Of a stretch of 47,861 nt of DNA, positions 1 to 47,861 are shown in pieces. The notes beneath the pieces were generated by a model that was not told the DNA's origin, ran no database searches, and was given only the letters and a program-made list of their open reading frames with translations. The position numbers and the translations under genes were made by a program. Origin of the DNA: a virus; IMG/VR virus record IMGVR_UViG_3300036766_000474, positions 1 through 47,861 of that record; one strand, 5' to 3'. Each line of letters begins with the position of its first letter. Position 1 is the first letter of the stretch.

Positions 1-135
1 TTCGACCGGAAGGACAACCGGTTTATAAATCTCTGTCATTCCTCCTGCCATAAGAGCTACCACGGCAAAATGAAGAAGCAAAAAGCTCTCTCAGACGAAC
101 ACGGAGCACGTAGGTTCCCTTTGTTGACTTGTAGT
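1..135. repeat. Left copy of terminal direct repeat (circle closure)
   Basis: These 135 bases recur at 47728-47861 with one difference: a run of three T at about 119-121 is two T in the right copy. The repeat lies inside an HNH endonuclease gene, so it is more likely the overlap of a circular or circularly permuted molecule than a physical terminal repeat. The left copy is probably the correct one, because its reading frame ends in TGA at 148-150, giving the ATGA overlap with the next gene that this phage uses repeatedly. Confidence 0.9.
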
Positions 136-150
136 AACGCCCAACAATGA
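1..150 (+). CDS. HNH endonuclease, C-terminal part (continues from 47545 across the closure)
   Basis: This is the 3' end of the HNH gene that starts at 47545. Reading from base 1 in frame gives the second zinc-binding half (CHSSCHKSYH) and a basic tail, then TGA at 148-150. With the extra T of this copy the protein ends RFPLLTCSNAQQ rather than the short RFPC ending of the right copy. The stop overlaps the ATG of the next gene (ATGA at 147-150), which supports this frame as the true end. Confidence 0.75.
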   Translation, partial: FDRKDNRFINLCHSSCHKSYHGKMKKQKALSDEHGARRFPLLTCSNAQQ

Positions 151-326
151 CCTTCCAAACTTCCCACTACACCGAGCAACAGTTGGCGGACATGGCGTTT
201 GTGTTTAAGTTCAACACGAGGTGTAAGAAGTGCAATACCGAGCTTGCGGTTTACATTTCCCGCAAAACCACAGCAGAAATTAGGTTGGAGGAAGGGACGC
301 TAACGGTGCATTGGTGTGATAGATGA
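147..326 (+). CDS. Small Cys-containing protein, 59 aa
   Basis: Unrecognised. The ATG at 147 overlaps the stop of the HNH gene, and its own TGA overlaps the next ATG at 323, so it sits in a coupled chain. The protein has a CKKC motif near residues 26-29 and a further Cys close to the C-terminus (HWCDR), hinting at a small zinc-binding or redox fold, but a fourth ligand is not obvious. Its position between the HNH gene and the queE block gives no firm role. The reading frame is well supported by spacing; the function is unknown. Confidence 0.6.
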   Translation: MTFQTSHYTEQQLADMAFVFKFNTRCKKCNTELAVYISRKTTAEIRLEEGTLTVHWCDR

Positions 327-649
327 AGATACCTTTTGTTCAACAAGTTGGTGAAGGTGAAGTAAGCCTTAACGGTATTAACTGGGATTGGAGCTGGGGT
401 AGTCAACCTAGAATAATTATCCGTCTCTGGCGGTTGTTCTTTTACTTTAGACGTCGAAGTAAAAACATCCTTACTGGGAAGAGACTAATCTTCGGAGTTA
501 ACTACATGAGAGATTTCACTTGGCTGGGAGGTCTCAAAGTAGTGTTTGATACCAGAAGTGTAGTAGTAGGCGGAGTGAACATCTCGATGGAGTTTCTTGA
601 AGACGTAGTAGTGAGACTATGGAATGAACGACAAATTCCCAATAGCTGA
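323..649 (+). CDS. Hypothetical protein, 108 aa
   Basis: Unrecognised. The ATG at 323 overlaps the preceding TGA. The sequence is rich in Trp, Arg and alternating hydrophobics, as in a small beta-rich protein, with no catalytic motif I can name. The last 26 bases overlap the start of queE, so it is probably translated as part of the same operon as the 7-deazaguanine genes. No signal peptide or clear membrane segment. Confidence 0.55.
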   Translation: MKIPFVQQVGEGEVSLNGINWDWSWGSQPRIIIRLWRLFFYFRRRSKNILTGKRLIFGVNYMRDFTWLGGLKVVFDTRSVVVGGVNISMEFLEDVVVRLWNERQIPNS

Positions 650-1322
650 AACGTTCCACTCCATCCAGGGGGAGGGCACCTTCGTCGGTACCCCCATGCA
701 CTTTGTAAGGTTGGCAGGGTGCTCGGTCGGCAAACCTGCAAGCACAATGTTGAGAACAAGCGCACAGGGGACTGAAGCGTTCCCAATCCTCGGATCCGGG
801 AAACCTGCTTGGGCCTGCCAAACATACGACGGCAGAAACTTCTGGTGTGACACCGACTTCGCGAAGTATTCGGAAGCCACAGTCGAAGAACTGTTAAACG
901 ACACCTGGGAAAACCACATTTGCCTTACGGGTGGTGAACCCCTCATCCACCTCAAACAGTTTTGCAGGACCAACTTCTTTACCAAATGCCGCAACGCGGG
1001 TAAGGTGGTACACCTTGAAACCTCGGGAACTATCGTTGCTGATCTTCGCGTGTTTAACGTGTGGGTTACTGTTGCTCCCAAGTTTGGTTTTTTGGATGAG
1101 ATGCTGGAGCTTGCGGATGAGATTAAGATACTCGTGGATGCAAAATTCCATCCAGATAATTTACCCCCTGTGGTACTTCAACATCCGAACGTTTTCTTGT
1201 GCCCCGTTAACTACCTGGTGGAGGTTGACCAAACTAACGTGGAACGGTGTATGTTCTGGCTCAAACGGTTTCCGGGGTGGAAGATGAGTTTTCAAGCTCA
1301 CAAGCTATTAGGAATGCGATGA
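624..1322 (+). CDS. queE: 7-carboxy-7-deazaguanine synthase (radical SAM)
   Basis: QueE converts 6-carboxytetrahydropterin to 7-carboxy-7-deazaguanine with SAM and an Fe-S cluster. Visible hallmarks are FHSIQGEGTFVGTP (residues 11-24), HFVRLAGC (26-33), CDTDF (75-79), LTGGEPLIHL (101-110) and the usual C-terminal SFQAHKLLGMR. At 232 aa the length is normal. The cluster cysteines are unusual: C33 is followed by a loop of about 30 residues before C65 and C75, instead of the compact CxxxCxxC. The start at 624 keeps the substrate-binding N-terminus. It overlaps the upstream gene by 26 bases and the next gene by 4 (ATGA). It acts with FolE, QueD, QueC and DpdA encoded in this genome. Confidence 0.92.
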   Translation: MNDKFPIAETFHSIQGEGTFVGTPMHFVRLAGCSVGKPASTMLRTSAQGTEAFPILGSGKPAWACQTYDGRNFWCDTDFAKYSEATVEELLNDTWENHICLTGGEPLIHLKQFCRTNFFTKCRNAGKVVHLETSGTIVADLRVFNVWVTVAPKFGFLDEMLELADEIKILVDAKFHPDNLPPVVLQHPNVFLCPVNYLVEVDQTNVERCMFWLKRFPGWKMSFQAHKLLGMR

Positions 1323-1621
1323 CGCTTCTTGACTTCCGTAAACCCAAGTGTGTTGTCCTTGATAAGTGCACTTCCTGGTCTGGTAAGTACTGGCTCTACT
1401 ACGGTCATCACTACGTTGCTGGTCATCTTTGCTACGACGTTGGGGTGCGTGATAACGGAAGTGGTCTTATTACTACACGCCACTACCACGAGAAATCCTA
1501 CCCCAACCCGAAGGCAGAAGCCCTCGCATTCTGGCATGAGTTCAAACAGAAGATGGTGAAGGCTCCCGAGAGTGAGGAGAAGGACGATGCCCAAATCGAC
1601 ATCAGCAAGTTCATCAACTGA
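1319..1621 (+). CDS. Hypothetical protein, 100 aa
   Basis: Unrecognised. I start it at the ATG at 1319, which overlaps the queE stop (ATGA), rather than at in-frame codons inside queE. The protein has an aromatic/His-rich middle (YWLYYGHHYVAGHLCYDVG) and a charged C-terminal tail ending in DAQIDISKFIN. Its 3' end overlaps the next gene by about 35 bases. Sitting between queE and folE, it could belong to the modification pathway, but nothing in the sequence proves that. Confidence 0.55.
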   Translation: MTLLDFRKPKCVVLDKCTSWSGKYWLYYGHHYVAGHLCYDVGVRDNGSGLITTRHYHEKSYPNPKAEALAFWHEFKQKMVKAPESEEKDDAQIDISKFIN

Positions 1622-1829
1622 CGTTCACCACCCATCCCACTACAACGTGGGCAAGATCGAAGTAATTGATTTTATCGAAGACCAAAACCTAGGGTTTCAC
1701 CTTGGCAACGCGGTTAAGTATATCTGCCGAGCACCCCACAAAGGGAGTGAACTCAAGGACTTGCAGAAAGCCCTTTGGTACTTAAACCGCTATGTTAAGG
1801 AGAAGGAAAATGAGCTTGAACGCACATAG
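1587..1829 (+). CDS. DUF3310-family protein
   Basis: This matches the small phage family annotated as DUF3310 (sometimes called nucleotide kinase-like): HHPSHYN, then IEVIDFIED, then LGNAVKYICRAPHKG, then LQKALWYLNRYV. The ATG at 1587 has a good ribosome site (GAGGAGAAGG) just upstream, whereas the GTG at 1572 lies inside that site, so I prefer 1587 (80 aa). It overlaps folE by 20 bases. The molecular role of the family is not established; its place among nucleotide genes fits a nucleotide-related role but is only suggestive. Confidence 0.8.
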   Translation: MPKSTSASSSTDVHHPSHYNVGKIEVIDFIEDQNLGFHLGNAVKYICRAPHKGSELKDLQKALWYLNRYVKEKENELERT

Positions 1830-2349
1830 GATTGAAAGAGGGATGACAGAGATCCTTCGAGGGTTGGGTGTGGACTTAACCGACCGTAACTACCTCGAAA
1901 CCCCCGAACGGTATGCGAGGGCGTTGATTGAGATGTTCGAACCGGACGATATTGAGTGGGCCACGTTTACCGAAGACTACACTGACTTCATCCTCCTCAA
2001 ACACCACAAACTGTTCTCACTGTGCCCCCACCACATGTTTCCCGTAAAGTTCTACGTTTCACTTGCTTACGTTCCAAACGGGAAGGTGTTAGGGCTTTCG
2101 AAACTTGCAAGGTTGTTAGACGAATGCAACAACGGTCCGCTCTTGCAGGAGAAGTTCACACGGGATGTAGTAAAGAAGCTGGCTGAAGTCTGCCCCGACA
2201 CGCAGGGGGCAGCTTGCCTCATCCAAGGTCGCCATGGTTGTATGGAGATGCGTGGAGTAAGAAGCGAAGCCGAACTCTTTACCTACCGCTTGTCCGGCGT
2301 GTTTGAAGACACCGTGCTTGCAGAAAGGTTCTTTTCTTTATGCCGATAG
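1810..2349 (+). CDS. folE: GTP cyclohydrolase I
   Basis: FolE opens GTP to dihydroneopterin triphosphate, the first step towards 7-deazaguanines. The zinc and active-site signature is intact: LCPHHMFPVKF, then VPNGKVLGLSKLARL, then TQGAACLIQGRHGCMEMRG. The ATG at 1810 follows AAGGAGAAGGAAA at a proper distance; the ATG at 1792 has none. The resulting 179 aa is near the bacterial length. The gene overlaps the PRT gene by 10 bases. Supplying its own FolE lets the phage draw the pathway straight from host GTP. Confidence 0.93.
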   Translation: MSLNAHRIERGMTEILRGLGVDLTDRNYLETPERYARALIEMFEPDDIEWATFTEDYTDFILLKHHKLFSLCPHHMFPVKFYVSLAYVPNGKVLGLSKLARLLDECNNGPLLQEKFTRDVVKKLAEVCPDTQGAACLIQGRHGCMEMRGVRSEAELFTYRLSGVFEDTVLAERFFSLCR

Positions 2350-2840
2350 GGAAGATTGTTTTTCATGAGGAACAAATCAAAAACGCAATCTCTAGCCTTT
2401 CATTCCGGCTCAACCAAGACTACGAGAAAGCACTCATTATAGGAGTGTTGGATGGGTGTTTACCTTTCTTTGATTGTCTCCTCCCGCGCCTGAACTTCCC
2501 GTTCACCGTAAGGTTTGTTAAGTTCACACGGTACAAAGATGCCAAGCCTTCCCCCTATAGCGTGATGAAGGCTATAATGAACTTGGAAGCAATCCAAGGG
2601 CAAGACGTACTCGTCGTGGATGATATTATTGATGAAGGTGTAACTTACGCGAACATTGAAGCAAACCTTAAACACAACCAACCATCTTCTATCAATGGGT
2701 GTTTTCTCGTGCAGAGGGGGGAACACAAGGAGTTTTACACTGGCTTAACCCTACCCCCTGATTGTGGGTTTGTTGTAGGGTTTGGGATGGATTTTAACAA
2801 CCAACATCGAAACCTTACGTACATCGCGGAGTGGGAATGA
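2340..2840 (+). CDS. Purine phosphoribosyltransferase (hypoxanthine PRT-like)
   Basis: A type I phosphoribosyltransferase. The PRPP-binding loop VLVVDDIIDEGVT lies near residues 90-102, preceded by the IIGVLDGCLPF flexible-loop strand typical of hypoxanthine/guanine PRTs. A late FGMDF-like stretch matches the base-binding end of the fold. At 166 aa it is a normal length. The known reaction joins a purine base to PRPP. In this genome it sits directly after folE, so it may salvage guanine released when DpdA swaps bases, or supply GTP. That link is inference. The ATG overlaps the folE stop, and its TGA overlaps the next ATG. Confidence 0.85.
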   Translation: MPIGKIVFHEEQIKNAISSLSFRLNQDYEKALIIGVLDGCLPFFDCLLPRLNFPFTVRFVKFTRYKDAKPSPYSVMKAIMNLEAIQGQDVLVVDDIIDEGVTYANIEANLKHNQPSSINGCFLVQRGEHKEFYTGLTLPPDCGFVVGFGMDFNNQHRNLTYIAEWE

Positions 2841-2980
2841 CCATAGTGTTTGAAATATCCGCAGTTCTTTGTTTTGTGTTAGCTTTCTTTCACACAGGGC
2901 CGGAGGGATGGATACTCGTTTTGAACGGATGGGTTTGTCTCGGATTTAGTTCGGTACTGCGCAAAATGGAGAAAAAGTGA
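2837..2980 (+). CDS. Small membrane protein, 47 aa
   Basis: A short reading frame locked between neighbours by ATGA (2837) and GTGA (2977) overlaps. It encodes two hydrophobic stretches (roughly residues 3-17 and 24-37) and a basic tail (RKMEKK), as in a small hairpin membrane protein. No family recognised. The coupling at both ends makes translation likely. Confidence 0.55.
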   Translation: MTIVFEISAVLCFVLAFFHTGPEGWILVLNGWVCLGFSSVLRKMEKK

Positions 2981-5397
2981 AACCGGAATCGTGTTTAGGG
3001 TGTCCGCTGTATAACGCTCCAGGCCCTGTCTGGGGGACGGGACACCCATCCGCGAAACTAATAATCCTGGGACAAAACCCCGGAGAACAGGAGTGGAGAG
3101 ATGGAATCCCTTTCGTTGGTGCCTCCGGAAAGGTTCTGGATCGTGCCCTTGGAAATGTGGGCATTTCTCGTGGGGCTAATTTTGTGTCTAACATTGTTAA
3201 GTGTTTCACTCCACCAGGCACTCCGCCTCCGCAACAAGCCATCACTCAATGTAGGCCGCTCCTTGAAAAAGAGTTGGCAACTCTCCCTCACGCTAAAACG
3301 ATTCTAACATTAGGTCAAGAGGCTTTCCATGCCCTTACCGGCAAAACGCTCTCAATTGTCCATAATCGCAAATCCGCAGAAAAGCATCGTGAATCTTGGC
3401 TGCGAGGATGTCCCTTCCCACTGGGCGACGGTAGGGTTGTCATCCCTGCTGTTCACCCCTCCTTTGTCATGCGTACCGGTTTTAACGAATCTCCCCTCTT
3501 CGAAGTCGACCTCCTCAGAGCCAGAAGGTTTAGTGAAGGAGAAGCCACTATCCCTGAGGAACGTCTCAATTTCAATCCGACTGATCACGAGGTACAAGAG
3601 TACGTCGACCGGTGTAGAACAAAAGGAGAATGCGGACTTGATATTGAGACTCCTGAAACAGCCGTTGACGAAGACGACCTGGACCCTCTTACGCAAACTC
3701 CAATCGAACTTGTTGGGTTGTCTTGTGATATTGGAGAAGCTATCGGGGTGCGACCAGATCAATTTGACCTCCTACGACCTCTCCTTGAAGGTCCAAATGA
3801 AAGGAAGGTTGTCTGTTGGGCGTACAACGGAGGGTTTGATTTTTACCATTTACGTAAAAGATATAGTTTGGCCGGGTTGAAGTTGGCAGATGCAATGTTG
3901 TCCCTTCATTTGTTGTGGCCCCACTTACGGACGAAGGATTTAGCGACCTGTCTTTCAATCTTTACTGACCTCCCTTACTACAAAAACCTCCGTAAGATCG
4001 AACCTGATGTGTATAACGCGAGAGATACATATGGGGTGTTGTGGGCGGGTCAGCAGAGCCTTCAAATGCTCCGCAACTACGGCATGGAGAGTTTGTTCTG
4101 GAACCACATGATGCCGCTCATTTGGGTGGTGGATGATTGGAGGGTGAAGGGCATCAACACCGACCAGGAGGAAGCCAACCGGCAAATTCTCACTCTCACG
4201 ATGGCACTGAACGCGTACGATAAGTGGTGGGCGGAAAACATCCCTCTTGTGTCGTGGTCCTCACCAAAACAACTGTTGGGGTTGTTTTCCGCTCAGGGAT
4301 TACCAATTCAGAAGAAAAAGCGATTGCAGGGTCCTCCCACCCCCTCTGTAGACGACGACGTACTCGAAATGTACGTAAAGAAGTACAAAAGCCAAACTGC
4401 TCTGTTGGTTCAAATGATGCGCGGACTAAAACACGCAAGGGACTTCTACGAAATGGCGGATGAAGATGGCAAAATCCACGCGCGGTTTAAGCTACACGGT
4501 CAGGTGGGTGGAAGGATCCAAAGTGTTGGAGCGAACGTTCAAACTATCCCCGAGGAGTTGGATGTTGCTAACGGATCCGTATACCCTCGCAACATCATCT
4601 GCCCGGACAATCCGGAGGAAGATGTTATTATCTCTGCTGACTTTAGCCAGATTGAACTCTGGTGCTACGCGTGGTATAGTAAGGACAAAAACCTGTTGGA
4701 GGTTAAAGAAAGCGGGGATTACGTTTATGGCGCGTTCTACGAAGACATCTTTGAAGAACCGTTCTTTATCGAAGCCAAGCCGCGGACCAAAGAGAACGCT
4801 TATCCTGACGTCGCCCCATACAAACTCCTTATTGCGAAGTCTTGGCCGCTTGGTTTTATTTACGGAAGGGGAGTACCAAATCCGGAGGATCAAGGACTCC
4901 CTATTACTCGTTCTAAAGCCAAAGAAATCCACAACTCATTCCATCACCGCTACCCTCAGATTTCCATCTTCCATGCGGATCTTATGTACAAAGCGTCCAA
5001 GCAAGGGTACCTACAAACAGTGTTTGGCAGACTACGTCGCTTCCCAAATCCTCGCTCCCTCAGGAACGAGATCCTTGCGTTCCCGGGGCAAAGCACGGCT
5101 GTCGATATCCTCATCAGTAAAGCACTCCTCCCGTTCAAAGACCTAACGAGGTTTGGACCCCGCACTCGAACTCTCTTTAGCGTCCATGATTCCGTTCAAG
5201 TAAACGCTCACAAATCAAACGCGGTGGAGGTTGCCCAATTCATGAAAGCAACCATGGAATCCCCCATCCCTGAAATGGGAGGGTTCCACATCCCTGTAAC
5301 CATAAAACTAGGCCCTAACTGGGGGCAATGTACTCTTCTTCAAAAATATGCCCAAACGACCGCAGGAACAACTCCAGACCTTCCGCCAGCTGCTTGA
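2977..5397 (+). CDS. Uracil-DNA glycosylase / family A DNA polymerase fusion
   Basis: An 806-residue fusion. Residues 1-180 are a family 4-type uracil-DNA glycosylase: cluster cysteines C6, C9, C76 and C92, GQNPG (32-36), GIPFVGASG (43-51) and HPS (160-162). Residues 215-355 form a 3'-5' exonuclease with DIET (222), a motif II N/D pair (NGGFDF) and YNARD (346-350). Residues 370-806 are the polymerase: motif A SADFSQIE (D555), motif B with K621 to YG630, motif C HD at 737-738. All catalytic motifs look intact, so this is the replicative polymerase with built-in uracil sensing or removal. The GTG start at 2977 overlaps the previous stop. The helicase-like gene begins 50 bases before its end. 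Confidence 0.93.
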   Translation: MKPESCLGCPLYNAPGPVWGTGHPSAKLIILGQNPGEQEWRDGIPFVGASGKVLDRALGNVGISRGANFVSNIVKCFTPPGTPPPQQAITQCRPLLEKELATLPHAKTILTLGQEAFHALTGKTLSIVHNRKSAEKHRESWLRGCPFPLGDGRVVIPAVHPSFVMRTGFNESPLFEVDLLRARRFSEGEATIPEERLNFNPTDHEVQEYVDRCRTKGECGLDIETPETAVDEDDLDPLTQTPIELVGLSCDIGEAIGVRPDQFDLLRPLLEGPNERKVVCWAYNGGFDFYHLRKRYSLAGLKLADAMLSLHLLWPHLRTKDLATCLSIFTDLPYYKNLRKIEPDVYNARDTYGVLWAGQQSLQMLRNYGMESLFWNHMMPLIWVVDDWRVKGINTDQEEANRQILTLTMALNAYDKWWAENIPLVSWSSPKQLLGLFSAQGLPIQKKKRLQGPPTPSVDDDVLEMYVKKYKSQTALLVQMMRGLKHARDFYEMADEDGKIHARFKLHGQVGGRIQSVGANVQTIPEELDVANGSVYPRNIICPDNPEEDVIISADFSQIELWCYAWYSKDKNLLEVKESGDYVYGAFYEDIFEEPFFIEAKPRTKENAYPDVAPYKLLIAKSWPLGFIYGRGVPNPEDQGLPITRSKAKEIHNSFHHRYPQISIFHADLMYKASKQGYLQTVFGRLRRFPNPRSLRNEILAFPGQSTAVDILISKALLPFKDLTRFGPRTRTLFSVHDSVQVNAHKSNAVEVAQFMKATMESPIPEMGGFHIPVTIKLGPNWGQCTLLQKYAQTTAGTTPDLPPAA

Positions 5398-6775
5398 GGG
5401 GAGGTCGCTCTCTCGTGAGAGCAAACTGTTCGGACCTGTGGTTGATTGGGTTCGGAGGTTTCCGGAAGAACTGTCGAAGGTGGATATGCAGGACATCCGT
5501 GCGCGGATCTGCATCACTTTCGGAATCACGCAGGAGGAGTTAAATGCTGAACTGGTTAAAGTGGTTGCCCACCAGGTTGCAAGGGTGGAAGTTGGAACGC
5601 TGCTCGATCTCGAAAACGAGTTCGATGGCCTCCTACCTTCCAAAGGATACTTCCGGCGTTATATTGAATTTACTCGGCGTTCTGAAGCTCCGTTGGTTTA
5701 TCACTTCTTCTGTGCGCTTGTGGGTCTTGCAGCTACGATCAATCGCCGCGTGTGGTTTGATATGGGTTACTACCGACTCTTCCCATCAATGGGTGTCATT
5801 ATACTCGGTCCGTCAGGTCTCAAAAAAACAAGTGCTGCGAATATCATCGTGGATATTATTCAGGAGCTCCAGATAACGAAGGTGTATAGTGAGAAGTTAA
5901 CACCGGAAGCACTAGTAGAAGCAATGAAAGGGGAACAAGCCACGGGGTTGATTTACGCGCCGGAAATGTCCGTGTTTCTTTCTCGTCAACGGTACATGGA
6001 AGGCATTATCCCCCTCATTACGCGATTCATGGATTGTCCTGATCATTGGGAGAGTGGGACAATCATGCGCGGAAAGTCGGTCTTGCGAAACGTTGCTATC
6101 AGCACCCTCATGTGTACAACTCCCGACTGGTTTGTTTCCAACACCCCCGAGGATACGTTTGGTGGAGGGTTTGTCGCACGGAACATCTTGGTACTGCAGA
6201 ACGACTCTCCTAGGTCCGAGCCAATCCCTGAACCTGGTGATCCAACCGCTAGGGAGAAGATAATGTTCGAACTCGCTTTCTTACACTCACTAGAGGGCGA
6301 AATCTCGTTCGACAAAAGAAGTAAGAAGAAGTACTTTGATTGGTATAAATGGCATAAGGACGCCACAAAGGACCCTGAACATGAACTCCTCTCCACCTAC
6401 CTCCAACGTAAACCGGATCATGCTAAAAGGATTGCTATACTCTTCCACATCGCCGAGCACGGGGACCTCAATCTGTGTAGTGAGTGTTTCGACCGTGCCG
6501 TCGCTATTCTTGATTGGACGGAAAAGTTTCTACCCTCGCTTCTCAAGCAAATGTTCCGTACCCAAATGGGGGCTGAGCAAGATCTCGTACTAAGAGCAAT
6601 CCGCACTATGCCTGGAGGGGTAGTTCAACATTCCGACCTCGTTCGTAGAATGCAGTATCGGATGAACGCCCAACAACTTCGTGCAATCATTGGTACCCTT
6701 AAAGAGGGTGGGAGGATTGAAGAGTGGCACGGTAATCTTGGACATTTGTATAAGACTATAGAGGAGCCAATGTGA
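5348..6775 (+). CDS. DUF3987-like helicase/primase-type P-loop ATPase
   Basis: The 475-residue protein carries a Walker A of the form GPSGLKKT (154-161) and an acidic Walker B-like strand (LIYAPEMSVFL) about 40 residues later, followed by a sensor-like DCPDHWESGT and TTPDWF segment. This pattern resembles the DUF3987 and related phage replicative helicase-like ATPases. The C-terminal 75 residues look like a winged helix (VLRAIRTMPGGVVQHSDLVRRM). Directly behind the polymerase, it is the best candidate for the replicative helicase. The start overlaps the polymerase gene by 50 bases and lacks a strong ribosome site, so a downstream start is possible. Confidence 0.72.
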   Translation: MPKRPQEQLQTFRQLLEGRSLSRESKLFGPVVDWVRRFPEELSKVDMQDIRARICITFGITQEELNAELVKVVAHQVARVEVGTLLDLENEFDGLLPSKGYFRRYIEFTRRSEAPLVYHFFCALVGLAATINRRVWFDMGYYRLFPSMGVIILGPSGLKKTSAANIIVDIIQELQITKVYSEKLTPEALVEAMKGEQATGLIYAPEMSVFLSRQRYMEGIIPLITRFMDCPDHWESGTIMRGKSVLRNVAISTLMCTTPDWFVSNTPEDTFGGGFVARNILVLQNDSPRSEPIPEPGDPTAREKIMFELAFLHSLEGEISFDKRSKKKYFDWYKWHKDATKDPEHELLSTYLQRKPDHAKRIAILFHIAEHGDLNLCSECFDRAVAILDWTEKFLPSLLKQMFRTQMGAEQDLVLRAIRTMPGGVVQHSDLVRRMQYRMNAQQLRAIIGTLKEGGRIEEWHGNLGHLYKTIEEPM

Positions 6776-7242
6776 GTGAAGACTGGGATGAACTAGCTCG
6801 CACAATCGGTTATTCAAACGAGAAGGACATGCTGGAAGACTTCTACCTCGAGGAGGAGATGAGTGTTTCCGAAATCGCCCGAAGACTGGGAGCTGGTACC
6901 GCTACTATTGCCCGCAGGCTCTCACTTGCTGGTGTTGAGAAGCGATCGAGGGGTGGCGCTAACAATCTGGCCAACCAGCGGAGGAAGCTTTTTCACATGG
7001 ATCAGCGGATCTCTCTCCTTGCCGATCTTAATCTGGTCGCTAAGTTGAGTGGGGCTTCACGGTCTACATGCTACAAGTACCGCAGAATCATTACCGGAGG
7101 AAAGGCGCATGAACTTCAACATTATCTCACCAGCGACCGGACTGAACCAGTATTCCAGGTTGAGCCGACACCACCTGGTCTTGCCCCAAGTAACGAACCC
7201 AACGTACCAACAGTTTTACCGGGACCGAAAGTGGAACGGTGA
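6772..7242 (+). CDS. Double helix-turn-helix DNA-binding protein
   Basis: GTG start at 6772, overlapping the preceding TGA. Two helix-turn-helix segments are visible: residues 28-51 (MSVSEIARRLGAGTATIARR) and 85-106 (LNLVAKLSGASRSTCYKYRR), joined by an Arg/Asn-rich linker. Residues from about 113 on lie over the first 134 bases of dpdA in another frame and are Pro-rich and featureless, so the useful protein may be only the first 112 residues. Likely a regulator or replication-origin binder; the target is unknown. Confidence 0.65.
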   Translation: MSEDWDELARTIGYSNEKDMLEDFYLEEEMSVSEIARRLGAGTATIARRLSLAGVEKRSRGGANNLANQRRKLFHMDQRISLLADLNLVAKLSGASRSTCYKYRRIITGGKAHELQHYLTSDRTEPVFQVEPTPPGLAPSNEPNVPTVLPGPKVER

Positions 7243-7903
7243 TCACATCATTCTCGACAACGGCGCTTACGAAGGTAAACAAAACCCCGAGCAGTTGTTG
7301 GACGCAATCAGGTTCTACACCCCCGACGTGGTGGTACTACCGGACTTTTTGTTGGAGGAGTGGGATAAAACCTATGCTGCTGCAATCGGTTTTCTGGACC
7401 GGCTTTATAGTGAGTGGGTGGGATTGCAGTTTATGTACGTACCGCAGTCAACACCAGGGAAGGTAGTGGAGTTTATTGAAGGAATGGTCCGCGCGCTTGA
7501 AGACGAGAGGATTGGGTGGATTGGCATTCCGAGGGCGCTCTCTACGGACATCTCACCTGACCCGCTCGCACGCGTCAATTTGTGTAACTACCTGAAGGAG
7601 CACTACCCCGACATTAAGGTCCACGCCCTCGGAATGGTCAAAGGCAACATTGCGGAGATGGATTTGCTTGAGAAGGAAGGGTGTGATTCGATCGATAGTT
7701 CCGCGCCGGTTTGGAGAGGGTGGAATGGATTTTCTCTTACTGACGAAGATGACATTAAACGTTGGGATGAGGAAGGATCTGAAGTTAACTTTGACGATAT
7801 CGCCCCTATCTCTATTACTGATAGGGGACGTGAGATTAACATGAAGGGCGCAAAGCAGCTAATCGAAGCAAATTTGAAGGCTTGCGGTGTTCCGTCAACT
7901 TAA
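7109..7903 (+). CDS. dpdA: DpdA-like DNA transglycosylase (7-deazaguanine insertion)
   Basis: Related to tRNA-guanine transglycosylases. Phage DpdA exchanges guanine in DNA for a 7-deazaguanine such as preQ0. Shared features are ILDNGAYEG (about residues 45-53), DVVVLPDFL, GLQFMYVPQ, WIGIPRAL and VHALGMVKGN followed by GCDSIDSSAP, a TIM-barrel succession typical of phage DpdA. I start at the ATG at 7109, which has GGAGGAAAG upstream, giving 264 aa starting MNFNIISPATG. The presence of folE, queD, queE and queC in the same genome strongly supports the call. No amidotransferase (ArcS, Gat-QueC) or QueF is visible, so the product in DNA is probably preQ0 itself. Confidence 0.85.
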   Translation: MNFNIISPATGLNQYSRLSRHHLVLPQVTNPTYQQFYRDRKWNGDHIILDNGAYEGKQNPEQLLDAIRFYTPDVVVLPDFLLEEWDKTYAAAIGFLDRLYSEWVGLQFMYVPQSTPGKVVEFIEGMVRALEDERIGWIGIPRALSTDISPDPLARVNLCNYLKEHYPDIKVHALGMVKGNIAEMDLLEKEGCDSIDSSAPVWRGWNGFSLTDEDDIKRWDEEGSEVNFDDIAPISITDRGREINMKGAKQLIEANLKACGVPST

Positions 7904-7914
7904 TAGGAGGGGAA

Positions 7915-8169
7915 ATGAGCCAGTTGAAGCTCGGTCAAACGATCCAACACAACGCGAAGAACTGTTTGGTCGTTAGGGTGATCGAACACTCCACCACCCT
8001 CTTCGAAGGTGACGAGGGCGCGTTCATCCTTGACGAGAGTTACGTCCAACTGAAGGGGGAGGATGGTAGTGTGGAATTCATCCCTTTAGTGGAAGAGAAA
8101 AAACCATTCACGAAGGAAGAAGGTTGCAAAATAAAAGGATTGGAGCCAGTCTCATGGGGAAAGTCTTAA
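7915..8169 (+). CDS. Hypothetical protein, 84 aa
   Basis: The ATG at 7915 has a strong ribosome site (TAGGAGGGGAA). The protein is acidic and beta-rich (LGQTIQHNAKNCLVVRVIEHS, then FILDESYVQL), like a small single-domain barrel. No family recognised. The last 16 bases overlap the GroES gene, so the two are probably translated together. Confidence 0.65.
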   Translation: MSQLKLGQTIQHNAKNCLVVRVIEHSTTLFEGDEGAFILDESYVQLKGEDGSVEFIPLVEEKKPFTKEEGCKIKGLEPVSWGKS

Positions 8170-8462
8170 GACCTTTGGGCGCACGCATCATCGTAAAGGA
8201 CATCGTTTCCTCCCTCAGCGATACGGAGAAGTGGAAGCGCGCAGGCCTTGAACTCGTCACCGAAGAAAGCAACCGCCCTCGAAACACAACCGGGAAGATT
8301 GTTGCACTGGGCACCGACCCCCTCTTGCGGGATGCGGGCTTAAAGGAAGGCTTAACAGTCTTTTTCGCTCCTCACGCAGGCACGTACATAATCGTTGAGG
8401 ATGAAGAGTTCCGCTCGCTTGACTTCTCCGAAATCATCTCCACCCTCGACGAGACTACTTAG
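8154..8462 (+). CDS. GroES-like co-chaperonin
   Basis: A 102-residue Cpn10-type protein. It has LRPLGARIIVKDI at the N-terminus, the TTGKIVALG strand, KEGLTVFFAPHAGT and a C-terminal EEFRSLDFSEIIS, the standard order of GroES. The position of the mobile loop (EKWKRAGLELVTEESNRPRN) matches the segment that docks on GroEL, but its sequence diverges. No GroEL is encoded, so it would act on host GroEL, as T4 Gp31 does for capsid folding. It is the last gene of the rightward arm and its end overlaps the converging leftward gene by 8 bases. Confidence 0.88.
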   Translation: MGKVLRPLGARIIVKDIVSSLSDTEKWKRAGLELVTEESNRPRNTTGKIVALGTDPLLRDAGLKEGLTVFFAPHAGTYIIVEDEEFRSLDFSEIISTLDETT

Positions 8463-8832
8463 GCTTCTCCGTATAAACCGTATCCGTCTCAATCGCTTTT
8501 GTTTGTACAGTGGTGGGAACCATCAACGGCATGCCTTTGGTTAACGGCGACCTCACCCATAAAGCATAAACAACCGCTGCCATTGTGGCTAACCCTCCAC
8601 AAAACCCCATCACCAACGCAGGCCAGAGGTTCATTCCAGAGGCAAACAAGGTGGGAGTAAGAGTGCCCCAGGTTCCGAAGAAGGAACAAAAGGCACTCCC
8701 AAACAAGCTCATGCCAAACCTATACCACTCATCGGTTTCAGCAAGAACTTTATCTGTTATCTTCCCAGCTTGGTTTACCGCCATTTTGGTGCCAATAATG
8801 CTGGCGATAGCTCCCAACGGATCGAAGAACAT
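8455..8832 (-). CDS. Membrane protein of the lysis region
   Basis: A 125-residue protein with a long hydrophobic stretch around residues 42-95 (LFGSAFCSFFGTWGTL, then LWPALVMGFCGGLATMAAVVYALWV), enough for two or more membrane helices, and a polar, Thr-rich C-terminus. Last gene of the late operon. Its ATG lies next to the stop of the 52-residue membrane protein. With that neighbour and the M15 peptidase nearby, it could be a holin or antiholin, but size and topology alone cannot prove this. Confidence 0.55.
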   Translation of the reverse strand: MFFDPLGAIASIIGTKMAVNQAGKITDKVLAETDEWYRFGMSLFGSAFCSFFGTWGTLTPTLFASGMNLWPALVMGFCGGLATMAAVVYALWVRSPLTKGMPLMVPTTVQTKAIETDTVYTEKPK

Positions 8833-8833
8833 G

Positions 8834-8992
8834 TTACGTCCCCGATGTGGTAGAGATCGCGTGCCTCAAGCCAAACGCCGCTAACGCTGCTAGGAAGGTT
8901 TGAATTGCCCCTGGTGTGTCTCCCTGACTGAACTTATAGATCGCGAGCCCGAGCAACCCTGCAGCCGCCAAATACGTTTTCCATCCACTCAT
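8834..8992 (-). CDS. Holin-like small membrane protein, 52 aa
   Basis: The frame starts at 8992 (MSGWKTYLAAAGLLGLAIYK) and ends at TAA 8834-8836. Two short hydrophobic stretches (about 7-20 and 29-41) flank a polar turn (SQGDTPG). Small proteins of this shape are common next to phage endolysins. Its ATG overlaps the stop of the 76-residue gene (TAATG), so it is translationally coupled. Confidence 0.6.
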   Translation of the reverse strand: MSGWKTYLAAAGLLGLAIYKFSQGDTPGAIQTFLAALAAFGLRHAISTTSGT

Positions 8993-9222
8993 TATTTCTC
9001 CTTTTCTCCGTTGCGTTTCTGGTTGAGGAATTCTACAACAGGACCCCTTATGTTTAGAGCACCGTATCGGTTGACAATTTTGATGAGGAGAGTGTACCCT
9101 TTTTGGAACTTGGGGTAGTCGTTAAAAAACTCGATGGGAGGCAAGAGGATACTAAGGAGCGAAGACCACAACACGATTTCTTTGACAACGTTATACGTTA
9201 GGTGTATCAGGTCGTGCTCCAT
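8992..9222 (-). CDS. Small membrane-associated protein, 76 aa
   Basis: One hydrophobic segment near residues 17-33 (VLWSSLLSILLPPIEFF) is followed by an aromatic/basic half ending in QKRNGEKEK. The layout, one helix with a PP break then a basic domain, is seen in small lysis-region phage proteins. No catalytic motif. It overlaps the ATP-grasp gene by 32 bases. Confidence 0.6.
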   Translation of the reverse strand: MEHDLIHLTYNVVKEIVLWSSLLSILLPPIEFFNDYPKFQKGYTLLIKIVNRYGALNIRGPVVEFLNQKRNGEKEK

Positions 9223-10498
9223 CTGCTTCCTCCACCACTTGGGTTAGTTCGAGAAACTTGTTGTAGTCTTCAATGTGGATCTGCTTCAAGTCTGTCCGGT
9301 ATTGCTTCTCCGGCACTTTCGCTTTCTCCGCAAGTTCGATTGGGCCGTCAAATGCTTCCGAAATGCTTTTGCCTTTACCCGTTAGGGCAGCCACCAGCCC
9401 GTACCCTGACGTGGTCATCAGTTGGTTTTTCTCGTTCAACTGCACTCCGTAGAAGTACAGATGAGGACGATCACTCCGCTCGAATCCGCGGACAGGGATG
9501 CCGGGTTGGGGCTTAAACTCCTCCGCGGGGTAGGGTGACACACTTAACCTTACCGCGGCTGCAAACCCGTCTTCGAGTAACATTGTTTTTGGATGCTCCC
9601 CTCTTGCAACAGAGGCAATAAGTTCACCGGGATCACCCTGCCACAACTCCAACAAGGTAGGGGTTGCGTCGTATCCAAACCGGGCAGTAAACTCCAGTGC
9701 CCACACTCCTTCAGGATTGACGATAGTATTGAGATCGATAGGGCCAACATATTCGAACTCCTTTAAGATCGGCCCCATGCGTTTAAGACCTTCCTCAATC
9801 ACACGGTTGGTTCCATCAACCCTCCAAACAATGTTCCCGCAACACCCTCCGGAAGGTCCAATGTCTTCGTTCATCAAACTCTTGTGTTCGAGGGTGTGGT
9901 TCCAGGGCAGGATGAAGTCCTCCCCGTTGAACCACCCCTCGGTTGAAATCGGTAACCCCTCCACAAACTGTTGGAGGATGAATTCCGGTTGAACGTGAGA
10001 GATGCTTTCGTAATACTCCAACATCTCTACCATGTCGTCGGGGTCAAATGCAGCGTAGGAGCCCACCCCACCTTCACCAGACAACTCACCGGAGGGTTTA
10101 AAGACCAACCTCCCTTTGTAGTGTTTGGCGAAATCTCTCCCCGCTCCCCAGTCGGTAAAGGATTCGTACTCAGGGAGTTTGACCTTCGCTTGTTGGAGGA
10201 ATTCAAACCCTACCGCACGATCAATCTCCAACTGGTCTGCAATCACAGATCCGCCAAACACGTGAAAGCCACGTGCGCGAAGGCGGTCGCCAGTTTTACC
10301 TCCCCCTGTTGAATCAAACACCACAATCGTGTCCTTATCAAGGAAGGTATCCCACTTAGTGAGCTTCTGAATCAACCCATCATAATTGCGCTTGGACTGT
10401 TTGTCCTTAATCCACGCGGCAACGTTGTGGCCGTTTTGTTTTAACCGAAGGGCGATTCCTAACCCCTCCCCGTAGCCAGATAAGAAGAGAAACTTCAT
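9191..10498 (-). CDS. PurD-like ATP-grasp ligase
   Basis: A 435-residue ATP-grasp enzyme closest in layout to phosphoribosylamine-glycine ligase. It has an N-terminal Rossmann-like strand (FLFLSGYGEGLG), a FHVFGGSVIADQLEIDRA segment (79-95), the ATP-grasp lysine strand RLVFKPSGELSGEGGVGSY (130-148) and the metal-binding strand WALEFTARFGYDATPTLL. The N-terminal nucleotide loop is not standard for PurD, so substrates may differ. Oddly it sits in the late operon between lysis genes, not with nucleotide genes. It may make GAR, or join an amino acid to some phage product. Confidence 0.78.
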   Translation of the reverse strand: MKFLFLSGYGEGLGIALRLKQNGHNVAAWIKDKQSKRNYDGLIQKLTKWDTFLDKDTIVVFDSTGGGKTGDRLRARGFHVFGGSVIADQLEIDRAVGFEFLQQAKVKLPEYESFTDWGAGRDFAKHYKGRLVFKPSGELSGEGGVGSYAAFDPDDMVEMLEYYESISHVQPEFILQQFVEGLPISTEGWFNGEDFILPWNHTLEHKSLMNEDIGPSGGCCGNIVWRVDGTNRVIEEGLKRMGPILKEFEYVGPIDLNTIVNPEGVWALEFTARFGYDATPTLLELWQGDPGELIASVARGEHPKTMLLEDGFAAAVRLSVSPYPAEEFKPQPGIPVRGFERSDRPHLYFYGVQLNEKNQLMTTSGYGLVAALTGKGKSISEAFDGPIELAEKAKVPEKQYRTDLKQIHIEDYNKFLELTQVVEEADGARPDTPNV

Positions 10499-10508
10499 GC
10501 GTATTCTC

Positions 10509-10907
10509 CTAGCTCAGTAGAGCTTCCATTGCAACGTACTTTCCTTTGACGCGCGCCCAGCGAGCTTTCTTTTTCCGGACATCGACGTGGATGAAACCAC
10601 CGTCGTAGAGCCCAATTCCACCTTGTTCAAAGACCGGGACTTGAACCGCTAACTGATACATTTCATTGAGGTTCTTTCCTCGGATTTCCAAATCCGCTGC
10701 CTTACCATTTGGGTGTTCGGAGTTGGGAACGCCACCCACTTCGAGGTTGTGGACTTCACATCGGTAGGCGTCGTGGATGATGATAGGGGCGTTTGCTAGC
10801 TCCCTCAACAGTTCAAGCCCTTGAAGGAGGTCGGTGTCGAGTACCAACCTCCCACAGTGGTGGCAGGCGAGTTCGGATCGCGAGAAGTGCAGACTTAAGT
10901 CTCCCAT
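10509..10907 (-). CDS. Peptidase M15-family endolysin (D-Ala-D-Ala carboxypeptidase-like)
   Basis: 132 residues of the peptidase M15 (M15A-type) fold. The zinc site is visible as SEHPNGKAADLEI (63-75; H65 and D72) and GFIHVDVR (104-111; H107). The HDAYRC strand before it is typical. It would cut the peptide side chains of peptidoglycan. No signal peptide is present, so it needs a holin; small membrane proteins lie a short way downstream. The ATG at 10907 overlaps the previous stop (TAATG). Confidence 0.87.
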   Translation of the reverse strand: MGDLSLHFSRSELACHHCGRLVLDTDLLQGLELLRELANAPIIIHDAYRCEVHNLEVGGVPNSEHPNGKAADLEIRGKNLNEMYQLAVQVPVFEQGGIGLYDGGFIHVDVRKKKARWARVKGKYVAMEALLS

Positions 10908-11074
10908 TACGGCTTCGGTGAACTTACCGTCCCCGGGATACCCTTATTCGCTTCTTCCTTTGTTGTGGTGTTGGTCCCCGGAATGTTCGAATGTTCAGGG
11001 ACACTCTTAGGGTTGGTTGCGAGGTTGTGACACAACGGCTTTGGACTGTCGTTTAAGCGAGGCTTCATCCCCAT
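10907..11074 (-). CDS. Hypothetical protein, 55 aa
   Basis: A short frame fixed by TAATG overlaps at both ends (start 11074, stop 10907-10909). The protein is polar and Pro/Asn/Thr-rich (PLCHNLATNPKSVPEHSNIP) with no hydrophobic core, so it may be largely disordered. No family recognised. Context favours real translation; function unknown. Confidence 0.5.
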   Translation of the reverse strand: MGMKPRLNDSPKPLCHNLATNPKSVPEHSNIPGTNTTTKEEANKGIPGTVSSPKP

Positions 11075-11460
11075 TATGTTTCTCCTTCGTAGACGAATAG
11101 GTCGTCTACAGCCTTATCGTGTTCACGCCACGTTAAACCCATCTCGTGGCACAAACTCCGTTCTACTCGTTCCGCGAAAACGTGTTCACGGTGGTACGGG
11201 GCTTTTGGATCACCTCCCGGCTCCCCGTTGCCTTTGTAGCTGAAGTCAAACGCATCAACTGCTTCCTGACTCACTCCATGCGCGGAACACGCGAGGGCTT
11301 CAACCAACTCGTGGACTGCCACCAACGCTTCACTCTTCCAATTGCCCATATCCGACACTCGAATAAGGAGCCGGTTGTTGGTTCGATTATACTGCCAATC
11401 CCCGGCTGTTTCATACCGGTGGATCTCGTGCGGGATGGTTTCGATCTCAATGTTGAGCAC
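11074..11460 (-). CDS. Metallopeptidase-like protein (HELVE motif)
   Basis: 128 residues with VAVHELVEALAC at 48-59, resembling an HExxH-type helix whose second His is replaced by Glu, followed by a second His/Glu-rich segment (YHREHVFAERVERSLCHE, about 89-106). This combination recurs in small conserved phage proteins of unknown role. It may bind metal, but catalysis is unproven. Its start overlaps the giant virion gene by 14 bases and its stop overlaps the next ATG. Confidence 0.6.
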   Translation of the reverse strand: MLNIEIETIPHEIHRYETAGDWQYNRTNNRLLIRVSDMGNWKSEALVAVHELVEALACSAHGVSQEAVDAFDFSYKGNGEPGGDPKAPYHREHVFAERVERSLCHEMGLTWREHDKAVDDLFVYEGET

Positions 11461-14400
11461 GACGCACCCCGTAGCCTAGTTCATGAGACACAAACTGTTC
11501 GAAGTCTTCATCGGGCTTTTCCTTAAGGGGCTTGAACCCCAATACCCTTAGGAAGTTGGGAGTGGGCATACCTTCACTATCAAACATTGGTCCGCCTTCA
11601 TCCACGGCCTTAATCACGTTCCTTAACTCATTCCCAGTGGGAAGGAACTGGACGGGGTATTCAAGCACTCTCCTTCTCGCCGCCCTCCCCTCATCCGTTT
11701 CTTCGGCTGAAATGAAGAGGTCGTGAACAAACTGGGCGTGTGGGGAACCACCAAACCCTGCAGGACTAATGAAGAACCACTTATACGAATCCACCCCCAA
11801 CGCTTCCAAGCTCGCAACCGCAGCGTAGTTAGAGGCAGTCCACGTTCCAACCGCCTGTAGGGTCTCTTTGGGGTATTCGGGAAACTTCGTTGCCATCCTC
11901 CTCAAGAACTCCATCTCGTTTAACGGCCATAAACCGTACTGACCAAAAATCCGACCAACACCAGTCCTCAATAAGAGAGGTTGAGTACCACGCCTGTAAG
12001 GCCAAAGGGTGTTATCCAACAACTCGTTTGCAATCTTCCCCGCCACTTCATCCGCGGGCAAACTTGAATCCGACGCCATCCTTACCAACCTCGACATTGC
12101 CGGTTTGTCCGCCCACCAGAGGTTGGTGTTGGGCTTACGAATAAACTGGTCGGTGGTGATTGAGCCCGCACGCAGTTTACTAATAGCCTCCATCGCACTA
12201 TCAAACTCCCCGATGAACGTGATTGCGCGAGGGACGTTGTGTCCAGCCCTTGAGGGCCACAACAGTTTGTTGGAGAACTTGGTAATCCAATCCTGACTCG
12301 CTCCCGCAGGGATTTCTTGGAAGATGTCAGGGTACATCATCCCGATGTTGATTTTGTTTAAGAACCCCCCGTGCTTCTCAACAAGGTCGATTCCTTCTCT
12401 TGTTGCTGCACGAGCTGCTCCACTCGCAAATTGTGAAGGCCCTACAATCGGGAGGGAGTTGGAGACTGCTTGGTACACGTCTCTAATGGGGATGGATGGC
12501 CTACCACCAATCCCACTCGCGTACGACCACAACATTAGTTTGTTTAGCATCGACCCGGGGTAGTTGAACTCGGTTGGTAGTTGCGCCCAACTGGGTAAGC
12601 CCTTATTTAGCTGTACCGCCCTCTCGGTAAAGATGCGACTGAAGTCGGACGTTGCCTTCAACATCACCTGTTGGGTGATGTCGGGAATGCCCTTCATATA
12701 ACTATGATAGTTGGTGAGAGGTTTGCGGATGCCGACAGGAAGAACGTAACTACCATCTGGGTTCTTACTCTCAATGGATTTCTTGAGGTCGTCGAGAGCG
12801 GCACCGGTAAACTTCTTTTCCCGCCCCGCCCTAATAAGGAAGTCGGCAAACCTCCCAACATGGTTGTCTTCGGGGTGGAGGTCGCCTTCAACAATCGCTC
12901 GGTGGAAGAAGGACATTTCCTCAACCTTTTTTGCACCCCTACCATACGCGAACTCGGTACTGAAGTTGCCGCCACGGAGTTTGGGGTAGTCTTCAAGCAG
13001 GTAGTTAAAGACAGGGATGTTGGTAGAGTTTTTGAAGTCCTCCAACCACTTCCTAACCTCAACCCCCTTCGTAAGGTCTTCCTTAGTAAGATTCAACCCC
13101 TTCGCCACCTGCTCCCATTGTTTGGGTTCGTATGTCATGAGTTCGAACAGGCTTTGGAGTTTTTTCGGATCCCCCTTAAACAAGTTCGCAGCGGTTTCGT
13201 ACTGCTGGTCAGACCAACTTATTGAGGCTTTGTAGCCTTCGTCCGCCGCTTTCCATTTGTCGAACAGAGGAAACTTGCCCTCTCCCAACTCCCTATCAAC
13301 AATCTTTTGAGCGGAGGAGACCCAAGGACCTGTTACTCGGAAGAGGCTTGAAAGCCCCAACAACCCCGCACCCTTCCACTTCTTGTCGGGGGTGATATTG
13401 TTCATACTGGAGCTGCCGTTGGGTTCGGTTCCACGAGGACCAAACGGACCTTTCACACCCCTTGCTTCTGCCCACCCGCTTGAGGAGGGGGCGAGGTCAA
13501 GCCCAGTTTGTTCTGACATGCTCGTATAATAATCCTCAAGTGAGCCTTCCGCGGTTCGACCCAAACTATCAGTATAAAGCCAAGTGTTGGTTTCGGGGTT
13601 GTACCGAACATTCCCAATGTGGGTTTTGTAAGCGTGTTGGAAGTCATAAATTCTGTTGTCGCTTGTTCGGCGGATGAGATCTTCCATCTTACGGGAAAGA
13701 ATACGGGAGTTGACAGAATCCGTTTTTCCTGCAACCTCAAACAACTTCTCTGACACCCCGTTAACCATTTCGAGGATGTGTTTGGCAGAAGTATCAATCG
13801 CAATCAACTCCGCCATCTTACTCATGTCACCAACTCTCACCGCTTGGGCTGCGTGAACAAATGCTTCCTCCAGCCTCCCATTCCTTGCCATCTTACTATA
13901 CGCGGGAACAATGCCAAGCCCGTTAGCGATCTCTTGTGCTGTCTTGAAGGCTTGGGGGTTTTCTTCAAACAACTCTTTGTTGATAATGCTACCAAACCTC
14001 TCCGCTTCCTCCCCAATCGCGTTTTGGATGTTGATGTGTAAACCCTCATGGAAGAGAGTGCCTTTTTCCATACTGGTATACACCATTAAGGGTTTGTTGA
14101 TTTCGGGTAACCCTTCAACGTTATACCCCAACTGAGCGAGGATTTCGCGGTAGCGGCCACCTCTCTCAACTAGTGCTGCTGCGGTAGGTTCGATATGCGC
14201 AAGCTCCTCGGGGGTGAGTTTGAGGGAGGAGTAAAGAGGGCGTTCGGTAACCTTACGAGGGCTGAAGTCGTCCACCTTCCCCCCTGGACTCCACACTCGG
14301 TTTTCGTTGGGGGGGATTGTGAGAGAGCGAGCTGCGAAGGCTTTGTTACCTTGTTGGGCGGCTTTGATAAAGTCTACCAAAGAACCTGATCCCCTTCCGC

Positions 14401-16405
14401 CTGGCACGTCGTAAAAGAGCGAAGTTGGCCTTCCGTAGAACTCTGCTCTTTCTTTCGAGGCTTTTTCGTAAAACCTTATTACTGACTTTACTTGTTCTGG
14501 AGTAAGGGAACGAGTAGCGGTTACAGCTACTTCACCTTGGCCAGCACCGATTCTAACTGGTCCCATCCCTAAAAAGTCGGATATGCCTTTTTCTTTTCCC
14601 AAAAACCTTTGTGCAACCTCAACGTGAGTTCTGCCACTTAAGTAACTTCCTCTGGGGGTAATCCATACACCCTCGCTAAGACGTCCAGGTACTTCGGGAG
14701 AGGCTTCTCTCTCAATCCGCGCATCTAACGACTTTGCTGCAGACTGGATATCAAGCTCCCCCTTCCTAATTGCCTCTTCTATCACTCCAGGGGCTTTAAC
14801 ACCGGTTCGCTTGATTGATTCTGCAACCTCCATTGCACGGAGGACTTCAACGTGACCAACTTCACGCAATAGTTCAACGTCAACCTTTTCTGGGTCGCCT
14901 CTCCCAAACTGTTCCACAAGTTTGTTGAACGCGCTTGCTTCTTCGACTGTTGGTGCTGTGGGGGGAGGGAGAGCTTTCTCTCTAACATACTGCGGAGGAA
15001 TTAGTTCATCCACCCCATTACTCTTAATCATCTCCGCAATGTGTTCTTTTGTTACGTCGGGAGTTCGTACATCCCACAAAGCCATTACGCGTCTGCGGAT
15101 TTGGTCTTGTGCACCTTTGGAGAGGGTAAAGCCTTTCTCGTCCTTCAAACTCTCAATCCTTTTTGCAACAACACTCTCGTTGGGGGCGAGGGCAGGTTTC
15201 GTGTGAACGTGAACCACGCTGTCGGAGATCGGTTCTGCAGGAATCCCTTCCAACTGCATTTCGGCTGCAACCTGGTTCGCGGATCCGGGGGCAGTGATCA
15301 CCCTCTTGGTTGCTTCGTACTTCGGAGAGCTAATGGATTCAGTTAACTTGAGGAACTGATTGAGCAGGCCAACTTCCTCAGGGTGGTAAAAAATCGATTG
15401 AACCGACCCTCCCTCATCCACCAACTTCTTAATGTCGTAAACTGCCTGCCCTTCCTTCCCGCTAGTGACGGTGAAAGGAACAACCCTCCCCTTCATATCA
15501 ACCTGAACGTTGAGCTTACCCCTCCCAACCTTTGGGTCGCTCGTAATCCCCATCGGACGCATTTCTTGTTTCGAAACTTGTGCGTCCTCCATAAACTTTT
15601 TCGCGAGGGTTTGTTCGATCTCAGGCGAGGCCTGTTTGCCAGTTAGAACGTCCTGAATAACCTTTTCAACCTCTCCCGCTTTAACTCCCTTCCCTCTCAA
15701 CAACCCCGGAAGGCTAAATCCGGTTTCTAATGTTGCACCGATCGCAGCACCCTTAACTCCCGCCAACGTGCGGTGACCGTTATCCGCCAACGCAGCTTCG
15801 TATGCAGCAAACGCAACCCCACCTCTTGTTAACCTATGAGCGAGTTCAATCCCTCTCGCGGTGGAAGCGAACTCAGCAGCCAACCCTCCCGCTAACGGTT
15901 CCGCACCTTCAAACGCAGCCATGAGGGGAATGCTAGCACCCACCATCTCACCGATGGGTCCGGGGAGGGTGGACATGCCTTCCCTCCTCGCCATGGTAGT
16001 CAACATCTTCTGGGTGTTGTCGAGGTTTTCGAGGAACTTCTTTTCGTTTCCGGGGATGCGGGGTTGCATCTTAATGAAGGGCTCAACCGCTCCCTTGACC
16101 GCGCTCACCATCCCAAGCCCGATGGGAATTAAGGCTTTGTGTTCTTTATTAAGCAATCCCGGTCGTTCCGTGTTCTTCTTAAAATCCTCCCACGTGGTTT
16201 GGGGAGAGTACCCCTTTGGTACGAAGGGTTTGATAAAGTTGTCGAAGTACTTTTGCCGGAGGAAGTCGTAGTCTTCAGCCGGCATCATGGGGTCAAGGCC
16301 GGCTGCGATCTCGTTGAAGGGCTTGATCTTGGGAGTTTCAGTCGCGGCCGGAGCCGCCGACTTCACACCCAACATCTTCTCAACTAACTGTTGGTAGGAA
16401 CCCAT
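11447..16405 (-). CDS. Giant internal virion / DNA-ejection-type protein with metallopeptidase motif
   Basis: 1652 residues, the largest gene. The N-terminal 250 residues contain Gly/Ala-rich amphipathic stretches (MVGASIPLMAAFEGAEPLAGGLAAEF). A zinc-peptidase motif TLFHEGLHINIQ sits in the middle (HEGLH at 786-790), with a candidate third ligand in RLEEAFVHAAQ some 55 residues on. The C-terminal third is helical and aromatic. Position after the tail genes, size and composition fit the internal proteins that podoviruses eject ahead of DNA. The peptidase could act on virion proteins or the cell envelope. It starts one base into the previous stop codon. Confidence 0.72.
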   Translation of the reverse strand: MGSYQQLVEKMLGVKSAAPAATETPKIKPFNEIAAGLDPMMPAEDYDFLRQKYFDNFIKPFVPKGYSPQTTWEDFKKNTERPGLLNKEHKALIPIGLGMVSAVKGAVEPFIKMQPRIPGNEKKFLENLDNTQKMLTTMARREGMSTLPGPIGEMVGASIPLMAAFEGAEPLAGGLAAEFASTARGIELAHRLTRGGVAFAAYEAALADNGHRTLAGVKGAAIGATLETGFSLPGLLRGKGVKAGEVEKVIQDVLTGKQASPEIEQTLAKKFMEDAQVSKQEMRPMGITSDPKVGRGKLNVQVDMKGRVVPFTVTSGKEGQAVYDIKKLVDEGGSVQSIFYHPEEVGLLNQFLKLTESISSPKYEATKRVITAPGSANQVAAEMQLEGIPAEPISDSVVHVHTKPALAPNESVVAKRIESLKDEKGFTLSKGAQDQIRRRVMALWDVRTPDVTKEHIAEMIKSNGVDELIPPQYVREKALPPPTAPTVEEASAFNKLVEQFGRGDPEKVDVELLREVGHVEVLRAMEVAESIKRTGVKAPGVIEEAIRKGELDIQSAAKSLDARIEREASPEVPGRLSEGVWITPRGSYLSGRTHVEVAQRFLGKEKGISDFLGMGPVRIGAGQGEVAVTATRSLTPEQVKSVIRFYEKASKERAEFYGRPTSLFYDVPGGRGSGSLVDFIKAAQQGNKAFAARSLTIPPNENRVWSPGGKVDDFSPRKVTERPLYSSLKLTPEELAHIEPTAAALVERGGRYREILAQLGYNVEGLPEINKPLMVYTSMEKGTLFHEGLHINIQNAIGEEAERFGSIINKELFEENPQAFKTAQEIANGLGIVPAYSKMARNGRLEEAFVHAAQAVRVGDMSKMAELIAIDTSAKHILEMVNGVSEKLFEVAGKTDSVNSRILSRKMEDLIRRTSDNRIYDFQHAYKTHIGNVRYNPETNTWLYTDSLGRTAEGSLEDYYTSMSEQTGLDLAPSSSGWAEARGVKGPFGPRGTEPNGSSSMNNITPDKKWKGAGLLGLSSLFRVTGPWVSSAQKIVDRELGEGKFPLFDKWKAADEGYKASISWSDQQYETAANLFKGDPKKLQSLFELMTYEPKQWEQVAKGLNLTKEDLTKGVEVRKWLEDFKNSTNIPVFNYLLEDYPKLRGGNFSTEFAYGRGAKKVEEMSFFHRAIVEGDLHPEDNHVGRFADFLIRAGREKKFTGAALDDLKKSIESKNPDGSYVLPVGIRKPLTNYHSYMKGIPDITQQVMLKATSDFSRIFTERAVQLNKGLPSWAQLPTEFNYPGSMLNKLMLWSYASGIGGRPSIPIRDVYQAVSNSLPIVGPSQFASGAARAATREGIDLVEKHGGFLNKINIGMMYPDIFQEIPAGASQDWITKFSNKLLWPSRAGHNVPRAITFIGEFDSAMEAISKLRAGSITTDQFIRKPNTNLWWADKPAMSRLVRMASDSSLPADEVAGKIANELLDNTLWPYRRGTQPLLLRTGVGRIFGQYGLWPLNEMEFLRRMATKFPEYPKETLQAVGTWTASNYAAVASLEALGVDSYKWFFISPAGFGGSPHAQFVHDLFISAEETDEGRAARRRVLEYPVQFLPTGNELRNVIKAVDEGGPMFDSEGMPTPNFLRVLGFKPLKEKPDEDFEQFVSHELGYGVRRAQH

Positions 16406-17853
16406 TATTGCGGACCCTCCCTCGCACTAATGTCTTCAGAACTTTCACCCTCGAGCACTCCCTTAATTTGACGACCAGCCTGCCCCGCCTTCTGTTTAAT
16501 GAAGCGGCTAATGGGGCTTTCCTTCCCCACCTGAGGTGTGCCCGCGGAACCGGGGGTAAGGCCTTTATACCCAGGTCCGGGGACGTACTCATGGCCTGAA
16601 GGGCCGCTGAAGGTAGCGTAATCCCACCAGGTTTTGATTTCTTGCCGCTGGAGGCCCGACCTCTTCGCAACCTCATCCATCGCAGCGTCGAGGACGGGTT
16701 GAGGAACGGATCCCTTCTTTATTTTTTCCATATCGAGCATGGATTTAAAGTTGTCCATTGTTGCTTTATCTTCTTCCTTCTTCGCCATCATGTCCAACTT
16801 AGCACCGGTAAGTACCATTTCAGCCTGGCGAAGTTTTAGCTCCTGTTGTGCGATCCCTAAATGCGCTTTACTAACATCCAACTGTTGTAACACCACAGGA
16901 CGAATATCTTTAGGAAGGGCCGCCGCAAACCCTACCTGGTTTGCTTTCTGCAAAAACTGCCCTAACTGTTTAGGGGGCACGCCCGCAGCAATCGCATCGG
17001 TAGTCATCGTTGCTTGACTGGTAAGTTCAGCAAACGTGAAAGGTTTCATCCTCGCTCTTACATCTTGAGGAATATCACCCCCCATTGCGAGGGCACGGCC
17101 TGCCCTTGTTGCATCAGCCATGTCGGTAATTTTGCCGGTAGTAAAGAGAGTGTCGGCGAAATCTTTTGCCTCTTTCTCTTTATCAGCTTCAGTTACTCTA
17201 CCCGCAGCCACGTCAATTATCCCCTGCCGTTGTTCAGGAGTAGCATTCTGCCACTCTTCAAGCTTAATGTCAAACGGAATCTCCCCTAACTTCTGAAGAG
17301 CCCCAATCGCTTGCATATCGCCACTGTAAGCAAGCTTTTTGAGGTCGAGGGAGCGGTTTAGAATTTCCATCTGCTTCTGTTCCGTCTCCCCTCTCAACTG
17401 TGCTTTTTGGAGGGCTGCCGCAATCCACCCGTTGAGGGTGTAACTCTTTTGATCGACCACCCCCCTGTTGCCTTGAGTCATTGCGGTGACGCCAGCACCG
17501 GAAGCAGCACCCCCTCCCGCACCTGGTTGCGCGGGCTGTCCTCCGGGGGCGGGTCCCCCAGCCGCAGCGGGGGAAGGAGTCATTGAACCCTGACGAGCGG
17601 TAGCCACCATCTGCTTCAACTCTTCCGGCTTCATTAAAGGAATGCCAGCCTGCTTCGCGGTCTTTTCAAACGCAGAAGGGCTGATTGGCAAACCAGCCTG
17701 GATCCCTCTCAACATCATATCTAATTGAGTAGCCGCGTGCTGTTGTTTAGCGTCCCTCATTTGGACAAGCTTCTCCGCCAACCCCATGAAGTCTACAGGC
17801 TCAGAGTTCCCACGGGGTACTACACCAGCAATTCCTGAAACTGAAGATGCCAT
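16405..17853 (-). CDS. Internal virion protein, 482 aa
   Basis: A long helical protein with an N-terminal coiled-coil-like part (LAEKLVQMRDAKQQHAATQLDMML), a low-complexity Ala/Gly/Pro linker around residues 95-122, then a charged helical region (LGIAQQELKLRQAEMVLTGA) and a polar end. No enzyme motif. Its place next to the 1652-residue protein and the Gly-rich 226-residue protein matches a podovirus internal/ejection protein set. The start has AAGGAGAACTT upstream on the minus strand. Confidence 0.6.
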   Translation of the reverse strand: MASSVSGIAGVVPRGNSEPVDFMGLAEKLVQMRDAKQQHAATQLDMMLRGIQAGLPISPSAFEKTAKQAGIPLMKPEELKQMVATARQGSMTPSPAAAGGPAPGGQPAQPGAGGGAASGAGVTAMTQGNRGVVDQKSYTLNGWIAAALQKAQLRGETEQKQMEILNRSLDLKKLAYSGDMQAIGALQKLGEIPFDIKLEEWQNATPEQRQGIIDVAAGRVTEADKEKEAKDFADTLFTTGKITDMADATRAGRALAMGGDIPQDVRARMKPFTFAELTSQATMTTDAIAAGVPPKQLGQFLQKANQVGFAAALPKDIRPVVLQQLDVSKAHLGIAQQELKLRQAEMVLTGAKLDMMAKKEEDKATMDNFKSMLDMEKIKKGSVPQPVLDAAMDEVAKRSGLQRQEIKTWWDYATFSGPSGHEYVPGPGYKGLTPGSAGTPQVGKESPISRFIKQKAGQAGRQIKGVLEGESSEDISAREGPQ

Positions 17854-17891
17854 AAGTTCTCCTTACGAAGGAATCCCTAGAGGGCTAGACA

Positions 17892-18572
17892 TCAGCCATC
17901 CCATCCACTCCAACCGCCACCGCTATCACCTCCGCCACCGCCACTAACGCTACCACCTGATGTTGACGTACCCTGTTTGAAAAGGTCAACTAGTTGTAGC
18001 ATCCCTAATGCACCACTTATCCCAGCCTGCACGGGGTTCTGAGACTGTCCTCCAGCCGCTACCACAGCTGTGGGGTAGTAGGATTGAGATGCTTGAAACC
18101 CCAACTCCGACAAAACTGAGCCCGCTTGCAACTGCCTTGTTTTCGCGGATTCGGTAGATTTGTAAAGCAGATCCTCCAACGTAGTCGTGAGTTGTTTTCC
18201 TGCCTGTAACCTATAATCCGTTAGTGAGCGCATGAGGTCGGAACCGTACCGTAAGCCCGACGCTCCAAACTGCTCGCTGATTGAAGCCATTCCTTCGGAG
18301 GTGGAGCGCTGACTTTCCGCTCTAATTGCTTCGAACAACTTACTGACGTCAGTAACAGATCCAGACGCAGCACTTTCGAGCGCACCAACGCCACTTGACA
18401 AAACCCCCGGTAAAGCCGCTCCCAACGCTTTGTTCGCTTCAGGAAAGAAAGGGGCTGGAGGAGGGATCTTGATAAGTTGGGGCTGGGAGGACTTTTTACC
18501 AAGAAGAGAGCCTCCTATACTTCCAGCTGCTCCGATAGCTGCCGACCCAATTGCTACTGCTGCAGGAGGCAT
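17892..18572 (-). CDS. Internal virion protein, 226 aa, Gly/Ser-rich ends
   Basis: The N-terminus is a hydrophobic Gly/Ala stretch (VAIGSAAIGAAGSIGGSLLG), the middle is helical (SLTDYRLQAGKQLTTTLEDLL), and the C-terminus is a Gly/Ser tail (SGGGGGDSGGGWSGWDG). Short proteins with this glycine-zipper start are common among DNA-ejection proteins that form a channel, so a membrane-active role during ejection is plausible. No sequence family firmly recognised. Confidence 0.6.
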   Translation of the reverse strand: MPPAAVAIGSAAIGAAGSIGGSLLGKKSSQPQLIKIPPPAPFFPEANKALGAALPGVLSSGVGALESAASGSVTDVSKLFEAIRAESQRSTSEGMASISEQFGASGLRYGSDLMRSLTDYRLQAGKQLTTTLEDLLYKSTESAKTRQLQAGSVLSELGFQASQSYYPTAVVAAGGQSQNPVQAGISGALGMLQLVDLFKQGTSTSGGSVSGGGGGDSGGGWSGWDG

Positions 18573-18573
18573 C

Positions 18574-19119
18574 TTAACTCCTTCTGGTGAACTCTTCCTT
18601 TAAAAGGCCGTAAATACTGATATTGTGGTATTCGCCTTTGTAGAGGATTGACCTACGTAGTTCACCTTCAAACTTAAACCCCAACAAAGTGGCAAACCTC
18701 TTTGCGAGGGCGTTGTAAACCGGAATGTATCCCGACACACGGTTTACCTTTACCTCGTTAAACAGATGGGTAAGAACTTCAACCCCAGCTTCCTTAGCTT
18801 GAGAGAAGGGGAAGTTCCTATCCCACAACGCGAAGTGGATGCTGGCATCCGAGCCTTGGTAGGCGTTCCTTACTTGGATATAACCTGAATCCTGAATCCT
18901 AAAATGGAGACTGTTAGGTTCGGTAAGACCTACTACAAACAGTTCTCCCCTCCCCCTTGAGTTGTCATCAAACGAGTAGTCTTGGGTAGAGAGTTTCTGC
19001 CATAGGAGAGCAATTTCGTCTCCAGTGACGCTTGCAACCTCAATCGGAACTAAATAACGAAAACCTTTACCTTCACGCTCGCTACCGAGCACTTCAACAC
19101 CAACTGCGTCGTTGTCCAT
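18574..19119 (-). CDS. GNAT-type acetyltransferase-like protein
   Basis: 181 residues. The C-terminal half has the acetyltransferase layout seen in many phage structural regions: FNEVKVNRVSGYIPVYNALA, then RFATLLGFKFEGELRRSILYKG, where the latter matches the acetyl-CoA-proximal helix and following strands. The classic Q/RxxGxG/A loop is not clear, so activity is uncertain. Such genes often lie between tail and internal protein genes in podoviruses. The first 70 bases overlap the preceding gene, so a later start is possible. Confidence 0.65.
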   Translation of the reverse strand: MDNDAVGVEVLGSEREGKGFRYLVPIEVASVTGDEIALLWQKLSTQDYSFDDNSRGRGELFVVGLTEPNSLHFRIQDSGYIQVRNAYQGSDASIHFALWDRNFPFSQAKEAGVEVLTHLFNEVKVNRVSGYIPVYNALAKRFATLLGFKFEGELRRSILYKGEYHNISIYGLLKEEFTRRS

Positions 19120-19469
19120 AAGGTAACCTCCACTGCGCCTGCGTATAGGATTCCGGCTTTGTCAATTGCCACCGTAAACCAGCCGGTTGGGATGTATCCC
19201 AAATTATGGGTTACGGTAAACTGGGAGTCTGCTATTGCGGGGGTGGTTGTTTCCCCCCATGCTCCTTTGATGTTGATTGGTCCGTTGGTTGGGCTCCCAA
19301 ACTCCAAATTACCATTCACTGCCAACAACACGTTGTTGAGGATCCGGTTTTGGGGAGTGGCTACCTTCTCCGGAGGGGACGAAACCATCCCTTTAGGGGG
19401 AGGTTGAATCCTACCCTGGTTTGTTTTACCCTCCGCCCAATCAGGAGGTAGTGTGCCACCAACTATCAC
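19050..19469 (-). CDS. Small tail/receptor-region protein, 139 aa
   Basis: The N-terminal third is Pro-rich; the rest is beta-rich with SQFTVTHNLGYIPTGWFTVAID, a pattern common in short phage tail-tip or fibre-associated proteins. No catalytic motif. Lying between the Ig-like protein and the GNAT-like gene, it is probably a virion component. It overlaps both neighbours. Confidence 0.5.
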   Translation of the reverse strand: MIVGGTLPPDWAEGKTNQGRIQPPPKGMVSSPPEKVATPQNRILNNVLLAVNGNLEFGSPTNGPINIKGAWGETTTPAIADSQFTVTHNLGYIPTGWFTVAIDKAGILYAGAVEVTLWTTTQLVLKCSVASVKVKVFVI

Positions 19470-20833
19470 TGACCCTCCACCTTCTCTCCCCTCGGTGCGA
19501 AGTGGGGAATGAATCCGATGATTGAAACCTGACCTCCATTCGCGGGCCGGGTGATTTTGAGTTCCAGAATTTCCCCACTAGCGGTAAAATCAAAGAACTC
19601 ACTCCGTTCGGAACCATCCGCGGCAGCAGTACCGATTGTTATGGTCTTCACCACAGTGTCTACAAAGTCTGGGTTTGCGGGTGGACCAACCACGGCTCTT
19701 AAGCAAGTGAGGGTGGCGGTTAAAGTTGCAACTCCTAAGTTCTCATAAAACACCTCCAACCGCTGCATGGTGCGTTCACTTCCGGGTTGCTTCCACACCG
19801 CACCGTTGAAAATAAGAGTGCTGGCTTCAGTAGAGTTCAAATTCGCCGAACTCAAGACCTTGTGAGTAACTACCCCCGCTCCGGTAATGAAGGCAAGTAT
19901 GAGTTCCCTTACCGCCCCAGTTACGATTGCGATTGGGCATAGAAGTGTACTTAATCCACTCAACGACACAGTAAAAGGGTTAGCTCCCAGGTTTGTTTGG
20001 ATGTTAACTATTTCCTTTAATAAACCCAAGATTGTAGGGGTAAACTTGACCCCGATTGTAATGCAAGCTCCCGGAGGGAGGGTAAGGGGGTATTGAGCCT
20101 TTGCTTGGGTGTAGTGGGTAGGGTACGAAGACCTCTTAATCCCACTCACCTGCCTTACAGAGGGAGTTAAGGAGGATTGGTAGAAGTAGTGGTTGATAAA
20201 CCTCCTCACCCTATTTACCTGGTACACCCTAAGCGCCATTAGGGCTTGAGGGGTGGTAGAGAGGGTGAAGTCAGTTCCCACCCCCAACGTGATTGAGGTT
20301 ATATCAAAAGGGCCACCCCCGATATTGCAAATAGTAAACGTCATCTCCACGCTTGAGGTTGTTACCTTAGTACAAGAAAAACTCAGCGCGAGAGGGTTGA
20401 TACTAATAATGCCAGACCCAGCTCCTCCCCCACCTCCCGCAGGCACTCCTTGTCCTATAAGTTGTGTGTCGAGAGGAAAGGTCACGCCTTGAGTTAGCCT
20501 AAGTATAGATGTAAACGGCCCAGGTGACGGAGGGGTAAAGTTTACCTGAAACGTCGTAAAACTGTAAGGAGGCATTGAAAAAAGAGTCGGAGGGGTTAAT
20601 GAGAACGCAAAGGGCGAGGGTCCGGTAATCGCAAGAGTCGCTCCTGCGAGGAAGGCACTAGGATTATATAACGTGCCTGTTATGGATTTAGTAGTACCAA
20701 CAACAGCCTGACCGAAGTCAGTTGGGTTATCTAAACTAATCTCGACAGGTACAACCCCTCCTCCTCCACCCCCCTCACCCCCGTCTGGAGGAAGTTGATA
20801 GTATAATAAAAACGGTCTGTGTTTGAACTTCAT
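19466..20833 (-). CDS. Virion protein with ASH/HYDIN-type Ig-like domains
   Basis: 455 residues. Two stretches resemble the ASPM-SPD2-Hydin Ig-like repeat: one around residues 30-130 (FGQAVVGTTKSITGTLYNPS, then FQVNFTPPSPGPFTSIL), another around 145-295 (LSFSCTKVTTSSVEMTFTIC, then ITIGVKFTPTILGLLKEIV). They are separated by Gly-rich linkers (EGGGGGGVV; GGGGGAGSG). The last 150 residues form a different beta-rich domain. Ig-like domains on phage particles usually bind surfaces or glycans. No signal peptide here, unlike the fibre-like genes upstream. Confidence 0.65.
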   Translation of the reverse strand: MKFKHRPFLLYYQLPPDGGEGGGGGGVVPVEISLDNPTDFGQAVVGTTKSITGTLYNPSAFLAGATLAITGPSPFAFSLTPPTLFSMPPYSFTTFQVNFTPPSPGPFTSILRLTQGVTFPLDTQLIGQGVPAGGGGGAGSGIISINPLALSFSCTKVTTSSVEMTFTICNIGGGPFDITSITLGVGTDFTLSTTPQALMALRVYQVNRVRRFINHYFYQSSLTPSVRQVSGIKRSSYPTHYTQAKAQYPLTLPPGACITIGVKFTPTILGLLKEIVNIQTNLGANPFTVSLSGLSTLLCPIAIVTGAVRELILAFITGAGVVTHKVLSSANLNSTEASTLIFNGAVWKQPGSERTMQRLEVFYENLGVATLTATLTCLRAVVGPPANPDFVDTVVKTITIGTAAADGSERSEFFDFTASGEILELKITRPANGGQVSIIGFIPHFAPRGEKVEGQ

Positions 20834-21906
20834 GCTGTCGCTAAATCACCCAAAAACGTTATTTGACCGAACGGAAAGGTTTCCCTTACCCAAGTTCCGT
20901 CGTCAAAGTGGTAGATCCAGACTACAGTGGTTGTGTTGTTAGTTTGAGGTAAACACAACCAGTAGGAGAGGTAGTCAACCCCGTTACCAAGCGAACCCAC
21001 AATAAAGGCGTTCACCCTACCAGAGCGGGTGAAGATGTCTTTGAAGATGGACTTTTTTGCGGTTCCACCCACCCTTTGGGGGCCGCTAGAGTCGAAGTAG
21101 TAAATGTCGTCTTGAGCAACGAACATACAGAAGTTACCGTAGGTGGCGAGACTGTAGGGGTAGTAACACCCAATACCGGACGGTCCGATTGAGAAGTTGT
21201 CGAACCGGAAAGGGGCGGTTGAAACTCCGGTTGGGGTCATTACGGTGATGCCGTTACTGCGGAACAAAAAGCCCGCGAATCCGAGGTTGGCGAAACCTGT
21301 TAGGGAGTCTTCAACATCTGAGATATCGATAAACCCTGCGGTAAAGTCAAACCAAGAAAACGGGTCACCGCTTTTTGACCATCTTACTCGAGAGGGGTAC
21401 CCTTGAAGATTACCAACCGCGTCTGGTTCGACGGTGTAAGCCAAAACCAAGTGAGCGGCCAGCTTTCCGAGGAAGAAGCACGAACCTGGAACATCTCCCG
21501 CAATTGTAACTCCCGCTCCCCCGTCGACGTAGGAAACAAACTGTCCTCCGTTTGCGAAGAATACTTTGTTCAGCATTACGTCAACCGCAAACGGACTATC
21601 GATAGCGGGGCTGAAAGCAGGACCAGCAACAGTATAAACACTCGGGCTGGAGAGGTAGTAGGCTTGGTCTTTCGTCAACACGATTGTGTGGAAGAAAGCG
21701 AGGACGTCGAGGAACGTTTTCGCGCCCAACATGTTCTCCCCGTTGGGAGGACCAACAAACACGTTTGCTTTCGGCGCGGATTGAATCCTTCCTTTGTTGA
21801 TTATCCAATTGGTGATTTGTTTGAACGAAGAGGGGGGTAGCGTGATTGCAGGCTGGGCATCAACCCACCCTGACCAAGGCTGCGAGATGATTTCTTTGTT
21901 ATACAC
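20830..21906 (-). CDS. Tail protein (nozzle/stabilisation-like), 358 aa
   Basis: A beta-rich protein with repeating aromatic/Gly strands (VFFANGGQFVSYVDGG, VRWSKSGDPFSWFDF, NFCMFVAQDDIYYFDSSG), as in beta-propeller nozzle or DNA-stabilising tail proteins of podoviruses. No enzyme motif. Between the adaptor-like gene and the Ig-like protein, it most likely forms part of the short tail. The ATG overlaps the adaptor gene by 8 bases. Confidence 0.62.
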   Translation of the reverse strand: MYNKEIISQPWSGWVDAQPAITLPPSSFKQITNWIINKGRIQSAPKANVFVGPPNGENMLGAKTFLDVLAFFHTIVLTKDQAYYLSSPSVYTVAGPAFSPAIDSPFAVDVMLNKVFFANGGQFVSYVDGGAGVTIAGDVPGSCFFLGKLAAHLVLAYTVEPDAVGNLQGYPSRVRWSKSGDPFSWFDFTAGFIDISDVEDSLTGFANLGFAGFLFRSNGITVMTPTGVSTAPFRFDNFSIGPSGIGCYYPYSLATYGNFCMFVAQDDIYYFDSSGPQRVGGTAKKSIFKDIFTRSGRVNAFIVGSLGNGVDYLSYWLCLPQTNNTTTVVWIYHFDDGTWVRETFPFGQITFLGDLATA

Positions 21907-22585
21907 TGTTGGTGTAGCTTCTTATTTTAGGTCTCATTCCGTAGTCTTGCATTGGGGCTTGGGCTTGCCTACGTGTCCATTTAGCGTGGATCAAACCGGG
22001 TGTGATTCTACCTGTTGTAGGGTTGCTAAAGCCAAACAACAGTTGCTGGAGTTCTTGGGCTTTGTCACGTTCCAACAGGTTGCGGTGACCTCTCAAGATC
22101 GCCCCCATGTCGACTATCTCAAGCCAGTCATCGGGGAGGTGGAGGATGGTAGCTGAAATAACGGCTTCGATGAACGGCTTTAACCACACGTCAATCGTGA
22201 ACTTGTAAGTGCCGTTAGAGACCGGACGGAAGTGGATTTGGTTTTTGTAGTCTGCCCACACGGAGGGAATACTGGTTTTGGTATCGCTATACCTCCGCAG
22301 GTAGCGGATGTCTTTAAAGTCCAACGGGATTGGGGTGCCATCCAACCGATAGGCGGTGATTCCGTTGATTGCGCGCCAGGTGGGGTCGAAATCCATGTAT
22401 GACTGGTTGGTGGTTGTATAAAGATCCGCGAAATCCTGGAGGTCCTCAAACGGGTAGTCATACGCGAGGTCGGTGTAGGACTGCAACAACCAGTTATCGA
22501 TCCTTGAGGGACTGCCCGCGGATAGGTCAGACCTATTACCCAACTCCAACGCAACCAAAGGGGCTCTGTCAGCGATTGTGGCCAT
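21899..22585 (-). CDS. Head-tail adaptor-like protein, 228 aa
   Basis: A helical N-terminus (SRIDNWLLQSYTDLAYDYPFEDLQ) followed by beta strands carrying LDFKDIRYLRRYSD, then a helix rich in basic and aromatic residues. This resembles the adaptor/gatekeeper proteins placed under the portal in short-tailed phages. The ATG directly overlaps the stop of the zinc-ribbon gene. No enzyme motif. Confidence 0.6.
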   Translation of the reverse strand: MATIADRAPLVALELGNRSDLSAGSPSRIDNWLLQSYTDLAYDYPFEDLQDFADLYTTTNQSYMDFDPTWRAINGITAYRLDGTPIPLDFKDIRYLRRYSDTKTSIPSVWADYKNQIHFRPVSNGTYKFTIDVWLKPFIEAVISATILHLPDDWLEIVDMGAILRGHRNLLERDKAQELQQLLFGFSNPTTGRITPGLIHAKWTRRQAQAPMQDYGMRPKIRSYTNSV

Positions 22586-22827
22586 CAGAAGATCACCTCC
22601 CCTGGATCGCTAAATATCTGACCCTGGTCTGACGTTCCCTCTTGAGACCCTCCCAAGATTTCGGCAATCATTTTCGGTCTCCGGTCCATGATGAGATCGT
22701 CGTGACATCCGTGGCATTTACAGACCATTAACCCTAGTTGTTTCGTGAGGAGGTTGATAGGGTGGAGGAAACCGCACCTATCACACGTTCTCCATTCGGT
22801 TCGCCAAATGCCTTGTGCACGGGGCAT
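22585..22827 (-). CDS. Small zinc-ribbon protein, 80 aa
   Basis: Two Cys pairs are visible, CDRCGF (15-20) and CKCHGC (37-42), in the order of a treble-clef or zinc-ribbon fold. Small proteins starting with a Trp/Arg-rich segment (IWRTEWRTCDRCG) occur near the head-tail genes of podoviruses. Probably a minor virion or assembly protein. It overlaps the tailspike gene by one base. Confidence 0.6.
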   Translation of the reverse strand: MPRAQGIWRTEWRTCDRCGFLHPINLLTKQLGLMVCKCHGCHDDLIMDRRPKMIAEILGGSQEGTSDQGQIFSDPGEVIF

Positions 22828-25115
22828 TAGTCTACCGTCAACCTTTCCAGCGTTACCGTGATGTCGTAGTTTGGAGTGGTGGCGATGGAGGTCTCGTAGG
22901 AGATTATATTGCTGTTTGCGCGGAACACGGCGTTGATGCTAGTGATGCTGCCTGCTCCGAGCGCAGTACAGTCCGCAGCAGCAGCAGTAATGGTCTGCGT
23001 GGTGTTCGATGCGTCCTTGTAGGTGATGGTCGGGGTGATAGTGTCTCCCGCCCCAATCACCGTGCAGTTGATCACAAGCGCCACGCGGAAGGTGCCTATG
23101 CCCGCACCCGCAGGAAGTAAGGTGGTTGTAGTAATAGCGGATGTCTGGGCCAGCTTTGTTACGTTGGCAACATAGGTTGAATGGTTAAGCGGGCTGGCCG
23201 GGGAAGTCAAGGTATAAACCCAATTTACCGTGTTTCCCGAAAATGTCGGTAGGGAGTCAATCCAAGAATAAGGGTCTATAGAAACACCCTTAGCGAGATT
23301 TTTAACCGTCCAGTTCCCTCCCCCAAACGGTGCGCCTGAAAGCTGAGAACTTTGAAGGTCAATTCCGGTGTTCGTTCCCAGCGAGTGTCCGTCTATAGTC
23401 ATTTTGGCGATAGACAACTGGCTATGGGTGGCGAGTATACCCCTATGGACTGCGTTAACATCACAGTTGATTGTTCCCCGAAACCATATGCGGGAATATT
23501 GGGCGAGTCCACAAACTAGCGAGCCTCCAGTTCCGGTTTCGTAACCCAAGATAGCATTGGTGCTTGTGTTATTGCCGTCAGACCGATAATCGGTAAGGAG
23601 TGAGTCATCAAGAATCCAAGCGTAAGGCGACCCGGCGGCCAGATTCGTAATCAACACGGAGGAAGTAAACGATGGGTCTACAAAGTCATTGTTGTCAATC
23701 CAGATGGTAGAACCTTCTGTAGCCCCAAACCCCACGCCGGGTGCGGTAATCAACACTCCACTCATACCGACAAACGCATTCGCAGCACGAACACCGAACT
23801 GACCGGAGCCGCTGTTGTTTCCCTTGACTGTCAACCCACGCAAAATAAGATTTCCTCCAGCGATAGAAACTACATCACTTGATGAGTTGATTGCGGTAAT
23901 AATGTATGTACTGGGGGCAGTATCTGTGTCATCCCCAAGGATTTCTACCCACGAGTAGGCGGGAGGATAGTTTCCGTCGTTAATGGGCCATTGTACTGTC
24001 CCGCTTTGATTAGCTCCGCCACCGCTACCTCCCGCAAATACCCTACCATTGATTGTTACTCCACCGGTGTAGGTTCCCGCGCTTTTGAGGTGGATGATGT
24101 AACGTCCACAAACAAGTCCGGGAAGTTGGTCAACCGCGTGTTGGGGGGTAAGCCAAGGAAGGCCGATTGTACCATCACCCGTGGTATCGTTACCGGCGGG
24201 GTCAACGTACCAATCCGTAACCCCCGCAATGGTGCAGGTAATTCCCCCACCTCCCGCTGGCTGCCACGCGGGTTCTCCTCCTACAACCGTCAATACTTCT
24301 GCCGGTGCGCCAATACCAAGCCGTGACCATAAAGGCGTCCCGCCGTGCCCGATAACAATATCACCCTGTGCGACAGATGCAGGAGTTGTGTCAAGGTGGG
24401 TGACCGACAACAGGTTGTGTGGTATAGCTACCCCATCAAGACAGATTTCCACCCCAGTGGGTTGTTTGTAACAGAAGATGTCTCCCGTCTTTGAGTAAGT
24501 GCGGATCTTACTTATTAAGGGAGCAGATGGAGCAGGCTGACTCACCCAATCAAAAAACCTACTAACTTGGCCGAAGTCGATCCAAGCGGTGGAGAAGTGG
24601 CCAACGTAACGCAGTTGGTTTGTACCGAGAGTGAATGCGTCGTCCGCGGCAGGGATTAAGTTTGCTGCGATAGGGTTGGCGGTCACAACCACGTATTGGG
24701 GGACGAGGTTTACGATTGTGCAAAACCGCGGATTCATCAAACTGTAGGTTGCACCAGTGATAAGGTAGTTTGAAACCGTGTTTGTAACCACCCCGTTAGG
24801 AGCAAACTTAACCACGTAACACGTGTTTGAGGGCATGATTAAGTCATTGCCCCACAATAAACAGTCTCCAGTGAGAGCGAGGTTTTTAATGTCTCCCGTT
24901 GCGTTAATCCCGCACTGGGCTTTTTGGGGAGCGATAATCCCGGTGTTCTTTACGAAGTACTGAACACTCCCGGCGAGGGGTTGGATGTCGAATTCCACAA
25001 ACCCTTTGGTAGAGGCGATACCGGTGATGTCTTGAATGTTGCCGGACACAACAGTTTTTGCTTGTCCCCACAACATCCCTGAGAGGAACAGAACCGCGAA
25101 TAGGAGTTTTTTCAT
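22827..25115 (-). CDS. Tailspike-like beta-helix protein with N-terminal signal peptide
   Basis: 762 residues from the ATG at 25115, which has GAAAGGACAAAT upstream. Residues 1-19 form a classic Sec signal (MKKLLFAVLFLSGMLWGQA). Around 302-327 lies the pectate-lyase-type entry motif WYVDPAGNDTTGDGT followed by a long run of beta-helix turns (NLILRGLTVKGNNSG, ISIAKM-like strands), as in tailspikes. Many Cys (C68, C85, C99, C132, C215, C225) would suit disulfides outside the cytoplasm. A signal peptide is not expected on a protein assembled into virions in the cytoplasm. It may instead be displayed on or released from the infected cell. Confidence 0.75.
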   Translation of the reverse strand: MKKLLFAVLFLSGMLWGQAKTVVSGNIQDITGIASTKGFVEFDIQPLAGSVQYFVKNTGIIAPQKAQCGINATGDIKNLALTGDCLLWGNDLIMPSNTCYVVKFAPNGVVTNTVSNYLITGATYSLMNPRFCTIVNLVPQYVVVTANPIAANLIPAADDAFTLGTNQLRYVGHFSTAWIDFGQVSRFFDWVSQPAPSAPLISKIRTYSKTGDIFCYKQPTGVEICLDGVAIPHNLLSVTHLDTTPASVAQGDIVIGHGGTPLWSRLGIGAPAEVLTVVGGEPAWQPAGGGGITCTIAGVTDWYVDPAGNDTTGDGTIGLPWLTPQHAVDQLPGLVCGRYIIHLKSAGTYTGGVTINGRVFAGGSGGGANQSGTVQWPINDGNYPPAYSWVEILGDDTDTAPSTYIITAINSSSDVVSIAGGNLILRGLTVKGNNSGSGQFGVRAANAFVGMSGVLITAPGVGFGATEGSTIWIDNNDFVDPSFTSSVLITNLAAGSPYAWILDDSLLTDYRSDGNNTSTNAILGYETGTGGSLVCGLAQYSRIWFRGTINCDVNAVHRGILATHSQLSIAKMTIDGHSLGTNTGIDLQSSQLSGAPFGGGNWTVKNLAKGVSIDPYSWIDSLPTFSGNTVNWVYTLTSPASPLNHSTYVANVTKLAQTSAITTTTLLPAGAGIGTFRVALVINCTVIGAGDTITPTITYKDASNTTQTITAAAADCTALGAGSITSINAVFRANSNIISYETSIATTPNYDITVTLERLTVD

Positions 25116-25125
25116 ATTTGTCCTT

Positions 25126-26358
25126 TCATCGGCACCCAACCCCCAAAAGGGAGATGGATTGGGAACAGGTAGATGCTACAAATGGCACATAATCCACATA
25201 AATCGCCAAGAAATCATCATCAACAACTCGGGTAGTAGACGTAGTTTTGCGAACCGCCACGGTTGGGGCGCTTCCAATAGTTATTCCGGTCGTGGAGACT
25301 GACCCGAAATGAGTTGCCCACCCAGAAGGGAAGGTGCCGCACGTGGTTGCAGTATCGTTTCCGTAATCGAAGTTGTTGCCTCCCGCCGTTTGTGCAGGGT
25401 TAGCATTAATCCATACCCCGCCAACCTTTGTAGCCGTAGAAACGGCTTCGCAGTCATTCGTAATCGCCATTACAGCATTAACGGTATCCGATGCTCCGAC
25501 TCCAGCGGTCGCATATGTCTGCGCGGTTGGAATGTAATCAAGGTTTCCGCCGCTAGCTGCGTTTTTAATGTATTTGACATTTGAACTCGAAGTATCTCCT
25601 TGAGGCGGGATATTGTTAACGGCGTCCCAGAGATTTGAAGTTCCACCGGCACCGCCCGTCCAGGAGTTAAGACTTCCGGGGTCAGTCGTTGGAAGAACTA
25701 GAATTGATTGGCCCGCGCCAATGGCTGGTACGCCAACTGAATCATCCAGGAGAATGTCGTCTATGAATATTTCACCCGTGACGTTAGGTGAAGCATCCAC
25801 AGATAGTCCAAACCTGATTTCGGGATGAGCAATGCCGGATGAAGCAGCAACGGTTCGCCAGCGGATTCCATCAACATCCAATGCGGTGAGAGAAAAACTG
25901 TTATAAACGTCTATAAGATACCAAGTATTAACACTAACCGTATTTGTCCCGGTCGAGGAGCTGGCCCCCAAACCAATGGTAAGGCGGCCATCAGTTTCCA
26001 ATCTCACCCACCGCGAAAGCGTACCCGTCGAAGTAAAGTCAGCCATGATTTTCGAGGCGGCATCGGGCAGTGTTGTCACATACAAATAAAAACGAATAGA
26101 GCCCACAATGTCGCGGGGCGTACCTCCCGCAGCCACCGACTTAATTGTTACGTACCCCGTTCCAGCCGTCGGATTGGCGCGTATTGCGTAGCCGCCCGTG
26201 CGCTTAGTTCCGCCCTGAATAGATGCAGTTCCGGTAGATGAAAAGAACTCTCCCAAACTTCCCATCTCGGCTCCGCAGATGTAACTCCTCGCCGCAAATG
26301 CGACCTGGTAATCCATCATCAGCAGCATCAGCAGCGCGACAGTGAGGTAGCGTCTCAT
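25126..26358 (-). CDS. Fibre-like/lectin-like protein with signal peptide
   Basis: 410 residues. The N-terminus MRRYLTVALLMLLMMDYQVAFA reads as a Sec signal with cleavage after AFA. The mature part has a ConA/laminin-G-like set of strands (YAIRANPTAGTGYVTI, GSIRFYLYVTTLP, RLETDGRLTIGLG, WYLIDVYNS), often used for glycan binding, and a Cys-containing C-terminus (STCSQSISLLGVGCR). It lies between two other exported fibre-like genes. The role in the virion or at the cell surface is not known. Confidence 0.65.
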   Translation of the reverse strand: MRRYLTVALLMLLMMDYQVAFAARSYICGAEMGSLGEFFSSTGTASIQGGTKRTGGYAIRANPTAGTGYVTIKSVAAGGTPRDIVGSIRFYLYVTTLPDAASKIMADFTSTGTLSRWVRLETDGRLTIGLGASSSTGTNTVSVNTWYLIDVYNSFSLTALDVDGIRWRTVAASSGIAHPEIRFGLSVDASPNVTGEIFIDDILLDDSVGVPAIGAGQSILVLPTTDPGSLNSWTGGAGGTSNLWDAVNNIPPQGDTSSSNVKYIKNAASGGNLDYIPTAQTYATAGVGASDTVNAVMAITNDCEAVSTATKVGGVWINANPAQTAGGNNFDYGNDTATTCGTFPSGWATHFGSVSTTGITIGSAPTVAVRKTTSTTRVVDDDFLAIYVDYVPFVASTCSQSISLLGVGCR

Positions 26359-28364
26359 CAGTAGATGGTATAACTAACGGTTCCTGAGAGTTGCGTAGTG
26401 GCTGAAGTAACCAGACAGATGCTATCGCCCGTGGCCGCTGTCTTCAGCACAGTCCCAAGCCCGCTTCCTGCGGTCAGGCCGCCGTTCGCGGCGAAGTTGT
26501 AGCCCGAAGCCGCCGTTGTGCCGCCGGAGATGCCCGCCGTCCCCGTCCCGCAGGTCGCACCCGTCCCAGACAGCCACGCCACATTATTCGCCGCAGCCGT
26601 CACAAGTTGGAAGGCGCAGATGCGGATGTGCCGACCGGATACTCCGGTGACAATGAGCGTGGTGGTGATTGTCGAGATGTTCACTGCCTGTTGAGAATCG
26701 CAGATAGGGATTCCCGCCATGAATCCACCCGTAGCTCCCGACGTGATTCCCCCAGCGAGGATTGCATTGGCTGGAGGAGCCGCGCCTGTAGCTGCGTCCA
26801 TCGCTGCCCCAAGGTTCCCTTGTGCGCGCACTGTACCGATTACCTTGGTGGTCTCTGCGTTGAGTGTCGCAGCGACGGGAATAGAGGCTTGGTCGGATGC
26901 GATAACCACGGGTAGCGAGTTCGCGGCGGTCTTGGAACCTACCGTGGGGGCGGTCGAGCCAATCCATGAGGTGTTGTCAATCGTGAGGCGGTTGGAAGCG
27001 TCTACGTTCACACCACGGTCGTTCCCGGCGGCATCCTGAATTCGCGTTCGCTGGCTGCCCTTGAGGTCAGTCGAGAGCAACACTTGGTCGGCTTCGGTGT
27101 ATGACTTCTGAGCGGCATTAGCGACGGCTGGCAACACCCCAACATTTGTCCCAGCCGGGGCAGCATTGTTGGTTGTCAACGTCCCTATCACCGTGGCGGT
27201 ACCAGAAGTTGTAACCGCCCCCGAAACGACCCACGGAGAAGTTACTTGAGTAGCATTAACCGGGCAGGTCGAAGCCGCATTGCAACGAACGAATACGTCT
27301 CCGTCCACTCCGGTGACGCCCACCTTGTTGGTGATAGAGGTCAACGTGCCAGAGTCAAGTATCGTATGTTGAGGCGACGAGAAGGTAATGGGGAAGCCGC
27401 TCGTTCCGGGCAATACCAGCAACTCCCCACGAGAACTCAACTGGAACTGGTTGTAGCGGGTGTCAGTGAGCGTCGGTTGAGTTGCATTGTAGCGGGCTAC
27501 GGGCGCAGTGTTCAGGCTCCCGGCGATGGCGGCAGCGTTGTTCACGTCACCTGCCGTGGCGTTAGCTCCCGCCACCAGCTTGATGTTCGTGTCTACTTGG
27601 TTGGTGATGCTCGTCACAGCGGTAATCGTGCCAGAATCTACAATCGTATGCTGCGGGGACGCAAAGGTGATGCTGCCAACTGACCCAGAATCAGTGATGA
27701 CGTGAGGAACGTTGGTGATGAAGGCGTTTACTCCAGGCACGAGCACGGCCCCCGGAGATGTTCCGTAATTAGCCATCGCACCAAGAGTGCCGCCCGCCCA
27801 AGTTGGGACGCTCACCACCCACGGGCTTGTTCCCTGCGTGGCTGCGAAGGTGGTGTTGGCGATTGAGCCCGCAATAGTCACCGAGTCGGTGGCTGAGTTC
27901 AGTGACCAGTTACGGTCACGGGCATCAAAGTACACTGTACCGTTTGTAAGTCTTACTGGCACAGGGTTGGTGTTCGTAGGCGTGACTCCAAGGAATTGCA
28001 GGAAGTTAATATCCTGTGTGCCGCCGGGAGTGAATGTACCAGTCACTGGTAATGGCGACGTAACTAACGTTCCACCTACCCGCTTGATGTCTACTGAAGT
28101 TGTTTGACCGTAAAGCTTTAGAGAGAGCAACAAGACTCCTAAAAGCACAAGTCCAACCAACAACGCTTTTTTGTGTTTGGGTTTACCGTGCTTCAAGTGA
28201 GTTAACCTTGCAATAGCTCTCTCTCGAGGGTAGGGTTCTTCAGGGTGTTGTTTACGGACTTCAGCTTCGGCAACGTCTACTTCCTCAACAGCAAGTTTTG
28301 CCGTTAGGAAGTGCCCCGTCCCCATCTGTTTTAAGTAACGGTTTGCTGTTTTACTTACTCTCAC
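26358..28364 (-). CDS. Fibre-like repeat protein with N-terminal membrane anchor
   Basis: 668 residues. The first 65 are charged and cytoplasm-like, then KKALLVGLVLLGVLLLSLKL (66-85) is a clear single membrane helix of the signal-anchor type. The rest is a Thr/Ser/Gly/Ala-rich fibre with internal repeats: SPQHTIVDSGTIT and SPQHTILDSGTLT, a third partial copy (VPHVITDSGSV), and twin TSPWVVS segments. The C-terminus is a compact Cys-containing domain. This looks like a surface-anchored fibre rather than a normal tail fibre. Confidence 0.65.
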   Translation of the reverse strand: MRVSKTANRYLKQMGTGHFLTAKLAVEEVDVAEAEVRKQHPEEPYPRERAIARLTHLKHGKPKHKKALLVGLVLLGVLLLSLKLYGQTTSVDIKRVGGTLVTSPLPVTGTFTPGGTQDINFLQFLGVTPTNTNPVPVRLTNGTVYFDARDRNWSLNSATDSVTIAGSIANTTFAATQGTSPWVVSVPTWAGGTLGAMANYGTSPGAVLVPGVNAFITNVPHVITDSGSVGSITFASPQHTIVDSGTITAVTSITNQVDTNIKLVAGANATAGDVNNAAAIAGSLNTAPVARYNATQPTLTDTRYNQFQLSSRGELLVLPGTSGFPITFSSPQHTILDSGTLTSITNKVGVTGVDGDVFVRCNAASTCPVNATQVTSPWVVSGAVTTSGTATVIGTLTTNNAAPAGTNVGVLPAVANAAQKSYTEADQVLLSTDLKGSQRTRIQDAAGNDRGVNVDASNRLTIDNTSWIGSTAPTVGSKTAANSLPVVIASDQASIPVAATLNAETTKVIGTVRAQGNLGAAMDAATGAAPPANAILAGGITSGATGGFMAGIPICDSQQAVNISTITTTLIVTGVSGRHIRICAFQLVTAAANNVAWLSGTGATCGTGTAGISGGTTAASGYNFAANGGLTAGSGLGTVLKTAATGDSICLVTSATTQLSGTVSYTIY

Positions 28365-28669
28365 TGAACGTCCTCTGTTTGCGCGAAAACTGCGGAACCA
28401 CTTAAGGTTTCGATATACCCGACAATATCCCCCTGAAAGAAGGGTCGTTTCCCTTCCACAGCCTTAATAATAAGGGTAGCACCAGCCACACACCTTACTG
28501 CAGGGGAAGTTGCGTCGGGAATCCTTATTTGGAAAGGCAAAAGAGTTGCTGCGTCTTGGTTGTTCTCTCTCAACATAATTTTGCGACACCACGATTGAGC
28601 AACAACGGCTTCAGGACTACCGATTGCATCGACGGTGAAAAGGAACGTTGCTGGAGAGGTTACGGTCAT
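28361..28669 (-). CDS. Hypothetical virion-region protein, 102 aa
   Basis: Beta-rich small protein (FLFTVDAIGSPEAVVAQSWC, TLIIKAVEGKRPFFQGDIVGYI). No motif recognised. Lies in the run of small structural genes between the capsid and fibre genes; its stop overlaps the next ATG by 4 bases. Confidence 0.5.
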   Translation of the reverse strand: MTVTSPATFLFTVDAIGSPEAVVAQSWCRKIMLRENNQDAATLLPFQIRIPDATSPAVRCVAGATLIIKAVEGKRPFFQGDIVGYIETLSGSAVFAQTEDVQ

Positions 28670-28673
28670 TCAT

Positions 28674-29129
28674 TTATTCCTCTCCCCTTATCTCCGCAGC
28701 ACAGTTGACGTTGGCGGGAGCGGTACAAACCAGTGCAATTCTTAACCCACCAGGGATGATGATTTCACCCTCTGGCAACGGGAGAGGAAGAGGAATCCCA
28801 GACTGGGGGTGAACCAACCACGAAGCTAACCTTGCTCCTTTGGCAGGTTCAACAGTGTAGTTGGTACCTCCGGTCAACTGAAGGGCTGTGGTAAGATCCG
28901 AGTCCAACGGCACAGGGTTGTTCGCAGTCGCCGTGCCCGCGGTCGTTGTCCTGTACACTTCTACCAACACCGGAACTGCAACGTTTGAATTACCGTCGAA
29001 TGAGATCGAAATCCCGGTGATTGCAACCCTTACTCCGGCAGCAGCGTTCAACCCCAACACTGTTTTAAGGGTTGCGGCTACAAGCGCTACAACAGCAGGG
29101 GTTGGTTGAACAAACCTATTTCTGGCCAT
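28674..29129 (-). CDS. Hypothetical virion-region protein, 151 aa
   Basis: A Val/Ala/Thr-rich beta protein (GVRVAITGISISFDGNSNVAVPVLVEVYR) resembling small capsid-decoration or fibre-base proteins. It ends with a strand LRIALVCTAPANVNCAAEI. No family firmly recognised. Position among head genes favours a virion role. Confidence 0.5.
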   Translation of the reverse strand: MARNRFVQPTPAVVALVAATLKTVLGLNAAAGVRVAITGISISFDGNSNVAVPVLVEVYRTTTAGTATANNPVPLDSDLTTALQLTGGTNYTVEPAKGARLASWLVHPQSGIPLPLPLPEGEIIIPGGLRIALVCTAPANVNCAAEIRGEE

Positions 29130-29135
29130 ATGTCC

Positions 29136-29411
29136 TCACTTAAAGTAAACTCGCAATACCGCACCTGCGGTTAGGGTATCAACAATCATTCCGTTGATCC
29201 ACCCGATCTTTTGGCTAATTACAGGAGATAAGTCCGCTTCTCCGTTCGCTGCCCACACCACGTTGCCGTTCTTGTTTTTGACAATCACGTTATCAGTGTC
29301 GAGGGTGTATTGAGCAAGCTCAAAGTGAACGATGTCGAGCTCCGTGGTAAAGAAGGGAGCTGCTTGTGGGGTGTCAATCGACCACGGCATTTCTGCAAGT
29401 TGGTTAGCCAT
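29136..29411 (-). CDS. Hypothetical protein, 91 aa
   Basis: Small beta-rich protein (LDIVHFELAQYTLDTDNVIV, then INGMIVDTLTAGAVLRVYFK). Unrecognised. The ATG overlaps the stop of the membrane protein gene, so translation is coupled. Confidence 0.5.
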   Translation of the reverse strand: MANQLAEMPWSIDTPQAAPFFTTELDIVHFELAQYTLDTDNVIVKNKNGNVVWAANGEADLSPVISQKIGWINGMIVDTLTAGAVLRVYFK

Positions 29412-29617
29412 TACTTTACCTCACTCTTCAGAATCTTCTCCCAGATAGCGTCTTTGGGATCGTTAACACGAAAGCCCAACCTACGTGCGAAATCTAACCA
29501 TAGAGTATCGTGTTCCCACACTCTACGGGTGAAGGGTTCGATAAACTTCCAACCTAAACCGAGAAGGGTAGTAACTACTAAGAGATTACCGAGTGAGACA
29601 GTAAAGTCGAAGTGCAT
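29411..29617 (-). CDS. Small membrane protein, 68 aa
   Basis: I start at the ATG at 29617, which has GGGAGG upstream, rather than the GTG two codons earlier. One hydrophobic helix (LLVVTTLLGLGWKFI) precedes a polar C-terminus. A single-pass protein in the middle of head genes could be a minor virion or lysis-related protein; nothing decides between them. Confidence 0.5.
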   Translation of the reverse strand: MHFDFTVSLGNLLVVTTLLGLGWKFIEPFTRRVWEHDTLWLDFARRLGFRVNDPKDAIWEKILKSEVK

Positions 29618-29631
29618 TACCACCCTCCCAG

Positions 29632-30576
29632 TTAAGCAGGATCTGCAGCAGTGATTCCACCAGCGAGTGAGTTGAAGTTACCAGCCCACTCATCGTTGGC
29701 GTTCGACTTCACGTACCCACCACCAATACCGTACGTCCCCGAGAGGTAGTTTTTGGTGATGACGTTGTGACCACCACCTCCCGTCAGGTCGATACTGAGT
29801 GTGGTAAATTGACCCATCACGTTGTTGAGGATGAAGCTGTCTGTTAACGACGCAACAATGTGATTGGTGTTGAGATCAAAGCGGTTGTCTTCAATGATAA
29901 AGCGATGACAGAAAGCTCCTGCCGTAATCGCAGTCGTGAGATCGTTGAAGATGTTCCCTTTGATCAGGAGGTCGAACACGTTCTCCGTGCCCGAGATTTT
30001 GATTCCAGCCAACCCCGCCCCCGCGAACCTGCATCCGAGGACAGCGGCGTGGGATGAATCTCTTTCGAGATCCCCCGCAGCAGCATCACGGATGAAGTCC
30101 AAAGCGGCGTCGTCGGAAGGACATGCGAACAAAATGTTCGCAAACCTCCACCCTTGTTGACGAACGGTCAATAGGGCGGTTGTGGCGGCAGGAACAGCAG
30201 GTGACTTCCACGTCGCAGCGCTATAACCGTTGTTTCCGGTGTGTGCGTCTGCGTGACGAGGACGAGTCCCCTCACCAATGATTGTCACGTCAAAGATACC
30301 ATCGGGAGCAGAAAGTTGCTCCTTAATATCTCCAGTGAAGTGGATCACGGCGCCTGACTCGAGCAGTTGAAATGCTCGTGCCATAGTGAGCAGAGGTTCG
30401 TCGGGGTTGTCTCCAGGGGCTCCATCGTTACCAATCAGGTCGCGGTTTTGACCGATAGTAGCGAGGGAGGAAACTCCCCTAACCCAGATTTGCTTCCGAC
30501 CGTTCATCGGAATCAAATCACCAACCCCGGCAGGGACCCCCATTGAGGTCAACCCTTGTGGGAAATTAGTTGGCAT
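29632..30576 (-). CDS. Beta-helix virion protein, 314 aa
   Basis: From about residue 90 onward the sequence runs in regular short strands with Asn and Gly turns (FDVTIIGEG, AAVLGCRFAGAGLAGIKISG, LLIKGNIFNDL, FIIEDNRFDLN, FILNNVMG), the signature of a right-handed parallel beta helix. It sits directly after the major capsid gene, an unusual place for a tailspike. I infer a head decoration or head fibre. No signal peptide. Confidence 0.62.
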   Translation of the reverse strand: MPTNFPQGLTSMGVPAGVGDLIPMNGRKQIWVRGVSSLATIGQNRDLIGNDGAPGDNPDEPLLTMARAFQLLESGAVIHFTGDIKEQLSAPDGIFDVTIIGEGTRPRHADAHTGNNGYSAATWKSPAVPAATTALLTVRQQGWRFANILFACPSDDAALDFIRDAAAGDLERDSSHAAVLGCRFAGAGLAGIKISGTENVFDLLIKGNIFNDLTTAITAGAFCHRFIIEDNRFDLNTNHIVASLTDSFILNNVMGQFTTLSIDLTGGGGHNVITKNYLSGTYGIGGGYVKSNANDEWAGNFNSLAGGITAADPA

Positions 30577-30579
30577 GGT

Positions 30580-31473
30580 TCACACTCCTGGGCTTCCCGC
30601 GATCCCGTGCCAATAAGTGACGCCCGCGATGAATCGGAAGAAGGTGCTGAAGTTAGCTCCCTTCGTCATGAAGTCATCTTGGGAGTCAAACATTGGTTGG
30701 GTGCGCCAGAAGAATTTAAGGGTGTGACTGTTTTTCGCGGATAAAATCCACCACGCCGTTGTGGAAGTGAGGTAGTGATTGGTGTAGGGAGTTAGTCTCC
30801 CCTGCATCACGTTCACCTCATTGTTTCCAGTGTACGGTCTGTATGCCGAGTGAAGGATTTCTCCAGCTTTGAACTGAAGGTCCACAGGGAACCAGACCTC
30901 TTCAGGAACCATCCGCTTGATCAACCCTCGCTCGTTCTGCATCTTCTCGAACAACAGGATTAGTTCCTGCATGCCCGTAATACTGAACGCGACGTTGGTA
31001 GCGGATTGGTTGCTGTAGGTTCCACCTCCCAACAGGGGGTGAGCAACGTTACAGAGACTAACGCCATCCACCGACTTCTGGGTTGTGAACGAGTTCGTGA
31101 GCACCCCGATAGCGCCTGCCTCAATCGTCTGACGGATTCCTCCGGCAAAGTCTTGAGATACACGCTGCATGATCCCGTACTGGTCGTCATCCCACATCTC
31201 TCTCGTGACTTGGAATCCCAACCCAAAAGCTGCCGGCTGGTAGCGAACGTTTCCACCCTGAATGGGCTCATCCAACTTAATGGGCTCACCTTCGGGTTTC
31301 GGCGGAACGCTTCCCAACCCAGCAACCAGCTGGTCTTCCTCGTACGCTTTGGTAGTAGGGTGAACGTTAAACAGTGCGGAGAATTCCTCCGGGTGCATTG
31401 CCAGGTCTTCATAGATGACACTGAAGAGGCCTGGCGCTAACAACTGAGCAAACGCGCCACGTGTAGCTGCCAT
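30580..31473 (-). CDS. Major capsid protein
   Basis: 297 residues, in the right place after scaffold and decoration-like genes. The pattern fits a HK97-type head subunit: an N-terminal segment (FSVIYEDLAMHPEEFSALF), an E-loop region (QPAAFGLGFQVTREMWDDD), a long spine helix and a C-terminal A-domain with RTQPMFDSQDDF. It resembles the major head subunits of some podo- and Mu-like phages. No protease is seen nearby, so maturation may be protease-free. Confidence 0.75.
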   Translation of the reverse strand: MAATRGAFAQLLAPGLFSVIYEDLAMHPEEFSALFNVHPTTKAYEEDQLVAGLGSVPPKPEGEPIKLDEPIQGGNVRYQPAAFGLGFQVTREMWDDDQYGIMQRVSQDFAGGIRQTIEAGAIGVLTNSFTTQKSVDGVSLCNVAHPLLGGGTYSNQSATNVAFSITGMQELILLFEKMQNERGLIKRMVPEEVWFPVDLQFKAGEILHSAYRPYTGNNEVNVMQGRLTPYTNHYLTSTTAWWILSAKNSHTLKFFWRTQPMFDSQDDFMTKGANFSTFFRFIAGVTYWHGIAGSPGV

Positions 31474-31482
31474 CTGGCCTCC

Positions 31483-32091
31483 TTAGAGTGACATCTGTTG
31501 TGCAGCGTGGGTGATCTTGAAACCGACCTTACCATTCACCGTTCCAACCGGATCGATGAAGTCGGTAATTTCGACACAAGCTCCCGTCGCTGCGGATGTT
31601 TTTGCTTTGTCCACGTACCAGTAAGCGTTGCCGGGATCGATGGTCAAACCAAAGATCGCACCTAAATCCGTTTGGGCAACAACACCCGAAGGATTGTCGG
31701 TACTGTCCCCTAAAACTCCTTGGAAGATCATCTCATCCATCGCGATATCGACGCCACACAAGCCGTCGCTAGGCGGGGCTCCCACCGGGATCAAGACAGC
31801 GCTTGGTTGGTTCTGCACTGACCCGTAGGTAAGAGTTTTCGGCACAGCACTGGTAGTGAGGCTATGACCTGGTTCCTGTGCAAACCCGGCGATTACTGCA
31901 GTCGCTACGTCGTGGATGGTGGGGTTAGCGATTAGGTAACCGCTAGACACTTCCACCATTACAGGCGTACCGATTTTGAAGGATTGGGTGTCCTTCTCTT
32001 GCAGACGTCGGGTGATTGCAACGGCACCAGTTGTCCCTAAGACCTTGAAGGTCTTAATGGGGATTGCCTTACTACTGGTTGGAGTTGCCAT
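31483..32091 (-). CDS. Capsid decoration/accessory protein, 202 aa
   Basis: A Thr/Ala/Val-rich beta protein (GTPVMVEVSSGYLIANPTIH, TAVIAGFAQEPGHS, DEMIFQGVLGDS) with a common phage head-accessory layout. Located immediately upstream (in transcription) of the major capsid gene. No enzyme motif. The exact position on the capsid is unknown. Confidence 0.58.
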   Translation of the reverse strand: MATPTSSKAIPIKTFKVLGTTGAVAITRRLQEKDTQSFKIGTPVMVEVSSGYLIANPTIHDVATAVIAGFAQEPGHSLTTSAVPKTLTYGSVQNQPSAVLIPVGAPPSDGLCGVDIAMDEMIFQGVLGDSTDNPSGVVAQTDLGAIFGLTIDPGNAYWYVDKAKTSAATGACVEITDFIDPVGTVNGKVGFKITHAAQQMSL

Positions 32092-32105
32092 TTATCTCCT
32101 CTCGT

Positions 32106-32579
32106 TTAGGGTTTGTCTACAGGAAATGTAGGCACTCCCTTTTTAGCAGCCTCGGAGATGAATTCTTCCGCGGCTCCACCCACCAGGGCTTCATGGCGTT
32201 CGGTGACGTCGAGTTGAAGGAATTCGTATACTTCTTCAGGACATTCGGTTAAAATAACGTCCCCCAAAGTATACGTTCCGTCTTCCCTTAACCCGTTGGC
32301 TTGGATTTCTGGGCTTGCGTTCCCTGCCAAAACTTCCTTGGCATTGGGTTCGCGGGTGATTTTATACCCCATTACATCCAACCGTGAGAGTTCGTTACCG
32401 TCGCCCTTGTCAGCCCAGAAGTAGTGGATTCCGGGTTTTCCTTTCACCTCAAGGCGGCTTTTACCTAGGCGTGCTCGAAGCTCATTGTAGCGCTTCTTGC
32501 GTCCCTCGGGCGTGAGATCTCCCACCTGTGGGGAGCTGGAAACTGTTACCGAGCTTGGTTTGACATCGTGAGTGGCCAT
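32106..32579 (-). CDS. Head-assembly region protein, 157 aa
   Basis: A mixed alpha/beta protein with a basic N-terminal half (LTPEGRKKRYNELRARLGKS) and GIHYFWADKGDGNELSRLD, VMGYKITREP and then an acidic tail. This shape recurs in conserved phage proteins between scaffold and capsid genes. Function not known. It overlaps the scaffold gene by 34 bases. Confidence 0.5.
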   Translation of the reverse strand: MATHDVKPSSVTVSSSPQVGDLTPEGRKKRYNELRARLGKSRLEVKGKPGIHYFWADKGDGNELSRLDVMGYKITREPNAKEVLAGNASPEIQANGLREDGTYTLGDVILTECPEEVYEFLQLDVTERHEALVGGAAEEFISEAAKKGVPTFPVDKP

Positions 32580-33229
32580 ACACCGTCCTCCATTCTCTTT
32601 ACTGCTTCACGGTAGGTGTCTTGTTTGATCCCCAACCGTTCGCAGATTTTTTCTTGGGTGGGGGTTAAAACCATCGGTGGTTGAGGGGTTTCTGGAGGAG
32701 GTGAGGGTGCTTCGGCGGTTGTGCGAGCGTTTGTGGAGGCTTCGTTGGTTAGGGTTTTCATGTTTAAGCCCACCACGTTGTAGTAAGCGGTTTCCCACAT
32801 TTCGGGGTCAGTCCGTTGCCATTCGTTAAGGGAGGACATAATGCGGTCGATTTCGGATTCAAACCGACTCCAGTTGTCTTTTCCCTGGCTCGCCAACATT
32901 TTGGCGGTCCTAATTAAAGTCCGCTGGACGGGGCCGGCAATTTGTTGGAACTCTTCTCGCCCAACCCCCTTCTGTGCGACCAGCATTTCGGCGGCTTTGT
33001 TTGGGTCGTTGTACCAATCCTCCTTTGTGATTTGGACGGATTGGGATTTGGATGGGGGAGGAGGCTGTTGAGTGGTTGCATTTGAAATTGCTTGCCTCGC
33101 TCTCTCCAGGATTTGGTTTTCGCGGTTTTGGTAGAATGAAGCTACCTCTGCCGGGGACTTACCAACCAGTTCAGGAGGAAGGCCTCCTGTTGCTACTCGG
33201 TCTTCGTTAGTAAATACGGGCTCTGCCAT
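32546..33229 (-). CDS. Scaffolding-like protein, 227 aa
   Basis: Acidic, helical and Pro/Gln-rich with no globular core (REN-QILERARQAISNATTQQ, PPPPSKSQ). The C-terminus is helical and basic (ICERLGIKQDTYREAVKRME), as scaffolds use to touch the coat protein. It sits between portal and capsid, the usual scaffold position. No protease motif. Its start overlaps the small coiled-coil gene. Confidence 0.6.
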   Translation of the reverse strand: MAEPVFTNEDRVATGGLPPELVGKSPAEVASFYQNRENQILERARQAISNATTQQPPPPSKSQSVQITKEDWYNDPNKAAEMLVAQKGVGREEFQQIAGPVQRTLIRTAKMLASQGKDNWSRFESEIDRIMSSLNEWQRTDPEMWETAYYNVVGLNMKTLTNEASTNARTTAEAPSPPPETPQPPMVLTPTQEKICERLGIKQDTYREAVKRMEDGVWPLTMSNQAR

Positions 33230-33428
33230 TTGCGTTTTTCTCTCTCTCTGCCTCTATCTGGGCTATCTCCTCTTGATGGAGGATTCGTTCTAGTTCTTTA
33301 TCGATCTCTTGGGGCAAGTATTGGAGTGCTCTCAATAGTTTTGCCCTTCCTTGAAGCCTATACAACTCCTCTATTGGTAGGTTGGGCTTCAGAAGATCCT
33401 GCACCACCACCGCCTGCAATCGCAGCAA
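33207..33428 (-). CDS. Small coiled-coil protein between portal and scaffold (non-ATG start)
   Basis: The frame ending at TAA 33207-33209 has no ATG but encodes a clean amphipathic helix (LPIEELYRLQGRAKLLRALQ, then IDKELERILHQEEIAQIEAE), so it looks genuinely coding. I place the start near the TTG at 33428 (GAGGAA just before it). The TTG at 33419 or GTG codons a little further on are alternatives. The first part overlaps the portal gene end. Small helical proteins of this kind often sit between portal and scaffold genes. Confidence 0.5.
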   Translation of the reverse strand: MLRLQAVVVQDLLKPNLPIEELYRLQGRAKLLRALQYLPQEIDKELERILHQEEIAQIEAEREKNANGRARIY

Positions 33429-35319
33429 TTCCTCTTGATAGGTCGCGTAGGTTTCCCTCTGAAACAGGCTCTTCAGTTGGTGGCATTCCCGCTTGCTCAG
33501 CTGTTTTAGCGATGTCTGGAGGGCTTTGACCTCCCAGGACTTTTCGCAGATCGGGCAACAGGTGGTTACGGTCGCCGACGTCGAAGACGAAGAGGAGGCG
33601 GCTTGCAAGGTCGTGCGCGCCATCGAGGACCTGAAGTAGGAGCTCCCTAACTGGAGTGTTTTCAGGCATGCTGACAACCATTTGAGCAGACTGCATAAGT
33701 TGGCTGTAGTATGCCGACATAGTGTTCGCCATAAGGAGGAGAGCGGTTCGGTCGGTTTCTCGGTTGGCGGAGGCGTCGCTTGCGGCGATGTCGAAAAAGA
33801 CCCCCCTGTAGTCCGGTTGTTCTTTAATTGCGAAGAGCTTCTGAAGGATTTGTCCATGTTCCCCCCACTGCGCGTATTCGCTTCCGGTAGTACGGAAGTC
33901 TCGGTAGGATGTGAAGATTAGACGACCCAGTTTGTTGAATGGATCGCGGAGCCGTTTGAGGTAGATGTCGAGGCGTTTGTTGCCCTCAGCCAACAACGCT
34001 AAGGTTGCGGAGTTGGCGTAAATCCCCCTTTTACCCTGCATGCTGCCGGCGCCGAAGCCTTGCATGGCGGGGGAAATGCCGGTATAGCGTTCTGCCAACT
34101 GCATGAGGGAAGCTTCTTCACCCAACAGGTCGTTGTACGAACTCCCTCCAGTAATCATTTCGAGGTCGTCCATGGCGTCAACTTCGAATACCTTGCCGGG
34201 GTACCATTCAGTGGAGGGGTTGCCGACTTCGGCCAACCGCTTTTTCTTCCATCCGGGGACGAGGGAGATGCTGTTGCCGTCTCTCCGAGCGTTGTGGATT
34301 TGAGCTTGCTCTTCCTGTGACTGTTCGAGGATTTCGGGGATTGCGTACCCTTGAAAAAGATCCTCCCTCGGCATGGTACGGAAATCAATGAAGGGGTCCA
34401 ATTCAGGTGAACTGTAGGGGTGGTGGTAAAGCTTCAAGAACGAAGTCTCATCCGCAATTAAAGGGTTAAAAACCGCCACCAACGGGAACCGCTTACCTGA
34501 TTGGAGTTCGTAGTCGAACCAAGCTTCTACGGCGGTAAAGGGTCGACTTACATCGGGGGTGAGAGCAATGCCGGCTTCACTTGCACTGGATTCGCGGGCG
34601 GAGCCTTCACTCCGGTTGCCGCTGTTGCCTTCCAACAGTTTCTTGCATGCTTCCTTATTCCACTGGCTGGAACTGGATTTGTACTCAACTTCCTCCTTCG
34701 CCAACCTCAACCGTTGGAACTTAATGAGGACGTGTTCGAGGGAAGAGGCCGTGACGGGGTAGGGGAAGAAGTCATCAAACGGGATTGGGTATAACTTGAC
34801 TCCCTCATAATCAAACGGTTTTTCGGTCGAACTTGTACCCGCACCCCCCTGCATTAAAAACTTTCTATCTTCCACCCACGGGGCTTTAAGGACGCACACA
34901 CCCGTTTTGTTGGTTAGAAACATTGTCATGTCTAACGGACGGTAGAATTTGATGTCGTAGTAGCAGACGGCTTCCAACCACTGAGCGCAGTGGTTAAGCC
35001 AGTCTTGGTGGACGCCTTCGATCTGGGTGCGGGGACGCCAAAACGGCTTCGTGCCGAAAATCAACCCCAACTCACGTGCGGTCAGGATGTCAGTATGCAT
35101 CCGAATCAGTTGGGGGACGAAGTTGGAGGCTTTGTAGAAGGGAGTGGTGCGGATTTTCTCAAGCGGCTTCCCCATGTAGTTGTCGACCCACCGACGGTAC
35201 TTACCATCGATTTGGTTGGTGCGGGATTCGACCGCTTGACGGAATTTGGTGGTGAGGTAGCCCGCCAGCTCTTTCTTTTTGTCGGGGGGTAGACCTTGCA
35301 CTTCGATTAGCCGGATCAT
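33358..35319 (-). CDS. Portal protein
   Basis: 653 residues. The order of segments fits the podovirus-type portal: a helical N-terminus (LTTKFRQAVESRTNQIDGKY), the clip/stem region (QEEQAQIHNARRDGNSISLV), the GGSSYNDLLGEEASLMQLAE turret/crown helix and a Gly/Ala-rich C-terminus. The gene directly follows the large terminase and precedes scaffold and capsid. The portal forms the dodecameric DNA gate. It overlaps the terminase gene by 4 bases. Confidence 0.8.
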   Translation of the reverse strand: MIRLIEVQGLPPDKKKELAGYLTTKFRQAVESRTNQIDGKYRRWVDNYMGKPLEKIRTTPFYKASNFVPQLIRMHTDILTARELGLIFGTKPFWRPRTQIEGVHQDWLNHCAQWLEAVCYYDIKFYRPLDMTMFLTNKTGVCVLKAPWVEDRKFLMQGGAGTSSTEKPFDYEGVKLYPIPFDDFFPYPVTASSLEHVLIKFQRLRLAKEEVEYKSSSSQWNKEACKKLLEGNSGNRSEGSARESSASEAGIALTPDVSRPFTAVEAWFDYELQSGKRFPLVAVFNPLIADETSFLKLYHHPYSSPELDPFIDFRTMPREDLFQGYAIPEILEQSQEEQAQIHNARRDGNSISLVPGWKKKRLAEVGNPSTEWYPGKVFEVDAMDDLEMITGGSSYNDLLGEEASLMQLAERYTGISPAMQGFGAGSMQGKRGIYANSATLALLAEGNKRLDIYLKRLRDPFNKLGRLIFTSYRDFRTTGSEYAQWGEHGQILQKLFAIKEQPDYRGVFFDIAASDASANRETDRTALLLMANTMSAYYSQLMQSAQMVVSMPENTPVRELLLQVLDGAHDLASRLLFVFDVGDRNHLLPDLRKVLGGQSPPDIAKTAEQAGMPPTEEPVSEGNLRDLSRGIAAIAGGGGAGSSEAQPTNRGVV

Positions 35320-36944
35320 ACGTACCCTCCAACTTCGTATTCTTGAGAGGTACGTTGCTGACGGTTTTTGTGTTCTTCTTCTTCGATCTTACGGCTTTCG
35401 AATTCTTCTTGGCTTAAGGGAGGACGGAGGTAGTGGATTGCGCCTGCCAAAGCGTCAAACTGGTCGACGAGGTCACCGTGAGGGAAGCTTGTGATTTGAC
35501 GACGGAGTTCAACCAACCCCTCACGGATGTAGAGACGTTCTTCCTCGACAACGTTTTGACACCACAAACGAATGCGTTCTTCCTTAATCGTTTTGCCACC
35601 GGGGGGCTTGGAGGGGAGGGGATTGAGCCGTTTGTGGGTTTTGTTACATACTCGACAAACAAGCTGGCTGAGAACTTCCCGCACAATCTCCTCAACTTCC
35701 TTCTGCGCCCCAACACACTCGTAGTAGTTGTTGTAGCAGAGGAATTGGTCGTTTAACATAAGCCACTTTTCGATGGCGGCGCGAAAACCGCAGTTGCGAG
35801 ACCAGGCGGCGAGGACGAAGACCCTACGTAGGTGGTCCATCCCCGCGAAGATAAGGGCGTTCTCTGCGGTAGCGCTTTTACCTCCCGCGGATGGGTCGTA
35901 AAACGAAACCCGAACGAGGTGACGAAGGTATACGGGCGCGGACCCGTCGGACGGCAACAATTTGTTTGCCCTACCTTCGTCATCCTCAACCACCCGAAAA
36001 CTCTTCAAGAGTTCTTCGGGAAAGTCCGCACCCTCTGGAGAGGACGGACGATTCATGTACTGGCAACTGAACTTGTAGTCTTTCTCACGCCGGCGGATTT
36101 CTTCCAACTTTGCGATTGAAAACCGTTCGGGGAAGATTACGCGGTCATCCTCGATCGCCGCGCGCTCGTACCAAGTGAACCCCATGGGACGTCCGGATTC
36201 GTGTGTTCCGAACGGGAGCTCGGCCATAATCCACCCGTACAGGTCGGCTCGACCGTACTTCCATCGTGTTCCGACTATTAGTTCTTCCGATGTCTCTTGA
36301 TCGTTTAGCAGGCCGGGGGCGTATTGGAACCATTCGATTGACTCCTTCATGACGGCCAAACTGTTGGCGGCTTTTTCTCCAATGATGTCGTCGTAAATAA
36401 TGATGTCGAAGTGGAAGCCGGTTCTTTTCGCCCCGACACCAGCTGTGGTGATTGTGGATTCGTCGAACGACTTCAAACGAGGGAGGAGGATTTCATCCTC
36501 AGCCCATTTGGTATTACCAATGTCGGGAGGGATGATTTCGGGGAATAGCCATTGAAGGAGTTGGTTGTTTTCGATCTGCCACTTGATGTCTCTTAACCCT
36601 TTTTCAGCTACCGAAGCAGACTCACCGACCATGAGGAAGCGAAGGTTCCGCGGATCGTCTTCGCCCCTTAAACCTCCCCCTACAAGCCGCCATAGAATGT
36701 ATGACTTCATAAGGGTGGACTTAAAGTGACCACGGGGGAGGAGGTAACCCCGCTTTAACTGTTGGATGGAAGACTGAACTTGGTCGCAAAAGGCGAGGTG
36801 GAGGGGGGCCAATTCGTTGTATCCGAGGATTGCTTTAGCAAAAAAATAAAGACTAGCGATTGCTTTCGACCGTAACGTGTCCCGAAGGTCTTCCGCCCTC
36901 CCCTCCGTCGCGGTCTTCATGATTTCGGTCTGGTCGAGGTTCAT
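35316..36944 (-). CDS. Terminase large subunit
   Basis: 542 residues with ATPase and nuclease parts. The Walker A-like loop is LLPRGHFKST (68-77), Walker B IIIYDDIIGE (181-190). The nuclease begins with FYDPSAGGKSATAENALIF (first catalytic Asp) and ends with DQFDALAGAIHYL (last Asp). Together these are the motor and RNase H-like nuclease of DNA packaging. It docks on the portal encoded next door. Its start overlaps the small subunit gene by 4 bases. Confidence 0.9.
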   Translation of the reverse strand: MNLDQTEIMKTATEGRAEDLRDTLRSKAIASLYFFAKAILGYNELAPLHLAFCDQVQSSIQQLKRGYLLPRGHFKSTLMKSYILWRLVGGGLRGEDDPRNLRFLMVGESASVAEKGLRDIKWQIENNQLLQWLFPEIIPPDIGNTKWAEDEILLPRLKSFDESTITTAGVGAKRTGFHFDIIIYDDIIGEKAANSLAVMKESIEWFQYAPGLLNDQETSEELIVGTRWKYGRADLYGWIMAELPFGTHESGRPMGFTWYERAAIEDDRVIFPERFSIAKLEEIRRREKDYKFSCQYMNRPSSPEGADFPEELLKSFRVVEDDEGRANKLLPSDGSAPVYLRHLVRVSFYDPSAGGKSATAENALIFAGMDHLRRVFVLAAWSRNCGFRAAIEKWLMLNDQFLCYNNYYECVGAQKEVEEIVREVLSQLVCRVCNKTHKRLNPLPSKPPGGKTIKEERIRLWCQNVVEEERLYIREGLVELRRQITSFPHGDLVDQFDALAGAIHYLRPPLSQEEFESRKIEEEEHKNRQQRTSQEYEVGGYV

Positions 36945-37414
36945 TGGGTAGTTTCACCCGGCAACTTCTTCCGCTCGTACTCGTCTACCTCAATCGCGGT
37001 TTTGGCGGAGTGGACCAACATCAGGGGGTCGACAAAATGATGCATTTGGTTGGCTTCAATCCGCTTGGTCCGCGAAACCTGAGGGTTGCGATCGAGGATG
37101 CTGTCGGCGGCTTTCAAGCGAACGATACTTTGTTCACAATCCATCAACTCCTTAAGGGTGTCAAGCGCTTTATCGGACGCTTCTTCCATCCTCTGTACAA
37201 TAGATTCCTTAGACGCTTTCAACTCCGCATCAACCTGTTCATACACCTGTTGGGAGTGTTCCCTCAACATCGTCAGGAAAGCGGTGTCGGATGCGTACTT
37301 CCTCACCGTACTGTATGAGATGGACATCTGTTGGGCGCACTCCTTCAGCATAAACCCCGCCAACAACAACCTCAACAGGTGTTCGTTCTTCACCATTTTC
37401 GCCGCTTCATGCAT
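36941..37414 (-). CDS. Terminase small subunit
   Basis: 157 residues with an N-terminal helix-turn-helix (LLLAGFMLKECAQQMSISYS, then TVRKYASD) and a long coiled coil (YEQVDAELKASKESIVQRME), the expected build of a terminase DNA-recognition subunit. It lies directly before the large subunit. The ATG at 37414 has no ribosome site. It follows a run of T that belongs to a terminator-like hairpin, so the later ATG at 37396 remains possible. Confidence 0.75.
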   Translation of the reverse strand: MHEAAKMVKNEHLLRLLLAGFMLKECAQQMSISYSTVRKYASDTAFLTMLREHSQQVYEQVDAELKASKESIVQRMEEASDKALDTLKELMDCEQSIVRLKAADSILDRNPQVSRTKRIEANQMHHFVDPLMLVHSAKTAIEVDEYERKKLPGETTQ

Positions 37415-37439
37415 AAAAAAAGGAAGGGAGACGGTCCCT
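37415..37439 (-). terminator. Terminator-like hairpin in the late leader
   Basis: Read leftward: AGGGA, loop CCGTC, TCCCT (37439 down to 37425), then TTCC and seven T (37421-37415) that run into the terS start codon. A 5-bp stem plus a T run is a modest intrinsic terminator. It lies about 55 bases after the predicted start of the leftward transcript, so it would stop late transcription unless overridden. Confidence 0.5.
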
Positions 37440-37501
37440 CAACCATCCCCCTTCGGGCCACGACCACGCACTCAATTGTTACACCCTTTCATGTTACGTG
37501 T

Positions 37502-37531
37502 ATTATACATCCAGTCAAGGGGTCATGTCAA
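37502..37531 (-). promoter_or_regulatory. Leftward sigma70-type promoter for the late operon
   Basis: On the - strand TTGACA (37531-37526), an 18-base spacer, then TATAAT (37507-37502): both hexamers match consensus. The start would be near 37495, about 80 bases before terS. Although the genes downstream are late genes, the promoter looks constitutive, which fits control at the following terminator or by a repressor at the nearby palindromes. Confidence 0.8.
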
Positions 37532-37572
37532 CCCCCATCTTTGAGAGGCCCAGGGCGTTACAAGTGCAGAGA

Positions 37573-37613
37573 CTTGACGGTCAAGGACGACCATTGGGCT
37601 TGCAAGTCAAGTC
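37573..37613. promoter_or_regulatory. Candidate operator cluster (CTTGAC/GTCAAG palindromes)
   Basis: CTTGACGGTCAAG at 37573-37585 is a palindrome around one central base. Close by are CTTGCAAG (37599-37606, perfect) and AAGTCAAGTC (37604-37613). A related AGTCAAGG lies inside the leftward promoter spacer (37513-37520). Repeated half-sites of one type next to a promoter suggest a repressor or activator site; the ribbon-helix-helix-like protein at 37774 is a possible binder. Confidence 0.4.
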
Positions 37614-37773
37614 TCCCTGATTTTCCCCCGGAACGTTTGGTGACCATGCTTAAGTACAGGCCGTAGGTCTGGACTTTGGGGGGGACCGGGGTCGCCAAAA
37701 TCGTTTCCTATATAAGCAATATCAGTCTTGGTACAACGGGACTGGGTTGCTTAGTAACAAAGGAGGTAACACC

Positions 37774-37977
37774 ATGAAGGCTAATATCGAACTGAGCGGT
37801 GACCTTGTCAGCAAGCTGAATCAGCTCAAGGTTACCAGAAGCGATAACACCCTCGATGAGCTTATCGTTCACTGCATCGAGCGGGGAGTGTATGATCTGA
37901 ACTACCGCACCAAGAGGAACAAGCAGCAGTGGGCGGAGTTCAAGGCGTATAGGAAGGAGCACCGCACGAAGAAGTAG
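37774..37977 (+). CDS. Ribbon-helix-helix-like regulator, 67 aa
   Basis: First gene of the rightward arm, with an excellent ribosome site (AAAGGAGGTAACACC). The N-terminal strand and two helices (ANIELSGDLVSKLNQL, then DNTLDELIVHCIERGV) resemble a MetJ/Arc fold. The C-terminus is very basic (YRKEHRTKK). It probably binds DNA and, by position next to the control region, may regulate it. The fold call rests on pattern only. Confidence 0.6.
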   Translation: MKANIELSGDLVSKLNQLKVTRSDNTLDELIVHCIERGVYDLNYRTKRNKQQWAEFKAYRKEHRTKK

Positions 37978-38021
37978 TGGTAAGTGAGGTAGTACATAAC
38001 TCGTAACTAACAGTAAGGCGC

Positions 38022-38035
38022 GGGCTTCCGAGCCC
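38022..38035 (+). other. Short hairpin between genes
   Basis: GGGCT, loop TCCG, AGCCC forms a tight 5-bp stem-loop with a stable-type tetraloop. No T run follows, so it is not a clear terminator. It may protect or separate the transcript of the 67-residue regulator from the nuclease gene at 38127. The rest of the 149-base gap shows nothing else. Confidence 0.35.
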
Positions 38036-38126
38036 CCCGTCTCGGTTGGTGTTTCCGACCCTGAGGTAGAGACTAAGACTGTAACAGATAGAGTAGTACA
38101 AACTTAAGGAGGAGGTTAGGACTGGG

Positions 38127-38456
38127 ATGACTTATAAGCCACAAGTTAAGTTCGACGAGGCGGCTACCAAGTTGGGTTGGACTCTGCTCTTCAGGGGTTG
38201 GCCTGACAGACTGGTAATTGATAGAGACGGTAACGCGTTCACGGTGGAAGTGAAAGCTCCACTTGAACCCATAACCTCTTACCAGCGAGAGATGTTCACC
38301 ATTCTCGAGTTGATGGGAGTAAGGGTATTCATCACAAGCGGTGACCCACAACAACTCATTCCGTGGAAGGAGTGGAAGGTGGCTGAGGGCAAGCGCGGTA
38401 AGCCGTTAACGTACAACTCATTCATGTCGTATCGGTGGAAGGAGAGAGGAGAGTAA
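38127..38456 (+). CDS. VRR-NUC-like PD-(D/E)XK nuclease, 109 aa
   Basis: The core RGWPDRLVIDRDGNAFTVEV followed by K gives the PD...ExK metal site, then a helix and a strand LMGVRVFI, as in VRR-NUC and related small resolvase-like nucleases. A ribosome site (AAGGAGGAGG) lies about 15 bases before the ATG. A close paralogue with a longer tail is at 40518. Expected to cut branched or flapped DNA during replication or recombination; the substrate is unknown. Confidence 0.72.
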   Translation: MTYKPQVKFDEAATKLGWTLLFRGWPDRLVIDRDGNAFTVEVKAPLEPITSYQREMFTILELMGVRVFITSGDPQQLIPWKEWKVAEGKRGKPLTYNSFMSYRWKERGE

Positions 38457-38479
38457 ATTCAAAATTCTCTAAATTCTTG

Positions 38480-38509
38480 TTGACAATCCGATCTCACTTG
38501 TAGTATAAT
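38480..38509 (+). promoter_or_regulatory. Early promoter P1
   Basis: TTGACA (38480-38485), 18-base spacer, TATAAT (38504-38509). Both boxes are consensus. It lacks the TTCCCACTGGAA element found at four other early promoters. Downstream, GAGAG/CTCTC (38521-38535) and GCGGG/CCCGC (38525-38543) can form two mutually exclusive hairpins before the ATG at 38557. Confidence 0.85.
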
Positions 38510-38556
38510 GAAAATAGATAGAGAGCGGGACTCTCAAACCCGCAGAATGGAGCATT

Positions 38557-38865
38557 ATGACCGACACACAGAAAGCGAACGAGCTGGCCAAGGGCATCGT
38601 GGCGACCAGCGTGAAGAATCATATCACCCACGTGGAGAACATTGCCAAGGCGCTCGGGGTCTCCGAGCCCGACGTGCAGAAGGTGATCAAGCAGTTGGCG
38701 TACCGGAAGACGTACAACCAGAAACCGGAGGTGAAGGCGAGACGGGCAGCCTACAACCACAGCCGGCAGAGTGCGATGAAGGCTCTGCGGTTGGCCATCC
38801 GGAGCAACCCGGATCTGCAGAAGGCCGTCACCGAGGCGACCAACCACCTCGTGAAGGTGGCGTAA
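38557..38865 (+). CDS. Small basic HTH-like protein, 102 aa
   Basis: Driven by the strong promoter P1. Residues 25-48 (HVENIAKALGVSEPDVQKVI) look like a helix-turn-helix, followed by a basic segment YNQKPEVKARRAAYNHSRQS seen in small phage DNA-associated proteins. Codons are strongly skewed to G/C third bases compared with neighbours, suggesting high expression. Likely an abundant early DNA- or RNA-binding protein; exact role unknown. Confidence 0.65.
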   Translation: MTDTQKANELAKGIVATSVKNHITHVENIAKALGVSEPDVQKVIKQLAYRKTYNQKPEVKARRAAYNHSRQSAMKALRLAIRSNPDLQKAVTEATNHLVKVA

Positions 38866-38934
38866 CGGGGAGGTTGAACGTTGAACGACCAACGGTGGGG
38901 TGCGCATACCACCAACGCACAGGAAGGGAGAACT

Positions 38935-39090
38935 ATGGACTGGTATAAGGACACTATCGACCGTCTTGAGCACGTTGTTCAGAATCTGAAAGCTGCTCAA
39001 GACCGCGGAGCGTTCGTTGGTGGTGACTACGGTGATGCTGTTGATGCCGCTATCACTATTGTTGAGTACCTTGTGGAAGAGACCGAGTAA
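38935..39090 (+). CDS. Hypothetical acidic protein, 51 aa
   Basis: ATG at 38935 with GGAAGGGAGA upstream. One amphipathic helix (WYKDTIDRLEHVVQNLKAAQ) and an acidic end (TIVEYLVEETE). No family recognised. A TTG at 38881 would add 18 residues but has no good ribosome site. Confidence 0.55.
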   Translation: MDWYKDTIDRLEHVVQNLKAAQDRGAFVGGDYGDAVDAAITIVEYLVEETE

Positions 39091-39106
39091 CACAAAAGGA
39101 GACAAC

Positions 39107-39292
39107 ATGCCAAACACCTACCAACGAAGGTGGGATTATAAAAGGGACCAGGAGATTGCTGCGCTGGATTGGTCGCTCGAACTCGTGGAGAGGGCAGTCA
39201 ACTCAGGCAACATTCCATCCATTTGGAACGACAACGACCGAATGAGGTTGGAGACGTTGATGGCGATGTTGAAGGAGAGGAGGGGGTATTAA
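39107..39292 (+). CDS. Hypothetical protein, 61 aa
   Basis: ATG at 39107 preceded by AAAAGGAGACAAC. Helical, charged protein (QEIAALDWSLELVERAVNSG, then RLETLMAMLKERRG). Unrecognised; one of the row of small early genes that may alter host functions. Confidence 0.55.
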   Translation: MPNTYQRRWDYKRDQEIAALDWSLELVERAVNSGNIPSIWNDNDRMRLETLMAMLKERRGY

Positions 39293-39304
39293 AGAGAGAA
39301 CTGA

Positions 39305-39346
39305 TTCCCACTGGAAGTTGATTTTCACACTCAAAAGGAGTATAAT
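39305..39346 (+). promoter_or_regulatory. Early promoter P2 with TTCCCACTGGAA element
   Basis: TTCCCACTGGAA (39305-39316), one base, TTGATT as -35 (39318-39323), 17-base spacer, TATAAT (39341-39346). The element has inverted arms TTCC/GGAA. The same layout recurs at 41219, 42726 and 43273. Confidence 0.85.
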
Positions 39347-39367
39347 TGGGAAAATGGAGAACGCAGA

Positions 39368-39634
39368 ATGAAACGCCACGCATGTCAACTGTGTCCGCAA
39401 CAAAAGAGGGGGGAACAGGAGGTTTCTGTTTCCCTCTTCCGATCCCTCAGGCAGTATTTCCACCACATTCTGGACCAGCATCCAACCACGAGTACGGCGT
39501 TGTTGAACTCGTGTAGGAGGGGATTAAAGGCTGTACAAGACCACGTTAGAAACAACAGACGACGGAGGACCAAATGCAGCAACAAACCACGCAACAGAAA
39601 AGGGCGGAAGATCCAGTCCGCCGTCCCTCAGTAA
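39368..39634 (+). CDS. Hypothetical basic protein, 88 aa
   Basis: First frame after P2, with GGAGAACGCAG before the ATG. The start carries CQLCPQQKR (one CxxC pair), then a helix (LFRSLRQYFHHILDQHP) and a very basic tail (NNRRRRTKCSNKPRNRKGRK) that overlaps the next gene by 61 bases. The tail composition may reflect the other frame. Possibly nucleic-acid binding; uncertain. Confidence 0.45.
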   Translation: MKRHACQLCPQQKRGEQEVSVSLFRSLRQYFHHILDQHPTTSTALLNSCRRGLKAVQDHVRNNRRRRTKCSNKPRNRKGRKIQSAVPQ

Positions 39635-39963
39635 AGTTGAACGGGAGGGAGATACCACGCAATGAGGCGGGAGATCCCTCTTTCGTTGACCTCTACTACG
39701 ACGCTGGAGTCAAGCGAGCAGACCTCAAAGCAGTGCTTGACGTGTTTGACGCTGATGAGGTTGTTCTCCTCGTCAACAAAGCCCTCTACCAGATGGAATA
39801 CTCACGCACGGTACACCGCAACCGCGCACAGAGGGAGAGGGATCTACAGAAGCCCATCAAACTGATTTTCAAGGAGATGTTTCCGCATCAGTCGTGGTTG
39901 AAGGCGACTGAAGGGCAGGTGGAGCAGTGTTTGGTGGAGTACAAAAGAAGGCAGGAGGGGTAA
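39574..39963 (+). CDS. Hypothetical protein, 129 aa
   Basis: A charged protein with a mixed core (FVDLYYDAGVKRADLKAVLD, VFDADEVVLLVNKALYQM) and a helical basic C-terminus. No motif recognised. Ribosome site GGAGGACCAA lies before the ATG. Good codon pattern; function unknown. Confidence 0.6.
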   Translation: MQQQTTQQKRAEDPVRRPSVKLNGREIPRNEAGDPSFVDLYYDAGVKRADLKAVLDVFDADEVVLLVNKALYQMEYSRTVHRNRAQRERDLQKPIKLIFKEMFPHQSWLKATEGQVEQCLVEYKRRQEG

Positions 39964-39965
39964 TC

Positions 39966-40253
39966 ATGCCAGAAGTGAAGCAGCACAGCGCGGCGGCTCG
40001 GGAAGTCTGCGCCTACGTTATGGATAGAACACGCGACAAGCTGCCCGTCCTGGAAAGCACAGTAATAGAAATCTGGGAGCGCCACACCCACGCCGGGGAG
40101 CAGCAAGTCAGGCTGGTGGGGGCGGAGTGGGCGCTGGTCACAATTCAGGCGATTGCGAACAGTTCGTGGGACAACGGAATGGGCTGGGGCGAAGCATTGG
40201 AGATATACGAGGTGGCTTCGGCCGCCCTCAAGAAGCTGCGAGGTCAGCCATGA
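39966..40253 (+). CDS. Hypothetical protein, 95 aa, G+C-rich
   Basis: ATG at 39966 with AGGAGGGGTAATC upstream. Helical protein with a Trp-rich centre (VRLVGAEWALVTIQAIANSS, then WDNGMGWGEALEIYE). The gene is visibly richer in G+C than its neighbours, including many GCG/CGC codons, which suggests recent arrival. No family recognised. Confidence 0.55.
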   Translation: MPEVKQHSAAAREVCAYVMDRTRDKLPVLESTVIEIWERHTHAGEQQVRLVGAEWALVTIQAIANSSWDNGMGWGEALEIYEVASAALKKLRGQP

Positions 40254-40333
40254 AGCGGCGCAAGCGGAAGAATGCGGTGGAGCAGCACTTAGCCGCGTTA
40301 ACGGAGTTGTCCCACTGGAAGAGGGGAAGTTGA
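40250..40333 (+). CDS. Small basic peptide, 27 aa
   Basis: ATG at 40250 overlaps the previous TGA (ATGA). Sequence begins MKRRKRKNAVEQHLAALTEL. Coupling suggests it may be translated; it shares the G+C-rich character of the gene before it. Its 3' end contains a TCCCACTGGAAG copy resembling the early-promoter element. Confidence 0.35.
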   Translation: MKRRKRKNAVEQHLAALTELSHWKRGS

Positions 40334-40342
40334 AAAGGAGGG

Positions 40343-40371
40343 TTGACATTCTCTTTAGAATTAAGTATAAT
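40343..40371 (+). promoter_or_regulatory. Early promoter P3
   Basis: TTGACA (40343-40348), 17-base spacer, TATAAT (40366-40371): consensus. A TCCCACTGGAA copy lies further upstream (40310-40320), not at the fixed spacing of the other promoters. The start near 40378 gives a leader of about 140 bases before the gene at 40518. Confidence 0.85.
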
Positions 40372-40387
40372 GTTATTAATATCCGTC

Positions 40388-40472
40388 TAGTAATCACTTT
40401 ATATTGAATACATATAAAGATAAGGTCTATATAAGACCAAACTCTTCTTTACATTCGGTATATAGTGATTAA
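40388..40472. repeat. A+T-rich inverted repeats in the P3 leader (origin or control site?)
   Basis: TAATCACT (40391-40398) is matched by AGTGATTA (40464-40471), with TATA next to both on the inner side. Between them GGTCT-ATATA-AGACC (40424-40438) is a perfect 5-bp hairpin. The stretch 40365-40480 is markedly A+T-rich for this genome. Such nested inverted repeats suit a replication origin, a regulator site, or a structured leader. Nothing else is seen in the 184-base gap. Confidence 0.45.
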
Positions 40473-40517
40473 CAGGTGTACGTTCAAACTTAATTCCGAA
40501 TTCCAAGAAAGGGTACC

Positions 40518-41090
40518 ATGGCCAGCGATTTTGAGGTGTTTTTTGACTATAGGGCGAAGGAGATGGGATGGGAAATACTGGGGAGAGGCTGGCCCGATAG
40601 GATGGTTACGAAGCCCACCGGGGAAACTTTCGCTGTGGAAATCAAACATTCCGACGACCCGTTGAAGTTACACCAACAGTTGATGGCGGCGCTTCTCACT
40701 TCGTTGGGTGTGAAGGTTTTTGTTGCAGTTGATGGCAATCCAGAAAATCTGAAACCTTTTGAGGAGTGGAGGGTGACTGCTTACGGTAGGGGGAGACCTT
40801 CATCCGGGAAACTCATCTCCCGCAAAACGATGAAGGCGTATGGGTACAAGCGGTTGACTCTCCAAAACCAACTTGAATCCGCGAAAAGGATTCCTGAATT
40901 TCCTAGGGAGCTCTTACAAAGTATGGAGTTTAGGCTCAAACAGATTGACGAAAAGGTTAAGCGGTTTTTGGGGAGCGAGAATGAGATGGACAAATCTTCC
41001 TCCGCTGAGGTTGAGGAAGTTATGGTTTCCTCAGGGGAGGACTTTGACAACATGCTAAACAAACTGGTAGAGGAGTTTAAGAAAATATGA
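40518..41090 (+). CDS. VRR-NUC-like PD-(D/E)XK nuclease with coiled-coil tail, 190 aa
   Basis: Paralogue of the gene at 38127. The core RGWPDRMVTKPTGETFAVEI followed by K keeps the PD...ExK site, then LTSLGVKVFVAV and FEEWRVTAYGRGRP align with LMGVRVFI and WKEWKVAEGKRGKP of the short copy. The extra 90 residues are helical (LKQIDEKVKRFLGSENEM) and end acidic. Ribosome site AAGAAAGGGTACC. Probably trims or resolves DNA branches; the tail may bind a partner. Confidence 0.72.
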   Translation: MASDFEVFFDYRAKEMGWEILGRGWPDRMVTKPTGETFAVEIKHSDDPLKLHQQLMAALLTSLGVKVFVAVDGNPENLKPFEEWRVTAYGRGRPSSGKLISRKTMKAYGYKRLTLQNQLESAKRIPEFPRELLQSMEFRLKQIDEKVKRFLGSENEMDKSSSAEVEEVMVSSGEDFDNMLNKLVEEFKKI

Positions 41091-41099
41091 GAGGTAATC

Positions 41100-41240
41100 A
41101 TGGCCGACGATAGCAAGCCGATGAGCGACGAGAGGCTGGAGGAGATTCGGCGCGATTACGGGTGGGCCGTGCGCGAAGGTGGCCGACAAGTTAGGGAGCG
41201 ACATCCGCGAGGGGGGTATTCCCACTTGAAAGTGATTTAG
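41100..41240 (+). pseudogene. Frameshifted remnant of a small gene, 46 codons
   Basis: The frame starting at ATG 41100 reads MADDSKPMSDERLEEIRRDY and then loses sense. After GWAVREG a one-base shift would continue as VADKLGSDIRE, which looks like natural coding. The remaining frame runs on through the P4 element to TAG. The segment is G+C-rich like 39966-40333. I read it as a decayed import cut short by the promoter; a real 46-residue protein is less likely. Confidence 0.4.
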
Positions 41241-41260
41241 AATCCCTCATGCTATATAAT
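41219..41260 (+). promoter_or_regulatory. Early promoter P4 with TTCCCACTTGAA element
   Basis: TTCCCACTTGAA (41219-41230), one base, GTGATT in the -35 position (41232-41237), 17-base spacer, TATAAT (41255-41260). Spacing is identical to P2, P5 and P6, although the -35 is weak, which points to activation through the upstream element. Confidence 0.75.
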
Positions 41261-41280
41261 TGAGGAAGAATGGAGGTAAA

Positions 41281-41589
41281 ATGCCACGCACACCAAACGC
41301 ACCCGTTTGTCCCTCAGCAGACGAACTACTACAGCTAATCAGTTTCGTTGAGGACGTTAAGAAGTTTGACGAGGAAGCAGACTACCAGCTCGGATGCGCG
41401 AAAGTCGTCATCGCCCTCGAATGGCTCGAAACCTTCCTCTCCAACCGCAAACTGTACCATAAGAAGGTCCAACTGAAGAACAAAATCATCCGGCACATGT
41501 TGGAAGAACAGATTGGTCCACTCGACCAGTCAGAGGACTTAAAACACGCAACCAACGCAGCACTCGAAGACCATGTTGTGAACTCTTGA
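41281..41589 (+). CDS. Hypothetical protein, 102 aa
   Basis: ATG at 41281 with TGGAGGTAAA upstream and P4 only about 20 bases before. Helical protein (ADELLQLISFVEDVKKFDEE, CAKVVIALEWLETFLSNR) with a charged C-terminus. No family recognised. Confidence 0.6.
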   Translation: MPRTPNAPVCPSADELLQLISFVEDVKKFDEEADYQLGCAKVVIALEWLETFLSNRKLYHKKVQLKNKIIRHMLEEQIGPLDQSEDLKHATNAALEDHVVNS

Positions 41590-41604
41590 CGGAGTGAGGT
41601 AATC

Positions 41605-42006
41605 ATGAACAAGGAGTTGAGTGAGGTCGAGAAAGAGGTCGACCGGATGTTTTCCGCGCTCAAACTTTGGCGCCATACGCGGGCCAAGGAGGAAGTCGAA
41701 CGGCTGTTATTGAGCGCGAAACGGTTGGAAGAAATGGGATTCAAACCCCTAATCTACAAAAGCTACACAACCGTAGGGGCGTGGAACCGTAAGTTTCCCC
41801 TACCAGAGATGGAGGCGTTGGATGACTCTACCGGAGATAGCGGGATTAGTGGACACATTGAAACGGAACCGACCACAGGACGATCTGGTGGAACTCCTCT
41901 ATCACCTAACAATCCACATAGCGAACCAAGACCTGAGGTTGAAGAGGATCGAGAACACGCTAGTGGAACTCCACAAAGTGGCGGAGCAAAATGCCTAGCT
42001 ACATAA
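41605..42006 (+). CDS. Hypothetical protein with nested gene in its 3' half, up to 133 aa
   Basis: The first 72 residues are helical and charged (LSEVEKEVDRMFSALKLWRH, then RAKEEVERLLLSAKRLEEMG) and look genuine. From about residue 73 the frame lies over a separate, better-looking gene (41822-41998) and becomes Ser/Gly/Pro/Glu-rich, so the tail is either disordered or imposed by the overlap. Ribosome site GAGTGAGGTAATC. Unrecognised. Confidence 0.55.
   Translation: MNKELSEVEKEVDRMFSALKLWRHTRAKEEVERLLLSAKRLEEMGFKPLIYKSYTTVGAWNRKFPLPEMEALDDSTGDSGISGHIETEPTTGRSGGTPLSPNNPHSEPRPEVEEDREHASGTPQSGGAKCLAT
41822..41998 (+). CDS. Nested small helical protein, 58 aa
   Basis: Entirely inside 41605-42006, in the +1 frame. 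The ATG at 41822 has GATGGAGGCGTTGG upstream, a good ribosome site. The product is a regular amphipathic helix protein (EIAGLVDTLKRNRPQDDLVE, LLYHLTIHIANQDLRLKRIE), more protein-like than the host frame over the same bases. Its stop lies 5 bases into the next gene. Unrecognised. Confidence 0.5.
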   Translation: MTLPEIAGLVDTLKRNRPQDDLVELLYHLTIHIANQDLRLKRIENTLVELHKVAEQNA

Positions 42007-42524
42007 TCGTGAGTTCGAGGGATGTCCCAGTCGTCTACATCACTCAATCCCAATCTCTCGAACAGTTAATAAGGACGGCCCAACACAAACACTTTTACAT
42101 GACCGTTTTTGCGCTTGAACCCCAACAAGCGCAGACTCCCAATCCGTGGGACGGGATAATTTTGAAGCAAGAGCTGGTGAACCACCCCACAGACTTGTTG
42201 GACGACACGTTCTTAAGTTACTGCCACCTTCTGCAGGATTTGGACGAACCCCAGTTGGAGGTTGAAGTCTACCGTGCCCAACTCCAACTTAAGGCGTGGA
42301 TGGAAAACCGAAGGTCAAGCTTGAAGGAAGAGAAAGAGGACACAATTGTACTGCCTCAAGTGCGGAACGATCTTGATAACACTACCCCCGATCCAGCCAG
42401 CAACGAACCAAATGAAGGACCACCACACGGAGCAGAGGGAGTGCAGCCATTGTCGAGCGGTGTGGAGGATCACGCAAGTGATGTTGAGGGAGCCCCAACT
42501 CCAACCGAGGGAGGCAACAAATGA
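41991..42524 (+). CDS. Hypothetical protein, 177 aa, disordered acidic tail
   Basis: The first 110 residues look folded (SYIIVSSRDVPVVYITQSQS, LEQLIRTAQHKHFYMTVFAL, then a helical stretch). From about residue 118 on it is Pro/Glu/Asp/Gly-rich, over a second frame that encodes a zinc-ribbon-like protein. No ribosome site stronger than AGTGGCGGAGC. Its TGA overlaps the ATG at 42521. Unrecognised. Confidence 0.55.
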   Translation: MPSYIIVSSRDVPVVYITQSQSLEQLIRTAQHKHFYMTVFALEPQQAQTPNPWDGIILKQELVNHPTDLLDDTFLSYCHLLQDLDEPQLEVEVYRAQLQLKAWMENRRSSLKEEKEDTIVLPQVRNDLDNTTPDPASNEPNEGPPHGAEGVQPLSSGVEDHASDVEGAPTPTEGGNK

Positions 42525-42540
42525 AACCAAAAGTGGGTGA
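42346..42540 (+). CDS. Nested zinc-ribbon-like protein (TTG start), up to 64 aa
   Basis: A +1 frame inside the previous gene has two Cys pairs, YCLKCG and CSHCRAVW, spaced about 30 residues apart as in a zinc ribbon. The TTG at 42346 follows AAAGAGGACACAA. Without it the first Cys pair is lost (next ATG 42412). Two Cys pairs arising by chance in a short shadow frame would be unusual, but no homologue is known to me. Confidence 0.35.
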   Translation: MYCLKCGTILITLPPIQPATNQMKDHHTEQRECSHCRAVWRITQVMLREPQLQPREATNETKSG

Positions 42541-42766
42541 TGTTTATAAGGACGAACGCTGGACTTCCTTCTACGCCATCGGCGTTGTAGTTCGTGTGGA
42601 AGGGGAATACTTTATCGGAATGGAGATGAGAATCTCCAAGAACGGCTTCGAGCCTGTCCCTCCCCTTCTAGACGAACGCACTTGGCACACCAACGAAAAG
42701 GGGTTGGTTTGGCTTGAAGCCCTAATTCCCACGGGACCTTGCTTTCTTCTTTCAAAGCTTATATAA
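42521..42766 (+). CDS. Hypothetical protein, 81 aa
   Basis: ATG at 42521 overlaps the previous TGA; ribosome site CGAGGGAGGC. A small beta-rich protein (AIGVVVRVEGEYFIGMEMRI). Its last 14 codons carry the whole of promoter P5, and its TAA forms part of the -10 box. Unrecognised. Confidence 0.6.
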   Translation: MKPKVGDVYKDERWTSFYAIGVVVRVEGEYFIGMEMRISKNGFEPVPPLLDERTWHTNEKGLVWLEALIPTGPCFLLSKLI

Positions 42767-42767
42767 T
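42726..42767 (+). promoter_or_regulatory. Early promoter P5 with TTCCCACGGGAC element
   Basis: TTCCCACGGGAC (42726-42737), one base, TTGCTT (42739-42744), 17-base spacer, TATAAT (42762-42767), all inside the end of the preceding gene. The leader then has GAGGC-ATCAA-GCCTC (42784-42798), a hairpin ending next to the AAAGGAG ribosome site of the gene at 42812. Confidence 0.8.
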
Positions 42768-42811
42768 GGCTTCATACTAAATCGAGGCATCAAGCCTCAA
42801 AGGAGACGCAA

Positions 42812-43099
42812 ATGGCAGATGGACCGCAGGTCGACCTCAAGGCAGTGACTGCCGAGGTTTCCAAACTTTCCAAGGACCAGCTGAAAGAGGAAGTCCTCAA
42901 GATGCGGGTTCGGCAGAAGGTGCAACAGAAGAAACACCAGGGATCCCCGAAGCAGAAGGAGTACCAGGCCCGGCAGCGGGAGAAGAACAAGCTGTTGGTT
43001 GCGAAGGCCAAGGAGCTCGGGATCTACGACGCCATCAACGACGAGGCCGAGGAGCTGGCCGAGAGCAAGTTGGCGGAGGAGTCCGAACAGCCTGAGTAA
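42812..43099 (+). CDS. Small basic coiled-coil protein, 95 aa
   Basis: Strong ribosome site AAAGGAGACGCAA and promoter P5. Helical and charged throughout (VSKLSKDQLKEEVLKMRVRQ, then SPKQKEYQARQREKNKLLVA), with a very acidic C-terminus. The central basic part resembles that of the P1-driven protein (38557), and codons are similarly skewed, so both may be abundant early nucleic-acid binders. Function unknown. Confidence 0.6.
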   Translation: MADGPQVDLKAVTAEVSKLSKDQLKEEVLKMRVRQKVQQKKHQGSPKQKEYQARQREKNKLLVAKAKELGIYDAINDEAEELAESKLAEESEQPE

Positions 43100-43112
43100 C
43101 AATAAGTTCTGT

Positions 43113-43198
43113 CCACGCTCGGGCGGCCTCACACCCTCAAGCGTGGCGGAAAAGGTGGAGTGAGCTCGAGTCCCACTCCACCTGCTCTACATGGTGTA
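43113..43198 (+). ncRNA. Candidate structured RNA (two strong hairpins) after the P5 gene
   Basis: CCACGCT (43113-43119) pairs with AGCGTGG (43140-43146). Then AGGTGGAGTG (43153-43162) pairs perfectly with CACTCCACCT (43174-43183) around an 11-base loop AGCTCGAGTCC; a short TACA-TGG-TGTA hairpin follows. An intrinsic terminator comes next. The second hairpin recalls a tRNA T-arm, but no acceptor or anticodon arms fit, so this is not a tRNA. It could be a processed small RNA or a stabilising 3' end. Confidence 0.45.
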
Positions 43199-43208
43199 CC
43201 TCCGTCAA

Positions 43209-43246
43209 AAGGGCGGCTCTGTTGAAAGGCAGGGTCGCCTTCTTTT
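43209..43246 (+). terminator. Intrinsic terminator
   Basis: AGGGCGGCTCTG (43210-43221) pairs with CAGGGTCGCCTT (43230-43241, with G-T pairs) around loop TTGAAAGG, followed by CTTTTA. It ends the P5 transcript before promoter P6. Confidence 0.75.
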
Positions 43247-43272
43247 ACCGCTGGTGGGAGGGTTGACTTGCA

Positions 43273-43314
43273 TTCCCACTGGAGCTTGACATTCAAATTC
43301 AGTTGAGCTATAAT
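43273..43314 (+). promoter_or_regulatory. Early promoter P6 with TTCCCACTGGAG element
   Basis: TTCCCACTGGAG (43273-43284), one base, TTGACA (43286-43291), 17-base spacer, TATAAT (43309-43314). It follows the terminator and heads the long replication/modification operon. The predicted start (about 43321) falls next to the ATG at 43323, so the first mRNA may be leaderless. Confidence 0.88.
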
Positions 43315-43322
43315 GAGGTATC

Positions 43323-43463
43323 ATGAAATCAGACAAAGAGCAGTGGTTTTGTCTGGACTGCCAACAGGTAGGTGATTTAACCCTCCACGGTAAATGTAGC
43401 ACCTGCAACTCCGATTCTGTGGTTTCAACCGAAGCCCAACACCTTCATGACCGCAATGATTAA
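43323..43463 (+). CDS. Small zinc-ribbon protein, 46 aa
   Basis: WFCLDCQQ and GKCSTCNSD give two Cys pairs (C10/C13 and C25/C28), a compact zinc ribbon. ATG at 43323, only about 9 bases after the P6 -10 box, so translation may be leaderless. Its end overlaps the next small frame. Role unknown; could bind nucleic acid or a polymerase subunit. Confidence 0.6.
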   Translation: MKSDKEQWFCLDCQQVGDLTLHGKCSTCNSDSVVSTEAQHLHDRND

Positions 43464-43521
43464 AGTAGCAGAAAAGTTGAAGGAATTAAACGCCAAAGGC
43501 CCAAGAAAGGAGAAGCCATAA
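43456..43521 (+). CDS. Tiny leader-like peptide, 21 aa
   Basis: MIKVAEKLKELNAKGPRKEK-type peptide, ATG overlapping the zinc-ribbon gene, TAA at 43519-43521. Its stop overlaps by one base the ATT from which the nuclease must start (TAATT, compared with the TAATG used elsewhere in this genome), so its main role may be to bring ribosomes to that rare start. Confidence 0.4.
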   Translation: MIKVAEKLKELNAKGPRKEKP

Positions 43522-44519
43522 TTATCAACATATCTCGTATCACCCAGTTTCAAGAATGCCGCCAGAAGGCGTGGTATTGGCATGAGGAAGGACTTGTCGC
43601 CCAGAGGGAAGCTGAAGCCCTTATTACTGGAGGCGCGGTTCATGTTGGATTTGCTACCCTCTTTAGCACCCACGACACCAAACAAGCAGTTGAAGCGACT
43701 GAACACGAATACCGTACGCGCTTAGAGAACCAGATGGTCCTGCCTGAGGAACGGATTCAGGTGGAACAGCAGATTGAGATGTCCAAACGTGCGGTCGTTA
43801 TGTTCGCGGACGAATACGCGAAGGCGGACTATACGGTGTTGTGGCCGGAGGTTGAATTTTTCACCCCGATTCCAGGCACCGAACACCATTGCCATTTCGT
43901 ACACCGGATTTTACACCCCAAGGCCCCGCCTTCGGATCCCACGACTGGTTCTCCTGAACCCTGTAAGGATGAACGGTGCTTCCATCCTATCTATTTCACC
44001 GGTCGCACGGACGCGGTAATCACCCTCCAGAGTGTAATTTGGTTGTTGGAAACGAAAACGTCCGCGATGACGGGCAACATTTTCTTCGACCGGTTTTATC
44101 TGGATTTCCAACCCACAGGGTATTTGTATGGGATTTGGAAGCAGACGGGGGTTCGCCCTCATGGTTTTCTCCTCAACGTGGTGAAGAAGCCGCAAAAGAG
44201 AGCGGCGGATCAGTTTAATGTTACCTTCGAACGCGAACCCTACCTGCGGACTGATGAAGACCTCCAACGGTTTGAGCACGAACTCATTATTCAAGCACAA
44301 GACTACGAAGATGCGTGGGAGAAAAAGCGCATCTACATGAACACGAAGTCGTGCACAAACTATAATCGTCGCTGCTATTTTTGGGACCTTTGTAAGCGGC
44401 ATGGGGAGATGATTGACGGGGAATTTAGGCTCCGCAATCGTGATTACGTCGACCTCGCGTATTACAAACTGCTGGGATTGGAGGTACCACAGGATGGAGA
44501 AGTCGTTAGTCCTGCTTAG
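43521..44519 (+). CDS. Cas4/RecB-type Fe-S nuclease (PD-(D/E)XK), start at ATT
   Basis: Conserved sequence of this family extends upstream of the first ATG (43734): SRITQFQECRQKAWYWHEEG and ITGGAVHVGFATLF. That stretch is open back to a stop at 43461-43463 but has no ATG, GTG or TTG. With AAGGAG at 43507-43512 the start must be ATT 43521 (or ATA 43518), giving 332 aa. The nuclease site is GRTDAVITLQSVIWLLETK (D164, E177, K179). Cys 13, 278, 285 and 291 form the expected iron-sulfur set (C...CX6CX5C). It overlaps queC by 26 bases. Likely role: end resection in recombination. Confidence 0.85.
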   Translation: MINISRITQFQECRQKAWYWHEEGLVAQREAEALITGGAVHVGFATLFSTHDTKQAVEATEHEYRTRLENQMVLPEERIQVEQQIEMSKRAVVMFADEYAKADYTVLWPEVEFFTPIPGTEHHCHFVHRILHPKAPPSDPTTGSPEPCKDERCFHPIYFTGRTDAVITLQSVIWLLETKTSAMTGNIFFDRFYLDFQPTGYLYGIWKQTGVRPHGFLLNVVKKPQKRAADQFNVTFEREPYLRTDEDLQRFEHELIIQAQDYEDAWEKKRIYMNTKSCTNYNRRCYFWDLCKRHGEMIDGEFRLRNRDYVDLAYYKLLGLEVPQDGEVVSPA

Positions 44520-45213
44520 TGGTGGGCTTGACTCGTGTGTTGCGCTTGCAATCGCGAGTGAGGAAACCACGGTTGTTGGCACGCTCTCATTTAGCTACGG
44601 CCAACGCCATCACAGGGAGACCGTCGCCGCCCACGCAATTGGGATGCATTATGGAGTCCCTCCTCTCTTCGTTAACCTCAACGTAATAGGTGAAGTCCTC
44701 GCATACTTCAAAGGTTCCGCCCTCGTTGACACCACCGAAGCCCTCCCCTCCAACCGCCGAATGAGCGCGATGACGGCCAAGATTCCGCGGACTTACGTGC
44801 CGGGCAGAAACACAATCATGTTGGCGGTCGCACAATCAATCGCGGAAGCACGCGATATCGACCTCCTCTACACCGGATTTAACGCGGTGGACTTTAGTGG
44901 TTATCCTGATTGTAGACCAATCTTCGTTGAGGCTTGGAACAACCTTGCCAAGTACTCTACAAAGAGAGGACACGAACTCCACCCTATCTTGGTGCGTGCT
45001 CCCCTCATTAACTGGTCGAAGGTTCATATTGTTCAGGAGGGGATGGATCGCCACGCCCCCCTCAACCTCACGTGGAGTTGTTACCGTGGGGAGGAAAAGC
45101 AGTGTGGCACTTGCGACAGCTGCATTATTCGTGCAGACGCTTTTAGTCAACTGAACCTTCCCGACCCCTCACTGGAGGTACAGAGTGCCGAAATACGCAA
45201 CGATAGCGTTTGA
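44494..45213 (+). CDS. queC: 7-cyano-7-deazaguanine (preQ0) synthase
   Basis: QueC turns 7-carboxy-7-deazaguanine into preQ0 using ATP and ammonia. Evidence: PP-loop LLSGGLDS (7-14), FSYGQRHHRE, YVPGRNTIML and the zinc site SCYRGEEKQCGTCDSC near the C-terminus. Length 239 is normal and no extra amidotransferase domain is fused. The ATG at 44494 keeps the motif at its usual place. The last 29 bases overlap the ATPase gene, whose ribosome site lies inside queC. Confidence 0.95.
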   Translation: MEKSLVLLSGGLDSCVALAIASEETTVVGTLSFSYGQRHHRETVAAHAIGMHYGVPPLFVNLNVIGEVLAYFKGSALVDTTEALPSNRRMSAMTAKIPRTYVPGRNTIMLAVAQSIAEARDIDLLYTGFNAVDFSGYPDCRPIFVEAWNNLAKYSTKRGHELHPILVRAPLINWSKVHIVQEGMDRHAPLNLTWSCYRGEEKQCGTCDSCIIRADAFSQLNLPDPSLEVQSAEIRNDSV

Positions 45214-45937
45214 TTCTGCTTCCGAGATCGCCCGGTTGTACTTCAGTTTCGACATGAAAAAACATGCTTCCAACATGGACGCAATCCGCGCCATGCAAAA
45301 CTACCCCGGTGCTACCGAACGGCTAAACATGCTAGTTCGGAGAATGAAGGACTTCCGTGATAAAGGAATCGAAATCGTCTTCACCGCGCACGAGGACATT
45401 GAGAAAATCTACGCACGTGGTGGAGCTATGGGTAAGAAAGGGGAGGCACCTCCTGATCCTGTCGCTGTCAAAGGTTGGCCGGACATTCCTGGGAAGAGAG
45501 CCCCTGACGAATTCTGTCGTGCGGCAGATAATGTCATCCACGTCAGGTATGTTAATTCTAAACCCATGTGGATCGGACGAAGAGAACCTATCGGAACAGG
45601 TGCTGAGTACTGGGAGGTTAAAGATCGATTTAACGCGCCTGCGCTTCAGGGCGGATTACTCCCTCCCTCGTACCAAGAACTCGCAAAGATGGCGCTTGCT
45701 AATCCCCTTTGTAACTGGCGTCCCCCCTACACTTGGGTCTTTTACGGTCCCTTCGGGTGTGGCAAAACCCGGTCCCTCCTCACGTTCCCGAGGCCGATGA
45801 TTATCTTCGACCTCGATCACGGCACGAAGGTCTTTAGGGAGGACGAACTAAAAGACATCGAAATCGTGTCCGACATCAACAGCGAAGAGTGTGACGACTA
45901 CCCCAAGTTTGTAGCGAAGCTTGAATCCTGCCTCTAG
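45185..45937 (+). CDS. Circularly permuted Sak4/AAA_24-like RecA-fold ATPase
   Basis: GTG start at 45185 with TGGAGGTACAGA upstream. The elements of a Sak4-type recombination ATPase are all there, but in swapped order. Residues 4-20 are the Walker B strand (YATIAFDSASEIARLYF), 63-70 EIVFTAHE, 140-150 the closing AEYWEVKDRFN. After a linker (PSYQELAKMALANPLCNWRP), residues 181-213 supply what is normally the N-terminus: YTWVFYGPFGCGKTRSLL with Walker A GPFGCGKT (188-195), then PMIIFDLDHG. The end (KFVAKLESCL) is where Walker B should follow. Beside an SSB-like gene, it is expected to anneal or exchange single strands. Confidence 0.8.
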   Translation: MPKYATIAFDSASEIARLYFSFDMKKHASNMDAIRAMQNYPGATERLNMLVRRMKDFRDKGIEIVFTAHEDIEKIYARGGAMGKKGEAPPDPVAVKGWPDIPGKRAPDEFCRAADNVIHVRYVNSKPMWIGRREPIGTGAEYWEVKDRFNAPALQGGLLPPSYQELAKMALANPLCNWRPPYTWVFYGPFGCGKTRSLLTFPRPMIIFDLDHGTKVFREDELKDIEIVSDINSEECDDYPKFVAKLESCL

Positions 45938-45947
45938 GGAGCCCTGA

Positions 45948-46172
45948 ATGGTTCGAATGAACATCACCATCACCGACGACAAATGGCCGAAACTCACAAT
46001 GGTCGTAAATCGAGAAACCGTCACCGGAGACAAATTCGTCTCCACCGACTCCTATCAATACGACCTTTCGTACACAAACTTTGAGGGGATTCTTCACAAC
46101 CACTTAAGACCGATGGTGGAAGAACTCATCAAACGCAGGAAGAGAAACCAACAAGGAGCCACACACTCATGA
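45948..46172 (+). CDS. Hypothetical protein, 74 aa
   Basis: ATG at 45948 after AGGGAGCCCTGA. A small beta-rich protein (MNITITDDKWPKLTMVVN) with a helical, basic end (VEELIKRRKRNQQ). It sits between the ATPase and the SSB-like gene, so a recombination accessory role is possible but unproven. Overlaps the next gene by 4 bases. Confidence 0.6.
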   Translation: MVRMNITITDDKWPKLTMVVNRETVTGDKFVSTDSYQYDLSYTNFEGILHNHLRPMVEELIKRRKRNQQGATHS

Positions 46173-46579
46173 GCGTACACACAAACGACATGTCACAGAT
46201 TGCCGCCCCTGGGGAAGTAATCGACGAGGGGTGGTACCACGTCCGCATCAGCAAGGTTGAGGAAGGCGACTCAAAACAGGGTCAACCCATGGTCAACCTC
46301 CAACTGAAAATCCAAACCGAAGGCCCGATGATGGGGCGAATGTTGTTCGACAACGCATCCCTCCAACCTCAAGCGTTGTTTAAGTTGAAGGGGTATTACA
46401 AGGCGATCAACTACAACCCCGGTCCGGAAGGCCACGATCCGGAAAAACTGCTGGACGGTGAGTGCTACGTTTACGCGGAACACGAGGTTTACGAGGGCGT
46501 AAAGCGGGCGAAGGTTCCACCGTGGAGCATTCGTTCGATGACCGAGGGTGCGGGCAAGTCCACCCCAAAGAAGGCTTAG
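46169..46579 (+). CDS. SSB-like protein (DUF669-type), 136 aa
   Basis: An OB-fold-like pattern: GWYHVRISKVEEGDSKQGQP, MVNLQLKIQTEGPMMGRMLF, then LKGYYKAINY and GECYVYAEHEVYEG. This is the layout of DUF669 and related phage single-strand-binding proteins that partner Sak-type recombinases. The C-terminus is basic and short, lacking the acidic tail of bacterial SSB. The ATG overlaps the previous stop. Confidence 0.75.
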   Translation: MSVHTNDMSQIAAPGEVIDEGWYHVRISKVEEGDSKQGQPMVNLQLKIQTEGPMMGRMLFDNASLQPQALFKLKGYYKAINYNPGPEGHDPEKLLDGECYVYAEHEVYEGVKRAKVPPWSIRSMTEGAGKSTPKKA

Positions 46580-46580
46580 G

Positions 46581-46697
46581 GTGATCTGGCCTATTTTGGT
46601 CGCAGGTGGGTGGATGCTGGCCGTCTACTTCGGCGGAATCTACCTCGAAAACAAAAAGAGGAGGGGCAAACAATCCCCTCCTTCTTCCAACCTCTGA
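46581..46697 (+). CDS. Small membrane protein, 38 aa (GTG start)
   Basis: GTG start one base after the SSB stop. Residues 2-22 are hydrophobic (IWPILVAGGWMLAVYFGGIYL), followed by ENKKRRGKQ, a typical single-pass small protein. No family recognised; translated, if at all, by re-initiation. Confidence 0.4.
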   Translation: MIWPILVAGGWMLAVYFGGIYLENKKRRGKQSPPSSNL

Positions 46698-46709
46698 CGG
46701 AGGTGGCAG

Positions 46710-47186
46710 GTGGGACTACTAAGTCCAGCAGAAAGAGCTTATGCGGCAGGATTGTTCGACGGAGAAGGTAGCTTTAATATTATCCTGAGAACAAAGCAGA
46801 ATATCTTTCGCCCTGTCGTTACTTTTTCTAATAACAACCCTCTCTATCACGCCTGGCTAGGTAACCGCTTTCCTGAGTCAGGTACTCCTGAAGCCCACAG
46901 ACACGGAGTTATTAGGAAATGTAGGTCAACCTACTGGCAAACTATTCCAGGTTTGAAGTACCTACTACCTTCTATTATTCCCTTTCTTACTGGGAAACGT
47001 GAACAAGCAGAGTTAGTTCTAGCTTTAACTATTGGTTTTCAAGGACAGGGTAAGCCAAGCAAGCTTTCCCGGGACGAGCAACAATCTCTGTACAACGAAA
47101 TCAAACGGCTGAACAACCTCGAGTACGTCTGGGACGTACCAGAAGAGGAGGTATCAAGTGGAACTGAGAAAAACGTTTCGCTTTGA
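46710..47186 (+). CDS. LAGLIDADG homing endonuclease, 158 aa
   Basis: ERAYAAGLFDGEGSF (8-22) is the LAGLIDADG helix. Only one copy is present, so it would act as a homodimer. Downstream strands (FRPVVTFSNNNPLY, KYLLPSIIPFLTGKREQAEL) match the family. GTG start with GACGGAGGTGGCA upstream. The gene is visibly richer in A+T than its neighbours, as expected for a recent insertion. It overlaps the start of queD by 29 bases. Confidence 0.88.
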   Translation: MGLLSPAERAYAAGLFDGEGSFNIILRTKQNIFRPVVTFSNNNPLYHAWLGNRFPESGTPEAHRHGVIRKCRSTYWQTIPGLKYLLPSIIPFLTGKREQAELVLALTIGFQGQGKPSKLSRDEQQSLYNEIKRLNNLEYVWDVPEEEVSSGTEKNVSL

Positions 47187-47561
47187 GGCGTCGCACATTC
47201 TGCCAAAGCATCCCGGCAAATGTTCACGCCTCCATTAGGTGGCCACTCCTGGGTTCTCCACGTTTTCGTAAAGGGAGACGTTTGTCCTGAAACCGGCTTT
47301 GTACAAGACTACGCGGATATCTCAGCGTTGGTTAAACCTATCATCGAGCAGTTGGATCACCACCACCTTGGAACTGATATAGGCGGTCCTCCTGCTTGGT
47401 ATGGTCCCTTCAGCATTTACCCTTCATCCGAGAACATCCTCTTGTGGTTGGGAGCACGATTGCTCGTACATGGTTTAGATTGGTCCCGCCTCGCGCTGGA
47501 AGAAACCTGCACCAGTTACGCGGAATTAAGTAGGGAGGAATTCGATGCGAAAGGACGTTAA
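47158..47561 (+). pseudogene. queD: 6-carboxytetrahydropterin synthase, interrupted by a 5-base insertion
   Basis: GTG at 47158 with AGAGGAGGTATCAA upstream begins VELRKTFRFEASHILPKHPG and reaches KCSRLH, then TAG (47236-47238). The expected next residues, GHSWVLHVFVKGD, follow in the -1 frame from 47241. Removing 5 bases (TAGGT, 47236-47240) restores CSRLHGHSW exactly, so the break is inside the HGH zinc motif. The rest (LDHHHLGTD, SSENILLWLGARL) is intact QueD. A -1 frameshift would insert only Leu-Gly. It may be a dead gene, a recoded gene, or a strain variant. Confidence 0.85.
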
Positions 47562-47853
47562 ATCCGAACTCCAAATGTTACGTGAACTGGTTTGGTATCT
47601 TGTTGGGTACAAACTCCTCACCTGTTGTTTCTGTAACAAACCCCTTCTTGAAATCCCCGCCGACATGTTGTTTGGGCATCGGAGACATCCGAAAGTTGAT
47701 GTTGAGTTATGCCTCCACCACACCAACTTCGACCGGAAGGACAACCGGTTTATAAATCTCTGTCATTCCTCCTGCCATAAGAGCTACCACGGCAAAATGA
47801 AGAAGCAAAAAGCTCTCTCAGACGAACACGGAGCACGTAGGTTCCCTTGTTGA
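47545..47853 (+). CDS. HNH endonuclease
   Basis: A small zinc-bound HNH enzyme: CCFCNKPL (C27/C30 pair), LCLHHTNFDRKDNRFINLC (H58/H59 as the active His, N67) and CHSSCHKSYH (C73/C77). ATG at 47545 with AGGGAGGAATTCG upstream, overlapping queD by 17 bases. In this copy a missing T ends the protein at RFPC. Across the closure (see 1-150) it reads on about 10 more residues and then couples to the next gene, which is likely correct. A free-standing homing-type enzyme beside queD. Confidence 0.85.
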   Translation: MRKDVKSELQMLRELVWYLVGYKLLTCCFCNKPLLEIPADMLFGHRRHPKVDVELCLHHTNFDRKDNRFINLCHSSCHKSYHGKMKKQKALSDEHGARRFPC

Positions 47854-47861
47854 CTTGTAGT
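47728..47861. repeat. Right copy of terminal direct repeat
   Basis: 134 bases equal to 1-135 except for one T fewer in the run near 47846-47847. The indel changes the HNH C-terminus and is probably an assembly or sequencing slip at the contig end. Confidence 0.9.

Follow-up and report, generated by a model that had tools for sequence, protein, structure and literature searches.

A Sak4-like protein of uncultured bacterial viruses encoded with its two halves in reversed order

Sak4 has been described as a remote homolog consisting of the RecA core only (PMC5928155). The Sak4 of HK620 binds and anneals single-stranded DNA only with ATP, and the SSB from the adjacent gene stimulates it strongly; an association between Sak4 and SSB genes has been described (PMC5928155). 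Natural circular permutation is known in the P-loop GTPases RbgA/YlqF and RsgA/YloQ (PMC6912228).

The DNA analysed here (the window) is the whole of IMG/VR virus record IMGVR_UViG_3300036766_000474, 47,861 nucleotides long. It encodes a protein that resembles the Sak4 family (PHROG_124, AAA_24; HK620 and PA73): it carries the same motifs, gives a continuous match to the RecA core once it is rotated, and is adjoined by exonuclease and SSB-like genes. Unlike normal Sak4, it has its halves reversed, so that the chain starts at Walker B and ends before the usual place of Walker B, and its loop between the AHE and PGK segments is longer than in normal relatives. Compared with the RecA, Rad51 and RadA recombinases, it consists of the core alone; of the RadA/Sms features, the zinc finger and the S5 domain are absent by Pfam and KDRF is found instead of KNRFG. 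RbgA and RsgA are similar in being P-loop NTPase domains with circularly permuted motifs that were long retained in evolution. They are TRAFAC GTPases that act in ribosome assembly and belong to another P-loop class, and their permutation event is not homologous. Assignment to the permuted-GTPase family (YjeQ/YlqF) was considered and rejected, as the Pfam matches include no GTPase profile. The genes, signals and motifs are the following:

43734-44519, plus strand: exonuclease (PHROG_1218), whose start is probably further upstream
44494-45213, plus strand: queC
45174-45179, plus strand: Shine-Dalgarno sequence GGAGGT, 5 bases upstream of the GTG and within queC, read from the sequence
45185-45937, plus strand: circularly permuted Sak4-like ATPase gene, 250 aa
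45194-45634, plus strand: first-coming half, residues 4-150, spanning the Walker B strand through KDRF; corresponds to the C-terminal portion of a normal Sak4 (about positions 107-236 of PHROG_124)
45197-45217, plus strand: Walker B, ATIAFDS, residues 5-11
45386-45394, plus strand: AHE segment, residues 68-70, closing the next strand; its H and E do not vary within the clade
45395-45499, plus strand: extended loop, about residues 71-105, partly disordered in models
45620-45631, plus strand: KDRF motif, residues 146-149; its K, R and F do not vary within the clade
45662-45730, plus strand: new joint, residues 160-182, a helix and short linker connecting the old C terminus with the strand preceding the P-loop
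45731-45934, plus strand: last-coming half, residues 183-250, with the P-loop strand, the P-loop, the next strand and a helix; corresponds to the N-terminal portion of a normal Sak4 (about positions 43-88 of PHROG_124)
45746-45769, plus strand: P-loop (Walker A), GPFGCGKT, residues 188-195
45948-46172, plus strand: small conserved ORF, 74 aa
46169-46579, plus strand: DUF669/SSB-like protein (PHROG_378), candidate cognate single-strand DNA binding protein

The gene starts with a GTG at 45185 within queC, which it overlaps by 29 bases, and stops at a TAG (45935-45937) that is directly followed by GGAG and then by the ATG at 45948. An earlier note on this DNA had placed Walker B first, AHE at residue 68, KDRF at 146 and the P-loop (188-195) last, and had described a GTG start with a ribosome site inside queC and a stop directly before the site of the next gene; the sequence agrees on all these positions and signals. 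The loop of residues 71-105 lies at the place of the RecA-type DNA-binding loop and may bind DNA.

The native protein is matched by both PHROG_124 ('Sak4-like ssDNA annealing protein', E 6e-21) and Pfam AAA_24 (E 1e-12), in each case over two stretches in reversed order. Residues 3-150 align to PHROG_124 positions 108-236, and residues 183-232, the P-loop part, align to the first positions of AAA_24. When the P-loop half was placed in front of the Walker B half (rotation), a single stretch was obtained with PHROG_124 (positions 43-236, 85.9 bits, E 7e-24, against 76.2 bits for the native order) and with AAA_24 (56.3 bits, E 5e-15, against 48.6 bits). Profile-profile comparison with hhalign gave 1.5e-20 over 191 columns for the rotated order versus 1.2e-13 over 125 columns for the native one. 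With tblastn against 50,697 phage records, the native order had no match at E 0.01 and the rotated order matched 243 records at E ≤ 1 (best 5e-5), the two cut-offs being unequal but the top rotated matches also satisfying 0.01. Every rotation of five clade members was scored against a profile of normal Sak4, and all five showed a score plateau with its maximum at cuts just N-terminal to the P-loop. For the window protein, the score rose from 40.9 bits uncut to 65.1 bits rotated, with the best cut at residues 165-180, whereas normal Sak4 controls scored highest uncut (cut point 0). The rotated alignment spans almost all of the short normal Sak4s, for example that of Sphingomonas phage Birtae, so only a short N-terminal segment is missing. 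A sequence search of the PDB with the protein returned no match.

Relatives were gathered by IMG/VR scans, with the protein as query and then with growing alignments. This yielded 18 further contigs, each from a different metagenome sample, with 50-63% protein identity to the window. The gene is complete and uninterrupted in 15 of the 19 contigs (window included); it is truncated by the contig end in two (L012 and L047) and carries a frameshift near its start in one (L010). In L016, the permuted Sak4 gene has an in-frame TGA (about 8397-8399) where a tryptophan is otherwise conserved; a point mutation, an error or decoding of TGA as tryptophan may explain it. All 19 contigs encode the Walker B half ahead of the P-loop half. 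In an order census with profiles built solely from normal phage Sak4 proteins, all 17 assessable clade members were permuted and all 22 other Sak4 proteins, which include several near-identical copies and six that also served in building the profiles, had the normal order. Since the motif order that marks Sak4 is reversed here, we class the protein as a permuted variant and not as an ordinary member. No second, normal Sak4 was found in the clade contigs with a PHROG_124 search, and the permuted gene is therefore the sole Sak4 there.

K194, T195 and D10-S11 are retained in every clade sequence that covers these positions, as are H and E of AHE and K, R and F of KDRF. The last P-loop glycine is replaced by lysine or glutamate in four contigs (L006, L013, L008 and L016; GVFGIKKT, GTIGMEKT), with the lysine and threonine kept, so ATP use may vary there. 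No relative was found in two scans of reference genomes (hosts and prophages) or in a scan of plasmids; the permuted gene was found solely on metagenome contigs and is absent from the cultured phages, plasmids and reference genomes searched.

AlphaFold2 models were obtained with 11 sequences (pLDDT 72.9, pTM 0.74) and with 17 sequences (pLDDT 85.1, pTM 0.84). From the N terminus, the model runs through the Walker B strand, a helix, further helices, the strand ending in AHE and a partly disordered loop, and continues with a helix, a strand pair, a helix, a strand, the P-loop, a helix, a strand and a helix. The high pTM predicts a single compact domain with the halves packed together, in which, judging from the same score, strand 6-10 would pack next to the P-loop strand 183-188. 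Foldseek returned nothing significant, either among PDB chains (at E 0.001) or among viral models. As the method requires the same chain order, this null result fits a permutant and neither supports nor refutes a RecA fold. The earlier note had proposed a circular permutation; given the rotation tests, the conservation in 19 contigs and the confident single-domain model, we regard the permutation itself as close to certain.

The gene order of the clade, read from the contigs that are long enough (the exceptions are truncated contigs), is exonuclease, queC, permuted Sak4, the small ORF (in most), the DUF669 SSB-like gene, queD, often an HNH gene, and queE, with folE at the end where contigs reach it. 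The SSB-like gene thus sits one ORF downstream of the permuted Sak4. Its product in the window has no acidic NDYPPF-like C-terminal tail and ends in STPKKA; because it differs from the HK620 partner in this tail, the partnership may differ in detail. In the window, queE (624-1322) and folE (1792-2349) extend the gene order that follows the HNH gene in the relatives. The window's queD (47158-47558) seems to be divided between two reading frames near 47235, and an ORF for an HNH-type endonuclease (46710-47186) lies just upstream of the split. The exonuclease frame extends upstream of its first ATG/GTG/TTG over 43519-43734 with conserved sequence (INISRITQFQEC...) and reaches ATA/ATT codons directly after a Shine-Dalgarno-like AAGGAG; a non-standard or lost start codon is possible.

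The earlier note had asked for related phages with the unpermuted order, and one was found. Contig L072 (IMGVR_UViG_3300024265_000060), which has a related terminase (32%), carries an exonuclease, a normal-order Sak4, a small ORF and an SSB-like gene consecutively, the last being assigned from position and appearance without a significant profile match. Its related exonuclease lies upstream and its small ORF and SSB-like gene downstream, as in the clade; it differs in that the P-loop comes first and no queC separates exonuclease and Sak4. The arrangement in L072 looks like an unpermuted version of the clade's module.

Together, these data are best explained by a permuted Sak4 that acts like the Sak4 of HK620, a reading we hold with good confidence. 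On this reading, ORF 45185-45937 encodes a naturally circularly permuted phage recombination ATPase of the Sak4 type (RecA-core, AAA_24). Its chain runs from the Walker B strand through the AHE strand and the KDRF end, across a short joint to the strand before the P-loop, and ends immediately before the usual place of Walker B. In the folded protein, the P-loop from the C-terminal half and the Walker B strand at the N terminus would lie adjacent and form one ordinary nucleotide site. With ATP, the protein would bind single strands produced by the neighbouring exonuclease and coated by the neighbouring SSB-like protein, and anneal them during phage recombination and replication. Homology and gene context make an ATP-dependent annealase function likely; nucleotide binding, annealing and the SSB partnership are likewise inferred for the permuted protein and would follow the HK620 example.

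That the reversed order is an assembly or sequencing artefact is barely conceivable. The gene has been seen in metagenome contigs alone, but 19 contigs share the order, the synteny and purifying selection at 50-63% identity to the window. The earlier note had called the order genuine, and misassembly is ruled out by the 18 independent relatives with matching order and neighbourhood. The gene lies about 1.8 kb inside the contig end, so the closing point of the contig is not spanned by it. About 120 identical bases are common to both ends of the window (1-134 and 47728-47861; longer with one indel), and the genome is by this terminal repeat probably complete or circularly closed. In closest pairs, dN/dS was 0.017-0.076 over the whole gene and 0.01-0.08 for each half, values that are approximate because synonymous sites are close to saturation; being this low, they indicate that both halves are maintained by selection. 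When rotated and normal sequences were placed in one tree, the permuted proteins grouped together as a clade with a long branch (support 1.000). A single origin is the simplest reading, and we infer one permutation event in the ancestor of the phage clade. The permutation is old, conserved and under selection. The route proposed in the earlier note, a tandem duplication followed by loss of the outer halves, is plausible, but no intermediate supports it. A split of Sak4 into two genes followed by fusion in reverse order is compatible with the permuted Sak4 explanation and would give an identical end product, and split genes are common in phage genomes, but no split genes or tandem copies were seen; we give this route an appreciable, minority chance. 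Neither tandem nor split Sak4 intermediates turned up when the complete protein, its P-loop half, the exonuclease or the DUF669 gene served as query, and the same four scans for close normal-order relatives returned permuted members or distant normal ones only. As neither intermediate was seen, the duplication and the split and fusion routes are indistinguishable.

The same packing of the halves could in principle arise between chains, the P-loop half of one subunit pairing with the Walker B half of its neighbour, which would make obligate dimers, rings or filaments with each ATP site common to two chains. Within-chain and between-chain pairing look identical by sequence alone, the joint preceding the P-loop is short, and ATP sites shared between neighbouring subunits occur in RecA-family proteins. 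Against such domain swapping, the AlphaFold2 model (pTM 0.84) predicts a compact monomer and the Sak4 of HK620 is monomeric in solution (PMC5928155). We consider swapping improbable and closure within the chain likely. An even smaller probability is given to a Sak4-derived permuted ATPase without a recombination role that serves the 7-deazaguanine DNA-modification genes queC, queD, queE and folE. In its favour, clade members carry the gene between queC and queD, with queE and folE further on, and in the window the gene and queC overlap. However, a recombination module surrounds the gene as well, with the exonuclease gene on one side and the SSB-like gene on the other; a second annealing protein from the Sak4 family is absent; and in L072 the module stands without an intervening queC.

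A group of uncultured bacterial viruses makes a recombination enzyme with its halves opposite to those of all other relatives examined. We found no report of a permuted Sak4 or RecA-family recombinase among 5.39 million open-access papers, which agrees with the earlier note's statement that no such member had been described. A bolder reading, which we offer tentatively and with doubt, is that a RecA-family recombinase core is seen here for the first time as a natural circular permutant, fixed once in a phage lineage, and that the moved chain ends are not neutral and change subunit assembly or the ATP gating of DNA binding. A conserved permutant shows that nature accepts a chain break after the second strand-helix unit and before Walker B. 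It reveals which links within the RecA core can be dispensed with, and its natural new chain ends could be used for probing polymerisation and ATP gating. As sequence and fold searches in the same order miss permutants (tblastn gave none in native order and 243 rotated), other permuted recombinases may be present without annotation in phage genomes.

Elsewhere in the window, positions 9191-10498 encode a weakly purD-like (GARS) ATP-grasp protein and 2340-2840 a phosphoribosyltransferase; alongside queC, queE and folE, they give hints of a phage-encoded modified-guanine nucleotide chemistry. Among the structural genes, positions 19466-20833 match ASH/HYDIN-type Ig-like domains (Cep192_D4, ASH).
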